Assembly (NCBI GenBank): GCA_944320785.1
Contig: CALUIR010000019.1
Coordinates: forward strand, 1 to 51,875
Direction: 5' to 3'
DNA from: an uncultured Bacteroidaceae bacterium
Lineage (GTDB): Bacteria; Bacteroidota; Bacteroidia; Bacteroidales; Bacteroidaceae
DNA length: 51,875 nt
Shown: piece by piece, positions 1 through 51,875 of the stretch
How the letters are laid out: each line of letters opens with the position of its first letter
Numbering within the stretch: position 1 is the stretch's first letter
Notes under the pieces: model-generated
Database searches by the model: none
What the model was told of the DNA's origin: nothing
What the model saw: only the letters and a program-made list of their open reading frames with translations
Position numbers and translations under genes: made by a program

Positions 1-59
1 TTATAATTATAAACGAAATTTCCCGGCAGATTTTTTAATATTCCCCTTAAAATGCACGC

Positions 60-262
60 CCTTTTCGGCTTTTTATTCCTACCTTTGCCAAGGTGAATGC
101 AGGACTCGAGCCGGCAATGCCTGCCTGGACATTCAGCCTCCACTTGCCATTACACGCGCCTTTCACTATTTTTGCCTTGCGAAGATAGGATGCGGTTCGG
201 CAAAGCCCAGCCTGAAAACTTCGTTTCCCGCTTGCCTTTGCGCTCACCTTTCATTATTTTTG
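60..262 (+). promoter_or_regulatory. Tandem promoter-like repeat array upstream of recF
   Basis: Three Bacteroidetes-type -7 elements (TAnnTTTG) lie at 80-87 (TACCTTTG), 168-175 (TATTTTTG) and 255-262 (TATTTTTG), spaced 88 and 87 bp. The DNA between them is related from unit to unit: each has a CACGCC/CGCGCC-CTTT stretch before the element and a GGATGC/AATGCAGG...GGCAA...CCCAGCCTG/GCCTGCCTG stretch after it. The last copy has a TTG at 232-234, 20 bp before its -7 element, and lies 25 bp before the recF start, so it is the likeliest recF promoter. The upstream copies may be decayed duplicates. The opposite-strand reading frame over this region is repetitive and I do not regard it as a gene. 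Confidence 0.6.
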
Positions 263-287
263 CGCCTCATCAAAATCAACCGTCAAA

Positions 288-1391
288 ATGACATTAAAGC
301 ATATCTCTATATTGAACTACAAGAACCTGAGGGAAATAGAACTTGACTTGTCGCCCAAGATCAATTGTTTCCTCGGCGCAAACGGCATGGGGAAAACCAA
401 CCTCCTCGATGCCATCTTTTACTTGTCGTTCTGCAAAAGCGCCACCAACCCGGTTGACTCGCAAAACATCATGCACGAACAGGACTTCTTCGTCCTGCAA
501 GGATATTACGAAACCGACGACGGCACACCGGAAGAAATTTATTGTGGGCTGAAACAGCGCCAAAAAAAACATTTCAAAAGGAACAAGAAAGAATATACCC
601 GGCTGGCAGACCATATTGGCTTCATCCCGCTTGTCATGGTGTCGCCTTCAGACTCTGAACTGATAAGCGGAGGCAGCGAAGAACGCCGCAGGCTGATGGA
701 CGTCACCCTGTCACAGTACGACAAAGAATACCTTCACGCATTGTTGCGTTACAACCGCGCATTGCAGCAAAGGAACATGCTGCTGAAAGCCGACACAGAG
801 CCAGAACATGAACTGTTTGACATTTGGGAAGATGCCATGGCCACAAATGGAGAAATCCTTTTCAAGAAACGCACCGACTTCATCCAGAACTTCATTCCGA
901 CTTTCCAATCGTTCTATGCATTCATCTCGCAAGGCAAAGAACAAGTCGGGCTACGCTACAAATCGCACGCACAACAAGGGAAGCTGTCGGACATACTGCG
1001 CGAAAACAGATTGCGCGACCGCATCATCGGCTTCTCCACCAAAGGGACACACAAAGATGAATTAGAAATGCAACTAGGAGAATACCCCATTAAACGGGAA
1101 GGCTCGCAAGGGCAATCCAAAACCTACCTCATCGCTCTGAAACTCGCACAATTCGATTTCCTGAAAAAGGCCGGGAAAAACATTCCCCTGCTGCTGTTGG
1201 ACGACATATTCGACAAATTAGACGCTTTGCGCGTAGAGCAAATCATCCGATTGGCAGGCAGCGACCGTTTCGGCCAAATATTCCTGACAGACACCCACAG
1301 GGAACATCTAGAGGAAATACTGCCTAAAATCAACCAGCCGTTTTGTTCCTTCCACGTGCAAAACGGAGCCATAACCCCCATCCATTCATGA
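288..1391 (+). CDS. recF: DNA replication and repair protein RecF
   Basis: RecF is an SMC-like ATPase that binds single/double-strand junctions and helps load RecA at gaps, acting with RecO and RecR. The 367-residue product has the usual family length. It has an N-terminal Walker A (GANGMGKTNLLDA, near residue 31), an ABC-type signature (REGSQGQSKT, near 268) and a C-terminal Walker B (PLLLLDDIFDKLD, near 300). The ATG at 288 directly precedes the conserved beta strand MTLKHISILNYKN. It overlaps the next gene by four bases (ATGA at 1388-1391), indicating translational coupling. A promoter-like array lies immediately upstream. No dnaA or dnaN is visible, so this recF is not in the classical origin-linked arrangement within this window. 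Confidence 0.96.
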   Translation: MTLKHISILNYKNLREIELDLSPKINCFLGANGMGKTNLLDAIFYLSFCKSATNPVDSQNIMHEQDFFVLQGYYETDDGTPEEIYCGLKQRQKKHFKRNKKEYTRLADHIGFIPLVMVSPSDSELISGGSEERRRLMDVTLSQYDKEYLHALLRYNRALQQRNMLLKADTEPEHELFDIWEDAMATNGEILFKKRTDFIQNFIPTFQSFYAFISQGKEQVGLRYKSHAQQGKLSDILRENRLRDRIIGFSTKGTHKDELEMQLGEYPIKREGSQGQSKTYLIALKLAQFDFLKKAGKNIPLLLLDDIFDKLDALRVEQIIRLAGSDRFGQIFLTDTHREHLEEILPKINQPFCSFHVQNGAITPIHS

Positions 1392-1678
1392 AACGGAACA
1401 ATACAGAAAACATCGGCGACGTACTCCGCAGGTTCCTGCGGGAAGAAGGGCTTGAGACGCCCCTGAATGAAAAAAGGCTGCTCGATGCATGGAATGATGT
1501 ATTAGGCCCTTTCATCACCTCCTACACAAAAGATCTTTTCATCAAGAACCAAGTGCTTTACGTCCACCTCACCTCTGCTCCCTTGCGGCAAGAACTGATG
1601 ATGAGGCGCCAGAAATTAGTGGATGAACTAAACCGTCACGTGGGTGCCACTGTCATCACGAACATCATGTTCCGATGA
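1388..1678 (+). CDS. DUF721 family protein (DciA-like)
   Basis: A 96-residue protein of the DUF721 family. Characterised members (DciA) recruit or load the replicative helicase in bacteria lacking DnaC/DnaI; that role here rests on family membership only. The sequence has the family pattern: an N-terminal helix (IGDVLRRFLREEG), the central motif LLDAWNDVLGPFI, and a basic second half (VHLTSAPLRQELMMRRQKL). The start is set by the ATGA overlap with recF, giving a two-gene unit of recombination and replication factors. Its last 51 bases overlap the 3' end of the convergent 5-formyl-THF cyclo-ligase gene. Confidence 0.88.
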   Translation: MKRNNTENIGDVLRRFLREEGLETPLNEKRLLDAWNDVLGPFITSYTKDLFIKNQVLYVHLTSAPLRQELMMRRQKLVDELNRHVGATVITNIMFR

Positions 1679-2227
1679 AAGGAAACCTTTTTCGGTAAGC
1701 ACCTTGTCCATCCTCACATCATGCAGTTCAGACGGTACAGATTCTGCGACCTGAAAAGAATAGCACAAGCCAATCTTATAAGCCTCCAGCAAAGGCAGCA
1801 GACGGTCGTAATATCCTTTTCCCCGCCCCAAGCGGCAACCTTCCGCGTCAAAGGCGACACCCGGGACAACCGCCAAATCTATCGTCCCGTAATCCGTGAA
1901 GACAGCGCCCGACGGTTCGCCGATATGATAGGTGCCTGTCACCATCTCCTCATCACTTGCATAACAGCGCAACTGCAATCCATCACCTGCAACCGCCGGA
2001 AGCAATATCTTTTTCGAGCGGCTCCATTTCCTGACAAAATCATGTGTCTGCACTTCATCCGGCAATGAATAATACAGCAAAACAACCTGTGCCAAAACAA
2101 ACAGAGGAAACCGTTCCAGTTCCTTCAAGGCCAACAAAGACCATCGGCGCAGCTCTTCCGCTCCATGCCTCCGCTTTTCTTCCGCTACCTGATTGCGGAG
2201 CAAGCGCTTCCATTCATTTTGTCCCAT
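1628..2227 (-). CDS. 5-formyltetrahydrofolate cyclo-ligase
   Basis: This enzyme converts 5-formyl-THF to 5,10-methenyl-THF using ATP, salvaging a storage form of folate in one-carbon metabolism. The 199-residue product has the basic N terminus that binds ATP phosphates (KRLLRNQVAEEKRR) and the diagnostic motif CRLGRGKGYYDRLL followed by the cyclo-ligase C-terminal strands (GLCYSFQVAESVP, DVRMDKVLTEKG). I chose the start MGQNEWKRL. An upstream ATG at 2248 would add seven residues and deepen the overlap with the S41 protease gene, which ends at 2214. Convergent with recF-DUF721; no terminator is evident between them. Confidence 0.93.
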   Translation of the reverse strand: MGQNEWKRLLRNQVAEEKRRHGAEELRRWSLLALKELERFPLFVLAQVVLLYYSLPDEVQTHDFVRKWSRSKKILLPAVAGDGLQLRCYASDEEMVTGTYHIGEPSGAVFTDYGTIDLAVVPGVAFDAEGCRLGRGKGYYDRLLPLLEAYKIGLCYSFQVAESVPSELHDVRMDKVLTEKGFLSSEHDVRDDSGTHVTV

Positions 2228-3872
2228 TTTCCCCGGAAAAAGCAACATCTGGAACCGCCGGATAAGATTTCCCCTCGCGAAGCACTTCCAATGCCTTTTG
2301 CACCGTTTTGTCGCTCTGGTTGATATATTTCGTGTATTCCTCTATCCCCAACATGTTATAGATAATATTGCCATAAACCACATTTTCCAGCAACTTCCGG
2401 GACTTCTGAATCTGGATATTCCGCCTTTTCACGCCTTTCGATGTTGCATAGGCCACAAACTGCCCGACCACATCCTGTTGCCTCAAACAAGCAAGCAAGG
2501 ATTCCGCATCCGCATATTCCCGCAATGCGTTGCGGTTTTTGTCCGTATAATCAAAAGCAAAACGGACAGACAGCCCTTTGTTGACAACCATGGAATAATA
2601 CGTCGTCACATCGGCAGTATCCTGCGGCACAAAGATATCCGGCATTATGCCTCCTCCTCCATACACCACCCGTCCCAAACGGGTATGATACTCCTCGTCC
2701 AGGTTCTGCTTGATACTGTCTTTCGAGAAAAATTCCCCATGCTCATACCTGTTCAAGATATCCATTTCGTAATCAGAACTCTCGCCATTCGTATAAGGTT
2801 TTTGGATGCAGCGCCCTGAAGGAGTATAATAACGTGCAATCGTCAAACGTATGGCCGATCCGTCGCTGAACTCTATCGGCTGTTGCACCAAGCCTTTCCC
2901 GAACGACCTCCGCCCAATGACCGTCCCCCGGTCATTGTCCTGTATGGCACCTGCAAATATCTCACTGGCAGAAGCCGAACCTTCGTCTATCAATACCACA
3001 AGCGGCATATTCTGGCAACTGCCCGTGCCGTCCGAATAACGTTCCTCGCGAGGATACATCCGCCCTTCCGTATAGACAATCAATTTGTTTTCCGGCAGGA
3101 ACTCATTCACCATCTGCACGGCAGCTTCCATGTATCCGCCCGTGTTCCCCCGCAAATCGATGACCACTCCTTGGCAACCCTGCTGTGAAAGTTTCGCCAC
3201 GGCCATCAACAATTCCGCATGGGTGGTCCGCCCGAACTTGTTCACTTTCACATAGCCAAATTGGCCGTCCAGCATATAAGCCGCATCCACACTGTTCACT
3301 GGGATGTCGCCCCGCACGACCGTAAAGGAAAGCATGCCAGGCTCGCCATGACGCACGATGCCCAATTTCACTTCGCTTCCTTTCGGGCCTTTCAGCTTCC
3401 GGGGAGCTGTTTCAAAGGTCACTCCATCCCCGACAAAAAGGCTGTCGTCCACATACACGATACGGTCGCCTGCCATCACGCCAACTTTTTCAGAAGGGCC
3501 GCCCGGTATGACGCGGTTCACATGAATCGTGTCGTTCTGGATAGAAAACTCTATGCCGATTCCACTGAAACTGCCTTCCAGTTCTGAGTTGGCCATCTCC
3601 AGGTCTTTCGCAGGGATATACAGGGAATGGGGGTCCAATTCGCCCAATATCATGGGCATGGCGTCTTCCACCAGTTCATACATATCCACCGTGTCCACAT
3701 ATTGGTTTTCAATAACCCCCAACAAAGCGTTCAATTTGTTGGAGGACGTGTTGATAATGCCCAACTTGTTGCCGGAAAAATGGCTGGCATAAAAAATGCC
3801 AATTACAATTCCTGCCAAAATACTGATGGCAACTGCCACCGGAATCACCCGTGACGATTTGTTTCCGCTCAT
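2214..3872 (-). CDS. S41 family C-terminal processing peptidase (CtpA/Prc type)
   Basis: A 552-residue periplasmic serine protease anchored by one N-terminal membrane segment (about residues 9-31, IPVAVAISILAGIVIGIFYA). A PDZ domain follows (about 95-180, with FSGIGIEFSIQNDTIHV and SEKVGVMAGDRI), then the S41 core. The Ser/Lys dyad is visible: Ser301 in DEGSASASE and Lys326 in RRSFGKG, 25 residues apart as in E. coli Prc. A C-terminal extension of roughly 150 residues follows the core, as in Bacteroidetes relatives. Family members degrade or trim envelope proteins from the C terminus. It follows the dCMP deaminase gene by 17 bp. Confidence 0.94.
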   Translation of the reverse strand: MSGNKSSRVIPVAVAISILAGIVIGIFYASHFSGNKLGIINTSSNKLNALLGVIENQYVDTVDMYELVEDAMPMILGELDPHSLYIPAKDLEMANSELEGSFSGIGIEFSIQNDTIHVNRVIPGGPSEKVGVMAGDRIVYVDDSLFVGDGVTFETAPRKLKGPKGSEVKLGIVRHGEPGMLSFTVVRGDIPVNSVDAAYMLDGQFGYVKVNKFGRTTHAELLMAVAKLSQQGCQGVVIDLRGNTGGYMEAAVQMVNEFLPENKLIVYTEGRMYPREERYSDGTGSCQNMPLVVLIDEGSASASEIFAGAIQDNDRGTVIGRRSFGKGLVQQPIEFSDGSAIRLTIARYYTPSGRCIQKPYTNGESSDYEMDILNRYEHGEFFSKDSIKQNLDEEYHTRLGRVVYGGGGIMPDIFVPQDTADVTTYYSMVVNKGLSVRFAFDYTDKNRNALREYADAESLLACLRQQDVVGQFVAYATSKGVKRRNIQIQKSRKLLENVVYGNIIYNMLGIEEYTKYINQSDKTVQKALEVLREGKSYPAVPDVAFSGENGTK

Positions 3873-3889
3873 AGCCCTATTTTACATTT

Positions 3890-4327
3890 TTAACTATTAA
3901 GACCTACATAAACAACCTCTATATTTGCCCGCCTCAAGAGGTCCAACCCATCTTCCAGACGGTACTTTTCGGCATATACCACCCTTTTTATGCCTGCCTG
4001 GATAATCAGTTTCGCGCATTCTATGCAAGGGGAAGCCGTGACATACATCGTCGCCCCCTCGCTGCTGTTGCCGGAACGGGCTATCTTCGTGATGGCATTG
4101 GCCTCCGCATGCAACACGTATGGCTTGGTCAGCCCGTGTTCGTCCTCGCACACATTCTCAAAGCCCGAAGGAGTTCCGTTATAGCCATCGGAAATAATCA
4201 TCTTGTCTTTCACAATCAAAGCCCCCACTTGGCGGCGCTTGCAATAAGAGTTCTCCGCCCAAATGGTCGCCATCCGCATATAGCGTTTATCCAGTTCCAA
4301 TTGTTTCTGCCCGTTCGTATCTGTCAT
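3890..4327 (-). CDS. Deoxycytidylate (dCMP) deaminase
   Basis: A zinc enzyme that deaminates dCMP to dUMP, feeding thymidylate synthesis (ComEB-like). The 145-residue protein has the cytidine/deoxycytidylate deaminase zinc site: HAEANAI (His ligand and catalytic Glu) and SPCIECAKLI (two Cys ligands), spaced as usual. The N-terminal YMRMATIWAENSYCKRRQVGALIV matches the family. It lies 7 bp after the small lipoprotein gene and 17 bp before the S41 protease, in a tight minus-strand group that is probably one transcript starting upstream of the M3 peptidase. Confidence 0.95.
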   Translation of the reverse strand: MTDTNGQKQLELDKRYMRMATIWAENSYCKRRQVGALIVKDKMIISDGYNGTPSGFENVCEDEHGLTKPYVLHAEANAITKIARSGNSSEGATMYVTASPCIECAKLIIQAGIKRVVYAEKYRLEDGLDLLRRANIEVVYVGLNS

Positions 4328-4334
4328 TTTCCTT

Positions 4335-4820
4335 TCAATTTTCTCTTCTGTTTTTCGTCAACTGCATGAATGATTTCCGGTCTTTCGGGAAAAACTTCAG
4401 CCATATCGTGTTGCCCCTGTAATACTCCGCATAACGGATGCAATCATAGAATTTCTGCGTAATCTCCCGCTCCAGCCCGCTGCCGGATGCCGCGCTTCCT
4501 TCCGTAATCATGAAGCTGAGCCGGTTGTTCTTCCCATCGGCGCTCCATGTCCCGGAGAACGTATTACCCAAACCTTTGGCGCGGAACGTGGATTCCTGGA
4601 AAGTGATGAAGAAGCAATCCGTCCCATTGCCGCGCATGATTTCCGCCGCTTCCGCATTCCCCCGGTACAAGGAAACCTCATTGTTGTCGTCTTTCCAGTT
4701 GCTGGTCTCATAAAAATCGCCCAGATACCAAGTCTGCCCGACGAATATGGCGCCGATATCGTCCTCGTCATTGCAGGCGCACAACAAAGCCGGCAGGAAG
4801 GCCAACCAGCAAAACTTCAT
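4335..4820 (-). CDS. Small lipoprotein, DUF4847-like
   Basis: An about 161-residue predicted lipoprotein. From the start MKFCWLAF there is a short signal peptide with lipobox LLCAC, then an acidic NDEDD after the cysteine, which suggests outer-membrane and possibly surface location in Bacteroidetes. The mature part (TWYLGDFYE, FSGTWSADGKNNRLSF) looks like a small beta-rich domain. It resembles the Bacteroidetes family DUF4847 found beside this peptidase and deaminase; I make that assignment from memory, so it is moderate. An upstream ATG at 4847 overlaps the M3 stop codon and would lengthen the N terminus by nine residues. Function unknown. Confidence 0.75.
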   Translation of the reverse strand: MKFCWLAFLPALLCACNDEDDIGAIFVGQTWYLGDFYETSNWKDDNNEVSLYRGNAEAAEIMRGNGTDCFFITFQESTFRAKGLGNTFSGTWSADGKNNRLSFMITEGSAASGSGLEREITQKFYDCIRYAEYYRGNTIWLKFFPKDRKSFMQLTKNRREN

Positions 4821-4843
4821 CTTCCATCCATGTAACAACTGCA

Positions 4844-6916
4844 TCATGCCGTAACGTTTTTACCTTGAACCTGTTTCAAACCATCCCTTTCCAACAAGGC
4901 GTCCACCGTGGGTTCCTTGCCGCGAAAACGGACATAAAGCGCCATCGGCGGCTCCGTGCCGCCACGCGACAATATTTCTTTTCGGAAAGCCTCCGCTGCT
5001 TCCTTTGAAAAAATGCCTTTCTCCTTGAAAACAGAAAAAGCATCCGCTTCCAGCACTTCTGCCCATTTGTAGCTGTAATAACCCGCTGAATAGCCTCCCG
5101 AAAAGATATGGGAGAACTGCGCACTCATGCAAGCGCCTTCCACAGAAGGAAGGAGCTGGGCTGATGCCCATGAAGCTTTCTCGTAGGCTTCCACATCCCC
5201 ATCGAAAACTACATTGCGGGTATGCCATGCCATGTCCAAATAGCCGAAACCCAACTGCCGCAGGCAGGCATAACCGGCATTGAAATTAGAAGCCTCCACA
5301 ATCCGCTGCACCCAATCGTCCGGCAGGAGTTCCCCTGTCTGGTAATGCCGGGCAAAGGTGTGCAGGAATTCTTTTTCGCAGGCGAAGTTTTCCATGATTT
5401 GCGATGGAAGTTCCACGAAGTCCCAACGCACATGGGTGCCGCTCAGGCTGGCATACACCGTGTCGGCGAAGATGCCATGCAAGGCATGCCCGAACTCATG
5501 CAGGAAAGTCTTCACTTCCTCAAACGTAAGCAAAGCCGGCAATTGCCCGGAAGGCTTCGTGAAGTTCATCACCACTGAGACATGTGGACGGCTGTCTTTC
5601 CCGCCTTCTTTCCACTGCCCCTTGTATTCCGTCATCCACGCGCCGGCCCTTTTCCCGGCACGGGGATAGAAATCCATGTACAACACCGCCAGGTACCTCC
5701 CGCCGGCATCCTGCACTTCATAGGCACATACGTCCGGATGATAGACCGGGATGTCTTTATTCTCCTTGAAAGAAATGCCATAAAGGCGGCGAGCCAAGCC
5801 GAACACGCCTTCCACCACTTGCCCCAGTTCAAAATAAGGCCGCAACATCTCTGCATCCAAATCAAACTTGGAACGCTTGAGTTTTTCCGAATAAAAAGAC
5901 CAGTCCCACGGCATCAGTTGAAAGCCATCGCCCTCCTGCCTGCGCGCCAACTGCTCCACTTCAGCCACTTCAGCCACAGCTAAAGGCTTGTAAGCTGCCA
6001 GCAACTGGTCCAACAAACGATAGACAGACGGCACATCGCCCGCCATCCGTTCGTGCAACACGTATTCCGCATAATTGCCATAGCCCAGCAACTGCGCCAT
6101 CTCCATGCGGGCGTTCACCAATTGGCGGATGACAGGAAAGTTGTTGCAGGCGTTCGGTTGGGCTGCCTTCCTGTTGTACGCCCTGTAAAGTTGTTCCCGC
6201 AATGCCCTGTCCTCACAGTAAGTCATGAAGGGAACGTAAACAGGCGCCGACAGGGTGAACATCCATCCTTCTTTTCCACGGTCGGAAGCCAGCTTCCGGG
6301 CGGCTTCCACCATGTGCGGCGGCAGTCCGGCCAATTGCTTGGATTCAGTGAGCAACAACTCATAACTGTTGGTCTCCTTCAGCACATTCTGCCCGAACAA
6401 AAGCGCCAGCCTGCTGATTTCAGCCGCCAATTCGCGGAAACGTTCCCGCTGCTTGCCTTCCAGGTTTGCGCCCCGGCGCACAAAGTGGCTGTACGTTTCC
6501 TGCAAAAGCATCTTTTCTTCGGCAGAAAGCGACAAGCCGTCTCGTTTTTCATACACTTCCTTGACACGCCGGAAGAGTTCTCCATTCAAGGTCATGGAAC
6601 TTTCATGTTCCGACACCAAAGGCATCAGTTCATTGGCCAAAGCCTCCATCTCCTCGTTTGTCTCTGCGCTCAACAGGTTCTCGAACACGGTCAAGGAACG
6701 GTCCAGCAACTGGCCTGAACGCTCCAAGGCCACAATGGTGTTTTCAAATGAAGGGGATGCCGGGTTACGGCCAATGGCATCTATCTCCAAATCGTGCCGC
6801 CGGATTCCTTCCTTGATGGCCGATTCGTAATGGCTGGGTTTCAAAAGATGGAAAGGCACGGTGCCATGCGGCGTGCCAAACTCCTCCATCCACGGATTAT
6901 CAACTTGCAAAGGCAT
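4844..6916 (-). CDS. M3 family metallopeptidase (peptidyl-dipeptidase Dcp-like)
   Basis: A 690-residue zinc peptidase of family M3, which releases dipeptides or cleaves short oligopeptides. The thermolysin-like site HEFGHALHG is at about residues 473-481 and the family's glycine/tyrosine-rich substrate loop follows (FSGGYSAGYYSYKWAEV, near 620). No signal peptide is visible (start MPLQVDNPWM), so a cytoplasmic role in peptide turnover is more likely than a secreted one. Length matches Dcp/oligopeptidase A. It is the first gene of the leftward group ending with the cyclo-ligase. Its stop overlaps the first possible ATG of the lipoprotein gene. Confidence 0.94.
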   Translation of the reverse strand: MPLQVDNPWMEEFGTPHGTVPFHLLKPSHYESAIKEGIRRHDLEIDAIGRNPASPSFENTIVALERSGQLLDRSLTVFENLLSAETNEEMEALANELMPLVSEHESSMTLNGELFRRVKEVYEKRDGLSLSAEEKMLLQETYSHFVRRGANLEGKQRERFRELAAEISRLALLFGQNVLKETNSYELLLTESKQLAGLPPHMVEAARKLASDRGKEGWMFTLSAPVYVPFMTYCEDRALREQLYRAYNRKAAQPNACNNFPVIRQLVNARMEMAQLLGYGNYAEYVLHERMAGDVPSVYRLLDQLLAAYKPLAVAEVAEVEQLARRQEGDGFQLMPWDWSFYSEKLKRSKFDLDAEMLRPYFELGQVVEGVFGLARRLYGISFKENKDIPVYHPDVCAYEVQDAGGRYLAVLYMDFYPRAGKRAGAWMTEYKGQWKEGGKDSRPHVSVVMNFTKPSGQLPALLTFEEVKTFLHEFGHALHGIFADTVYASLSGTHVRWDFVELPSQIMENFACEKEFLHTFARHYQTGELLPDDWVQRIVEASNFNAGYACLRQLGFGYLDMAWHTRNVVFDGDVEAYEKASWASAQLLPSVEGACMSAQFSHIFSGGYSAGYYSYKWAEVLEADAFSVFKEKGIFSKEAAEAFRKEILSRGGTEPPMALYVRFRGKEPTVDALLERDGLKQVQGKNVTA

Positions 6917-6930
6917 GTGCGTGCTTCTCC

Positions 6931-7629
6931 CTATTTGTTTTCAGGCAACAAGCGCTCCCTGTATGCCACAAGGGCAGCCATGTCAGGTATCTCTATCTCT
7001 TTCCTGCGCAACACCAGCAACTCTTTGCTTTGAAGTTCGTTCAATGCCCTGGAAACGGACAAGCGGGTGTCGTTCAGCAGCCAGGCAAAATCTTCCATTT
7101 TTATTTTCAGCAGCTTCTGTCCCGACGGGCGTTCCGAATGGCACAGGAAGAAATGAATCATCCTCTGCTCCAAGGAATGGGCATTCCCCGACAACAGGCG
7201 ATGCCTGAACACTTGGGCGCGGTTGCTGATGATATTCAGGTAATTCAACTGGAATATCGGATATTTGCCCAACTCGGGCAAAATATAATTCTTGTCAATG
7301 CTGAACAGGTCGGCATCCGATGTCGTGAGATAGGACGCCGTGTAGTCCGTGCGCATCCCGAACAGGGAATAAGGCTCCGCCACAAACGGCTCGCCAAAAT
7401 ATTCATTCCAAACATAAAGCCCTTGCCCGTCTTTCATCTCCGACATCAAGCCGCCTTTTATCAGGAACACCAGCCGGTCGCACGAATCGCCTTGCGTGAT
7501 AATCCTTTTGCCTGCTTTCACTTTGGAAAAGTGCAGCCTGACTTTCCCCACAATCTCCGTCAAATCATTTTGGCACAATCCCTGGAACAACGGCAACTGC
7601 AACAAAGTATCATACATTGTGAAATCCAT
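6931..7629 (-). CDS. Crp/Fnr family transcriptional regulator
   Basis: A 232-residue one-component regulator. An N-terminal cyclic-nucleotide-binding-type beta barrel (VKAGKRIITQGDSCDRLVFL, about residues 36-56) is followed by a dimerisation helix and a C-terminal winged helix (MEDFAWLLNDTRLSVSRAL). The effector pocket does not show the Arg/Ser pattern of cAMP receptors, and there is no Fnr-type cysteine cluster, so the signal is unknown. MYDTLLQLP at 7617 is an alternative start. The gene ends 14 bp before the M3 peptidase gene and could be cotranscribed with it. A TATCTTTG -7 element lies about 30 bp upstream. Confidence 0.92.
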   Translation of the reverse strand: MDFTMYDTLLQLPLFQGLCQNDLTEIVGKVRLHFSKVKAGKRIITQGDSCDRLVFLIKGGLMSEMKDGQGLYVWNEYFGEPFVAEPYSLFGMRTDYTASYLTTSDADLFSIDKNYILPELGKYPIFQLNYLNIISNRAQVFRHRLLSGNAHSLEQRMIHFFLCHSERPSGQKLLKIKMEDFAWLLNDTRLSVSRALNELQSKELLVLRRKEIEIPDMAALVAYRERLLPENK

Positions 7630-7658
7630 ACGTCCTCCCGCTTTATGCTAATAGTTTA

Positions 7659-7666
7659 CAAAGATA
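7659..7666 (-). promoter_or_regulatory. Promoter -7 element for the Crp/Fnr gene
   Basis: TATCTTTG (read on the minus strand) matches the Bacteroidetes -7 consensus TAnnTTTG and lies 30 bp upstream of the start codon. A second identical copy is at 7768-7775. Neither has a TTG at the ideal -33 distance, so the calls rest on the -7 motif alone. Confidence 0.45.
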
Positions 7667-8041
7667 GCTGTATCCCGTTTGCCATGCGGCCCCGGCGCTT
7701 TCGTTTTTGACTTTTTTATTATTTCTTAAAGCTAAGGGCACTTGCCAGGAAGGCGGCAAGCAGGCAACAAAGATATCATTACAAAAAAGCATGAAGCCAC
7801 AGAAAATGCACTGCACTTCCCGCTTCCTGCTGTCCTGCCAACAAAGCTTCAGCTGGCAAAATCCGGGGGATTTCACAGGCAACACCCGGCATCCCGCCGG
7901 AAAAGCAAGCCGATTTTGCAAGCAAGATGCCAGCATCCGCCATTAATGATTTGCCATACGATTACTAATCGTCTTCGAATACGATTACTAATCGTCACGC
8001 CGTACGATTAGTAATCGTACGGCAAAATCTTCCTGAAAGTT
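7667..8041. other. Intergenic region without a supported gene
   Basis: About 375 bp between the Crp/Fnr promoter and the transposon. Short frames exist on both strands but none has a recognisable protein. Its contents are the second -7-like element at 7768-7775 and, at the right end, the palindromic repeats described separately. Confidence 0.5.
7957..8023. repeat. Cluster of three ACGATTA-type palindromes
   Basis: Three near-palindromic units, each ACGATTA-N-TAATCGT: 7958-7972, 7981-7995 and 8004-8018, spaced 23 bp. The first two have C in the centre and the third has G, so the third is inverted relative to the others. The third extends to a perfect 25-bp palindrome (GCCGTACGATTA G TAATCGTACGGC, 7999-8023, 12-bp arms). 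It could be a protein-binding array, a dispersed short repeat, or a hairpin. It ends 18 bp before the target duplication of the transposon. Confidence 0.7.
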
Positions 8042-8049
8042 TTTGGAAA
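8042..8049. repeat. Left target-site duplication of the IS1595-family element
   Basis: TTTGGAAA, identical to 10579-10586. The 8-bp length is the one typical of IS1595-family insertion. The pair brackets matching inverted ends, which fixes the element boundaries to the base. Confidence 0.88.
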
Positions 8050-8072
8050 GGCAGTTATATACAATCCTACAC
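8050..8072 (+). repeat. Left terminal inverted repeat of the transposon
   Basis: The outer end begins GGCAGTTATATAC. Compared with the reverse complement of the right end, 12 of the first 13 bases and 18 of 23 overall match. Confidence 0.82.
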
Positions 8073-8124
8073 AAGTCAGTAGCACATAACTGTTTCTATT
8101 GATTGATGTCTCAAAGATATGAAA

Positions 8125-8155
8125 AAGGCGGGACTTATCAAAATATTCCCGCCTT
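8125..8155 (-). terminator. Intrinsic terminator after the transposon lipoprotein gene
   Basis: Perfect 9-bp stem AAGGCGGGA/TCCCGCCTT (8147-8155 with 8125-8133, 13-nt loop). Read on the minus strand the stem ends in five T residues. It lies about 95 bp beyond the lipoprotein stop codon, inside the element near its left end. Confidence 0.72.
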
Positions 8156-8248
8156 AAATAATCTCTATCTATTCTACTTTAATTGCTTCAATACCATTGA
8201 AGCTAAACCTATAAATACTAAAATGTAAAACAGCATATTCAAAAGAAA

Positions 8249-8650
8249 TTAAGGTTCAGATGTTCCTACTATACTTGTTCCTGTCACTTCAATTTTAGTG
8301 TCTTTCCCCGGTTCAAGATAATAAACTTGCTGAACCCAATTATAAACAGATGAGCTATTATATCTCGTTGTAAGGTAAACCTTCACTTTTTGAGCATTTT
8401 TGTTCGCTACAAATTGCTTGCTAAATCCATCTTCTATATTTTCTATAGTATTTTGTGCGATTCTTTCTTCTTTGTCATTATACTCAAATAGAGTGACATC
8501 TATTTCAAACACTTCTGGCTGTTCTACATCATAATACATAAATGTGTAAGTTGTATCATTCACAACTTCATCATCATCCGAACATGCAGAGAACGATAAT
8601 ACCATTGCCGCACAAAGCAGCATCAAACTAAGGTACTTCAAATTTTTCAT
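8249..8650 (-). CDS. Putative surface lipoprotein carried by the transposon
   Basis: A 133-residue predicted lipoprotein. Signal peptide MKNLKYLSLMLLCAAMVLSF is followed by lipobox FSAC and then SDDDE. An S(D/E)3 run right after the lipidated cysteine matches the reported Bacteroides/Flavobacterium lipoprotein export signal, so the mature protein is predicted to face outward. The rest (about 110 residues, acidic, with YTFMYYDVEQP and VYYLEPGKDTKIEV) looks like one beta-sandwich-like domain; I recognise no family. The frame extends upstream to 8722 but the signal peptide sets the start at 8650. A good terminator follows. Its position inside the element makes it cargo, not a host gene. Confidence 0.72.
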   Translation of the reverse strand: MKNLKYLSLMLLCAAMVLSFSACSDDDEVVNDTTYTFMYYDVEQPEVFEIDVTLFEYNDKEERIAQNTIENIEDGFSKQFVANKNAQKVKVYLTTRYNSSSVYNWVQQVYYLEPGKDTKIEVTGTSIVGTSEP

Positions 8651-8968
8651 TGTACTTTGAATTAAACGTATTTTGTTGCAATATTGCCAAACAAGCATAG
8701 GCAAAGTCATACGTTTAACCAAAAGAAAAGCGCAGACTACTGCCGTACGCTCTCTGGCTCACCACAAGCCCGAATATACTATGGAGAAGTCCGCGCCAAA
8801 TGGCACGAATCCCAACGTATATTCTTTAGCTCTATCTATGTCGAGGTGGTGATTCGAGAGCGATTGAGCTATATATGTTTTCATTATAGGCATTTATGCC
8901 TAAATACGCCACAAAGTTAATTCATAAGTTTAATGTTGCAAACTTTTGTAGTAAGAAAAACTACTATA
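8651..8968. other. Non-coding part of the transposon between lipoprotein and 60-residue ORF
   Basis: About 318 bp with no convincing gene. A plus-strand frame at 8684-8920 has no recognisable features and I do not support it. The stretch holds the possible structured RNA at 8721-8796, a perfect short palindrome AGGCATTTATGCCT at 8888-8901, and a small hairpin GTAGT/ACTAC at 8948-8964. Confidence 0.45.
8721..8796 (-). ncRNA. Possible structured RNA or leader upstream of the transposon lipoprotein
   Basis: On the minus strand, GCGCGGAC (8796-8789) can pair with GTCTGCGC (8737-8730) in an 8-bp stem with one G-U pair, followed immediately by a U-rich tail (TTTTCTTTT). The roughly 50 nt in between can form inner helices, for example GGCT/AGCC and TCTC/GAGA. 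This resembles a small RNA ending in its own terminator, or a leader in front of the lipoprotein gene 70 bp downstream. The stretch is more GC-rich than the rest of the element. No known RNA family was recognised. Confidence 0.3.
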
Positions 8969-9151
8969 TCATTGATTATTTTGTTCAGAGTCCTTTTCAT
9001 CCTTATCCGATTTGATATTTGCCATTGATGACAATAGCTTATCGAATTCCTCTTTAGGAATTTGCAAGTCCAAAGTAAATTGTATAGACTTAATTTTGCT
9101 CAAGTCTACTTCTTGCCCATCTACCACTATTTTCTTTTTCTTCTTCGTCAT
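8969..9151 (-). CDS. 60-residue protein following the transposase
   Basis: A small charged protein with a lysine-rich start (MTKKKKKIVVDGQEVDLSKI) and an acidic, glutamine-rich tail (DKDEKDSEQNNQ). The middle has a plausible strand-helix pattern (IQFTLDLQIPKEEFDKLLSSM). Its ATG lies 2 bp after the transposase stop codon, so it is almost certainly cotranscribed and perhaps translationally coupled. That favours a real gene with a role in the element, such as a transposase accessory factor, but this is inference. I do not recognise a family. Confidence 0.6.
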   Translation of the reverse strand: MTKKKKKIVVDGQEVDLSKIKSIQFTLDLQIPKEEFDKLLSSMANIKSDKDEKDSEQNNQ

Positions 9152-9153
9152 GA

Positions 9154-10059
9154 TTATGCTGCTATCGTTCGCAAAAGTAAATCAAATCTTTGAGAATCGC
9201 TATGATGTCGAGTATTAAATCTGAAGATATATTCATCCACATATAGTTGCAGATGTTTTTTACTTACGCAATAATATGTGCCTAAAATCATACGCTTAAA
9301 GTGCGACCATACATTTTCTATCCCGTTTGTACTTATAGTAATCAATTCACCATCATCAGTAGCATACGTTATACCGTAAAAGTGACTTTCATGGTCTACT
9401 GATCTCTGTTCATAATCACCAATTAAACCTGTGTACTCCCATCCGTCTGTATTGACTACGCCACCATGTTCCACATATCTTCTAACTATTGGGACTAATG
9501 TTTTAGCTTGCGTGTTTGGAACGACCTTTGCTATCACTTTACCTCCTCTTTCAAGTATTCCGAATACAGGAACTTTGTCTTTGAAACTTCTTCCCTGACA
9601 CTTCTCAACCTTCTTGTCCTTGTGCCTATTCTTATTCTTTCCACCAACAAAAGTTTCGTCAATTTCAACCTCTCCAGATAGTTTATGATTGTTCTCACAG
9701 TCCATATACTGCCTAATCTTGTGCAACATATTCCAAGCCGTCTTCTGAGTTATGTGCAAATCTCTTGCTAACTGGCAAGAAGAAACACCTCTTTTGTGAG
9801 ACAAGAACAAAAACATCGCATAGAACCAATACTGCATTGGTAGTTTAGTCCCTGCAAATACCGTTCCAGTTTTTACATCAAAATATCGTCCCGTATTCTT
9901 ACAACGGTACTTGTGGTTACTACACTTGTACACTTTAGATGTTTTGTCAAATGGTGACACCACATTACCATTCCAACGTAACTTCTCAAAATACTCAATG
10001 CAACTTTCCTCATTTGGGAATGTCTGAGTAAATGACAATAAACCATCTGCTCGTCCCAT
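9154..10059 (-). CDS. IS1595 family transposase, ISXO2-like
   Basis: A 301-residue transposase. The N-terminal part carries a zinc-ribbon-like segment (VYKCSNHKYRCKNTGRYF, near residue 43) followed by TGTVFAGTKLPMQYWFYAMFL, typical of ISXO2-type proteins. An HTH-like stretch (SSCQLARDLHITQKTAWNML) precedes the RNase-H-fold catalytic domain. The acidic residues lie in VEIDETFVGGK and VNTDGWEYTG, and the third position in TNGIENVWSHFKR. Length and motif order look complete, with no frameshift. It has its own promoter and sits between intact ends, so the element could still be active. Confidence 0.93.
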   Translation of the reverse strand: MGRADGLLSFTQTFPNEESCIEYFEKLRWNGNVVSPFDKTSKVYKCSNHKYRCKNTGRYFDVKTGTVFAGTKLPMQYWFYAMFLFLSHKRGVSSCQLARDLHITQKTAWNMLHKIRQYMDCENNHKLSGEVEIDETFVGGKNKNRHKDKKVEKCQGRSFKDKVPVFGILERGGKVIAKVVPNTQAKTLVPIVRRYVEHGGVVNTDGWEYTGLIGDYEQRSVDHESHFYGITYATDDGELITISTNGIENVWSHFKRMILGTYYCVSKKHLQLYVDEYIFRFNTRHHSDSQRFDLLLRTIAA

Positions 10060-10082
10060 AGTGATTCTGTTTTTAATTTCCT

Positions 10083-10114
10083 CAAAGATAAGGAATTATA
10101 CGCAGAAAAGCAAA
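10083..10114 (-). promoter_or_regulatory. Promoter of the transposase gene
   Basis: On the minus strand: TTTG (10114-10111), 20-bp spacer, TATCTTTG (10090-10083). Both boxes fit the Bacteroidetes sigma consensus, and the -7 box is 24 bp from the transposase start. Confidence 0.6.
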
Positions 10115-10142
10115 TGATAGAAGTACAAATATCAGAAAAAGA

Positions 10143-10183
10143 AGGAAATGTGAGCATGTTATACAACACACTCACAAATTCCT
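10143..10183. repeat. Imperfect inverted repeat between the divergent transposon promoters
   Basis: AGGAAATGTGAG (10143-10154) pairs with CTCACAAATTCCT (10171-10183) apart from one inserted base. It lies between the leftward transposase promoter and the rightward zinc-ribbon promoter. It could be an operator or a hairpin. Confidence 0.4.
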
Positions 10184-10202
10184 ATCTTCATCACATATCC
10201 CT

Positions 10203-10210
10203 TACATTTG
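10203..10210 (+). promoter_or_regulatory. Promoter -7 element of the zinc-ribbon gene
   Basis: TACATTTG fits TAnnTTTG and lies 32 bp before the ATG at 10243. No TTG is at the ideal -33 distance. Confidence 0.4.
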
Positions 10211-10242
10211 TGTCAATTTACTAACATTTTAACTTTTAAAGT

Positions 10243-10377
10243 ATGCCGGAACCTGTTTGCCCTAAATGCGGAAGCGATTTTTTCCAATCAGCTCCAGCTT
10301 CCTTTGCAAGTCCTAAAAATGTGTATTTAATCTACTGTGGTAATTGTGGATGTGTAGTAGGTGCAGTATCTAAGTAA
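10243..10377 (+). CDS. 44-residue zinc-ribbon protein in the transposon
   Basis: A very short ORF encoding two zinc-knuckle pairs: CPKCG near the N terminus (residues 6-10) and CGNCGC near the C terminus (residues 32-37), separated by about 22 residues. This is a textbook four-cysteine zinc ribbon. A TAnnTTTG element lies upstream. Proteins of this size and pattern may bind nucleic acid or act as adaptors; the function here is unknown. Its 3' end overlaps the convergent 69-residue ORF by 46 bp, so possibly only one of the two is expressed. The cysteine pattern makes this the more convincing of the pair. Confidence 0.6.
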   Translation: MPEPVCPKCGSDFFQSAPASFASPKNVYLIYCGNCGCVVGAVSK

Positions 10378-10541
10378 TTTTTAGCTGCATCATGCTCTAA
10401 AACTTTATAGATATGCTCCTCAAATTCCTTATGAGTCATGGGGAGCATTTCTAACATTCCCCTAAATCCAAATCTGTGTCTACTTACATACAGCTCAATA
10501 CCTTTGCAAACACATTCTGCTATAAACTTCTTTATTCCCAT
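10332..10541 (-). CDS. 69-residue hypothetical protein near the right end of the transposon
   Basis: A small ORF starting MGIKKFIAECVCKGIELYVS, 37 bp inside the right end of the element and reading inward. It has mixed helical character (MTHKEFEEHIYKVLEHDAAKN) and a proline/threonine-rich end. I recognise no family and see no TAnnTTTG promoter. Overlap with the zinc-ribbon gene weakens the case, but it has the start, base composition and position of a passenger gene. Confidence 0.42.
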   Translation of the reverse strand: MGIKKFIAECVCKGIELYVSRHRFGFRGMLEMLPMTHKEFEEHIYKVLEHDAAKNYLDTAPTTHPQLPQ

Positions 10542-10555
10542 ACTCTAATCATTTA

Positions 10556-10578
10556 GTGTTGTTTCGTATATAAGTGCC
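10556..10578 (-). repeat. Right terminal inverted repeat of the transposon
   Basis: Read inward from 10578: GGCACTTATATAC, matching the left end at 12 of 13 positions, with further matches (ACA-type bases) to about 23 bp. Confidence 0.82.
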
Positions 10579-10586
10579 TTTGGAAA
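10579..10586. repeat. Right target-site duplication of the IS1595-family element
   Basis: TTTGGAAA, an exact copy of 8042-8049, directly abutting the right inverted repeat. Confidence 0.88.
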
Positions 10587-10704
10587 ACATTGGGAGAATC
10601 GAAGCAAAACCATGGAAGGAGCGGAGCCATTCATTGGAGAGATTTTCCGATGCCTGCGGGAAGGTTTTCCCGCCGCGTCCGGCAGCCTGCGCGGGAAAGG
10701 CGCA

Positions 10705-10742
10705 AAAAATCCCGCCGCCGGCAGGAAGCTGCCAACGGCGGG
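10705..10742 (-). terminator. Intrinsic terminator after the membrane zinc peptidase gene
   Basis: On the minus strand CCCGCCG..GGCAG, 4-nt loop, CTGCC..CGGCGGG (10742-10711), followed by A then six T residues (10710-10705). It lies about 45 bp beyond the peptidase stop. Confidence 0.8.
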
Positions 10743-10788
10743 ACAGGTTGCCCGGCCGGCTCCACGGGGAAGCCCGGCGCAATGTGCC

Positions 10789-11475
10789 TTATTCCCTGCG
10801 GCCCATGAAAATCAGGACATAGTAAATCAACGTGGCCAACGAACCCAATGCCGCCACCACGTAGGTGTAGGCCGCCGAACGGAGGGCATCCTCCGCGTAG
10901 CGGTGGTTGCTGAAGTTCGTGATGCCCGCGCTGCTCAGCCACACCAAGGCGCGGCGGCTTGCGTTGACCTCCACCGGGAGGGTCACGATGCTGAACAAGG
11001 TGGTCATGGCAAAAAGGATGATGCCGGCCAGCATCAGTTGGGGGAAGGTATTAATCAGGAGCATGCCGCCCAACAGCACCCACGTGACGATGGACGAGGA
11101 GAACTGCACCACGGGAACCAATGCGGAACGCATCTTCAGCGGGGCATACGCCTTGGCATGCTGCACGGCATGGCCGCATTCATGTGCCGCCACGGCCGCC
11201 GCTGCCACGCTGCAACTGCTGTACACGCCTTCGCTCAGGTTCACGGTCTTGTTCGCCGGGTTGTAATGGTCGGTGAGCATGCCCGGCGTGTGCGTGACCT
11301 GCACGTCGTAAATGCCGTTGTCGTGGAGCATCTTCAGAGCCACGTCGCGCCCTGTCATCCCGCCGGGAAGGGGCATCTTGGAATACTTCTTGAACTTGCT
11401 TTGCAGGCTGGCCTGCACGATATAGCTGACAACCGCTATGCCGATAAAAATAATCCAACTGATAGGTATAGCCAT
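10789..11475 (-). CDS. Membrane zinc metallopeptidase, YugP family
   Basis: A 228-residue integral membrane protein of the YugP/zinc-peptidase type. It has an N-terminal membrane helix (WIIFIGIAVVSYIVQASL), the HExxH-type site AAHECGHAVQHA (about residues 96-107), then hydrophobic helices (VTWVLLGGMLLINTFPQLML, AGIILFAMTTLFSIVTL) and a C-terminal helix. The conserved VEVNASRRAL after the helices likely supplies the third ligand region. Substrates of this family are not established. It is monocistronic, with a TAGCTTTG -7 element upstream and a strong terminator downstream. Confidence 0.9.
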   Translation of the reverse strand: MAIPISWIIFIGIAVVSYIVQASLQSKFKKYSKMPLPGGMTGRDVALKMLHDNGIYDVQVTHTPGMLTDHYNPANKTVNLSEGVYSSCSVAAAAVAAHECGHAVQHAKAYAPLKMRSALVPVVQFSSSIVTWVLLGGMLLINTFPQLMLAGIILFAMTTLFSIVTLPVEVNASRRALVWLSSAGITNFSNHRYAEDALRSAAYTYVVAALGSLATLIYYVLIFMGRRE

Positions 11476-11520
11476 AGATTTTCAATTTTAGTTATATGCA
11501 ACATGCAGCAAAAGGGAAGC

Positions 11521-11528
11521 CAAAGCTA
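11521..11528 (-). promoter_or_regulatory. Promoter -7 element for the zinc peptidase gene
   Basis: TAGCTTTG on the minus strand, 46 bp before the start codon. No clear -33 box. Confidence 0.4.
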
Positions 11529-11592
11529 CCACATTAAAACCAGAACGCCGCCTTTCGGAGCAATCTTTAGGGATATTTAGGGACTTTTCGGG

Positions 11593-11624
11593 AAAACAAA
11601 GGCGGGGGCGCCGCCGCCCCCGCC
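11593..11624 (-). terminator. Intrinsic terminator of fur-purA
   Basis: Perfect 9-bp GC stem GGCGGGGGC/GCCCCCGCC (11624-11616 with 11609-11601), followed on the minus strand by TTTGTTTT. It starts 16 bp beyond the purA stop. Confidence 0.78.
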
Positions 11625-11639
11625 CTGTAGCTGACAGGA

Positions 11640-12914
11640 TTACTCTTCCGTATAGCGCTCTATCGTCTGCTCGCGGTCGGGACCCACGGAAACAATCTGG
11701 ATGGGAACACCCAGCTGTTCCTCCAGGAAAGTGAGGTAAGCGTTGAACTCTTCGGGGAACTCGTCCTCGCTCGTCATCTTCGTCATGTCCGTCTTCCAGC
11801 CGGGAAACTCCACATATACCGGCTCCACGCCTTGCTCGATGTCAAACGGGAAATAATCGATTTCTTCCCCATTGACTTTATATGCGACGCAGGCTTTCAC
11901 CGTTTCGAAACCATCCAGCACGTCGCTTTTCATCATGATGAGCTTGGTCACGCCGTTCACCATCACGGCATACCTCAAGGCCACCAGGTCAATCCATCCG
12001 CAGCGGCGCTCGCGCCCGGTGACCGCGCCGTATTCATGGCCGAGGTCGCGGATTTTCTTCCCGGTCTCGTCGAAAAGCTCCGTGGGGAACGGGCCGCTGC
12101 CCACTCGGGTGCAGTAGGCTTTCATGATGCCATATACTTCGCCTATCCTGTTGGGCGCCACGCCCAGTCCGGCGCATGCTCCGGCACAAATGGTGTTGGA
12201 AGAGGTGACATACGGGTAGGACCCGAAATCAATATCCAACATGGTGCCTTGCGCTCCCTCGCAAAGCACGCTTTTCCCTTCGCGCAACAGGCCGTTGATT
12301 TCATGCTCGCTGTCCACCAACGGGAACTGTTTCAGGTATTCGATGCCTTCCCACCAGGCTTTCTCCATTTCGGAAAGGTCGTAGGAATAGCCCAGGCGCT
12401 GCAATATCTGCTCGTGGCGCGCCTTGGCCTGCGCGTACTTTTCCGCGAAGTCCAAGGCGATGTCGCCCACCCGCAAGCCGTTGCGGCTCACCTTGTCCGT
12501 GTAAGCGGGGCCGATGCCCTTGCCGGTGGTGCCCACTTTCGACTTCCCTTTCGCCGCCTCGTAAGCTGCATCCAGGATGCGGTGCGTGGGCAATATCAGA
12601 TGGGCTTTCCGGGAGATGCGCAGCCTTTCCCGCAACGGATGGCCGGAAGCTTCCAACGCTTCGGCCTCTGCCTTGAACAAAGCCGGGTCCAGCACCACGC
12701 CGTTGCCGATGATATTCACCTTGTCGCCTTGGAATATCCCTGAAGGGATGGACCTCAGCACATATTTCTGCCCCTCAAACTCAAGGGTGTGGCCGGCATT
12801 CGGCCCTCCTTGGAAACGCGCGACGACATCATACCTTGGGGTCAAGACATCCACGACTTTCCCCTTCCCTTCATCGCCCCATTGCAATCCCAAAAGAACA
12901 TCTACTTTCATCAT
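11640..12914 (-). CDS. purA: Adenylosuccinate synthetase
   Basis: Catalyses GTP-dependent joining of IMP and aspartate to adenylosuccinate, the first committed step to AMP. The 424-residue product has the family's N-terminal GTP/catalytic loop (LGLQWGDEGKGKVVD), the IMP-site segments (PNAGHT, GTTGKGIGPAY) and RVGSGPFPTELFDETG further on. Length is standard. It begins 15 bp after the fur-family gene, so the two are probably cotranscribed; a strong terminator follows. Confidence 0.97.
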   Translation of the reverse strand: MMKVDVLLGLQWGDEGKGKVVDVLTPRYDVVARFQGGPNAGHTLEFEGQKYVLRSIPSGIFQGDKVNIIGNGVVLDPALFKAEAEALEASGHPLRERLRISRKAHLILPTHRILDAAYEAAKGKSKVGTTGKGIGPAYTDKVSRNGLRVGDIALDFAEKYAQAKARHEQILQRLGYSYDLSEMEKAWWEGIEYLKQFPLVDSEHEINGLLREGKSVLCEGAQGTMLDIDFGSYPYVTSSNTICAGACAGLGVAPNRIGEVYGIMKAYCTRVGSGPFPTELFDETGKKIRDLGHEYGAVTGRERRCGWIDLVALRYAVMVNGVTKLIMMKSDVLDGFETVKACVAYKVNGEEIDYFPFDIEQGVEPVYVEFPGWKTDMTKMTSEDEFPEEFNAYLTFLEEQLGVPIQIVSVGPDREQTIERYTEE

Positions 12915-12929
12915 TGTCTCCTGTGTTAC

Positions 12930-13400
12930 TTATTTATTTGTTTTCTTCCTTCTTTTCGCCCACAAGCACCGGCTGCAAATCCCATAAATGTACAAGGAAT
13001 AATGGGACATCTGGAAACGGTTGAGCCGCGTGTTGGCAATAGCGTCCTTCAGTTCCTCGTTCTGCACTTCCTTCACCTTGCCGCACTGGGTGCAAATCAG
13101 GTGGTGGTGCGTCTCGATGTTGAACGACTTTTCATACTGGGATGAGTTGCCGAACAAGTGCTTGATGACCAGCTTGGCATCCATCAGCAGGATGATGGTG
13201 TTGTAAAGGGTGGCGCGGCTCACTCGGAAGTTCTCCTGGTTTGCCATCAGGCCATACAGCATGTCGATGTCGAAATGCCCGTTGATGGAATAAATCGTGT
13301 CCAATATGGCAAAACGTTCCGGCGTCTTCCTGTGGCCGTTCGATTCCAGATACTCCGTGAATATCTTCCGCACCGTCTCCTTTACGTTCTTGTTCTCCAT
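12930..13400 (-). CDS. Fur family transcriptional regulator
   Basis: A 156-residue metal- or peroxide-responsive repressor. It has the N-terminal winged helix (HRKTPERFAILDTIYSINGHF, FRVSRATLYNTIILL) and the C-terminal dimerisation/metal domain with HHHLICTQCG and a second CSRC pair that should form the structural zinc site. The sequence does not decide between Fur, Zur and PerR. The coupling to purA is conserved in Bacteroides as far as I recall. The C terminus is basic (WAKRRKKTNK). Confidence 0.93.
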   Translation of the reverse strand: MENKNVKETVRKIFTEYLESNGHRKTPERFAILDTIYSINGHFDIDMLYGLMANQENFRVSRATLYNTIILLMDAKLVIKHLFGNSSQYEKSFNIETHHHLICTQCGKVKEVQNEELKDAIANTRLNRFQMSHYSLYIYGICSRCLWAKRRKKTNK

Positions 13401-13464
13401 GCCCTGCTCTTTACGGCGAACAAAATTAAATCCTTTTTACGGAAAAAGAAAATGTTTGGGGGAA

Positions 13465-14124
13465 TTATTCCAGTTCGCAGGCAATATCCTCGCACAACGG
13501 CAACAAATCATCCCGTCCCTCCTGCCGGAGGGCGCCGGCAAGGCAAAGCACCTTTGCGGCATTGGCCTTGCCTTGGAGGCCCAGCTTCTTGAGGCAAAGC
13601 ACGGCAGCCTTGCGCGGCAAGAACGCTTCCGACAGGACAGCAGCCTGCGCCTGGTCAAGCAGTTCAGCCATGGCACGCTCATTCAGTTCCATGCCTTTCG
13701 ACAACAAACGGGCAGCCAGCAGGAAACCGCAATACTGGAAATATTCGCGCCCGTCGGCAATCCATTCAAATGATTTTGAAGGAGCGTAGGGCAGGTATTG
13801 GAAAAGGGTCATGCACGTAACCTCCGCTATCTCCGGATAATGCATGCCTTCCACCCAGATGTCCGCGATTTCCGGGTAAAAAGTATCCACCGGCTGGAGC
13901 ATGCCCGCCAGGAGCTTGGCCTCCCGGATGTCCTCTTTCCACAATGCTTGCGCCAGCTCATGGTTTTTCGCATAGCCGGAAGCAATGGATTTCAACCGGG
14001 GCAACTCCACCCCGAAATTCAATTTATAGGCCAACCCTTTCTCACGCATGCTTTGCGAAACAGCACCGTTCATGGCCAGCCGAAACTGCTTCTTGATGTC
14101 CCTTATCTGTTCCTGTATGTCCAT
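13465..14124 (-). CDS. AlkD-like DNA alkylation repair protein
   Basis: A 219-residue HEAT-like helical repeat protein of the DNA alkylation repair family, whose characterised members (AlkC/AlkD) excise alkylated bases. Family-like features are GVELPRLKSIA near residue 37 and the helical pairs EVTCMTLFQYLPYAPSKSF and YFQYCGFLLAARLL. Catalytic equivalence to AlkD is not demonstrated. I chose MDIQEQIRDIKKQF as the start; an upstream ATG at 14175 would place the N terminus inside the DPP III terminator. It lies 64 bp before fur. Confidence 0.82.
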   Translation of the reverse strand: MDIQEQIRDIKKQFRLAMNGAVSQSMREKGLAYKLNFGVELPRLKSIASGYAKNHELAQALWKEDIREAKLLAGMLQPVDTFYPEIADIWVEGMHYPEIAEVTCMTLFQYLPYAPSKSFEWIADGREYFQYCGFLLAARLLSKGMELNERAMAELLDQAQAAVLSEAFLPRKAAVLCLKKLGLQGKANAAKVLCLAGALRQEGRDDLLPLCEDIACELE

Positions 14125-14134
14125 CTTCCTTTCC

Positions 14135-14178
14135 AAAAAACACGCCATTGCCGGGAAACAGCCATTCCCCGGCAATGG
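14135..14178 (-). terminator. Intrinsic terminator between the DPP III and AlkD-like genes
   Basis: Perfect 11-bp stem CCATTGCCGGG/CCCGGCAATGG (14178-14168 with 14155-14145), followed on the minus strand by CGTGTTTTTT. It begins 23 bp past the DPP III stop and ends 11 bp before the alkD-like ATG, so expression of that gene may depend on read-through or a promoter overlapping the hairpin. Confidence 0.75.
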
Positions 14179-14201
14179 TTCATTACAAATGGCTTTTCCC
14201 T

Positions 14202-16250
14202 TTATTCATTGATGTCGGGCAGCGCAGAATAATCCTTGCTGTAACGCAACATCTGCTCGGCATACCCTTCGGTGTAAGAAATGGCCACATCCGTGATGCG
14301 CCCTTCCTTGTCTTTCACCAACGTGTAAACCGGATTGACGAAACCTTTGTAAGGAGCCAAGTCCAGTTTCTTGTAGCGTTCCAACACTTCCTGGTGCAAT
14401 GCCGGGTCCACCTTCACTGCATACTTCTCCACCAAATCGCGGGCTGCCGCATAATCCCCTTCCGACTTGATGCGCTGTATCTCTGCCAACAGGCGGCCAA
14501 AGAGCCCGCGCAATTTTTCATAATCGTTGACACGCACGTATGTCTTGCCATCTTTCTTCACCATTTCCACCACGTTTTCGGATTTCCCGTTCTCCAAAGC
14601 CCAACGGGCAATCAACTGGCGGTTGCGCATATGGGCTTCTTCCACGCTGTTGCCCGGCTCAATCCGTACCAATTGCGTCATCAGGCCGTTCATCATGTAA
14701 GAATAGTATTCAGCTTTGTAGGCTTCACCGTCAGGAACCAAACCCAGTTCTACCAACTTGGGGTCAGCCACATAATACAACCCGAACAGGTCGGCACGTG
14801 CTTCTTCAATCGTGGAGCCGTAGGCACGCAGCGCATCTTGGTCCACTCCAGGAAGCAACTTGCCGGAACCATGCCCTAAACATTCATGCAAATCGGTATG
14901 CAAATCGCCGGTCAGGTCGCCGTATTTGTCCATCAAAGCCACTTCTGCCTCGCTATAAGCAAATTCTTCTGCAAAACCGTTGCCGTGGGCTGCCTTGTTG
15001 TAAGCATCCGTCAAATTGCCAATGGTCACTGACTTTGAACCGTAATGGCTGCGTATCCAGTTGGAATTCGGCAGATTGATGCCGATAGCCGTGGACGGAT
15101 AAAGGTCGCCGCCCAAGATGGCTGCCGTGATGACTTTGGCGGACACGCCCTTCACTTCCTCTTTCTTGAACCTTGCATCCACCGGGGAATGGTCTTCAAA
15201 CCACTGCGCGTTCGCGCTGATGGTTTCCGTGCGCTTCGTAGCTTCCAAGTCTTTGAAGTTCACAATGGATTCCCAACTGGCTTTCAAGCCCAACGGGTCG
15301 CCATAGCTTTCCGTGAAACCATTGACAAAATCCACTCTCGGTGCCAAATCCTTCACCCACAAAATACAATAATCGTCAAAGGTCTTCAGGTCACCGTCCT
15401 TATAGAATTGGATCAATTTTTCAATCACAGCTTTCTGATGCTCGTTTTCTGCCACACCGGCTGCTTTCTCCAGCCAAGAAACAATACGCTCGATGGCCGG
15501 GCTGTACAAGCCTCCTACCTTCCAGACCTTTTCCTGTATCTTGCCGTCTTCTTTCACCAAACGGCTGTTCATCCCGAACATCACCGGGCAGGAATCGGAA
15601 GGGTTCTTCATGCGGTTATAGAAATCTTCGGCTTCTTTCTGGGTGACACCTTCATAGTAATTGGATGCCGAAGTCAATATCAAATCCTCGCCTGCTGCTT
15701 GGTTCACACGCTTTGGCATGACAGACGGGTCAAATATCACAGGGAATATCTCTGCACAGAACTCATCCAACGACTGCCCCTCTTTCAAAGGAAGTTGGGA
15801 AGCATCCGTGCTTTCCAATGCCTTGCGGAGGAAATCTTCCGTGAAACCCGGAACAAACTTGTCGGACGCATAATGATGATGGATGCCATTGGAAAACCAT
15901 ACCCGTTTCAAGTAAGTCTCCATGTTCACAAAATTAGAATCCGTCCTGTCACCTGTGTAATGGGAATAAACGGCTTCCAGCATGCGCCGTATGCGCAAAT
16001 TGTATTTCCCGTTCTGGTCGAACAAGATGTCACGCCCCTCCAATGCGGCTTGCGACAGATAATAAATCAACTCTTTCTGCCGCAACGGCAAGCTTTCGAA
16101 ACCTTTCACCTGATAACGGAGTATCTCCAAATCAGCGAACTTCTCCACTGTATAATCAAACCCTTCTTGCGAAGACGCAGGCTTTCCTCCTCCGCAAGAA
16201 GCAAACACTGCTGAACCCATGGCCAATAATAAAAACAGTTGCTTTTTCAT
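14202..16250 (-). CDS. Dipeptidyl peptidase III (family M49), lipoprotein
   Basis: A 682-residue zinc exopeptidase that removes N-terminal dipeptides. The signal peptide ends in lipobox FASC (Cys19) followed by GGGKP, so it is predicted to be membrane-anchored outside the cytoplasm. The zinc site is HECLGH (residues 455-460), the M49 variant with an inserted residue, and EEARAD near 482 supplies the third ligand. HECLGH instead of HELLGH is the form reported for the Bacteroides thetaiotaomicron enzyme. It is monocistronic, with a terminator directly downstream. Confidence 0.95.
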   Translation of the reverse strand: MKKQLFLLLAMGSAVFASCGGGKPASSQEGFDYTVEKFADLEILRYQVKGFESLPLRQKELIYYLSQAALEGRDILFDQNGKYNLRIRRMLEAVYSHYTGDRTDSNFVNMETYLKRVWFSNGIHHHYASDKFVPGFTEDFLRKALESTDASQLPLKEGQSLDEFCAEIFPVIFDPSVMPKRVNQAAGEDLILTSASNYYEGVTQKEAEDFYNRMKNPSDSCPVMFGMNSRLVKEDGKIQEKVWKVGGLYSPAIERIVSWLEKAAGVAENEHQKAVIEKLIQFYKDGDLKTFDDYCILWVKDLAPRVDFVNGFTESYGDPLGLKASWESIVNFKDLEATKRTETISANAQWFEDHSPVDARFKKEEVKGVSAKVITAAILGGDLYPSTAIGINLPNSNWIRSHYGSKSVTIGNLTDAYNKAAHGNGFAEEFAYSEAEVALMDKYGDLTGDLHTDLHECLGHGSGKLLPGVDQDALRAYGSTIEEARADLFGLYYVADPKLVELGLVPDGEAYKAEYYSYMMNGLMTQLVRIEPGNSVEEAHMRNRQLIARWALENGKSENVVEMVKKDGKTYVRVNDYEKLRGLFGRLLAEIQRIKSEGDYAAARDLVEKYAVKVDPALHQEVLERYKKLDLAPYKGFVNPVYTLVKDKEGRITDVAISYTEGYAEQMLRYSKDYSALPDINE

Positions 16251-16364
16251 ATCAAAATAATGTTATCGTACAGCCTATATCAATAATAAAGGACTACCTG
16301 AAACTTCATTCCAAGATAGCCCTTCTCATAATACATAATTTATTGCCTCACAGAAACCCGACCC

Positions 16365-16841
16365 TCATTTCTGCTCCGCATTCCGTTTACGGTAACCATT
16401 CGGAGTCTCTCCTACATTCTTATAGAAAGCAGCATAAAACGACTGGCGGTTGGCAAATCCCACCATGGAACTGATTTCCTCTATGTTCAAATGCGCATAA
16501 CGCTTGTCTGTCAATAAATGCAATGCGTCCTTAATGCGGTATTCATTCAGCAAACAGGAATAGTTCATCCCAAAACGCGAATTGACAACAGCGGACAAAT
16601 AACGTGTATTCGTCTGCAAATCCCTCGCCAAATTCTTCGCTGAATAATTTGGGTCACGGTATTTCTTCTGGACGACGATTATATTCAATATCTCATCATA
16701 AAGCTGATCCGCCAACTCAGCACGAATCAATGAACGGTAAGCGGCTTTCTTTATTTTTTTCTCCCTCAAGTTATAAGGTTTTTTCTTAGCTTCTCCTTCC
16801 ACAGGAGTTGTCTCTAATGACTGATTGTCTAAGTTACTCAT
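16365..16841 (-). CDS. AraC-type helix-turn-helix regulator
   Basis: A 158-residue protein with a C-terminal AraC/XylS DNA-binding region: first helix-turn-helix around YSAKNLARDLQTNTRYLSAVV, second NIEEISSMVGFANRQSFYAAF, ending with the typical GETPNGYRKRN. The N-terminal 60 residues are short, basic and have no recognisable sensor domain, so it may respond to no small ligand directly or be the output part of a longer system. It stands alone, with about 110 bp to DPP III downstream and 260 bp to the TPR gene upstream. A related target is not evident. Confidence 0.85.
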   Translation of the reverse strand: MSNLDNQSLETTPVEGEAKKKPYNLREKKIKKAAYRSLIRAELADQLYDEILNIIVVQKKYRDPNYSAKNLARDLQTNTRYLSAVVNSRFGMNYSCLLNEYRIKDALHLLTDKRYAHLNIEEISSMVGFANRQSFYAAFYKNVGETPNGYRKRNAEQK

Positions 16842-17038
16842 GGCTCTTATCTATATTAAATTTATTGACCTATCTTCATCATCATATCTAGGATACTAAA
16901 TGAAAGTACAAATTTTAGATTTTGTTTCCAAAGCAACAACCTTTTTGCAATTTTTATTTCTTAATAATTCTCAATTATATTTCTTCTTTTTAAAAAGCAC
17001 CACCTGATTTTGCTTTTTCTTCAATAACAGCCTAGGTT

Positions 17039-17066
17039 ATGCACATGATTCCCTTTCATTGTGCAT
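17039..17066. terminator. Hairpin downstream of the TPR gene
   Basis: ATGCACATGA pairs with TCATTGTGCAT across a short loop (one bulge). The T-run (TTTTTT) follows on the plus strand, not the minus strand on which the neighbouring genes lie. It could still be a 3' stem ending the glycosyltransferase operon. Weak call. Confidence 0.3.
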
Positions 17067-17103
17067 CATCTTTTTTGACGGCATGCCCCAAATGCCAGCA
17101 AGG

Positions 17104-17937
17104 TTATCGGCATTCTTCCAATTGCGAATGAAGTTCTCTGCGCGGGTAACCAAGGGAAATGGCTTTCTCAAAATCAGACTTTGCCAATTCCTTTTCCTTC
17201 TTGAGTAAATAAATATTGCCACGCATCACATAAATGCCGGCATCAGAAGGCGACAAGCCTAAAGCTGAATCAAGATCGAACAAGGCCACCTCCATTTGCC
17301 CCATCTCCAATTCCAAACCGGCACGCGCCACAAGCAAGTCTGCATTGCCGGGATGCTGCGACACCAATTGGTTGAACAAGTCCAAGGATTGCCTATACTT
17401 CTTCTGGCGTTGGTAAAGCGTGGCTAATCCCATCTGTGCCAAAATGCTGCCCGGTTGCAGGCGCACCAAGCGCAAATAATCGGTTTCAGCTTCAGCATAT
17501 GAACGACGTTCCAAATAAATATAGGCGCGGTACAACAATGCCTCTGCATTCTCATGATCCACATCCAAGACATTGCAATAATCCACATAGGCTTTCTTTT
17601 CATCGCCCATGTCAAGATATAGTGAAGCGCGGTTCAACAATATCGGCACATTCAGCGGTGACAGGTTCAAAGCCATCGTATAAGACTGCAAGGCATCGCC
17701 GTCATGCCCCATCCGCCGCTGCACAGTACCCAGATTGGAAAACACCATCGCATTGCCCGGATGGGAAGGTTCCAGCTTCAACGCCTCTTTGAAAAGCATC
17801 TCTGCACACGCCAAGCTGTCGGCATCTGCGCACCGCACGGCTTCTTGGTACAACTCCTCATAACGATTGCCCTGCGCCTGAAGCAAACAAAGCGGGCTAA
17901 CCAACAACGCCAACCATAACTTCCACCGACTTGCCAT
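17104..17937 (-). CDS. Tetratricopeptide repeat protein
   Basis: A 277-residue secreted or periplasmic TPR protein. From MASRWKLWLALLVSPLCLLQ there is a cleavable-type signal peptide, then about six TPR units from residue 25 to the end (for example DADSLACAEMLFKEALKLEP, DALQSYTMALNLSPLNVPIL, SDAGIYVMRGNIYLLKKEKE). The longer frame to 17994 would overlap the epimerase gene; the signal peptide supports 17937. It follows the epimerase by 17 bp as last gene of the glycosyltransferase operon. It probably acts as a protein-interaction scaffold; its partner is unknown. Confidence 0.85.
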   Translation of the reverse strand: MASRWKLWLALLVSPLCLLQAQGNRYEELYQEAVRCADADSLACAEMLFKEALKLEPSHPGNAMVFSNLGTVQRRMGHDGDALQSYTMALNLSPLNVPILLNRASLYLDMGDEKKAYVDYCNVLDVDHENAEALLYRAYIYLERRSYAEAETDYLRLVRLQPGSILAQMGLATLYQRQKKYRQSLDLFNQLVSQHPGNADLLVARAGLELEMGQMEVALFDLDSALGLSPSDAGIYVMRGNIYLLKKEKELAKSDFEKAISLGYPRRELHSQLEECR

Positions 17938-17954
17938 AACCGTCCAAGGTAAAG

Positions 17955-18962
17955 TCAAACACAAGCACCAGTACCGTAAAAGCCACGGAACCATTCATAC
18001 AAGCGGGATATCCCGTCGCGGATGTCGGTCTGAGGCTTATAGCCGAAGTCCTTTTGCAAGCGCGAAATGTCAGCATACGTCTGATAGACATCACCGGGCT
18101 GCATATCGACAAACTCTTTCACCGCCTTCCGCCCCACAACCTCCTCAATGGCCGCAATGAAGTCCAGCAAGGGAACGGGCGACGAGTTGCCTATGTTGTA
18201 TATTATATAAGGTATCTCCGATTGGGGAGGGGAAGGCAAAATCCGCAACACGCCCCCGACAATATCGTCAATATATGTGAAATCACGGTACAGGTTCCCA
18301 TGGTTGTACACTTGGATGGGCTGGCCCTCGGCAATGGCATGCATGAACTTCATGGGCGCCATATCGGGACGGCCCCACGGCCCATAGACGGTGAAGAAAC
18401 GGATGCCCGTCGTAGGCAAGCCGTACAGCTTGCTGTAAGCATGGCACATCAACTCACCCGACTTCTTGGTGGCGGCATAAAGGCTGACCGGCGTATCCAC
18501 TTGGTCGGCCTCCGCATAAGGCACCTTCTTGTTCAAGCCATACACGCTGCTGGAACTGGCATAAACGAAATGCCCCACCTCGTGGCGACGCGATGATTCC
18601 AACATATTGAAGAAGCCCACCAGATTGGAGTCAATGTAGGATGCCGGATGCGTGATGGAGTAACGCACCCCCGCTTGGGCAGCCAGATGGCAGACCACGT
18701 CGAACCGTTCCTCGGCCAGCAAAGCATCCACGCCCTCGCGGTCGGTCAAATCCATCTTCACGAAACGCAAGCCGGGATACAACGCACTACCCGTGCCCGC
18801 ATCCGGGACAATGCCCAATTCTGCCAGCCGGGCATGCTTCAGGCGCACGTCATAATAATCGTTCAGATTGTCAAGCCCTACCACCTCATCACCCCCGGCA
18901 GCCAAGGCTTTTGCCAAATGATAGCCTATGAACCCGGCTATCCCGGTCACTAATATCTTCAT
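17955..18962 (-). CDS. NAD-dependent epimerase, UDP-glucuronate 4-epimerase type
   Basis: A 335-residue extended SDR enzyme. It has the Rossmann motif GIAGFIG (residues 7-13) preceded by MKILVT, then LDNLNDYYDVRLKHARL, which is characteristic of the UDP-glucuronate 4-epimerase group, then the catalytic SSSVYG serine and YAATKK (YxxxK), and RFFTVYGPWGRPDMA. The inferred reaction is UDP-glucuronate to UDP-galacturonate. I placed the start at MKILVTG; the upstream frame extension to 19157 is a shadow of the GT39 gene. It begins 19 bp after GT39, which suggests it supplies the sugar donor for that operon. Confidence 0.9.
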   Translation of the reverse strand: MKILVTGIAGFIGYHLAKALAAGGDEVVGLDNLNDYYDVRLKHARLAELGIVPDAGTGSALYPGLRFVKMDLTDREGVDALLAEERFDVVCHLAAQAGVRYSITHPASYIDSNLVGFFNMLESSRRHEVGHFVYASSSSVYGLNKKVPYAEADQVDTPVSLYAATKKSGELMCHAYSKLYGLPTTGIRFFTVYGPWGRPDMAPMKFMHAIAEGQPIQVYNHGNLYRDFTYIDDIVGGVLRILPSPPQSEIPYIIYNIGNSSPVPLLDFIAAIEEVVGRKAVKEFVDMQPGDVYQTYADISRLQKDFGYKPQTDIRDGISRLYEWFRGFYGTGACV

Positions 18963-18981
18963 GATGCAAACATTTGTCCCG

Positions 18982-20550
18982 TTACCACACCACCACCGTG
19001 TAACGACCCACGGCATGCTGTTCTTTCCCTGCCAGCAACTCCCGCAAAGGTTCTTGGTTGCGGAGGGAGCGGTTACGCACGAACACGATGGCGCGTTCCC
19101 CGCCGGAGAGGGCAGACTGAAGCTCCTCCCACGTCGTCTCCTCCACATCCTTGCCAAGGTAAACCTCCATGCCGGAAGCCCGTTTCACGTCATACGAATA
19201 ATACTGCCTGATGCCGTACTTCTCCGAAAGCTCCGCCCCCTTGCCCGCAAGGGGGCCATAGCCTATCTCCGAATTGATGCCCGGCACGAAGAACGACACC
19301 ACGAACACGCCGCACAGCAGCCCCGTGGCCACCGTGCAGACGGCCTTTGCCAAGCTCTTCTGCCGGTAAAGGACAAACAGGGCATACACTCCTGCCAGCA
19401 TCATCACCGCCGCGCCTGCATACACCGGGACGGCATCCAGCATCGCCAACGCATCCACTCGCCGGGCCAGCGCCCAAACGGCAGGCAACGACACCACCAG
19501 CACAAGGGCAGGCAGCAACACCGGCACGGAGAACCACCCGTTCCAACGGCGGCCGTCCTCCAACCGCTGCAACATCATCACCGAGAAGTAGGCCAGGAAA
19601 GGATAGGCCGGCAGCAAATATATCTCCAGCTTGGCGCTGATGCATGAAAGCATCGCCAGCGTGGTGCAGAACACCGTCAGGAAGAAACGTTCCGCATCTG
19701 TCCGCACCCAACGCTTCCACACCCCCGTCACGAGCATCACCACATAGAGGAGGCACCAAGGCGCAAAGGCAAAGCCAAACGTCTCGAAATAGAAGAAGAA
19801 TCCCTTCTTGTGGCTGAACGAGTCCACGGCACGGTTCACCGTCTGGTTGAACAGCAGGTTGTCAAGGTAAGCCCTGCCGCCTTCGGCATACACGCAACCG
19901 AACCATGCCCCGCACAGCGCCAGCAGCACCAGCCAGAAGCGCCAGCCCAGATACCGCCCCACCGTGCGCAACCGCCCCTTCGCCAACAGGAACACCAAGA
20001 TGGCCGCAACGGGAATCATCACCCCGAACGGCCCTTTCGTGAACAAGGCGAGGAACACCCACAGCGCCAGCAGCCAAGGGTCGCGCTTCCGCCCATGCCC
20101 CTCGTACATGCGCCAGAACACCCGGAGCGCCAGCACGATGAACATCGCCATCAGCATGTCCATGCGCAGCACCACCGCGCCGCCGATGAAATAGGCCGTG
20201 GTGAACAGCGCCATCTGCGCCGTCAGCCGGTAGGCAGGCGACAGCTCGCGGGCCGCCCAGCGGTCCATCACCTCCAACACCACAAAGGCAGGCACCACCG
20301 AGAACAGCCCCAAAAGCAGCATGTTGTATCCCCCCGTCAGCGTGCGCACCGCCATCAGCAGCCACAGGTAGAGCGGCGGCTTGTCGGCGTATGCCTCGCC
20401 TTGGTTGTAGAAGGCAAACAGGTGCCCGTCGCGCAACGCCTCATCGGCAATGCTCAGGTAACGCAGTTCGTTGTCGGGCGTGTAATCGCGCAAGAGCAAG
20501 AGCGGCGCCAGCGCGGCAAGCCACAGGAGGTACTTAACGTATTTCTTCAT
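18982..20550 (-). CDS. ArnT-like glycosyltransferase (GT39/PMT superfamily)
   Basis: A 522-residue polytopic membrane protein with about 10-12 hydrophobic helices. The N-terminal periplasmic loop has the ArnT/PMT signature pattern: DYTPDNELRYLSIADEAL (Asp/Glu/Arg catalytic region, residues 23-40) and YADKPPLYLWLLM near 58. Such enzymes transfer a sugar from a polyprenyl phosphate to lipid A, LPS core or proteins on the outer face of the inner membrane. A soluble C-terminal domain follows the last helix. It overlaps the LAB_N gene by 17 bp. The donor is inferred to be made by the GT2 neighbour. Confidence 0.88.
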   Translation of the reverse strand: MKKYVKYLLWLAALAPLLLLRDYTPDNELRYLSIADEALRDGHLFAFYNQGEAYADKPPLYLWLLMAVRTLTGGYNMLLLGLFSVVPAFVVLEVMDRWAARELSPAYRLTAQMALFTTAYFIGGAVVLRMDMLMAMFIVLALRVFWRMYEGHGRKRDPWLLALWVFLALFTKGPFGVMIPVAAILVFLLAKGRLRTVGRYLGWRFWLVLLALCGAWFGCVYAEGGRAYLDNLLFNQTVNRAVDSFSHKKGFFFYFETFGFAFAPWCLLYVVMLVTGVWKRWVRTDAERFFLTVFCTTLAMLSCISAKLEIYLLPAYPFLAYFSVMMLQRLEDGRRWNGWFSVPVLLPALVLVVSLPAVWALARRVDALAMLDAVPVYAGAAVMMLAGVYALFVLYRQKSLAKAVCTVATGLLCGVFVVSFFVPGINSEIGYGPLAGKGAELSEKYGIRQYYSYDVKRASGMEVYLGKDVEETTWEELQSALSGGERAIVFVRNRSLRNQEPLRELLAGKEQHAVGRYTVVVW

Positions 20551-21184
20551 CTCTCTTTATGTTTTTGGCCGCCCGGCGGGCGATGACAATATTGCGGACA
20601 TAGGCCACGAAACCCACCGACTGCCCGAGGACAAGCACCGGGTCGAGGCGGAAGATGCCGTAGGACACGATGACGGCCGAACCCGTCAGGCTGATGACCC
20701 AGAACCCCACGGGCAGCACCGACTCATGCCGCCGCCGCGAGCAAAGCCACTGGTAAACGAACCGCAGCGTGAAGATAATCTGACCCGCCGACCCGTAAAG
20801 CAGCAGCCAGAAGGGTATCTCCTCGTTCATGAAGAAGTCGCGCACGAAATCTTCCGCATGGCCGACGGCCAACCCGGCCGCCGCCACCGGCGTGGCCGCC
20901 AGCAGGGCGCGCACCACCACCGGCACACGCGCCCACACGCCCTTCTCGTGGAGGTTCCAAAGGTAAATATAGTAAGACACCACCTGCCCCAGGATGATGG
21001 CGAAGTCGTCGCGGAGCCAGCCGTAAACGAACAGCAGCCACGAGCCCGCGATGCTCAGCACCCAGAACACCGACGGCGACACCACCCGCCGCGCACGTTC
21101 CGACAATATCCACTGGCAGAGGATGCGCGCCGAAAAGAAGGCTTGGGCAAGGAAACCGATGGCGTACACGAACATAAGCCTCAC
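20534..21184 (-). CDS. LAB_N domain membrane protein with internal duplication
   Basis: A 216-residue integral membrane protein containing two copies of the small domain otherwise found at the N terminus of some lipid-A-disaccharide synthases. The copies align visibly: SARILCQWILSERARR..PSVFWVLSIAGS against TLRFVYQWLCSRRRHE..PVGFWVISLTGS, each followed by a YG..R/L..G(Q)..Y/F.Y.(R/W)N pattern. Each half has about three helices. It sits between the GT2 and GT39 genes with overlaps on both sides (4 bp and 17 bp). That points to a role in handling the lipid-linked sugar, such as flipping, but this is inference. Confidence 0.85.
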   Translation of the reverse strand: MRLMFVYAIGFLAQAFFSARILCQWILSERARRVVSPSVFWVLSIAGSWLLFVYGWLRDDFAIILGQVVSYYIYLWNLHEKGVWARVPVVVRALLAATPVAAAGLAVGHAEDFVRDFFMNEEIPFWLLLYGSAGQIIFTLRFVYQWLCSRRRHESVLPVGFWVISLTGSAVIVSYGIFRLDPVLVLGQSVGFVAYVRNIVIARRAAKNIKRDEEIR

Positions 21185-21921
21185 TCCCCGATGTTGCTCT
21201 CGGCAACCGCATAGTTAATCCAGCGTTTCTTCATCCAGCGGTAGGCGAAGCAGTCCACAAAGGGCGACACCAGGCGGTTCCACAAATGGTACTTCGACAC
21301 CCCGGCCACGCGCGGGAAATGGCGCACCGGCACCTCCTTCATCCGCCCGCCCTGCAGCTGTATCAAGGCCGGCAGGAAACGGTGCATCCCCGTGAAGAAC
21401 GGCACCCGCTTGGCATAAGCCGACTGCATCACCTTCAGCGGGCAGCCGGTGTCCGTGGCCCCGTCGTGCGTCATCATGCGCCGGAAGCCGTTGGCGACGC
21501 GCGACTGCAGCCGCTTGAACAGCTTGTCCTTGCGGTGCGCCCGGATGCCCGTCACCAGTTCGTACTCCTTCACGTAGGGCAACAGGAGGTTGAAATCATC
21601 CGGCGCCGTCTGCAGGTCGGCATCGATGTAGCCCACGTAAGGCGTCCGCGCCGCGTCGATGCCGGCCTTCATCGCCGCGCTCAAGCCCCCGTTGCGCGCC
21701 AGGGCGATGTAGAAGAAATGCCGCTGGCGGCGGCATGCCTCCCGGATGCGCGCCAGGCTCGCGTCGCGCGACCCGTCGTCCACGAACAGCACGCAGGCCG
21801 GGAGCAACGACTGGGGGAGGAACTCGGACAGCCGCAGCTCCAGCGCGGCGATGTTGTCCTCCTCATTATACACAGGCACGATGATCGCCAGTTCATAACC
21901 TTTCCATGCATTCTTTTCCAT
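21181..21921 (-). CDS. Family 2 glycosyltransferase, polyprenyl-phosphate sugar synthase type
   Basis: A 246-residue GT-A enzyme similar to dolichol-phosphate mannose synthase and ArnC. It has the nucleotide-binding start AIIVPVYNEEDNIAALELRL, VDDGSRDASLARI, the metal-binding YIDADLQTAPDD, and the family segment DTGCPLKVMQ..FFTGMHRFLPAL followed by PVRHFPRVAGVSKY. No C-terminal membrane helices are seen, so it is probably peripheral at the inner membrane. Predicted to move a sugar from a nucleotide donor to undecaprenyl phosphate. First gene of the operon; its stop overlaps the LAB_N start (ATGA). Confidence 0.9.
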   Translation of the reverse strand: MEKNAWKGYELAIIVPVYNEEDNIAALELRLSEFLPQSLLPACVLFVDDGSRDASLARIREACRRQRHFFYIALARNGGLSAAMKAGIDAARTPYVGYIDADLQTAPDDFNLLLPYVKEYELVTGIRAHRKDKLFKRLQSRVANGFRRMMTHDGATDTGCPLKVMQSAYAKRVPFFTGMHRFLPALIQLQGGRMKEVPVRHFPRVAGVSKYHLWNRLVSPFVDCFAYRWMKKRWINYAVAESNIGE

Positions 21922-21953
21922 GCCACACTCTGTTTATCGGATGAATAAGCCCA

Positions 21954-21961
21954 CAAAAGTA
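21954..21961 (-). promoter_or_regulatory. Promoter -7 element of the glycosyltransferase operon
   Basis: TACTTTTG on the minus strand, 32 bp before the GT2 start. No TTG was found at the ideal -33 distance. Confidence 0.45.
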
Positions 21962-22091
21962 AGGATAAAATCCCATCCGTGCGCCATAAATGTGCAAATA
22001 TATGCAAACCAAGGGGGCAAAACGCCGCCAGTCCCCCGTCCGCCGCCGCGCCGGAAGCCCCGTGCGGCGGGACATGCGCATCCACCCGGAG

Positions 22092-22228
22092 GGAATGCCT
22101 CCTCCTGTGAGGATGGAACATGTACTCCCTAGTGGTAGGGAACATGTACCCCCGGCGGGGAGGGAACGCGTACCTCCTATGTGGAGGGAACGCGTACCCC
22201 CTATGGGGAGGGAATGCGTCCCATATAG
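22092..22228. repeat. 24-bp tandem repeat array, about 5.5 units
   Basis: Units begin GGAA at 22092 (23 bp, divergent), 22115, 22139, 22163, 22187 and 22211 (partial). The consensus is GGAAC(A/G)(T/C)GTAC then C-rich, a variable AT core, then G-rich GGAG/GGTAG. Each full unit has a six-base palindrome that alternates in a compensating way (ACATGT twice, then ACGCGT twice), and C-rich and G-rich halves that can pair. The reading frames across it give eight-residue peptide repeats, but the array is most likely non-coding. It lies between the leu operon terminator and the glycosyltransferase promoter. Confidence 0.82.
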
Positions 22229-22306
22229 GCACGCCCCGCGCAAGGCGGCAGCGCCCCCGCCGCGTCCCCTGCCGCAGGCAGGAAGGCACGGGGCAGGAAA
22301 GGGCAT

Positions 22307-22338
22307 GGAAAAGGGGCGCAGCCACAGCCGCGCCCCTT
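22307..22338 (-). terminator. Intrinsic terminator of the leu operon
   Basis: On the minus strand AAGGGGCGC (22338-22330), 10-nt loop, GCGCCCCTT (22319-22311), the stem running into TTTT then CC. It starts 22 bp past the leuB stop. Confidence 0.6.
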
Positions 22339-22360
22339 GCAGGGAAAGCCTAGCGGAAAG

Positions 22361-23443
22361 TCAGCCGCCCGCCCCGCCGGCGCCGCCGGACAGGACATGG
22401 GCGGCAATCCAGCGGGCCACCTCGCGGGTGCCGCACGGGCGGCGGCCGGGTTCCTGCAGGTCGGGCGTGCGCACCCCGGCCTCCAGCGACGCCTGCACGG
22501 CGAGGCGCACGGCGCGGGCCTCATCGGCCAGCCCGAAGTGTTCCAGCAGCATGGCCACGGACAGTACCTGGGCCAAGGGGTTGGCGATGTCCTTGCCCGC
22601 CGCCTCCGGCCACGAGCCATGCACGGGCTCGAAGACGGGCGTGCCGTCGCCCACGGAGGCGGAGGGCAGCAGCCCCATCGAGCCGCCCACCACGGAAGCC
22701 TCGTCGGTGAGGATGTCGCCGAAAGTGTTCTCCGTCACCAGCACGTCGAACCAGCGGGGGTCCTGCACGAGGCGCATGGCGGCGTTGTCCACATAGAGGA
22801 AGGTGGCCTCCACCTCCGGGTACTGCGGCGCCATCTCCTGGGCCACGCGCCGCCACAGGCGGGAGGAAGCCAGGACGTTGGCCTTGTCCACCACGGTGAG
22901 GCGGCGGCGGCGGCGCATCGCCGTCCGGAAGGCCACGCGGAGGATGCGCTCCACCTCCGGGCGGGTGTAGCGGTTCGTGTCCCACGCCACGTCCGCCCCC
23001 TCGTGCTTCTCGCCGAAATACATGCCGCCGGTCAGCTCGCGGATGCACACGAAGTCGGCGCCGCGCACCCGCTCCTCCTTCAGGGGCGAGAGGCAGGCCA
23101 GCTGCGGGAACACCTGCACGGGCCGTATGTTGGCGTAGAGGCCGAGGCGGCGGCGCATGGCCAGCAGCCCCTGCTCCGGGCGCACGGGGGCGGCAGGGTC
23201 GAGGTCGTACTTGGGATGGCCCACGGCGGAGAACAGCACGGCGTCCGCCGCGCGGCACACGCCGTAGGTCTCCTCCGGGAAAGGGTCGCCCATGCGGTCG
23301 ATGGCTTCCGCCCCGCAATGGGCATAACGGTAACGGAACGCATGCCCGAAGCGGGCGGCCACAGCCTCCAGCACGCCCACCCCTGCGGCGGATATCTCCG
23401 GCCCGATGCCGTCGCCGGGCAATACAGCAATGTCCAGTCTCAT
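22361..23443 (-). CDS. leuB: 3-isopropylmalate dehydrogenase
   Basis: Oxidises and decarboxylates 3-isopropylmalate to 2-oxoisocaproate with NAD, the third step of leucine synthesis. The 360-residue product has the family start [13 protein letters not shown], the substrate motif with arginines ([11 protein letters not shown]), the tyrosine region [14 protein letters not shown], and the NAD/metal segment [23 protein letters not shown] followed by FEPVHGS. Composition is strikingly GC-rich, producing long antisense open frames. It follows leuD by 3 bp and ends the operon. Confidence 0.96.
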
Positions 23444-23446
23444 AGC

Positions 23447-24082
23447 CTATCCATGTTTGAAAGGTTCATCATCCACGTTTCCCCACGGGCAGGGGGATTG
23501 TCGCTCGTAACGCTCTATCACGTCCCGGTCGCGGAGCAAGAGGCCGGTGTCGTCCAGCCCCTCCATCAGGCACCGCTTCTTGTAAGGGCTGATGGGGAAA
23601 TGCTCAGCGCGCCCCGTGAGGAGGTCGGTGACGGTTTGCGCGGGGAGGTTGATTTCCACCCCGGCCTTGGGGTCGGCGTATATGCTGCGGAACAGGCTCG
23701 CCAGGAAATCCTCGCTGACCACGACGGGCAGCACGAAGTTGTTCAGCTCGTTCTGCCGGTGGATGTCGGCGATGCCGCTGCTCACCACGGCGCGGAAGCC
23801 GTAGCCGGCGATGGCCCATGCGGCATGCTCGCGGCTGGAGCCGCAGCCGAAGTTGCGCCCGGCCACCAATACCTGCCCGCCGTATGCCGGGTCGTTCAGC
23901 ACGAAGGAGGGTATCTCCCTGCCCTGTCCGTCGTAGCGCCAGTCGTGGAACAGGTGTTCGCCGAATCCCTCGCGGGCAGTCGTTTTCAGGAAGCGGGCGG
24001 GGATAATCTGGTCGGTGTCGATGTTCTCCAGAGGCAACGGCACGCAGGTGCTTGCCAGTATGTCAAATCGTTCTTTCATCAC
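23447..24082 (-). CDS. leuD: 3-isopropylmalate dehydratase small subunit
   Basis: Small (swivel) subunit of isopropylmalate isomerase, which with LeuC converts 2-isopropylmalate to 3-isopropylmalate. The 211 residues include LPLENIDTDQIIPARFLK near the N terminus and the conserved loop AGRNFGCGSSREHAAWAI (about residues 74-91). MKERFDILAST at 24079 is an equivalent start. It lies 27 bp after leuC and 3 bp before leuB. Confidence 0.96.
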   Translation of the reverse strand: MMKERFDILASTCVPLPLENIDTDQIIPARFLKTTAREGFGEHLFHDWRYDGQGREIPSFVLNDPAYGGQVLVAGRNFGCGSSREHAAWAIAGYGFRAVVSSGIADIHRQNELNNFVLPVVVSEDFLASLFRSIYADPKAGVEINLPAQTVTDLLTGRAEHFPISPYKKRCLMEGLDDTGLLLRDRDVIERYERQSPCPWGNVDDEPFKHG

Positions 24083-24109
24083 TATACCTATTATATATAT
24101 ACGTTCATG

Positions 24110-25519
24110 TCAGGGTTCGAGCAACGGGCGAGGGTCGGCCACCTCTCCGGCCACGGCTGCCGCCGCCGCCACCAGCGGGCTGGCCAGCAGCGTGCGCGCG
24201 CCGGGGCCTTGCCGCCCCTCGAAGTTGCGGTTGCCGGTGGACACGGCATACAGGCCCGGCGGCACCTTGTCGCCGTTCATGGCCAGGCAAGCCGAGCATC
24301 CCGGCTGCCTGAGGGCGAAGCCGGCTTCTTCCAGCACGCGGTCCAAGCCCTCGCGGCGCAGCTGCGCATCCACCTCCCACGAACCGGGCACGAGCCATGC
24401 CACCACGTGCGGAGCCTTGCGCCGCCCCTTCACCACGGAGGCAAAGGCGCGGAAGTCCTCGACGCGGCCGTTGGTGCAGCCGCCTAGGAACACGTAGTCC
24501 ACCCGTTTGCCCAGCATCGGCTCGCCGGGCCGGAAGCCCATGTAGGCCAACGCCCGGCGGAAGGATTCCCTTGACGCTTCCGGCACGTCCTCCAAGCGGG
24601 GGATGCGCTGCGTGACGGCCACGCCCATGCCGGGGTTGGTGCCGTAGGTAATCATCGGCTCCACCTGCGCGGCATCGAAACGCACTTCCTTGCCGAACAC
24701 AGCGCCGTCATCGCTGCGGAGCGTCCGCCAATAGGCCACCGCACGCTCCCACGCCTCGCCCTTGGGGGCATGCTCCCTCCCCCTCAGGTAAGCGAAGGTT
24801 GTCTCGTCGGGCGCCACCATGCCGCCACGTGCGCCCATTTCGATGCTCAGGTTGCACAGGGTGAGCCGCCCCTCCATGGAAAGGGCGCGGACGGCCTCGC
24901 CCGCATATTCCACGAAATGCCCGGTAGCCCCGCCGGTCGTCAGGCGGGCAATCATGTACAGGGCCAAGTCCTTGGCGGTGACACCCCGTCCCAACCGCCC
25001 GTCCACGGTGACACGCATGGTCTTCGGGCGGTTCTGCAAGAGGCATTGCGTGGCCAGCACCATTTCCACCTCGCTCGTCCCGATGCCGAAGGCCAATGCC
25101 CCAAGTGCGCCGTGGGTAGAAGTATGCGAGTCGCCGCACACGATGGCCATGCCGGGGAGGGTCAGCCCCTGTTCGGGACCCGCCACATGGATGATGCCGT
25201 TCTTGGGGTGCATCATCCCGAAACAGGTCAGGCCGAAATCACGGGCATTGCGATCCAGCGCCTCCACCTGCGCCCTCGACACGGGGTCGGCAATGGGGCG
25301 TTCCTGCCCCACAGTGGGGATGTTGTGGTCGGGCATGCAATATATCTTCTCCGGGCGGAAGCACTTTATCCCCCGGCGGCGCAGCCCGTCAAAGGCTTGC
25401 GGGCTGGTCACTTCGTGGCAGTAAAGGCGGTCGATGTAGAGTTGCGCCGGACCGCCCTCCAGCGTGCGGACCACATGCGCATCCCATATCTTGTCGAACA
25501 ACGTAGGCATAGGCTTCAC
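24110..25519 (-). CDS. leuC: 3-isopropylmalate dehydratase large subunit
   Basis: Iron-sulfur subunit of isopropylmalate isomerase, aconitase family, 469 residues. It has the early motif [12 protein letters not shown], the substrate loop [19 protein letters not shown], and cysteines for the 4Fe-4S cluster in FLGGCTNGR and [12 protein letters not shown]. It overlaps leuA by 4 bp if MKPMPTLF is the start; MPTLFDK at 25510 is possible. The GC-rich composition starts in this gene and continues downstream. Confidence 0.96.
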
Positions 25520-27012
25520 ATTTTAAACTTGTTGATGCAATCGATGTAGGCCTCCACCGAGGCGGCGATGATGTCGGTGTTTGCCCCGAAACCGTAATAA
25601 ATATGGTTGTCGTACTCCACCTGCATGTGGACCTTGCCCACGTCGTCGCTGCCTTTGTTGAGGGCCTGGATGGTAAATTCCTTCAGGGTCATGTGGCGGT
25701 TGACGATTTTCTTCAGCGCCTTGATGGCCGCATCCACCGGGCCATTGCCGGTGGCAGCCGCCTCAAACTTCTCGCCTGCCACGCTCAACCCCAAGCTGGC
25801 CACGGAACGCACGCCCACGCCGCTCGTCACCTGCAAGTAATCCAAGCGGATGCGGTGGTTGTAGCTGCGGTCGGCTCCGGCAAGCACAAGGATGTCGTCA
25901 TCGGTTATCTCCTTCTTCTTGTCGGCCAGGCGCAGGAAGCCCTCATAAAGCTTGTCCAGCATGGAATCCTTCAGTTGGATGCCCAATGCCGCAAGGCGGT
26001 TGCGCAAGGCGGCTCGCCCGCTGCGTGCCGTGAGGATAATCTCGCTGTCGTCAATGCCGACCTCATGCGGGTCGATAATCTCATAGGTCTGCACGTTCTT
26101 CAGCACCCCGTCCTGATGGATGCCGGAAGAATGGGCGAATGCATTCCGCCCGACCACCGCCTTGTTGGGCTGCACCGGCATGTTCATCAGATTAGACACC
26201 AAGCGGCTCGCCGCACTGATTTTTCGGGTGTTGACGTTGGTTGATATGCCTAAGCCGGGGTGGCTTTTGAATATCATCGCCACTTCCTCTAACGCCGTGT
26301 TGCCTGCCCGCTCGCCAATGCCGTTCACCGTCACTTCCACTTGCCTGGCACCGTTCAGCACGCCGGCCACCGTGTTGGCCGTCGCCATGCCCAAGTCGTT
26401 GTGGCAATGAGTGGAAAGGATAACTTTGCCGATGCCGTCCACATGTTCCATCAGGTAGCGTATCTTGGCGCCATACTCCGAAGGAAGGCAATAACCCGTC
26501 GTGTCCGGGATATTGACCACCGTGGCGCCCGCCTTTATCACGGCCTCCACCACACGGGCAAGGTATTCGTTATCCGTGCGCCCGGCATCTTCCGCGTAAA
26601 ACTCCACATCCTCCACGAAACGCCTGGCGTGCTTCACCGCCGCCACCGCCCGCTCGATAATCTCGTCACGGTTGGAATTAAACTTATATCTGATATGTAC
26701 ATCCGAAGTGCCAATGCCCGTATGTATCCGCTTGCGCTTGGCATGCCTCAACGCCTCCGCCGCTACCTCGATGTCTTTCTCCACCGCCCGCGTCAACGCA
26801 CAGACCACCGGCCATGTCACGGCTTTCGAAATTTCCACGACCGAATTGAAATCACCGGGGCTGGAGACCGGGAAGCCCGCCTCTATCACATCAACGCCCA
26901 ATGCTTCCAATGCCTTGGCCACCTGAATCTTCTCGACCGTGTTCAACTGGCATCCCGGCACCTGCTCACCGTCGCGAAGGGTGGTGTCAAATACAAACAA
27001 CCGATTTTCCAT
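25516..27012 (-). CDS. leuA: 2-isopropylmalate synthase
   Basis: Condenses acetyl-CoA and 2-oxoisovalerate, the first committed and normally leucine-inhibited step. From [20 protein letters not shown] the 498 residues cover the TIM-barrel catalytic domain, with metal-binding [16 protein letters not shown] (near residue 200), and the C-terminal LeuA allosteric domain (from about 370, with [20 protein letters not shown]). The upstream frame to 27045 adds only a basic stretch. It is less GC-rich than the leuCDB genes it leads. A long leader precedes it. Confidence 0.95.
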
Positions 27013-27151
27013 CCTATTGCTTCCTTTCTTTTTATTAAACCTCACGGACCCGGCGCAAACGCAAGGAAAGCTGCCCGGCAGGGAAACCCGGCTTTCCCGC
27101 CACGCCGGAACACTTCTTTCCCTTGCGCCAAACCCGCATCAAACATTAGCA

Positions 27152-27189
27152 GAAGCGCCTTCCCCACCCGAAAGTGAGAAAGGCGCTTC
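27152..27189 (-). promoter_or_regulatory. Hairpin in the leu operon leader
   Basis: Perfect 10-bp stem GAAGCGCCTT/AAGGCGCTTC (27189-27180 with 27161-27152) with an 18-nt loop, in the untranslated leader between the short leader ORF and leuA. No run of T follows on the minus strand, so it is not a classical terminator. A second, interrupted pairing (GGCGCAA/TTGCGCC) lies further downstream at about 27052-27128. It may be an attenuator or pause structure. Confidence 0.5.
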
Positions 27190-27219
27190 CAACAAATCCT
27201 TCTTCGCCACCATGCGCCG

Positions 27220-27306
27220 CTACTCACTTCCCGCCCTGCTGCAAGGCAGGGGAATGCAACGGTTGCACAGCAAAATATCTATAGATATGCAGTTCATTTC
27301 TTCCAT
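27220..27306 (-). CDS. Putative leu operon leader peptide (28 residues)
   Basis: The first ORF of the predicted leu transcript, starting about 10 nt after the expected transcription start. It encodes MEEMNCISIDILLCNRC followed by IPLPC and ends SRAGSE; an internal ATG at 27297 gives MNCISIDILLC directly. It has three Leu codons (TTG CTG, then CTG) and four Cys codons in a short span, a modest but real enrichment for a leucine operon. The stop codon lies about 30 nt before the 10-bp hairpin. This arrangement fits translation-coupled control, but there is no poly-U terminator, so the mechanism is open. Confidence 0.5.
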   Translation of the reverse strand: MEEMNCISIDILLCNRCIPLPCSRAGSE

Positions 27307-27323
27307 CCTTTAAAGATAGGGAA

Positions 27324-27354
27324 CAAAGGTAAGCCATTTTACGAAATCCGCAAA
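27324..27354 (-). promoter_or_regulatory. Promoter of the leu operon
   Basis: On the minus strand TTTG (27354-27351), 19-bp spacer, TACCTTTG (27331-27324): an essentially perfect Bacteroidetes promoter. It is about 310 bp upstream of leuA, so the transcript has a long leader. Confidence 0.78.
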
Positions 27355-27416
27355 TAAAATGGCATATTTTTAACCATTATACTTCCATTTTATCATTCAC
27401 GCACATCTTTCCGAAT

Positions 27417-29237
27417 TCACTCCGCCTCATCTACCACGATGCCCATCCGAGCCATCAGGAAACAAGCGTTCATGTTTTGCGCAACCCCCTCCTTGAGCCG
27501 GTAAGAAAACGCCAAAGTATCGCCCATGATGTCGGCCTCGAAACGGAAGTTCCGGATATGGTCGGGGTAATGCCCTGCCAACGCCCCCAGCATCAGGTCG
27601 TGGGTGGCAATGACTCCCGTGGCCTGCAAGCCCATGAACTGGCGAATCAACGCCAACGAGCCTTTCTGCTTGTCCACGGAATTGGTGCCTTTCAATATCT
27701 CGTCCAAGATGATGAACAGTTCCTCGCCGGCCTTCAGCTTGTCGATGATGAGCTTCAGCCGCTTCAGTTCGGCAAAGAAGTACGACTCATTGTCGGCCAA
27801 TGAATCAGACGTGCGCAGGCTAGTGACCAGATGGGCAGGATACACCTTCATCCACTCCGCGCACACCGGCGCGCCGATGCAAGCCAGCAGGTAATTCACG
27901 CCAATGGTGCGCAGGTACGTGCTTTTGCCTGCCATGTTCGCCCCCGTGATGATGAGGAAGAAAGGCTTTGAGGGGACATCCACGCCGTTGCGCACGCATC
28001 TGCTGCGGTCCATCAGCGGGTGGCCCATGCGGGAAGCTTCCAGCACAAAAGCCCCGGAAGCAATTTCCGGCCAAGCATAATCCGGATTGTTATACGCAAA
28101 GGCAGCCAAGGAACACAAGGCGTCCACTTGGCCCACCGCATCCAACCAACCTGGCAACATGGACGCATAGCGGCTGCGCCAACGTTCGATTTGCATCACC
28201 TTGCGGAGTTCCCAAAACAACAGGCCGTTCAACACCGTCGATGCCAACAGGTTATTGCGCTGGTTCAGCCCGTCCAACAGCGACGACAACCGGCGGACGG
28301 CCTCCGGCGCCGCCTGCAAACGCCGTGCGGCCTCCTTCATCAAGGCCGACTGCCACCGCCCCGCCTCCACCAGCTTCATCAAGCGGACGTAAACGGAAAG
28401 CACGGCCAGACGCTTGTCATACGAAGACTGGATGACCGTAATCCGTTTCTGCAACAACAAGCTGGCAAAGACAAAAAAGGCGAACGACATTCCTAACCCG
28501 CTGAATGAAAGCACGCCCGCGACGCCAAGCGCCAAGAAAAGAAGGTTCACCGCAGGGACGGCCGCCACCAACATGCGGAAGAACAGCTTACTGCTGAAAT
28601 AATTCTCGCCTTTCAACCATTCCATCACCTCCTTGCCGTCTGACGGCTGCCCTTTGTAAAGCAGGCCGTTGACCCGGAACAAGCGGCGGAAACGCCACTG
28701 CCCCGCCAACTCGCGGACGGCTTCCTGCCGTTCCTCAATCTCCTCCTTGCGGTCCAGATGGCGCATCATCCAAGCGGCCAAGCGCTCCCGACCGAAAAAC
28801 GTGCAGGTGCGGTTCACGCATTGGAACAGCGAACGCCCGCCGAACACATCCAAATCAAACGTGTACAGATGCGATGGGTCTGCATAGTCCTCCCCGCCGT
28901 CAAAGCAGGAATAATCTCCCTTCAAGGCAGAAAGTTCCTGCCGGCACGCTTCCTGTTCCGCTTCCAGGAAATCCCTCCGGCGGAACAAACGGTCATGCCG
29001 CACCACCAACACCAGAAAGGCCGCCAGTAGGGTCACCAAAACAGCCACGACAACCCATGCGCCCTGCCCCGACAACCACCATGCGCTGGCCACGCCCGCC
29101 ACAAACAACAGCAGCTTCAACGTGCCGACACGGTAAATCCGCCGCCGCACCTGCCGCAACTCCCCCTCATCAGCGGCTACCGCATCCTCATACACCCGAG
29201 CCACCGCCTGCAAACGTTCGTCCATGCCCACAGCCAT
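27417..29237 (-). CDS. MutS-family ATPase with N-terminal membrane segments
   Basis: A 606-residue MutS-related protein. Two hydrophobic helices near the N terminus (about residues 31-76, LKLLLFVAGVASAWWL and VVVAVLVTLLAAFLVLVV) and another pair near 215-255 suggest membrane association. The mismatch-recognition domain of MutS is absent. The C-terminal ATPase domain is intact: Walker A ITGANMAGKSTYLRT (near 437), Walker B LFIILDEILKGTNS, and ATHDLMLG. Cellular function of this Bacteroidetes subgroup is not established; the membrane anchoring argues against classical mismatch repair. It starts 17 bp after metY. Confidence 0.88.
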   Translation of the reverse strand: MAVGMDERLQAVARVYEDAVAADEGELRQVRRRIYRVGTLKLLLFVAGVASAWWLSGQGAWVVVAVLVTLLAAFLVLVVRHDRLFRRRDFLEAEQEACRQELSALKGDYSCFDGGEDYADPSHLYTFDLDVFGGRSLFQCVNRTCTFFGRERLAAWMMRHLDRKEEIEERQEAVRELAGQWRFRRLFRVNGLLYKGQPSDGKEVMEWLKGENYFSSKLFFRMLVAAVPAVNLLFLALGVAGVLSFSGLGMSFAFFVFASLLLQKRITVIQSSYDKRLAVLSVYVRLMKLVEAGRWQSALMKEAARRLQAAPEAVRRLSSLLDGLNQRNNLLASTVLNGLLFWELRKVMQIERWRSRYASMLPGWLDAVGQVDALCSLAAFAYNNPDYAWPEIASGAFVLEASRMGHPLMDRSRCVRNGVDVPSKPFFLIITGANMAGKSTYLRTIGVNYLLACIGAPVCAEWMKVYPAHLVTSLRTSDSLADNESYFFAELKRLKLIIDKLKAGEELFIILDEILKGTNSVDKQKGSLALIRQFMGLQATGVIATHDLMLGALAGHYPDHIRNFRFEADIMGDTLAFSYRLKEGVAQNMNACFLMARMGIVVDEAE

Positions 29238-29254
29238 TCCTCCGTCATTGCCGG

Positions 29255-30538
29255 CTATTCTCCCAACGCTTGCCGGATGTCGGCAATAATGTCGTCCACA
29301 TCTTCGATGCCCACCGAAAGGCGGATGAGGTCGGGCGCCACGCCTGCCTCCCGCAGTTGTTCATCAGAAAGCTGGCGGTGCGTGTGGCTCGCCGGGTGCA
29401 ACACACAGGTGCGGGCATCGGCCACATGGGTGACGATGCAAATCATCTTCAGGCTGTCCATGAAACGGACAGCTTCCTCCCGGCTCCCTTTCAGGCCGAA
29501 CGCGATGACGCCACACGTGCCGCCCGGCATGTATTTCTGTGCCAAGCGATGGTACTTGTTGCCCGGCAGGCCCGGATAATGGACCCATGCCACCTTGCTG
29601 TTCGCATCGAGCCACTCCGCCACAGCCTGCGCGTTGCGGCAATGCTGCGGCATGCGCAGGTGGAGCGTCTCCAGGCCCAGGTTCAGCAGAAAAGCATTCT
29701 GGGGCGACTGCACGGCGCCCAAGTCGCGCATCAACTGCGCCGTGATTTTCTCTATATAGGCCATTTGGCCGAATTTCTCCGCGTAGGTCAGCCCATGGTA
29801 AGATTCATCCGGGCGGATCAAGCCGGGGAACTTGCCGGCATGCGCCATCCAATCGAAGCGCCCGCTGTCAACCACCGCGCCGCCCACGCATACGGCATGC
29901 CCGTCCATGTATTTCGTAGTAGAGTGCGTCACGATGTCCGCGCCCCAGTCAAATGGATGGCAGTTGACCGGCGTCGCAAACGTGTTGTCCACCACCAAGG
30001 GGACTCCGTGACGGTGCGCCACCCGCGCAAACTTCTCAATATCCAGCACACACATCCCCGGGTTGGAAAGCGTCTCGCCAAACAATGCTTTCGTCTCCGG
30101 CCGGAAAGCCTTATCCAGTTCTTCCTCATCCGCATCCGCATCCACAAACGTCACATCGATGCCCAGCTTCTTGAAGGTCACGCCGAACAGGTTGAACGTG
30201 CCGCCGTAAATGGTGGACGAGCAAACGATATGGCCGCCCGCCTCGCAAATGTTGAACAAAGCGTAGAAATTGGCCGCCTGCCCCGAAGAAGTCAGCACAG
30301 CGGCCACGCCGCCTTCCAGCGCGGCTATCTTTGCCGCCACCGCCTCGTTCGTGGGATTCTGGAGGCGGGTATAGAAATATCCCGTTTCCTCCAAGTCAAA
30401 CAAGCGGGCCATCTGCTCGCTGCTGTCGTATTTGAACGTGGTGCTTTGGAAAACCGGCAGCACTCTCGGCTCCCCGTTCTTCGGCTGCCACCCGCCCTGC
30501 ACACAGATGGTCCCTCTCTTCATCTCCCTTTTCTCCAT
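29255..30538 (-). CDS. metY: O-acetylhomoserine sulfhydrylase (MetY type)
   Basis: A PLP-dependent enzyme of the Cys/Met metabolism family that makes homocysteine from O-acetylhomoserine and sulfide. The 427 residues include FQSTTFKYDSSEQMARLFDL, the PLP-ring contact STIYGGTFNLFG, and the Schiff-base lysine in VTHSTTKYMDGHAV (near residue 206). The length and the inserted region after the lysine favour MetY over cystathionine synthase. MKRGTICVQGG at 30523 is an alternative start. A TACCTTTG -7 element lies 34 bp upstream, in the intergenic region shared with the thioesterase gene. Confidence 0.92.
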   Translation of the reverse strand: MEKREMKRGTICVQGGWQPKNGEPRVLPVFQSTTFKYDSSEQMARLFDLEETGYFYTRLQNPTNEAVAAKIAALEGGVAAVLTSSGQAANFYALFNICEAGGHIVCSSTIYGGTFNLFGVTFKKLGIDVTFVDADADEEELDKAFRPETKALFGETLSNPGMCVLDIEKFARVAHRHGVPLVVDNTFATPVNCHPFDWGADIVTHSTTKYMDGHAVCVGGAVVDSGRFDWMAHAGKFPGLIRPDESYHGLTYAEKFGQMAYIEKITAQLMRDLGAVQSPQNAFLLNLGLETLHLRMPQHCRNAQAVAEWLDANSKVAWVHYPGLPGNKYHRLAQKYMPGGTCGVIAFGLKGSREEAVRFMDSLKMICIVTHVADARTCVLHPASHTHRQLSDEQLREAGVAPDLIRLSVGIEDVDDIIADIRQALGE

Positions 30539-30571
30539 AAACTTAGACTCCTGTTATTGTTAATATGGCCG

Positions 30572-30579
30572 CAAAGGTA
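30572..30579 (-). promoter_or_regulatory. Promoter -7 element of metY
   Basis: TACCTTTG on the minus strand, 34 bp before the metY start. No clear -33 partner. It is divergent from the thioesterase promoter about 45 bp away. Confidence 0.45.
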
Positions 30580-30622
30580 AAGAAATCTCATCCAAGAATG
30601 CAGCAAATCAGATATAAAAGCA

Positions 30623-30630
30623 TACATTTG
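30623..30630 (+). promoter_or_regulatory. Promoter -7 element of the thioesterase gene
   Basis: TACATTTG on the plus strand, 17 bp before the ATG at 30647. This would give a very short 5' leader. Confidence 0.4.
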
Positions 30631-30646
30631 CCAAAAATTATAAAAA

Positions 30647-31087
30647 ATGGAAGACAACATCACATTCAAGCACACCATGCCTGCCCAGCTGCGCTTCAGC
30701 GACGTGGACCGGCTGGGACATGTCAACAATTCCGTTTATTTCTCCCTGTATGACCTGGCCAAGACCACGTACCTGCATGACGTGATGGCGGGCAACATCG
30801 ACTGGGACAACGGGAGCGTCGTCATTGCCAACATACAGGCCAATTTCCTCGCCCCTGTGTTTTTCGGCGAACCCATCGCCATCCAAACAGCCACCACGCG
30901 GATTGGCCACAAAAGCTTCACCTTGATGCAGCGCGCCGTCAACATGGACAGCGGCGAAGTGAAATGCACTTGCCAAACCGTCATGGTGGGCTACGACGTG
31001 AAAGCCAAGCAGTCGCAACTGATTCCTGAGGAATACAAACGCGCCATCTGCGCTTTTGAAGGGCGTGACGACTTGGTGAAGGAATGA
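30647..31087 (+). CDS. Acyl-CoA thioesterase, hotdog fold (YbgC/FadM type)
   Basis: A 146-residue single hotdog domain. The 4HBT-type signature is clear: LRFSDVDRLGHVNNSVYFSLYD (residues 11-32, with the catalytic Asp and GHVNN), followed by the long helix region and beta strands AIQTATTRIGHKSFTLMQ. Such enzymes hydrolyse acyl-CoA thioesters; the acyl specificity cannot be read from sequence. It is the only plus-strand gene between the start of the transposon's zinc-ribbon gene and the end of the window, divergent from metY. Confidence 0.9.
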   Translation: MEDNITFKHTMPAQLRFSDVDRLGHVNNSVYFSLYDLAKTTYLHDVMAGNIDWDNGSVVIANIQANFLAPVFFGEPIAIQTATTRIGHKSFTLMQRAVNMDSGEVKCTCQTVMVGYDVKAKQSQLIPEEYKRAICAFEGRDDLVKE

Positions 31088-31425
31088 ACCTGTCCCAATA
31101 AAACCGTGAATTTTACAGGTAAAATGCGTACACTTTTCAGGTAAAATTCATGATTCTACCCTGTAAGATTCCCGCTGCCAAGCGAACTCCACGGAAAAGC
31201 ACATAGAAGTTTTGCAAAAAGTTCTTAGAACATTTCGGAAAAGTTCTAAGAACTTTTCCGAAATCATCCCAATGATTTTGCGGGCCACCCAAAGGGTGCG
31301 AAAAGACCTTGGAAGGTTTTGGCCCAAACGTTCCAAGGTCTTGCCTCATTCATCAGAAGGATTTTCCAAAAGCATCGGGAAGGCAGCGCCTCCGTTGCAT
31401 CGGCACGGCGCGTCCTGCACCGCCG
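31088..31425. repeat. Gene-free block of nested inverted repeats
   Basis: Between the convergent thioesterase and pdxT genes. (a) TGAATTTTAC 31107-31116 with GTAAAATTCA 31141-31150, enclosing TTTTAC/GTAAAA. (b) AAAAGTTCTTAGAAC 31217-31231 pairs perfectly with 31243-31257, while ATTTCGGAAAAGTTC 31232-31246 pairs perfectly with 31250-31264 (3-nt loop). These two share bases and exclude each other. (c) AAGACCTTGGAA 31293-31304 pairs with TTCCAAGGTCTT 31321-31332 with further pairing inside. The short frames here give low-complexity peptides and are not supported as genes. The stems probably include transcription ends for both neighbours. Confidence 0.72.
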
Positions 31426-32010
31426 TCACAGCCTGCCCTTCTTCACCATCTCTTCCAAGAAATAAGAATGAACCGTCAAGTCGCCCGAAAGTTCGGGATG
31501 AAACGAACAGGCCAGCATGTTCTTCTCACGAGCCGCCACGGCATGCCCCTCCACCACTGACAACACTTCCACGCTTCTTCCCGCCTCCACAATGTAGGGA
31601 GCGCGTATGAAGACCATGGGAACGGGCTTCCCCGCAAACTCACCTTGCGTGAAGAAACTCCCCAACTGCCGGCCGTATGCATTGCGCCGCACGGTGATAT
31701 CCATCACCTGCAAATGCCGCTTCGCATCATTCTCTATCTCTCCGGCCAGCAAAATCATCCCGGCACACGTGCCGAACACGGGCAAACCACGCATGATTTT
31801 CTCCTTCAAAAGAGCCGTCATGCCAAGGCTGTCCATCAATTTGCCGATGGCCGTGCTTTCTCCTCCCGGAAGAACCAACCCGTCCATCGGGACGGAAAGG
31901 TCTTTCAGGCAACGGATTTGGAAATGGCCTGCGCCCAAGCGGTCCAGCATCCTTTCATGCTCCACAAAAGCACCTTGAAGTGCCAAAACGCCAATCTGCA
32001 ACACGGTCAT
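31426..32010 (-). CDS. pdxT: Pyridoxal 5'-phosphate synthase, glutaminase subunit
   Basis: Class I glutamine amidotransferase that supplies ammonia to PdxS for direct PLP synthesis. The 194 residues include [28 protein letters not shown], the nucleophile Cys in [12 protein letters not shown] (near residue 80) and the His/Glu pair in [10 protein letters not shown] (near 171). Its start overlaps the pdxS stop by four bases, so the two subunits are translationally coupled. Confidence 0.96.
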
Positions 32011-32882
32011 TTCCCCCTCTCTGCCATCAGCAACGTAATCTCGTCTTCATTGATGCCCACCATGGCTTCTCCCAAATCAGTGGAAACTTCCGCCAACAAC
32101 GCAGCGTCGTTGAAATTGGTGACCGCGTTGACAATAGCACGCGCCCTCTTTTCCGGATTCCCGGACTTGAAGATGCCGGAACCCACGAATACGCCTTCGG
32201 CACCCAATTGCATCATCAACGCCGCATCAGCAGGAGTCGCCACACCGCCAGCCGCAAAGTTCACAACCGGCAACTTGCCGTTGGCATGCACATATTCCAA
32301 CAAGTTCAAAGGCACTTCCAATTCCTTGGCTTCATTGTACAATTCATCTTCCGAAAGCGCCTGCACACGGCGGATGTCCCGCATCATGCTCCGCATGTGC
32401 GTCACAGCCTGTATCACGTCGCCCGTCCCCGGCTCGCCTTTCGTGCGGATCATGGAAGCGCCCTCCGCAATGCGGCGGAGCGCTTCTCCCAAATTCTTCG
32501 CCCCACATACAAAAGGCACTTTGAACTTCGTCTTGTCGATATGGTAAACCCCATCGGCAGGCGACAGCACCTCGCTTTCATCAATGTAGTCAATCTCCAA
32601 CGCTTCGAGTATCTGTGCTTCCACAAAATGCCCGATGCGCACCTTTGCCATCACAGGAATGCTCACAGCCTCCTGTATGCCCCTTATCATCTTGGGGTCG
32701 CTCATCCGGGCAACGCCACCTGCTGCACGGATATCCGCAGGGATACGTTCCAAGGCCATGACAGCTACCGCACCGGCCTGTTCGGCAATCTTTGCCTGCT
32801 CCGGCGTCGTCACATCCATAATCACACCGCCTTTCAGCATTTGAGCCAAGTTCTTGTTCAACTCATACCTTTCATTTTTCAT
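32007..32882 (-). CDS. pdxS: Pyridoxal 5'-phosphate synthase, synthase subunit
   Basis: Forms PLP from ribose 5-phosphate, glyceraldehyde 3-phosphate and ammonia in a 12-subunit ring with PdxT. From [19 protein letters not shown] the 291 residues cover the whole family, with [20 protein letters not shown], the Schiff-base lysine region [14 protein letters not shown] (near 80), ESEVLSPAD, and the phosphate site [10 protein letters not shown]. The frame extends upstream to 33014 through the rplQ terminator and is not coding there. No TAnnTTTG promoter was seen in the 100 bp upstream. Confidence 0.97.
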
Positions 32883-32981
32883 TTCAATGTTATTTTCAGG
32901 TTCATCAAAAACAACGCGAATATAGGCAAATCCCTTGCAAAACGCAACCATTTCCGTAGTTTCTTCCCAAAAGACAGAAAT

Positions 32982-33017
32982 AAAAAAGGCTGCCTGAGGA
33001 AAAACCTCAAGCAACCT
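32982..33017 (-). terminator. Intrinsic terminator ending the ribosomal protein cluster
   Basis: On the minus strand AGG-TTGC-TTGAGG, a 5-nt loop of T, then CCTCAGGCAGCCT (13-bp stem with two mismatches) followed by six T residues (32987-32982). It lies 28 bp past rplQ and separates the cluster from pdxS. Confidence 0.82.
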
Positions 33018-33044
33018 GAAAACATTATGGATAACAAACTAAAA

Positions 33045-33575
33045 TTATTCAGCTTTCTTATCTTCAGCCGGTTCCGCCGTAGCTGTTTCTGCCACAGCTT
33101 CTTCTGCTGCCGGAGCAGCCGTCTCCTCCCCTTGAGGAGCCGCAGCCGGAGAATTCTTCTTGGAAGAACGACGGGTGCGGGTCGTCTTCTTCGCAGCCTT
33201 GTCCTTCGCCATGTTCTCATCATAGTCAACCAACTCGATGAAACACATCTCGGCATTGTCGCCCAAACGGTGGCCGGTCTTGATGATGCGGGTATATCCT
33301 CCCGGACGGTCAGCCACTTTCACGGATATCTCCTTGAACAATTCTGTGACTGCATATTTGTCTTGCAGGTAACTGAATACAACACGGCGTGAATTGGTTG
33401 TATCATTTTTCGATCTCGTAATCAAGGGTTCCACGTACTTCTTCAACGCTTTCGCCTTCGCAACGGTCGTAGTGATTCTTTTGTGCTTGATCAGAGAGAT
33501 GGCCATGTTCGACAGCATAGCGGCTCTATGAGAAGCAGTACGACCCAAATGATTGAATTTCTTGTTATGTCTCAT
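33045..33575 (-). CDS. rplQ: 50S ribosomal protein L17
   Basis: Large-subunit protein near the exit tunnel. The first 120 residues are the conserved L17 core ([34 protein letters not shown]-type helix, [21 protein letters not shown]). An additional tail of about 55 residues is rich in Lys, then Ala/Glu ([16 protein letters not shown]), a low-complexity extension common in Bacteroidetes L17. Last gene of the cluster, 3 bp after rpoA, followed by a terminator. Confidence 0.97.
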
Positions 33576-33578
33576 TTC

Positions 33579-34571
33579 TTATTCTTTGTCTAATTTATAT
33601 TTAGAAATATCGGTTCCAAACGACAGATTCAGACTCGCGAGCAAATCATCAAGCTCGGTGAGCGATTTCTTGCCGAAATTCCTGAACTTAAGCAGGTCTG
33701 TCTTGTTGAACTGCACCAAGTCGCCCAATGTCTCCACATCGGCAGCCTTCAAGCAGTTAAGGGCACGGACTGACAAGTCCATGTCAACCAGCTTCGTCTT
33801 CAAGAGCTGGCGCATGTGAAGAACTTCCTCGTCAAATTCTTCATTGCCGTCTGAATCACTTGCCTCCAACGTGATTTTCTCGTCAGAGAACAGCATGAAA
33901 TGGTAAATCAGAATCTTGGCGGCTTCCTTCAATGCGTCTTTCGGGTGAATGGAACCATCCGTCGTAATCTCAAGAATCAGTTTCTCGTAATCGGTTTTCT
34001 GTTCCACACGATAATTTTCCACTTGATACTTGACATTCCGTATCGGCGTATAAATAGAATCGATAGGTATTGCGTTCACATCGGTGCATAGCTCCTGGTT
34101 TTCGGTGTAAGGAACATAACCGCGCCCTTTGTTGATCGTAATATCAATCTGCATCGTTGCTTTTGAATCCAAATGGCAAATAACTAATTCAGGATTTAAC
34201 ACTTCAAATCCAGTCAAATACTTGCCTATGTCACCTGCCTTGAACTCCGTTGAATTCTCAATCGTTATGCTGACCTTTTCACTCTCGAATTCCTCAACAA
34301 CTTGCTTGAACCTCACTTGTTTCAGGTTCAAGATAATGTTGGTCACATCTTCTTTCACACCAGGGACGGAAGCAAATTCATGTTCCACCCCGTCAATCCG
34401 GATAGTGGTGATGGCAAAGCCTTCCAATGAAGAAAGAAGAATACGGCGCAAAGCATTACCCACGGTAATACCAAAACCCGGTTCCAACGGACGAAATTCA
34501 AATTTCCCGAACTTCGAATCCGCCTCCAACATTAATACTTTATCAGGTTTTTGAAATGCTAATATCGCCAT
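33579..34571 (-). CDS. rpoA: RNA polymerase alpha subunit
   Basis: 330 residues. The N-terminal domain for assembly has [21 protein letters not shown] and [21 protein letters not shown] linker with an acidic run ([11 protein letters not shown]) leads to the C-terminal DNA- and activator-binding domain ([36 protein letters not shown]). Usual alpha length and position, between rpsD and rplQ. Confidence 0.98.
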
Positions 34572-34588
34572 GAAATTAATTATTTATT

Positions 34589-35194
34589 TTATTTAGAATA
34601 CAACTCAACAATCAAATGTTCCTTTATGTTTTCCGGGATATCAGCCCGCTCCGGCAGATGCAGCATTTTGCCTGCCTTCACGCTTTCATCCCATTCCAAC
34701 CAAGGATATTTGCTATGGTTAAAACCAGCCAAAGCATCGGCGATAACCTCCAACGACTTGGAACGTTCGCGAACGCCCACAATCTGTCCCGGCTTGACAG
34801 AATAAGACGGCACATGCACCACCTTTCCATCTACCACGATATGCTTGTGGCTAACCAATTGTCTTGCTGCAGCACGCGTAGGAGCAATGCCCAATCTGAA
34901 CACGACATTGTCCAAACGTGACTCTAATGCCTGCAACAGCACTTCACCGGTAATGCCGTTAGCCCGTGCAGCTTTGTCAAACATATTGCGGAATTGTCTT
35001 TCCAACACGCCATATGTATATTTTGCCTTTTGCTTTTCAGCCAACATGATGCCGTATTCCGAAGTTTTCCTCCGGCGTATGTTTCCATGTTGCCCGGGAG
35101 GATAATTCTTCTTCGAAAGAACTTTGTCCGCTCCGAAAATAGCATCACCGAATTTACGTGCAATTCTTGTTTTTGGTCCAGTATATCTAGCCAT
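34589..35194 (-). CDS. rpsD: 30S ribosomal protein S4
   Basis: Primary 16S rRNA-binding protein and often a translational repressor of its operon. 201 residues, starting [17 protein letters not shown], with the S4 RNA-binding domain ([37 protein letters not shown]). No zinc-binding cysteines at the N terminus. Preceded by a 118-bp gap after rpsK, the largest gap within the spc/alpha part, where I see no promoter. Confidence 0.98.
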
Positions 35195-35312
35195 TTCTTC
35201 TTCTAGTTAAAATTGTTATTAATGAACTTAATCTGTTGCAGCCGCGATTGCAGAAAGGAAGATGCAATCCATTAAAACAAAATCAAGGCCATTCTATGAT
35301 AAATTGAGAAAA

Positions 35313-35702
35313 TTATACTCTCCTTCTTTTAGGAGGACGACATCCGTTATGAGGAAGAGGAGTCACATCGATAATCTCTGTCACCTCAATCCCTGCCCCA
35401 TGCACGGTCCTGATAGCAGACTCACGCCCGTTACCCGGCCCTTTCACATAAGCTTTCACTTTTCTTAATCCAAGATCAAACGCGACCTTCGCGCAGTCCT
35501 GCGCTGCCATCTGCGCTGCATAAGGAGTATTCTTTTTAGAACCCCTGAAACCCATCTTCCCTGCAGAAGACCATGAAATAATCTGCCCTTCACTATTTGC
35601 AAGAGAAACTATGATATTATTGAAAGAAGAATGCACATGCAATTGGCCCATAGCATCCACTTTCACATTTCTCTTCTTAGCTGCGACTGTTTTCTTTGCC
35701 AT
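35313..35702 (-). CDS. rpsK: 30S ribosomal protein S11
   Basis: 129-residue platform protein that contacts the mRNA path. It has the conserved [45 protein letters not shown] and the C-terminal basic [15 protein letters not shown]. 11 bp after rpsM. Confidence 0.98.
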
Positions 35703-35713
35703 ATCAACAATTA

Positions 35714-36094
35714 TTATTTAGTAGCTTTTTTCTTATTTGCAACCGTTTTCTTCCGCCCCTTGCGAGTCCGCGCGTTGTTCTTCGTGCTTTGGCCTCTGAC
35801 AGGCAGACCCAGACGATGGCGGATTCCACGATAGCATCCGATATCCATTAAACGCTTAATGTTCATTTGAATTTCAGAACGAAGGTCGCCTTCCACCTTG
35901 AACTCAGAACCAATAATCTCACGAATCTTGGCTGCCTGCTCGTCCGTCCAGTCTTTCACTTTAATGTCCTTGTCAACTCCAGCCTTGTTCAAAATCTTGG
36001 CTGAACTGCTGCGCCCTATACCAAAAATATAGGTCAACGCAATCTCACCTCTCTTATTCTGAGGCAAATCTACACCAACTATTCTTATAGCCAT
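35714..36094 (-). CDS. rpsM: 30S ribosomal protein S13
   Basis: 126-residue head protein contacting the P-site tRNA. Helix-hairpin-helix region ([18 protein letters not shown]) and the basic tail [20 protein letters not shown], extended by further lysines. It follows rpmJ by 33 bp. Confidence 0.98.
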
Positions 36095-36127
36095 ATATAC
36101 TTTTTATTTTTCTGCAAAAATAATAAA

Positions 36128-36244
36128 TTATCCTTGACGTTGTTTATACTTCGGATTTTTCTTATTAATAACATATAAACGACCTTTGCGTCTAACGATC
36201 TTACATTCTGGCGTACGTTTTTTCAAAGAAGCTTTTACTTTCAT
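36128..36244 (-). CDS. rpmJ: 50S ribosomal protein L36 (zinc-free form)
   Basis: A 38-residue protein, [17 protein letters not shown] then [18 protein letters not shown] and RQG. Standard L36 has a CxxC...C...H zinc ribbon. Here only one cysteine (residue 14) remains and the other ligands are replaced (Thr, Lys and Tyr), so this is the non-zinc form. Position between infA and rpsM is typical. Confidence 0.95.
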
Positions 36245-36255
36245 ATCTTATTCCT

Positions 36256-36474
36256 TTATTTATATCTAAAAACAATTCTGCCCTTTGACAAATCATAGGG
36301 TGACATTTCAACCCTGACTTTATCACCTGGCAATATCTTTATGTAATGCATACGCATCTTTCCTGAGATATGTGCAGTTATCTCATGCCCATTTTCCAAT
36401 TCCACGCGAAACATTGCATTCGACAATGCTTCAACGATAACTCCATCTTGTTCTATTGCAGACTGCTTTGCCAT
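36256..36474 (-). CDS. infA: Translation initiation factor IF-1
   Basis: 72-residue S1/OB-fold factor that occupies the A site during initiation. Conserved [40 protein letters not shown] and the end [11 protein letters not shown]. It lies 6 bp after map and 11 bp before rpmJ. Confidence 0.98.
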
Positions 36475-36480
36475 ATTACA

Positions 36481-37278
36481 CTAAATTGCTTGATCTCCTA
36501 AAACCTCTTCTATAAATTCAAAGGAAGATAATACTTCTGCTTTCCCTTTCCGGACAGCCACTGTATGCTCGAAATGAGCAGCGCAACGCCCGTCCTTTGT
36601 ACGTACCGTCCAACGGTCTGCATCCATCCTCACATGGTAATCGCCCAAAGTGACCATCGGCTCAATCGCAATGCACATCCCTTGTTTCAACAATTCTCCA
36701 TATCCTCTCCGCCCGTAATTGGGGACTTGCGGGTCTTCATGCATCTTCTTCCCAATGCCATGCCCTACAAATTCGCGAACCACGCCATACGAAGCCTTCT
36801 CGCAATGTTCTTGCACCGCAGCGCCGATGTCGCCTATCCGCTTCCCATGCACAGCGTTCTCAATCCCTTTGTAAAGGGCTTCTTTCGTCACTTTCAGCAA
36901 CCGGCGTATCTCCGCATCCACTTCACCCACACAAAACGTATATGCCGAATCGCCGCAAAAACCATTCAACAACGTGCCGCAATCCACCGAAACGATGTCA
37001 CCCTCTTGCAAAGGCCTGCTGTTGGGGATGCCATGCACTACTTCATCATTCACCGATGCACAAATCGAAGCCGGAAAAGGAATGCCCCATGGATTGGGAA
37101 ACCCTTTGAAAGTCGGGACAGCACCATGATCACGGATGAATTCATCCGCAATCCGATCCAACTGCAAAGTAGTCACACCTGGCTTCACTGACTTCGCAAT
37201 TTCTGCCAAAGTGCGCCCTACCAGCAAGTTGCTTTGCCGAAGCAGTTCTATTTCCTCTTCAGTTTTAAGATATATCAT
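36481..37278 (-). CDS. map: Type I methionine aminopeptidase
   Basis: Removes the initiator methionine from nascent proteins. 265 residues with all metal ligands visible: Asp pair in VDCGTLLNGFCGDSAYTF, His in GHGIGKKMHEDP, Glu in IAIEPMVTLG and Glu in HFEHTVAV. The substrate His is in NDEVVHGIP. There is no N-terminal zinc-finger extension, so it is the E. coli-like type. 7 bp after secY. Confidence 0.97.
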   Translation of the reverse strand: MIYLKTEEEIELLRQSNLLVGRTLAEIAKSVKPGVTTLQLDRIADEFIRDHGAVPTFKGFPNPWGIPFPASICASVNDEVVHGIPNSRPLQEGDIVSVDCGTLLNGFCGDSAYTFCVGEVDAEIRRLLKVTKEALYKGIENAVHGKRIGDIGAAVQEHCEKASYGVVREFVGHGIGKKMHEDPQVPNYGRRGYGELLKQGMCIAIEPMVTLGDYHVRMDADRWTVRTKDGRCAAHFEHTVAVRKGKAEVLSSFEFIEEVLGDQAI

Positions 37279-37285
37279 CCTACAA

Positions 37286-38629
37286 TCAATATGCCGCTAC
37301 TCCACTACGTCCCCTGATTCGGCCGGATTTCAACAGCCCGTCATAATGGCGCATCAGCAGATGGCTCTCCACTTGTTGCAGAGTATCCAGCACAACACCG
37401 ACCAAAATCAGCAAAGATGTCCCTCCAAAGAATTGTGCAAACTCAGCCTTCACGCCAAAAAGACCGGCAAAGGCTGGCATGATTGCCACAACAGCCAAGA
37501 AGAAAGAACCGGGCAAAGTGATGCGCGTCATGATTTCATCAATATAATCCGCCGTGGCTTTCCCAGGTTTGATTCCAGGAATGAAACCATTGTTGCGCTT
37601 CATGTCTTCAGCCATCTGACGCGGGTTAATCGTAATTGCCGTATAGAAATACGTAAACAATATAATCAAAATGGCAAAAATGAAGTTATACCAAAATCCG
37701 GTCATATCCGTCAATGCCCTGGCCACGCCACCGGCATTAGCCACATCTGAATAACCAATGAAAGCCATTGGGATGAACATGATCGCTTGGGCAAAAATGA
37801 TAGGCATCACATTGGCCGCATTCACCTTCAACGGGATATACTGTCTTGCCCCACCCAATTGCCGGTTGCCCTCTATCCTTTTTGCGTATTGCACCGGGAT
37901 TCTTCTCGTACCCTGCACAAGAAGGATGGCAGCGGCAATGACAAGAAGCAAGAAAACAATCTCAAACAAGAACATGATCAAGCCTCCTGCACCGGGAGAA
38001 GCCATTCTGGAAACAATTTCCTGAAACAAAGCCTGCGGAAAACGTGCGATAATTCCCACCAAAATGATGAACGAGATACCATTTCCAATGCCTTTATCGG
38101 TGATACGCTCACCCAACCAAAGCACGAACATGCTACCTGCAGCCAAGATAATGGTAGAAGAAACGATGAACCAAGTCCAATCCAAAGAAGGATTCAGTGC
38201 AGGACCTGCCTGCATTTTCAGATTAATCAAATAAGACGGCCCTTGGAACAGCAAGATTGCCATAGTCAGATACCGCGTATATTGATTGATCTTCCTGCGC
38301 CCGCTTTCGCCTTCACGCTGCAATTTCTGGAAATAAGGCACCGCAATGGCCAACAACTGAATCACAATTGAGGCCGAAATGTAAGGCATGATTCCTAATG
38401 CAAAAATAGAAGCGTTAGAAAATGCCCCACCGGAAAATGCGTTCAACAAAGCCAAAAGCCCCTCACTCGTCTGTTCATGCAACTGTGTCAGCATATTCGG
38501 ATTGATACCTGGCAAAACCACATAAGATCCGAACCTGTAGATTGCCACGAACAATACGGTGATGAGGATCCGTTGACGCAGATCCTCAATTTTCCAGATG
38601 TTTTTTATTGTTTCAATAAACCGTTTCAT
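37286..38629 (-). CDS. secY: Protein translocase subunit SecY
   Basis: Central channel of the Sec translocon. 447 residues with ten hydrophobic helices. The plug/TM2 region is ALLNAFSGGAFSNASIFALG, followed by IMPYISASIVIQLL, and cytoplasmic loops include TRRIPVQYAKRIEG and the tip GIKPGKATADYI. The start MKRFIETIKNIWKIEDLRQR is the usual amphipathic N terminus. 4 bp after rplO. Confidence 0.98.
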   Translation of the reverse strand: MKRFIETIKNIWKIEDLRQRILITVLFVAIYRFGSYVVLPGINPNMLTQLHEQTSEGLLALLNAFSGGAFSNASIFALGIMPYISASIVIQLLAIAVPYFQKLQREGESGRRKINQYTRYLTMAILLFQGPSYLINLKMQAGPALNPSLDWTWFIVSSTIILAAGSMFVLWLGERITDKGIGNGISFIILVGIIARFPQALFQEIVSRMASPGAGGLIMFLFEIVFLLLVIAAAILLVQGTRRIPVQYAKRIEGNRQLGGARQYIPLKVNAANVMPIIFAQAIMFIPMAFIGYSDVANAGGVARALTDMTGFWYNFIFAILIILFTYFYTAITINPRQMAEDMKRNNGFIPGIKPGKATADYIDEIMTRITLPGSFFLAVVAIMPAFAGLFGVKAEFAQFFGGTSLLILVGVVLDTLQQVESHLLMRHYDGLLKSGRIRGRSGVAAY

Positions 38630-38633
38630 TGAA

Positions 38634-39080
38634 TCACAATTTTACAGCGTTTCCACCCAATGCTTCGATAGCAGCAATCGCAGTCTTCGAGAAAGCATTT
38701 GCTTCCACATCCAGCTTAGTGGTAAGAGTGCCATTGCCCAATACTTTCACTAACTGTTTTGAAGAAATAAAGCCCGCATCTACCAAATCACGGATGCCTA
38801 CTTTGGTCAGGCTCTTAGCCTCAGCCAATGCTTGTATTGTATCCAAGTTAATGGCTTTATACTCTATCCGATTAATGTTCTTAAACCCGAACTTCGGTAC
38901 CCGACGTTGAAGAGGCATCTGTCCGCCTTCAAAACCGATTTTCTTTGAATAACCAGATCTCGATTTCGCACCTTTATGCCCTCTTGTAGAAGTGCCGCCT
39001 AATCCAGAACCTGGCCCCCGGCCAATTCTCTTTCTCGTCTTTGTAGCCCCTGCAGCAGGTTTCAAATTACTCAAATTCAT
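38634..39080 (-). CDS. rplO: 50S ribosomal protein L15
   Basis: 148 residues. The glycine/basic N-terminal extension ([41 protein letters not shown]) is diagnostic, followed by the globular domain ([14 protein letters not shown]-like segment). Between rpmD and secY. Confidence 0.98.
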
Positions 39081-39112
39081 ATCTTTTCTTTTTATTATCC
39101 AACAAAGAATGA

Positions 39113-39292
39113 TTAGTCCTTAATAACAGCAACCAAATGCTTTACTTTCTCAACCATGCCCAGAACAGAAGGAGTAGATTCATGTTCAACGACCTTGTTG
39201 AGCTTGGTAAGCCCCAAAGCATCCAATGTCCTTTTCTGATCAATCGGAGCCCCAATCCGGCTCTTCACCTGTTTGATTTTTATTGTTGCCAT
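39113..39292 (-). CDS. rpmD: 50S ribosomal protein L30
   Basis: 59 residues from [20 protein letters not shown] to [10 protein letters not shown], the whole L30 fold. An upstream in-frame extension into rpsE is not used, because MATIK is the conserved start. It begins 10 bp after rpsE. Confidence 0.97.
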
Positions 39293-39302
39293 AAAACCCT
39301 CC

Positions 39303-39821
39303 TTATCCTCTAAATACTCTTTCCAAACTAATTCCGCGGTTCTGAGCGACCGTCCGTGCATCCCGCATTTCACTCAAAGCCAAAATCGTAGCCTTCACTA
39401 AATTGTGAGGGTTAGACGAACCTTTTGACTTAGCCAGCACATCCGTAATTCCGGCACTTTCCAGCACGGCACGCATCGCACCTCCGGCCACAACTCCTGT
39501 TCCTGTAGATGCAGGCTTGATGAAAACCTCCGCACCGCCAAATTTTGCAGTCTGCTCATGAGGCACAGTTCCTTTCAACACAGGGACACGTGTCAGATTT
39601 TTCTTTGCGGCTTCCACGCCTTTGGCAATAGCGGCTGTCACTTCACTCGCCTTTCCTAAGCCCCAGCCAATGATGCCGTCCTCATTACCAACGACCACAA
39701 TCGCAGAAAAGCTGAAAGCGCGCCCTCCTTTCGTCACCTTTGTAACGCGGTTGATGGCAACCAGCCTGTCCTTAAGCTCAATATCATTCGTGATTTTAAC
39801 TCTATTATTCATACCAGCCAT
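39303..39821 (-). CDS. rpsE: 30S ribosomal protein S5
   Basis: 172 residues from [20 protein letters not shown]. The dsRNA-binding-like domain has [20 protein letters not shown] and the second domain [20 protein letters not shown]. The loop TKVTKGGR, where spectinomycin-resistance changes occur in other bacteria, looks wild type. Confidence 0.98.
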
Positions 39822-39826
39822 AATCA

Positions 39827-40168
39827 TTAAAATTTAAGTCCTCCATTACGAGCTGCATCTGCAACTTCTTTTACACGGCCATGATACAGGTAACCATTAC
39901 GGTCAAAAACGACTGTAGTAATGCCTGCCTCTTGGGCTTTCTTGGCAATCAATGCGCCGACTTTGGCCGCCTGTTCCTTCTTAGGCATGGCCTCCATCCC
40001 TAAAGAAGATGCCGCAGCCAAAGTTTTGCCCACAGTATCATCTACCAATTGCACATAGATTTGTTTGTTACTTCTGAAAACACTCATGCGAGGACGTTCC
40101 GGAGTACCCGATATCTTGTTGCGTACTCTATATTTGATTTTAATCCGTCTTTCTATTTTCGTTATCAT
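39827..40168 (-). CDS. rplR: 50S ribosomal protein L18
   Basis: 113-residue 5S rRNA-binding protein. Basic N terminus ([18 protein letters not shown]), [19 protein letters not shown], and the C-terminal [20 protein letters not shown]. 5 bp before rpsE. Confidence 0.98.
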
Positions 40169-40188
40169 GTCTATAAGATTTTCGTTAA

Positions 40189-40743
40189 TTATTTGGCACC
40201 AGCCGATTTTCCAGATTTCCTGCGAATCACCTCATCCACAAACTTGATACCTTTCCCTTTATAAGGTTCCGGTTTACGGAATGAACGTATCTTCGCACAA
40301 ACTTGGCCTAACAATTGCTTGTCACATGATTCTAAAATGATAAGAGGATTCTTATTCCTTTCAGATTTAGTCTCTACCTTGATTTCGGCAGGCAGTTGCA
40401 TAAATATATTATGCGTATATCCCAAAGAAAAATCGATAATATTACCATTATTTGAAGCACGATAACCGACACCGACCAGTTCCATTTCTTTCTTATAACC
40501 TTCAGAAACACCTACTACCATATTATGCACCAAAGCACGGTACAACCCATGGAAAGCACGGCTCTGCTTCTCATCATCCTGACGGCTCAATACGACATGG
40601 CCATCTTCCACTTTCACATCAATAACCGGGTTCACATACTGGGTCAATTCACCTTTGGGTCCTTTCACGGTGACAATATTATCTTTATAAGTCACATTTA
40701 CTCCTGCGGGAATACTGATGGGTAACTTTCCAATTCTAGACAT
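40189..40743 (-). CDS. rplF: 50S ribosomal protein L6
   Basis: 184 residues from [20 protein letters not shown]. Two related beta-sheet domains; the C-terminal one has the conserved [20 protein letters not shown]. The longer frame to 40773 is not used because MSRIGK is the universal start. Confidence 0.98.
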
Positions 40744-40757
40744 TCTTCTTCCTCCTA

Positions 40758-41153
40758 TTAATAAACATAACACAAAACTTCCCCACCAATCCTCAAATTG
40801 GCAGCTTCCTTATCTGTCATTACCCCTTTGGATGTAGAGATGATTGCAATCCCCAATCCGTTGATCACACTTGGCATGTTCTTATAGCCCGTGTATTTCC
40901 GCAAACCTGGAGTTGAAACTCTCTTCAAACACTTAATCGCATTGACCTTGTTGACAGGGTCATACTTTAATGCGACTTTTATGGTCCCCTGAGGGCCATC
41001 ATCTACAAACTTGTAATTAAGAATGTAGCCTTTCTCAAAAAGGATTTTTGTGATTTCCTTTTTCAAATTTGAGGCCGGGATTTCCACTACTCTGTGCTTT
41101 GCACTAATTGCATTTCTAAGCCTCGTCAAATAATCTGCTATTGGATCTGTCAT
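40758..41153 (-). CDS. rpsH: 30S ribosomal protein S8
   Basis: 131 residues from MTDPIADYLTRLRNAISAKH. The RNA-binding C-terminal part is KGVMTDKEAANLRIGGEVLC. In other bacteria S8 binds spc mRNA to repress the operon; no such site was resolved here. Confidence 0.98.
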   Translation of the reverse strand: MTDPIADYLTRLRNAISAKHRVVEIPASNLKKEITKILFEKGYILNYKFVDDGPQGTIKVALKYDPVNKVNAIKCLKRVSTPGLRKYTGYKNMPSVINGLGIAIISTSKGVMTDKEAANLRIGGEVLCYVY

Positions 41154-41206
41154 AAACAATTAAATTAATCAGGACTGTCCTGACAATATTTAAACAATAA
41201 TTTTCT

Positions 41207-41476
41207 TTACCAACTTGCTTTCTTCACGCCCGGAATCAAGCCATTAGAGGCCATTTCACGGAATTGGATCCTGGAAATGCCAAACTGGCGGATGTATCCT
41301 CTGGGACGCCCAGTCAGCTTGCAACGATTGTGCAAACGCACAGGAGAAGCATTCTTAGGCAATGCCTGCAAAGCCTCATAATCACCAGCCTTTTTCAATT
41401 GTGCCCGTTTTTCCGCATATTTAGCGACAAGCTTCGCACGACGCACTTCACGTGCCTTCATTGATTCTTTTGCCAT
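41207..41476 (-). CDS. rpsN: 30S ribosomal protein S14 (zinc-free form)
   Basis: 89 residues, the longer S14 type without the CxxC zinc site. Conserved [20 protein letters not shown] and the C-terminal [13 protein letters not shown]. Together with L36 this gives two small ribosomal proteins in their zinc-independent forms. Confidence 0.97.
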
Positions 41477-41479
41477 ATA

Positions 41480-42037
41480 TTAATCCTTTTTAGTTCCTTT
41501 AAAAGGCAAGCCAAACTCCTTCAACAGAGCAAAACCCTCTTCATCGGTCTTTGCCGAAGTAACAAAGGTAATGTTCATGCCCAAGATTTTCGTAATGCTG
41601 TCAATGTTGATTTCTGGAAAGATGATTTGCTCCTGAATACCTAAAGTATAATTGCCTCTCCCATCAAAATTGCTTTCAATGCCCTTGAAGTCGCGAATAC
41701 GCGGCAAAGCCACACGAATTAATTTTTCCAAGAACTCATACATTCTTTCCCGCCTCAAAGTCACTCTTACGCCAATAGGCATTTTCTTACGCAACTTAAA
41801 GTTCGCGATATCCTTACGGGATACTGTTGCAACAGCTTTTTGGCCTGCAATAGCAGTCAGTTCGTTGATTGCGACATCAATTATCTTCTTATCAGCCACA
41901 GCCAAACCCAATCCCTGGTTGATCACAATCTTTTTCAGAACCGGTATCTGCATAACCGATGAATAATGGAATTGCTCCTTCAGCGCAGGGGCAATACGCT
42001 CCTTATATTCCTGCTTAAGACTTGCTGTATTACTCAT
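41480..42037 (-). CDS. rplE: 50S ribosomal protein L5
   Basis: 185-residue 5S rRNA-binding protein. [40 protein letters not shown], and [20 protein letters not shown]. Its start overlaps the rplX end by 8 bp. Confidence 0.98.
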
Positions 42038-42356
42038 TCTTTATTTCCTCTCCTGATTTTTTAGAATAACGTACTAAAGTTCCTTCGGTATTTCTTCTTC
42101 TTCCAATGCGCGTCGGCTTTCCACTCTTCGGGTCCAATACATTCAAATTAGAAATGTGTATGGGAGCCTCCTGCTTGATTATGCCACCTTGAGGATGCTT
42201 TGCGCTTGGCTTAGTGCTTTTAGACACCATGTTAATGCCTTCCACCACAGCACGGTTCTTCTTTACAAGAACTTTCAATACGCGCCCGGTCTTGCCTTTG
42301 TCTTCACCGGCATTCACGTAAACCGTATCGCCTTTTCTAATATGTAACTTACTCAT
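42030..42356 (-). CDS. rplX: 50S ribosomal protein L24
   Basis: 108 residues. The KOW motif is at the N terminus ([20 protein letters not shown]), followed by [14 protein letters not shown] and a basic tail. It initiates large-subunit assembly. Overlaps rplE. Confidence 0.98.
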
Positions 42357-42375
42357 TAGCTTATTTTTTATACGA

Positions 42376-42741
42376 TTAAAGCACTTCCGGCGCCAATGAC
42401 ACCACTTTCATATTAACCGCACGAAGTTCTCTTGCAACAGGGCCAAAGATACGGCTTCCCCTGATCTCACCCGCATTATTCAACAACACACATGCATTGT
42501 CATCAAAACGGATATAAGAGCCATCCGGACGACGTATCTCCTTTTTCGTACGTACAATCAAAGCTTTCGACACAGCACCTTTCTTAATGTCACTTGAGGG
42601 GATCACGCTCTTCACCGCAACGACAATTACATCCCCCACAGAAGCATAACGCCTCTTTGTACCCCCTAACACGCGGATACACAAGGCTTCCTTAGCGCCA
42701 CTGTTATCACAAACTGTAAGTCTTGATTCTGTTTGTATCAT
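42376..42741 (-). CDS. rplN: 50S ribosomal protein L14
   Basis: 121 residues, [40 protein letters not shown] and the end VSLAPEVL. Full-length L14; 2 bp after rpsQ. Confidence 0.98.
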
Positions 42742-42743
42742 AA

Positions 42744-43001
42744 TTACTTCGCTCTTTCAATTATTTCAACCAATCTCCACCTTTTCATTTTGCTCAACGG
42801 ACGAGTCTCCATAATACGGACTTTATCTCCCACATTGCATTCATTCTTCTCATCGTGAGCATAGTACTTCTTTGTTTTGCTAACAAATTTTCCATAAATG
42901 GGGTGCTTTTCCTTAAATATGGTTGCAACAGTAATGGTCTTGTCCATTTTGGTGCTTAACACCACCCCCACTCTTTCTTTTCTTAAATTCCTAGCCTCCA
43001 T
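42744..43001 (-). CDS. rpsQ: 30S ribosomal protein S17
   Basis: 85-residue OB-fold protein from [20 protein letters not shown]. It has [20 protein letters not shown] and [14 protein letters not shown]. An ATG one codon upstream is equally possible. Confidence 0.97.
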
Positions 43002-43009
43002 CAAACCAA

Positions 43010-43207
43010 TTATTTATTATTAAGTTCCCTTTGACGCAATTCCCCCTTCATCCTCGCAATTGTCCGGCGCAATTGTCGAATCTGGGAAGGATTATCCAAC
43101 GGAGAGATAGAATGATTCAACAACATTTGTTTATAATTGGTAACCTCTGTCTCTAATCTTTCTACTAACTCGTTAGTAGGAATTTCTCTAATTTCTGCTA
43201 TCTTCAT
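43010..43207 (-). CDS. rpmC: 50S ribosomal protein L29
   Basis: 65-residue two-helix protein near the tunnel exit. [20 protein letters not shown] and [20 protein letters not shown]. Between rplP and rpsQ. Confidence 0.97.
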
Positions 43208-43224
43208 CATATCCTCTCTTTAAT

Positions 43225-43659
43225 TTATGCATTCAGGTTCTGCGCGTCATAATCACGCCTTACGACAAACTTTGTCGTAATAGGAAGCTTTTGCGCAGCC
43301 AAGCGCAATGCCTCTTTCGCTACTTCATAAGGAACGCCTTCTGCCTCAATGATGATTCTTCCCGGAGTAACAGGAGCGACAAACCCTTCCGGGTTTCCTT
43401 TTCCTTTACCCATACGCACATCTGCCGGCTTCCTTGTAATAGGCTTGTCAGGGAAAATACGAATCCATATCTGCCCTTGACGTTGCATGTATCTTGTCAC
43501 TGCGACACGAGCAGCCTCAATCTGGCGTCCAGTAATCCATTTCGTCTCCAAAGCCTTTATGCCAAAAGAGCCAAACGCCAACTGGTTGCCCCTTTGCGCA
43601 TTTCCTTTTGAACGGCCCTTCTGCTGTCTTCTGAATTTAGTCTTTTTCGGTTGTAACAT
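43225..43659 (-). CDS. rplP: 50S ribosomal protein L16
   Basis: 144 residues. [60 protein letters not shown]. It organises the A-site region of 23S rRNA. The conserved arginine region that is hydroxylated in some species is present. Confidence 0.98.
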
Positions 43660-43680
43660 ATCTCCTAAAATTCAAATTCG

Positions 43681-44412
43681 TTAGCGATTGTTTTTCTTTC
43701 TCTTGAAGTTTTTACCGCCATTGCCAGCACCGCCATTGCCACGGACATTGTCTTTGCCCTGCGCAAAATTAGGTGCCAATTCACGCTTGCCGTACACTTC
43801 ACCTCTGCAAATCCAAACCTTGATGCCAAGAAGACCCACCTTTGTCAAAGCTTCTGCATGGCAGTAATCAATATCTGCCCTGAAAGTATGCAAAGGCGTA
43901 CGTCCCTCCTTATACATTTCAGAACGAGCAATTTCCGCGCCGTTCAATCGTCCCGATATCTGGACTTTGATGCCTTCAGCACCCATCCTCATCGTATTGG
44001 CAATGGCCATCTTTATAGCACGACGGTATGCAATCTTGCCTTCCACCTGACGCGCAATGTTATTTGCCACGATGACTGCATCCAATTCAGGACGCTTTAC
44101 TTCAAATATATTGATTTGAATGTCCTTATCGGTGATTTTCTTCAATTCTTCCTTCAGCTTATCTACTTCTTGGCCACCTTTGCCAATGATAAGTCCCGGA
44201 CGCGATGTGCAAACAGTTATTGTAACAAGTTTCAAGGTGCGCTCTATCACAATCCTCGAAACGCTGGCTTTTGCCAATCGTGCATTCAGATATTTACGGA
44301 TTTTGCTGTCTTCAAGCAACGAATCACCATATTTCTTTCCACCATACCAATTGGAATCCCATCCACGAATGATTCCTAAACGGTTACTTATTGGATTAAC
44401 TTTTTGTCCCAT
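43681..44412 (-). CDS. rpsC: 30S ribosomal protein S3
   Basis: 243 residues. The KH domain carries the GKGG loop ([20 protein letters not shown]), and the C-terminal S3 domain has [21 protein letters not shown] glycine/asparagine/lysine-rich tail ([18 protein letters not shown]) extends the C terminus. It helps form the mRNA entry and helicase site. Confidence 0.98.
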
Positions 44413-44419
44413 TCAACTA

Positions 44420-44830
44420 TTAATTTTGATCACCATTATTATTCTTAGAATCGACAAACAAAGTCACATGATTCGAACGTTTACGGATTCTATAACCTCT
44501 CCCTTGAGGAGCCGGACGCATTCTCTTCAACGTGGCACCTTCATCCACAAAGATTCTTGATATAAACAATTCGCCACTTTCAGCCTTACGTTCATTCTTT
44601 TGCTCCCAACTTGCTATTGCGGAACGCAACAATTTCTCCAAACGGTTCGAAGCCTCTTTGGTAGAGAATTTCAAAACGCCAAGTGCTTTATCCACCTCCA
44701 TTCCACGTATCATGTCAGCCACCAAACGCATTTTGCGAGGAGAAGTAGGAATATTCCGCAAACTTGCAAAATACATGGATTTACGGGCTTCTTTCCTCTT
44801 TTCAGCCGATATTCTTTTTCTTGCTCCCAT
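44420..44830 (-). CDS. rplV: 50S ribosomal protein L22
   Basis: 136 residues from [40 protein letters not shown] and the tunnel hairpin [20 protein letters not shown], the macrolide-relevant loop, appear unaltered. The frame extends six codons further upstream, which I do not use. Confidence 0.97.
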
Positions 44831-44847
44831 TATTTTACTTATTATCA

Positions 44848-45117
44848 TTATTTTTTCTTATTACCTGCATGGCCTCTGAATATGCGTGTCGGCGCAAACT
44901 CGCCCAACTTATGGCCTACCATATTTTCGGTAATGTAAACCGGAATAAACTTATTCCCATTATGGACTGCAATGGTATGCCCTACAAAATCAGGGGAAAT
45001 CATTGAAGCCCTGGCCCACGTCTTGATCACGCTTTTCTTGCCTGATTCATTCATTGCAAGAACCTTATTTTCAAGTTTTACATTAATATACGGACCTTTT
45101 TTTAAAGAACGACTCAT
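44848..45117 (-). CDS. rpsS: 30S ribosomal protein S19
   Basis: 89 residues. [61 protein letters not shown] complete S19 of the small-subunit head. Confidence 0.98.
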
Positions 45118-45141
45118 AATTTACTCAATTAATTCAAGTTA

Positions 45142-45963
45142 CTACTTCCTTCTCTCGATTATATACTTAGAAGATTGCTTCTTAGGCGACCTTGTCTTAA
45201 GTCCCTTTGCATACAAACCTTTACGAGACCTTGGATGACCTCCTGAAGCACGTCCTTCACCACCGCCCATCGGGTGGTCAACCGGGTTCATCACGACACC
45301 ACGGTTACGCGGACGACGGCCTAACCAACGAGAACGCCCTGCCTTACCAGAACTTTCCAATGCGTGATCAGAATTGCCCACGCTACCCACCGTGGCCTTA
45401 CATGCGCTCAATATCTGGCGCACTTCGCCGGAAGGCAACTTGATGACGCAATACTTTCCTTCCCTTGATGTTAATTGAGCAAAATTACCAGCAGCTCTCA
45501 CCAAAGCAGCACCTTGCCCCGGACGCAATTCAATATTATGAATCACCGTTCCGACAGGTATGTTCTGAAGTGGCAATGCATTCCCAATCTCAGGTGCAGC
45601 ATCAGCCCCCGACATCAACGTAGTGCCAACTTTCAATCCATTAGGAGCTATAATATATCTTTTTTCACCATCTGCATAAAACAACAAAGCAATCCGAGCC
45701 GAACGGTTCGGATCGTATTCTATTGTTTTAACCACAGCTGGAACACCGTCTTTATCCCTCTTGAAATCGATAATCCTGATTTTCTTTTTATGGCCGCCGC
45801 CGATATACCGCATGGTCATCTTCCCGGTATTATTACGGCCACCCGTAGCGCGTTTACCAAAAACAAGAGATTTCTCTGGTACTGACGCAGTAATTTCCTC
45901 AAACGTACCAATAATCTTATGTCTCTGCCCCGGTGTCGTGGGCTTAAATTTACGTACTGCCAT
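45142..45963 (-). CDS. rplB: 50S ribosomal protein L2
   Basis: 273 residues. [20 protein letters not shown], the RNA-binding central beta barrels, and the conserved C-terminal segment [20 protein letters not shown] containing the histidine close to the peptidyl-transferase centre. Ends KYIIERRK. Confidence 0.98.
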
Positions 45964-45968
45964 TTTAT

Positions 45969-46262
45969 TTAAATATTGCTATAAAAATCAATAGTTTCGC
46001 CCTCTTTCAAAGTCACAATCGCTTTTTTGTAGGCATTCGTTCTACCTTTAATAAGACCGGCCTTTGTATAACGGCTCTTATTTTTACCCGCATACCGCAT
46101 TGTATTCACAGCCACTACAGTCACATTATACAAAGCCTCAACCTCTTTCTTTATCGCCAGCTTATCAACATCGGGACGAACAATGAAACCAAAACGATTC
46201 GGCATCTTTTCGGTTATCTTTGTCATCTTTTCCGTGACCAACGGTTTAATAATAATTCCCAT
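45969..46262 (-). CDS. rplW: 50S ribosomal protein L23
   Basis: 97 residues from [20 protein letters not shown]. It forms the chaperone/SRP docking site at the tunnel exit. Conserved [20 protein letters not shown] and the [12 protein letters not shown] basic loop. One extra upstream ATG exists. Confidence 0.97.
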
Positions 46263-46280
46263 CATTCAATCCTCCACTAT

Positions 46281-46907
46281 TTATATTAAGACTTTGTCTA
46301 TTATTGGCAATGAACTTTCGGTCAACACAAGCACTCCTGCATCCAATACATTATATGTATTCAATGTAGAAGCCTCCATCACATTCACCCGATTGATGTT
46401 ACGAGCCGACAAATATACATTTTTATTAGGTTCTGATAAAACCATTAACACTTTCCGCCCTGAAATTTTAAGATTATTTATTACAGACGAAAAATCTTTC
46501 GTCTTCGGCACCTCAAAATTGAAATCCTCAACAACAAGAATTGAATTTTCTTGTGCCTTATAGCTCAAAGCAGATTTACGAGCCAATGATTTAACTTTCT
46601 TATTCAGTTTGAAAGAATAGTCTCTTGGCTTAGGCCCGAAAACACGGCCGCCACCAACCAATACTGGAGAGTTGATGTCACCACGACGTGCGCCACCTCC
46701 ACCTTTCTGCCGCCCAAGTTTACGGGTAGAACCGCTCACTTCACTTCTTTCTTTCGATTTGTGCGTGCCTTGCCGCTGCGCAGCCATGTATTGCTTTACA
46801 GCCAAATAAATAGCATGATCATTGGGCTCAATCCCGAAGATAGCATCACTCAAGGTGACTTTTCTTCCTGTGTCCTCACCTTTGATATTATATACACTGA
46901 TTTCCAT
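46281..46907 (-). CDS. rplD: 50S ribosomal protein L4
   Basis: 208 residues. The tunnel-lining loop is visible ([20 protein letters not shown] then [20 protein letters not shown]). The start abuts the rplC stop with a 1-bp overlap. In E. coli L4 autoregulates the S10 operon; an equivalent leader is not obvious here. Confidence 0.98.
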
Positions 46908-47524
46908 TATTTCTCAATTAATACGATTGAACCTTTATAGCCCGGAACAGAACCTTTAATCAACAAAAGATTATGCTCTGGTATTACTTTTAACACTCGC
47001 AAGTTCTGAGTCGTAACTCTATCGCCACCAAGTTGTCCTCCCATGCGCATACCCTTAAATACTTTTGCGGGATATGAACATGCGCCGATAGAACCCGGCT
47101 TACGCGCACGATTGTGCTGACCGTGTGTTGTCTCACCGACACCACCAAAGCCATGGCGTTTCACAACACCTTGGAAACCTTTTCCTTTGGATGTACCAAT
47201 CACGTCCACAAATGCTGCATCGTTAAACAATTCTACAGTCACCGTGTCACCGAGATTTAACTCGTTTTCAAATTCCCTGAACTCAGCCAAGTGCCTCTTG
47301 GGCGTTACTCCAGCTTTTGCAAAATGTCCCATCAGAGGCTTCGTGACATGCTTCTCCTTAATGTCTTGGAAACCTAATTGGACAGCAGCATAACCATCTT
47401 TCTCAACGGTCTTAATTTGAGTAACAACACAAGGACCTGCTTCGATAACAGTGCATGGCACATTCTTGCCATCAGCACTGAACACGGATGTCATTCCGAT
47501 CTTTCTTCCTAATAATCCTGGCAT
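46907..47524 (-). CDS. rplC: 50S ribosomal protein L3
   Basis: 205 residues. [60 protein letters not shown] (the loop reaching the peptidyl-transferase centre; its GQ glutamine is the usual methylation site). 20 bp after rpsJ. Confidence 0.98.
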
Positions 47525-47544
47525 TTCACTACTATTTTTAAATA

Positions 47545-47850
47545 TTAAACTCTAATTTCTACTTCTACGCCACTGGGCAGTTCCAATTTCATAAGGGCAT
47601 CTACGGTCTTTGCCGTTGAACTATAAATGTCAATCAGACGCTTATAAGAACAAAGTTCGAACTGCTCTCTCGACTTCTTATTTACAAAAGTCGAACGATT
47701 CACCGTAAAAATACGCTTATGGGTAGGCAATGGAATAGGGCCACTGACTATAGCACCTGTTGTTTTCACTGTCCTCACAATCTTCTCAGCAGATTTATCC
47801 ACCAGATTGTGATCATAAGATTTCAATTTGATTCTAATCTTTTGACTCAT
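47545..47850 (-). CDS. rpsJ: 30S ribosomal protein S10
   Basis: 101 residues. [20 protein letters not shown], the loop [20 protein letters not shown] and [20 protein letters not shown]. First gene of the S10 section, 77 bp after fusA; a strong hairpin stands in that gap. Confidence 0.98.
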
Positions 47851-47880
47851 TAGTACACTACATTATTATTAATAATAAAT

Positions 47881-47916
47881 AGTTATAGGCTAAGAGTCAT
47901 TCGCTAGCCTATAACT
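47881..47916 (-). terminator. Hairpin between fusA and rpsJ, possible partial terminator
   Basis: Perfect 12-bp stem AGTTATAGGCTA/TAGCCTATAACT (47881-47892 with 47905-47916), 12-nt loop, 11 bp past the fusA stop. On the minus strand it is followed by the weak tail ATTTATTATT. It could reduce read-through from the str genes into S10 or protect a processed 3' end. Confidence 0.55.
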
Positions 47917-47927
47917 TTCTTGTTTTT

Positions 47928-50045
47928 TTAGATTAAATCAACGCGTCCTTTCACTTCCTCCAATACCGCCTTAGCAATCGAAGACGATACCTGGGCATGA
48001 TGGTCGTACGTCATTGACGAAGTGGCACGGCCTGAGGTTATCGTACGCAAAGCTGTCACATAACCAAACATCTCAGCCAACGGTACCATTGCTTTCACTA
48101 TTCTTGCGCCAGAACGGCTGGATTCCATTCCTTCAACTTGGCCACGACGCTTATTCAAATCCCCAATCACATCACCCATATTTTCCTCCGGAGTAACAAC
48201 CTCCAACTTCATAATCGGCTCCATCAAAACGGGTCCTGCTTTTGCACAGGCATTCTTATAGGCCTGAATAGCACAAATTTCAAAAGAAAGCTGGTCTGAG
48301 TCAACGGGATGGAAAGAGCCATCACGCAAAATAACTTTCAACGAATCCAAAGGATAGCCTGCAAGAACGCCGTTCTTCATAGCGGTCTGGAATCCCTTTT
48401 GGACAGAAGGAATAAATTCCTTAGGAATATTCCCACCTTTTACCTCATCAATGAATTGCAAACCACCCTGCTTCCAATCTTCATCAATCGGGCCTATAGC
48501 GACAATGATATCCGCAAATTTACCACGCCCGCCTGATTGCTTTTTGTAAACCTCACGAAGCTCAACCGTCTTAGTGATAGCCTCTTTATAAGCAACTTGA
48601 GGACGTCCTTGGTTGCACTCAACTTTAAACTCGCGCTTCAAACGATCGATAATTATATCCAAGTGCAATTCGCCCATACCTTCAATCACAGTCTGGCCAG
48701 TCTGCTCATCCGTATGAACACGGAAAGTTGGATCTTCTTCAGCCAGTTTAGCCAAGCCATTTGACAATTTATCCAAATCCTTTTGGGTTTTGGGCTCTAC
48801 AGCAATCCCAATCACTGGATCTGGGAATTCCATTGACTCCAATACAATTGGCGCATCTTCATCACACAATGTATCACCCGTACGGATATCCTTAAAACCA
48901 ACCCCTGCGCCTATATCACCAGCACTAATCACCTCAACCGGATTCTGCTTATTGGAATGCATCTGGAACAAACGTGAGACACGCTCTTTCTTACCCGAAC
49001 GGCTGTTATACACATACGATCCAGCCTCTACCTTCCCTGAATAAACACGAATAAATGTCAAGCGTCCCACATAAGGATCTGTCGCAATTTTAAAGGCCAA
49101 AGCTGAAGTCTTTTCATCTTCATCAGGTTTACGGTCCTCCTCAGCCCCTGTATTCGGGTTCGTCCCCACAATATTAGGAGTATCCAACGGCGAAGGCAAG
49201 AATGCACAAACATAATCCAACAACGTCTGAACACCTTTATTCTTGAACGAAGACCCACACAACATCGGCACAATTTCCATCTTCAGCGTACCAGCACGAA
49301 GCGCACGCAAAATCTCCTCCTCTGTAATCGTTGATGGATCATCAAAATATTTTTCCATCAAACCCTCATCAAACTCGGCGACCGTTTCCAGCATCTTGCC
49401 TCTCCATTCCTCGGCTTCAGCCTGCAAACCTGACGGTATATCTTCCACATCATAGTCTGCCCCCATAGTCTCATCGTGCCACAAGATAGCTTTCATCTTT
49501 ATCAAATCCACAACGCCCTTGAAGTTTTCTTCCGCTCCAATAGGAATGACAACCGGGCAAGGATTTGCGCCCAATATCTCACGCATCTGGCGAACCACTT
49601 CAAAGAAGTCTGCCCCAGAACGGTCCATTTTATTCACATAGCCAATGCGAGGCACATTATATTTATCTGCTTGACGCCACACCGTTTCCGACTGAGGTTC
49701 CACGCCTCCAACAGCACAATAAGTGGCAACCGCACCATCCAACACGCGCAATGAGCGCTCCACTTCCGCCGTAAAATCAACGTGACCCGGAGTATCAATC
49801 AGGTTAATCTTATACTTGTTGCCTGCATAATTCCAATAAGTAGTGGTAGCAGCAGAAGTAATAGTGATGCCTCGCTCCTGCTCCTGCTCCATCCAGTCCA
49901 TCGTTGCAGCACCATCATGCACCTCACCAATCTTATGAGTCAATCCGGTATAAAACAAAATACGTTCAGATGTGGTCGTTTTCCCCGCATCGATATGCGC
50001 CATAATACCGATATTACGGGTCAAATGCAAATCATGTTTAGCCAT
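47928..50045 (-). CDS. fusA: Elongation factor G
   Basis: A 705-residue translocation GTPase. G1 [15 protein letters not shown] (residues 16-30), G3 DTPGHVDF, G4 NKMDRSGAD, then domains II-V with the C-terminal [20 protein letters not shown]. Complete. Part of the str operon after rpsL and rpsG; tuf does not follow, as is usual in Bacteroidetes. Confidence 0.98.
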
Positions 50046-50067
50046 TTCAATCTTTTCCCTCTAAATA

Positions 50068-50544
50068 TTAAAACCTAAAATGGGCAAACGCACGGTTAGC
50101 TTCTGCCATTCTATGCATATCCTCTTTCCGCTTGAATGCACCTCCTTGTTCATTATACGCATCCAAGATCTCTGCTGCAAGCTTATCAGACATAGTCTTC
50201 CCGCCTCTTTTGCGTGCGAAATTGATTAAATTTTTCATCGAAATTGATTCCTTGCGCTCAGGACGAATCTCAGTTGGGACTTGGAATGTGGCCCCCCCGA
50301 CACGACGCGATTTAACCTCAACCTGAGGAGTAATGTTCTCCAACGCCTTTTTCCAAATCTCCAACGCCGTTTTCTCCTCATCAGGAAGCTTCGTTTTCAC
50401 AATATCCAAAGCCGCATAAAAGATTTCATAGGAAGTATTCTTCTTACCATCATACATCAAATGGTTCACAAACTTTGACACCTTCTGATCATTATACACT
50501 GGATCGGGAAGGATAATCCGTTTTTTAGGTTTTGCTTTTCTCAT
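50068..50544 (-). CDS. rpsG: 30S ribosomal protein S7
   Basis: 158 residues. [60 protein letters not shown]. Head-assembly initiator. 23 bp before fusA and 113 bp after rpsL; a small GCTTC/GAAGC stem lies in that gap. Confidence 0.98.
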
Positions 50545-50657
50545 TTATTCGAAAATAATGTTTTGTTTGGTTGTACGCCATTGTTCTTCAACGCTTCCAC
50601 CGAAGCATTTACTCAACCCTCAGCCTATTCCAATAAATCAAAACGAGTTAAACAATT

Positions 50658-51062
50658 TTATTTCTTTCCTTTTGCTGCTGGCGCTTGGCCTGGTTTCGGA
50701 CGTTTCGCACCATATTTGCTCCGACGCTGAGTGCGACCTGCAACACCCGCAGTATCCAACGTTCCACGAACAATATGGTAACGAACACCCGGCAGATCTT
50801 TCACACGGCCGCCACGAACCAACACGATAGAGTGTTCTTGCAGGTTGTGGCCTTCACCTGGAATATAAGAGTTTACTTCTTTCTGGTTCGTCAAACGCAC
50901 ACGAGCCACTTTGCGCATCGCAGAATTCGGCTTCTTTGGCGTAGTTGTGTAAACCCTCACGCAAACGCCCCGCCGTTGCGGGCACGAATCCAATGCAGGA
51001 GACTTACTCTTATCCGCCAAGACAGCACGACCTTTTCTTACTAATTGCTGAATTGTAGGCAT
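50658..51062 (-). CDS. rpsL: 30S ribosomal protein S12
   Basis: 134 residues. The decoding-site loops are [20 protein letters not shown] and [20 protein letters not shown]. Lys43 and Lys88, the usual streptomycin-resistance positions, are both the wild-type lysine. A basic extension ([13 protein letters not shown]) ends the protein. First gene of the operon, with a clear promoter about 90 bp upstream. Confidence 0.98.
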
Positions 51063-51151
51063 TTTAAAACTATTTTAAATTATTATATATTATTGTTCTA
51101 TTGTCAAACCGCTCACCCTCAACTCAAAACAGAGAGTCTACTTTCGGGCGG

Positions 51152-51182
51152 CAAAGTTACTAATAATATTCGGATAAGCAAT
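51152..51182 (-). promoter_or_regulatory. Promoter of the str-S10-spc-alpha cluster
   Basis: On the minus strand ATTG (51182-51179), 19-bp spacer, TAACTTTG (51159-51152), a near-ideal Bacteroidetes promoter. It gives a leader of about 80 nt before rpsL. No other promoter of similar quality was noticed inside the cluster, so much of the 18-kb cluster may depend on this one. Confidence 0.75.
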
Positions 51183-51368
51183 GAAAAACAACAAATATTT
51201 TAGTTGAATATCAAGAGGAAAGTTCTGAAAATATATTCATTTTCACTTTCTTGCAAGCTCATCCCAAGAGATGTTGTTTTTCAGCTTAAGCAAAAAGGGA
51301 TAACCTCCTATTCAAAAAGAGGCACGCACCGCATACCAGCAGCTTGCTCCCTTTCCAAACATCCGTCT
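51183..51368. other. Intergenic stretch between the str promoter and the DUF3467 terminator
   Basis: About 190 bp of AT-rich sequence, part of the 368-bp gap between rpsL and the DUF3467 gene. I see no gene and no conserved RNA here. Confidence 0.4.
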
Positions 51369-51407
51369 ATAAAAAGAGGGCTATACAAGCAAATACCTGC
51401 ATAGCCC
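51369..51407 (-). terminator. Intrinsic terminator after the DUF3467 gene
   Basis: On the minus strand GGGCTATGCA (51407-51398), 10-nt loop, TGTATAGCCC (51387-51378), one G-U pair, followed by TCTTTTTA. It lies 24 bp past the stop and separates the upstream (probably rpoBC) unit from the str promoter. Confidence 0.75.
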
Positions 51408-51430
51408 CGTTATTTCCCAGCCCCCAAACG

Positions 51431-51751
51431 TCATGCCTCTCCCTTGAAGTCTGAAATAGGAGGTACATACGTTTTTCCACCTTGCACGACAGGCAACTTA
51501 ATAGGACCATACTGACTCTCATATTTTGCCAGATTTTCCTGAAGTGCCATCAACAACCGCTTGGCATGTTCCGGTGCTAAAACCACCCTGGATTTCACAC
51601 TTGCTTTAGGAACTCCCGGAAGCATACGCGCAAAATCAAGAACAAATTCTGAACTTGAATGGACGATAATTGCCAAATTAGCATATATACCCTGCGCCAC
51701 ATCTGGAGTCAGTTCTATCTCAAACGGCTTATTCAATTTCCCATTTTCCAT
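51431..51751 (-). CDS. DUF3467 domain protein
   Basis: A 106-residue small protein of the DUF3467 family, from MENGKLNKPFEIELTPDVAQ. Conserved parts are GIYANLAIIVHSSSEFVLDF, ARMLPGVPKASVKSRVVLAP and EHAKRLLMALQENLAKYE. Function unknown. In Bacteroidetes it typically sits between rpoC and rpsL; rpoC would lie just outside this window. The frame stays open to 51859 but those residues do not look like family sequence, so the start at 51751 is preferred. Confidence 0.85.
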   Translation of the reverse strand: MENGKLNKPFEIELTPDVAQGIYANLAIIVHSSSEFVLDFARMLPGVPKASVKSRVVLAPEHAKRLLMALQENLAKYESQYGPIKLPVVQGGKTYVPPISDFKGEA

Positions 51752-51875
51752 ATTCACGTCGTTTATTTGGGCATAAAGATACAAAAAATCTGCAATGTAC
51801 TTAGAAGCTGTTTTGATTTCATTCGATAAATCTGTTAAGCATGATTTGGATGAATGCAATCTGTACCATAGCTTC

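Follow-up and report, generated by a model that had tools for sequence, protein, structure and literature searches.

A predicted structured leader RNA in the passenger module of an IS1595-family element from a Bacteroidaceae bacterium

Riboswitches and attenuators are 5′ leaders that combine a conserved core with variable helices, pseudoknots, a U-run, and a competing hairpin, and the attC site of integrons is a folded structure placed where exchangeable genes join. In the IS1595 family of insertion sequences (ISs), a terminal GG is a general trait. This family is also known to carry passengers (Siguier et al. 2009, as cited in PMC3129680), and PMC8101967 states the terminal GG for Merlin and IS1016 elements and an N-terminal zinc-finger domain for every IS1595 group but IS1016. 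Bacteroidales-1, Bacteroides-1, and Bacteroid-trp appear in Table 1 of PMC2864571. Here we describe a locus in a stretch of 51,875 nucleotides from an uncultured Bacteroidaceae bacterium (the whole stretch is hereafter called the window). With a probability of roughly two in three, positions 8050–10578 are a transporter IS whose passenger consists of a cis-acting leader RNA and an exchangeable envelope gene. The transposon by itself would be an ordinary transporter IS; it is the RNA that stands out.

Ends, transposase, and open reading frames of the element

The 2,529-bp unit at 8050–10578 is a complete IS1595-family element, as read from its ends, duplications, and transposase. The left terminal inverted repeat, GGCAGTTATATAC (8050–8062, plus strand), starts exactly at 8050, and the right one, GGCACTTATATAC (10566–10578, minus strand; the right end written as its reverse complement), ends at 10578. 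The two are identical at 12 of 13 letters, and the first 25 letters of the element's ends agree at 19. GGCA, including the terminal GG of the family, stands at both ends, whereas CG, not GG, starts two divergent relatives (L205 and L208). Identical copies of the target duplication TTTGGAAA, with the 8-bp length of the family, flank the unit at 8042–8049 and 10579–10586. These features, together with the ISXO2-type transposase, bear out the original prediction of a complete IS1595-family transposon with exact ends between identical 8-bp copies.

Element ends were paired with a script that accepted only family-like ends flanked by a perfect 8-bp repeat, duplications of 8 bp being the only length looked for. 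Paired ends were found in 17 of the 34 loci with such a transposase, and in 16 of them (the window and 15 relatives, all with 8-bp duplications) the ends match at 17–25 of 25 letters; the 17th pair (L206, 6.9 kb) was rejected, with 11 of 25 letters matching. Decoy tests with the 8-mer moved 5 to 40 letters off gave 29 pairs in 170 tests, and these match at 7–13 of 25 letters, barring shifted registers of true ends. The end pairing and duplication of the window exceed chance. The ends of the relatives lie at equivalent positions, and homologous elements ending elsewhere, which would speak against the predicted boundaries, were not seen. No IS1595 relatives were confirmed in viral contigs.

In G001, the sole other genome of the same genus compared, a crp/fnr-like gene, a metallopeptidase gene, and purA are arranged in the same order as in the window, and the distance between the first two is 424 bp without the element, versus 3,159 bp in the window. 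The intergenic letters of G001 are too diverged to display a single TTTGGAAA. The transposase is the only match between G001 DNA and the 2,529-bp unit, in a comparison that scored two candidates per genome and gives a weak absence for the lipoprotein. G001, without the element here, has no match to the zinc-ribbon or the 69-residue protein; an empty-site strain keeping the zinc-ribbon gene, which would speak against the original prediction, was not seen. Interspersed-repeat copies were inspected as paralogous empty sites; only one of 11 (L146) resembles the site, and it is too diverged for use.

The transposase (9154–10059, minus strand; 301 aa) contains the DDE_Tnp_IS1595 domain (PF12762; E = 8.6e-41, 139.9 bits, cut-off 27) and matches NF033547 (E = 9.6e-58, 195.6 bits, cut-off 75), and its residues D134, D205, N245, and E248 are invariant in all nine sequences compared. 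The N-terminal zinc finger is borderline (PF12760; residues 15–54, E = 6.5e-5, 23.3 bits, curated cut-off 25.4), and its cysteines C20, C46, and C53 are invariant in 9 of 9. This single transposase gene, as expected for the family, is followed by a small ORF of 60 aa (8969–9151, minus strand). Short lysine-rich ORFs resembling it lie directly 3′ of the transposase in L019, L020, L021, and L022 (E = 4e-9, 8e-8, 6e-4, and 2e-3, respectively, when nine sequences were compared with the low-complexity filter off). ORFs of 49–124 aa occupy the companion position also in L023, L025, L028, L029, L190, L191, and L193; convincing similarity to the window's ORF was found in none of those compared (L023, L025, L190, and L193), and no companion-sized ORF is listed after the transposase in L196, L199, L203, L205, and L208. 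Judged by the equivalent placement in the four relatives, the 60-residue protein, previously counted as cargo, is probably a companion of the transposase.

All the ORFs named in the original prediction (transposase, 60 aa, lipoprotein, zinc ribbon, and 69 aa) are open in the sequence. The lipoprotein gene (8249–8650, minus strand; 133 aa counted from the ATG at 8650; lipobox FSAC) lies inside the transposon, as proposed, and its product, queried with one extra codon in front, reached the cut-off of no Pfam family. The zinc-ribbon-like ORF (10243–10377, plus strand; 44 aa) matches NF047912 below the cut-off (E = 3.4e-6, 26.9 bits, cut-off 37), with no relative in 100 other genomes or in plasmids; the 69-aa ORF (10332–10541, minus strand) has no Pfam family and no relative in the 100 genomes or in phages. 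Because these two ORFs overlap each other by 46 bp on opposite strands, they are unproven as genes and as passengers, and their proposed role as conserved cargo was rejected, neither having relatives in the 100 genomes.

Architecture and covariation of the leader RNA

The predicted cargo, correct as to the lipoprotein, omitted a structured RNA, the part that recurs across elements, which lies on the minus strand between the 60-aa gene and the lipoprotein gene. Based on model R1 and covariation, the minus strand at 8730–8875 is confidently predicted to form the core of a conserved structured RNA, and the whole leader is ~190 nt long. In the direction of transcription, all on the minus strand, it is preceded by TTTG (8939–8942), a possible −33 element by its consensus, and 19 nt further by the −7 element TAACTTTG (8912–8919; motif TANNTTTG), assigned by motif enrichment upstream of leaders. 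The 5′ end of the RNA forms the P0 hairpin (8882–8906), whose stem has 5 bp or more in 70 of the 71 leaders examined. In the core, TAGCTC (8866–8871) pairs with GAGCTA (8827–8832) as PK1, and CGCTCTC (8856–8862) pairs with GAGAGCG (8748–8754) as P1. The 5′ strand of P2, TCACCAC (8846–8852), has its partner at 8759–8765, contained in the loop of the P6 hairpin GGCTTGTGGTGAGCC (8756–8770; 86.6% of cells paired, with little covariation). PK2 is formed by GCGCGGAC (8789–8796) and GTCTGCGC (8730–8737), and this GC-rich helix immediately precedes the U-run TTTTCTTTT (8721–8729). Alternatively, GTCTGCGC could close a terminator-like hairpin starting at 8748–8750. A 44-aa ORF overlying the RNA (8759–8893, minus strand), with no family in profile searches, was rejected as probably spurious.

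In the alignment of 83 leader copies, 96.5% of cells pair and 20 of the 25 pairs change on both sides, giving a covariation score of 0.548, versus at most 0.089 for slid structures. P1 and P2 were part of the model with which the alignment was made, whereas PK2 was not, and PK2 pairs in 96.8% of cells; its 74 G-U versus 9 A-C cells point to pairing in the RNA of the leader strand. At least six pairs of PK1 are present in 51 of the 83 leaders (mean 34.6 and maximum 41 in 200 re-dealings). Moreover, the 85 nt upstream of the leader contain TANNTTTG in 73 of the 83 copies, versus 25 of 770 background windows, and a U-run of at least four consecutive T within 10 nt follows 74 of them (background, 4.6%). 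The competing hairpin is 84.2% paired and contains two pairs with double changes, a number reached by 321 of 500 shuffles; since it compensates little beyond shuffles, it argues only weakly for a two-state switch.

From this arrangement, we suppose that the transposase and its probable small companion would move a passenger module composed of the leader RNA and, beginning a short distance after it, the lipoprotein gene. The leader would be transcribed first from its own Bacteroidota-type promoter, and the choice between PK2 plus P1 and the competing hairpin before the U-run may set stop or read-through into the envelope gene.

Distribution of the leader and the genes behind it

With model R1, 59 of 299 genomes had matches, at 124 places in all, and together with two sister models (R2 and R3), 242 places were detected in 116 of 299 related genomes, the weakest matches being counted unverified. 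DNA-similarity searches of plasmids and phages gave no match to the window's leader. The window's RNA is similar to solo copies. Two leaders stand in tandem in L067 and in L118. The downstream gene and the leader are on one strand, with a median distance of 67 nt from PK2 to the ATG, and the genes encode mostly exported proteins, among them BspA-like repeat and Ig-like ones; by a home-made rule, 63 of 72 have a signal peptide or lipobox, versus 116 of 403 control ORFs.

This placement bears on an alternative reading, an independent small RNA that carries a promoter and terminator of its own and either acts in trans or neighbors the envelope gene without necessarily regulating it. Consistent with it, the RNA has its own promoter and a U-run right behind a GC-rich helix, and 11 of the 83 copies, some at contig ends, lack an ORF of 60 aa or more that begins in the next 130 nt. 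However, the downstream genes are close, on the same strand, and enriched for exported proteins, and a second TANNTTTG occurs in only 2 of 72 RNA-to-gene spacers, so that expression of the downstream gene probably relies on the promoter of the leader. We consider an independent small RNA unlikely, though still worth weighing, and prefer the cis-acting leader.

Among the complete elements, we assign the leader RNA to 10 of 16, in four sequence types, and also to the incomplete element L024. It is always downstream of the transposase in the 10 elements. RNA and transposase share a strand in the window, L019, L020, and L022 and are on opposite strands in L025, L028, L029, L190, L191, and L193. 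By simple arithmetic (242 places, ~3 Mb a genome), ~0.01 leader is expected by chance in 53.6 kb of elements. The RNAs of L019, L020, and L022 are 83–88% identical and more conserved than the transposase DNA, and the lipoproteins of these elements have no significant similarity to one another. A structure descriptor gave scores of 28–30 for these three, with 26 as the best of 48 shuffles, 27 at a position within the transposase gene of L196 (taken as spurious), and 17, 24, 25, and 17 for L190, L191, L193, and the window, respectively; its top place in L025, L028, and L029 was not the RNA. Because the descriptor separates poorly, the evidence for the D type is a reading of every helix plus weak cross-matches of other models (R1 on L193, E = 0.02; R2 on L191, E = 0.11).

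No leader was found in the other six complete elements (L023, L196, L199, L203, L205, and L208). In L023, from P. vulgatus, it was absent by the three models and by reading the 460 letters before the secreted-protein gene, the descriptor's best place (score 16) not being accepted as real. For three Bacteroides/Phocaeicola plasmid transposases, R2 and R3 found no RNA and R1 returned a single match at chance level (E = 0.75). In three D-type elements (L190, L191, and L193), the P1–P2 strand is repeated immediately ahead of the start codon, which would permit strand exchange, but the other D-type loci inspected have no clear repeat of this kind. Conversely, none of the 80 stretches examined with type A RNA (up to ~5 kb a side) has an IS1595-type transposase nearby, indicating that the RNA is not bound to the IS.

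The lipoprotein gene and its untranslated leader might have been acquired by chance by an ordinary IS1595 transposon, with nothing beyond the known transporter ISs. Passengers are indeed familiar in this family, as cited above from PMC3129680, and the resemblance of the window's RNA to solo copies fits such a pick-up. Against it, we assign the RNA architecture to 10 of the 16 complete elements, where it comes in four sequence types and in either orientation, and in L019, L020, and L022 the RNA is more conserved than the transposase DNA; we regard this explanation as improbable.

Leaders and downstream DNA also differ in their conservation: L077 and L124 are 98% identical downstream and 75% identical across the leader, the leaders of L061 and L124 are 99% identical and their downstream DNA 68%, and similarity breaks inside the leader between L128 and L131 and at its 3′ end between L087 and L091. 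These mosaics, and the RNAs kept before unrelated lipoproteins in L019, L020, and L022, would suit a DNA-level recombination joint behind whose constant sequence genes are swapped, but this is very improbable, as the compensatory changes and the G-U excess in PK2 argue for one-strand RNA as the selected form, and the mosaics are explicable by ordinary homologous recombination, with no integron-like array recognized in the two loci read.

Returning to the cis-acting leader, we see an even chance that it represents an unrecorded, widespread class of pseudoknotted regulatory RNA in Bacteroidota, a shared control leader for envelope and accessory genes that are exchangeable, with IS1595 elements, whose standard cargo would be the leader and its gene, accounting for part of its spread. 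If true, this would be a mobile regulon with a constant RNA and a variable protein. If the RNA controls the downstream genes, it would open the regulation of horizontally acquired surface proteins in Bacteroidota to study, and it would be an orphan switch amenable to a search for its signal in standard laboratory strains.

Comparison with known systems

The leaders and small RNAs of Bacteroidetes in Rfam (Bacteroidales-1, Bacteroides-1, Bacteroid-trp, and the BTnc series) are likewise structured RNAs of Bacteroidota, but the window's leader reaches the threshold of no family. No Rfam model did so on the window (E up to 1) or on 22 other loci (E up to 0.1 or 0.05). The weak matches listed, all far under the gathering scores, were BTnc005 in L020, outside the element (E = 0.0016), rliH in L118 (E = 0.01), at a distance from the RNAs there, and four eukaryotic miRNAs or snoRNAs in and beside the window's unit (E = 0.024–0.98), one of which touches the 3′ end of the RNA. 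In a literature search on the RNA class and on IS1595 passengers, no title or abstract described the leader, which does not establish its absence from print.

Unlike attC in integron cassettes, the window's leader is found on the 5′ side of the gene, and its covariation is that of an RNA. No integron-like array was recognized in the two loci read (L061 and L067), where the modules lie among ordinary genes, and short repeats in L060 and L067, considered as such arrays, resemble other intergenic repeats.

Riboswitches and attenuators differ in that no known aptamer matched, the downstream genes share export rather than a metabolic pathway, and the competing hairpin is weakly supported; in common with them, the window's RNA is a conserved structured leader before an ORF, with variable helices around its core, pseudoknots, a U-run, and a possible competing hairpin. 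With the IS1595 transporter ISs, the element shares the DDE_Tnp_IS1595 transposase, 8-bp duplications, GG ends, and passengers unrelated to transposition. It differs from them in the small companion ORF after the transposase, present in the window and its closest relatives, and in its passenger module, which is headed by a structured RNA of a kind unmentioned in the available parts of PMC3129680 and PMC8101967.

The IS1595-type element and its relatives

The unit at 8050–10578 had been predicted to be a complete IS1595-type transposon with exact ends, and this is borne out by its 13-letter ends, identical except at one position, by TTTGGAAA directly flanking it on the left and right, and by an IS1595 transposase encoded at 9154–10059 on the minus strand (DDE_Tnp_IS1595, E 8.6e-41; NCBI IS1595 model, E 9.6e-58), whose N-terminus gave a borderline zinc-ribbon match in a profile search. 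In the one other same-genus genome compared, the flanking genes are adjacent, with 424 bp between them and without the element. The element borders a palindromic interspersed repeat (7950–8049). This repeat accounts for most of the matches that the query 6900–8049 gave, of which 79 were in its own genome (counting both strands and the match to itself) and 16 in the other genome of the genus. No second full copy of the unit was found in the own-genome assembly (84% complete); a second, diverged IS1595-type transposase (L154, G000:C11:264–1133) lies there near a contig end, and no paired ends were found for it.

The transposase was used to scan named genomes, which yielded 11 loci. Among 299 relatives, 49 genomes had matches at E ≤1e-20 in a profile search, and stretches were fetched around 22 of these places. 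Among the 34 transposase loci examined for ends, 17 showed an exact 8-bp repeat with an end pair, and the other 17, several truncated by contig ends, showed no end pair. The end pair of locus L206 was rejected, leaving 16 complete elements (the window, L019, L020, L022, L023, L025, L028, L029, L190, L191, L193, L196, L199, L203, L205, and L208), with 17–25 of 25 end letters matching; in the control, 170 tests with decoy 8-mers yielded 29 pairs, which had 7–13 matching letters, shifted registers of true ends aside. The complete elements are 2.3 to 4.6 kb long, and thus each one found holds more than a transposase. The cargo of L208, an IS1595-like element, is a single 747-aa protein resembling by eye an N6-adenine DNA methylase. 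L019 (JAAUYS010000169.1) is labelled a Clostridia MAG and carries an element with a Bacteroidota-type promoter, RNA, and lipoprotein; this contig is probably mis-binned.

The 60-aa protein (8969–9151, minus strand), originally counted as cargo, is probably a companion of the transposase instead, because a similar lysine-rich short ORF occupies the same place, directly 3' of the transposase, in L019, L020, L021, and L022. Seven more loci have ORFs of 49–124 aa there, with no convincing similarity to the 60-aa protein where compared, and L196, L199, L203, L205, and L208 have none of this size. SocA/Panacea-domain antitoxin-like genes adjoin the companion at L020:5537–5980 and L022:5487–5942.

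A structured leader RNA upstream of mostly exported-protein genes

The whole-unit DNA search matched about 8725–8890 at transposon-free places, and the copies there aligned as one RNA, whose core (8730–8875, minus strand) precedes the 133-aa lipoprotein gene at 8249–8650 (minus strand). Its covariance model, R1, found at least 124 places in at least 59 of 299 genomes (E ≤0.001), these counts being lower bounds since ten candidates per genome were scored. Covariation was analyzed in 83 of the 124 places, from 80 fetched stretches and the window. In this alignment, helices P1 and P2 and pseudoknot PK2 were paired in 97.1%, 99.7%, and 96.8% of cells, with double changes at 14/14 pairs of P1 and P2, to which the alignment was fitted, and at 5/8 pairs of PK2, which is independent of the fit. 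The whole structure reached a covariation score of 0.548, whereas shuffles averaged 0.208 and slid partners never exceeded 0.089. Moreover, PK2 cells contained 74 G-U but only 9 A-C, as expected if RNA of the leader strand is what folds. Pseudoknot PK1, present in 51/83 copies versus a control maximum of 41, has weaker support, yet above control; hairpin P6 was 86.6% paired with slight covariation. TANNTTTG stands upstream of 73/83 leaders versus 25/770 windows of equal size, with a variable hairpin 3' of it in 70 of the 71 examinable leaders, and a U-run immediately follows PK2 in 74/83 (background, 4.6%). Collectively, these results indicate that the RNA is real. Downstream of the U-run and ahead of the start codon, the window has the motif GGCAATATTGC (8678–8688, minus strand), also found in the own-genome C18 copy, L019, L020, and L022.

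Of the 83 leaders, 72 are followed within 130 nt by the start of an ORF of 60 aa or more (median distance, 67 nt), and by our own simple rule a signal peptide or lipobox was called in 63/72 of these versus 116/403 other ORFs of the same stretches, the 11 leaders without such an ORF, some at contig ends, being left out. Pfam identified BspA-type repeat proteins in 9/72 and Big_2 domains in 5/72, and among the families seen once were an EcoRI-type methylase, an AIPR protein, and one protein with a caspase domain; a defence-library search matched 15 models, one member each. A further TANNTTTG occurs in only 2/72 leader-to-gene spacers.

RNA types and exchange of leaders and genes

The window's element carries RNA type A. 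Type C (L025, L028, and L029, Chryseobacterium; R1 matches at E 2e-5 to 3e-4) lies opposite in strand to the transposase and 5' of a secreted-protein gene. Type B (L019, L020, and L022), a second sequence type with helices as in type A, is followed by a lipoprotein gene, preceded in L022 by a small membrane protein. Type D (L190, L191, and L193), a fourth type with all helices readable, precedes a secreted-protein gene in L190 and L191 and a membrane-protein gene in L193. The structure descriptor that pointed to types B and D discriminates poorly, scoring 28–30 for B and 17–25 for D, with 26 for the best of 48 shuffles and 27 for a site within the L196 transposase gene. Across types, the type B model (R2) matched L028 and L029 (E ~3e-4) and the incomplete L024 (7e-6), and R1 matched L193 (E 0.02). 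Thus, the RNA was assigned to 10 of the 16 complete elements, all except L023, L196, L199, L203, L205, and L208. R2 found 77 places in 59/299 genomes, the type D model (R3) 41 places in 33/299, and the union with R1 116/299, tallies that retain cross-model overlaps, antisense matches, and the weakest matches, which are provisional, the R1 share being a lower bound.

Within type B, the RNA is 83–88% identical, versus 64–77% for the transposase DNA, while the lipoproteins show no significant similarity to one another; two solo leaders, which lack a transposon, precede genes for relatives of the L019 lipoprotein (41% and 31%). These findings indicate that leader and gene recombine, within elements as between solo loci. 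Mosaic solo loci, with alike flanks around different leader cores or one leader before different genes, are L077, L124, and L061; L128/L131; L106/L125; and L087/L091, and in them the similarity ends inside or at the leader.

Possible mode of action and relation to known systems

The leader has its own promoter on the same strand as the gene, and the 3' strand of PK2 adjoins the U-run. This strand could pair either in PK2 or with the 3' half of P1. The second pairing would form a hairpin resembling a terminator, which is paired in 84.2% of cells but shows little compensatory change of its own, and the choice of fold would then set termination. From this arrangement, the RNA most likely acts in cis, and folding-dependent termination would be the likeliest route. 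A copy of the P1–P2 strand 5' of the start codon gives a hint of translational strand exchange in the three D-type elements only.

In scans of the window and 22 other loci, which gave weak matches only, the leader RNA fell below the threshold of every Rfam family, and no paper describing it was found in the literature searched, whose coverage lacks key papers; it can therefore be called unrecorded only within the databases and literature searched. Passenger-carrying IS1595 elements as such were already known (PMC3129680).
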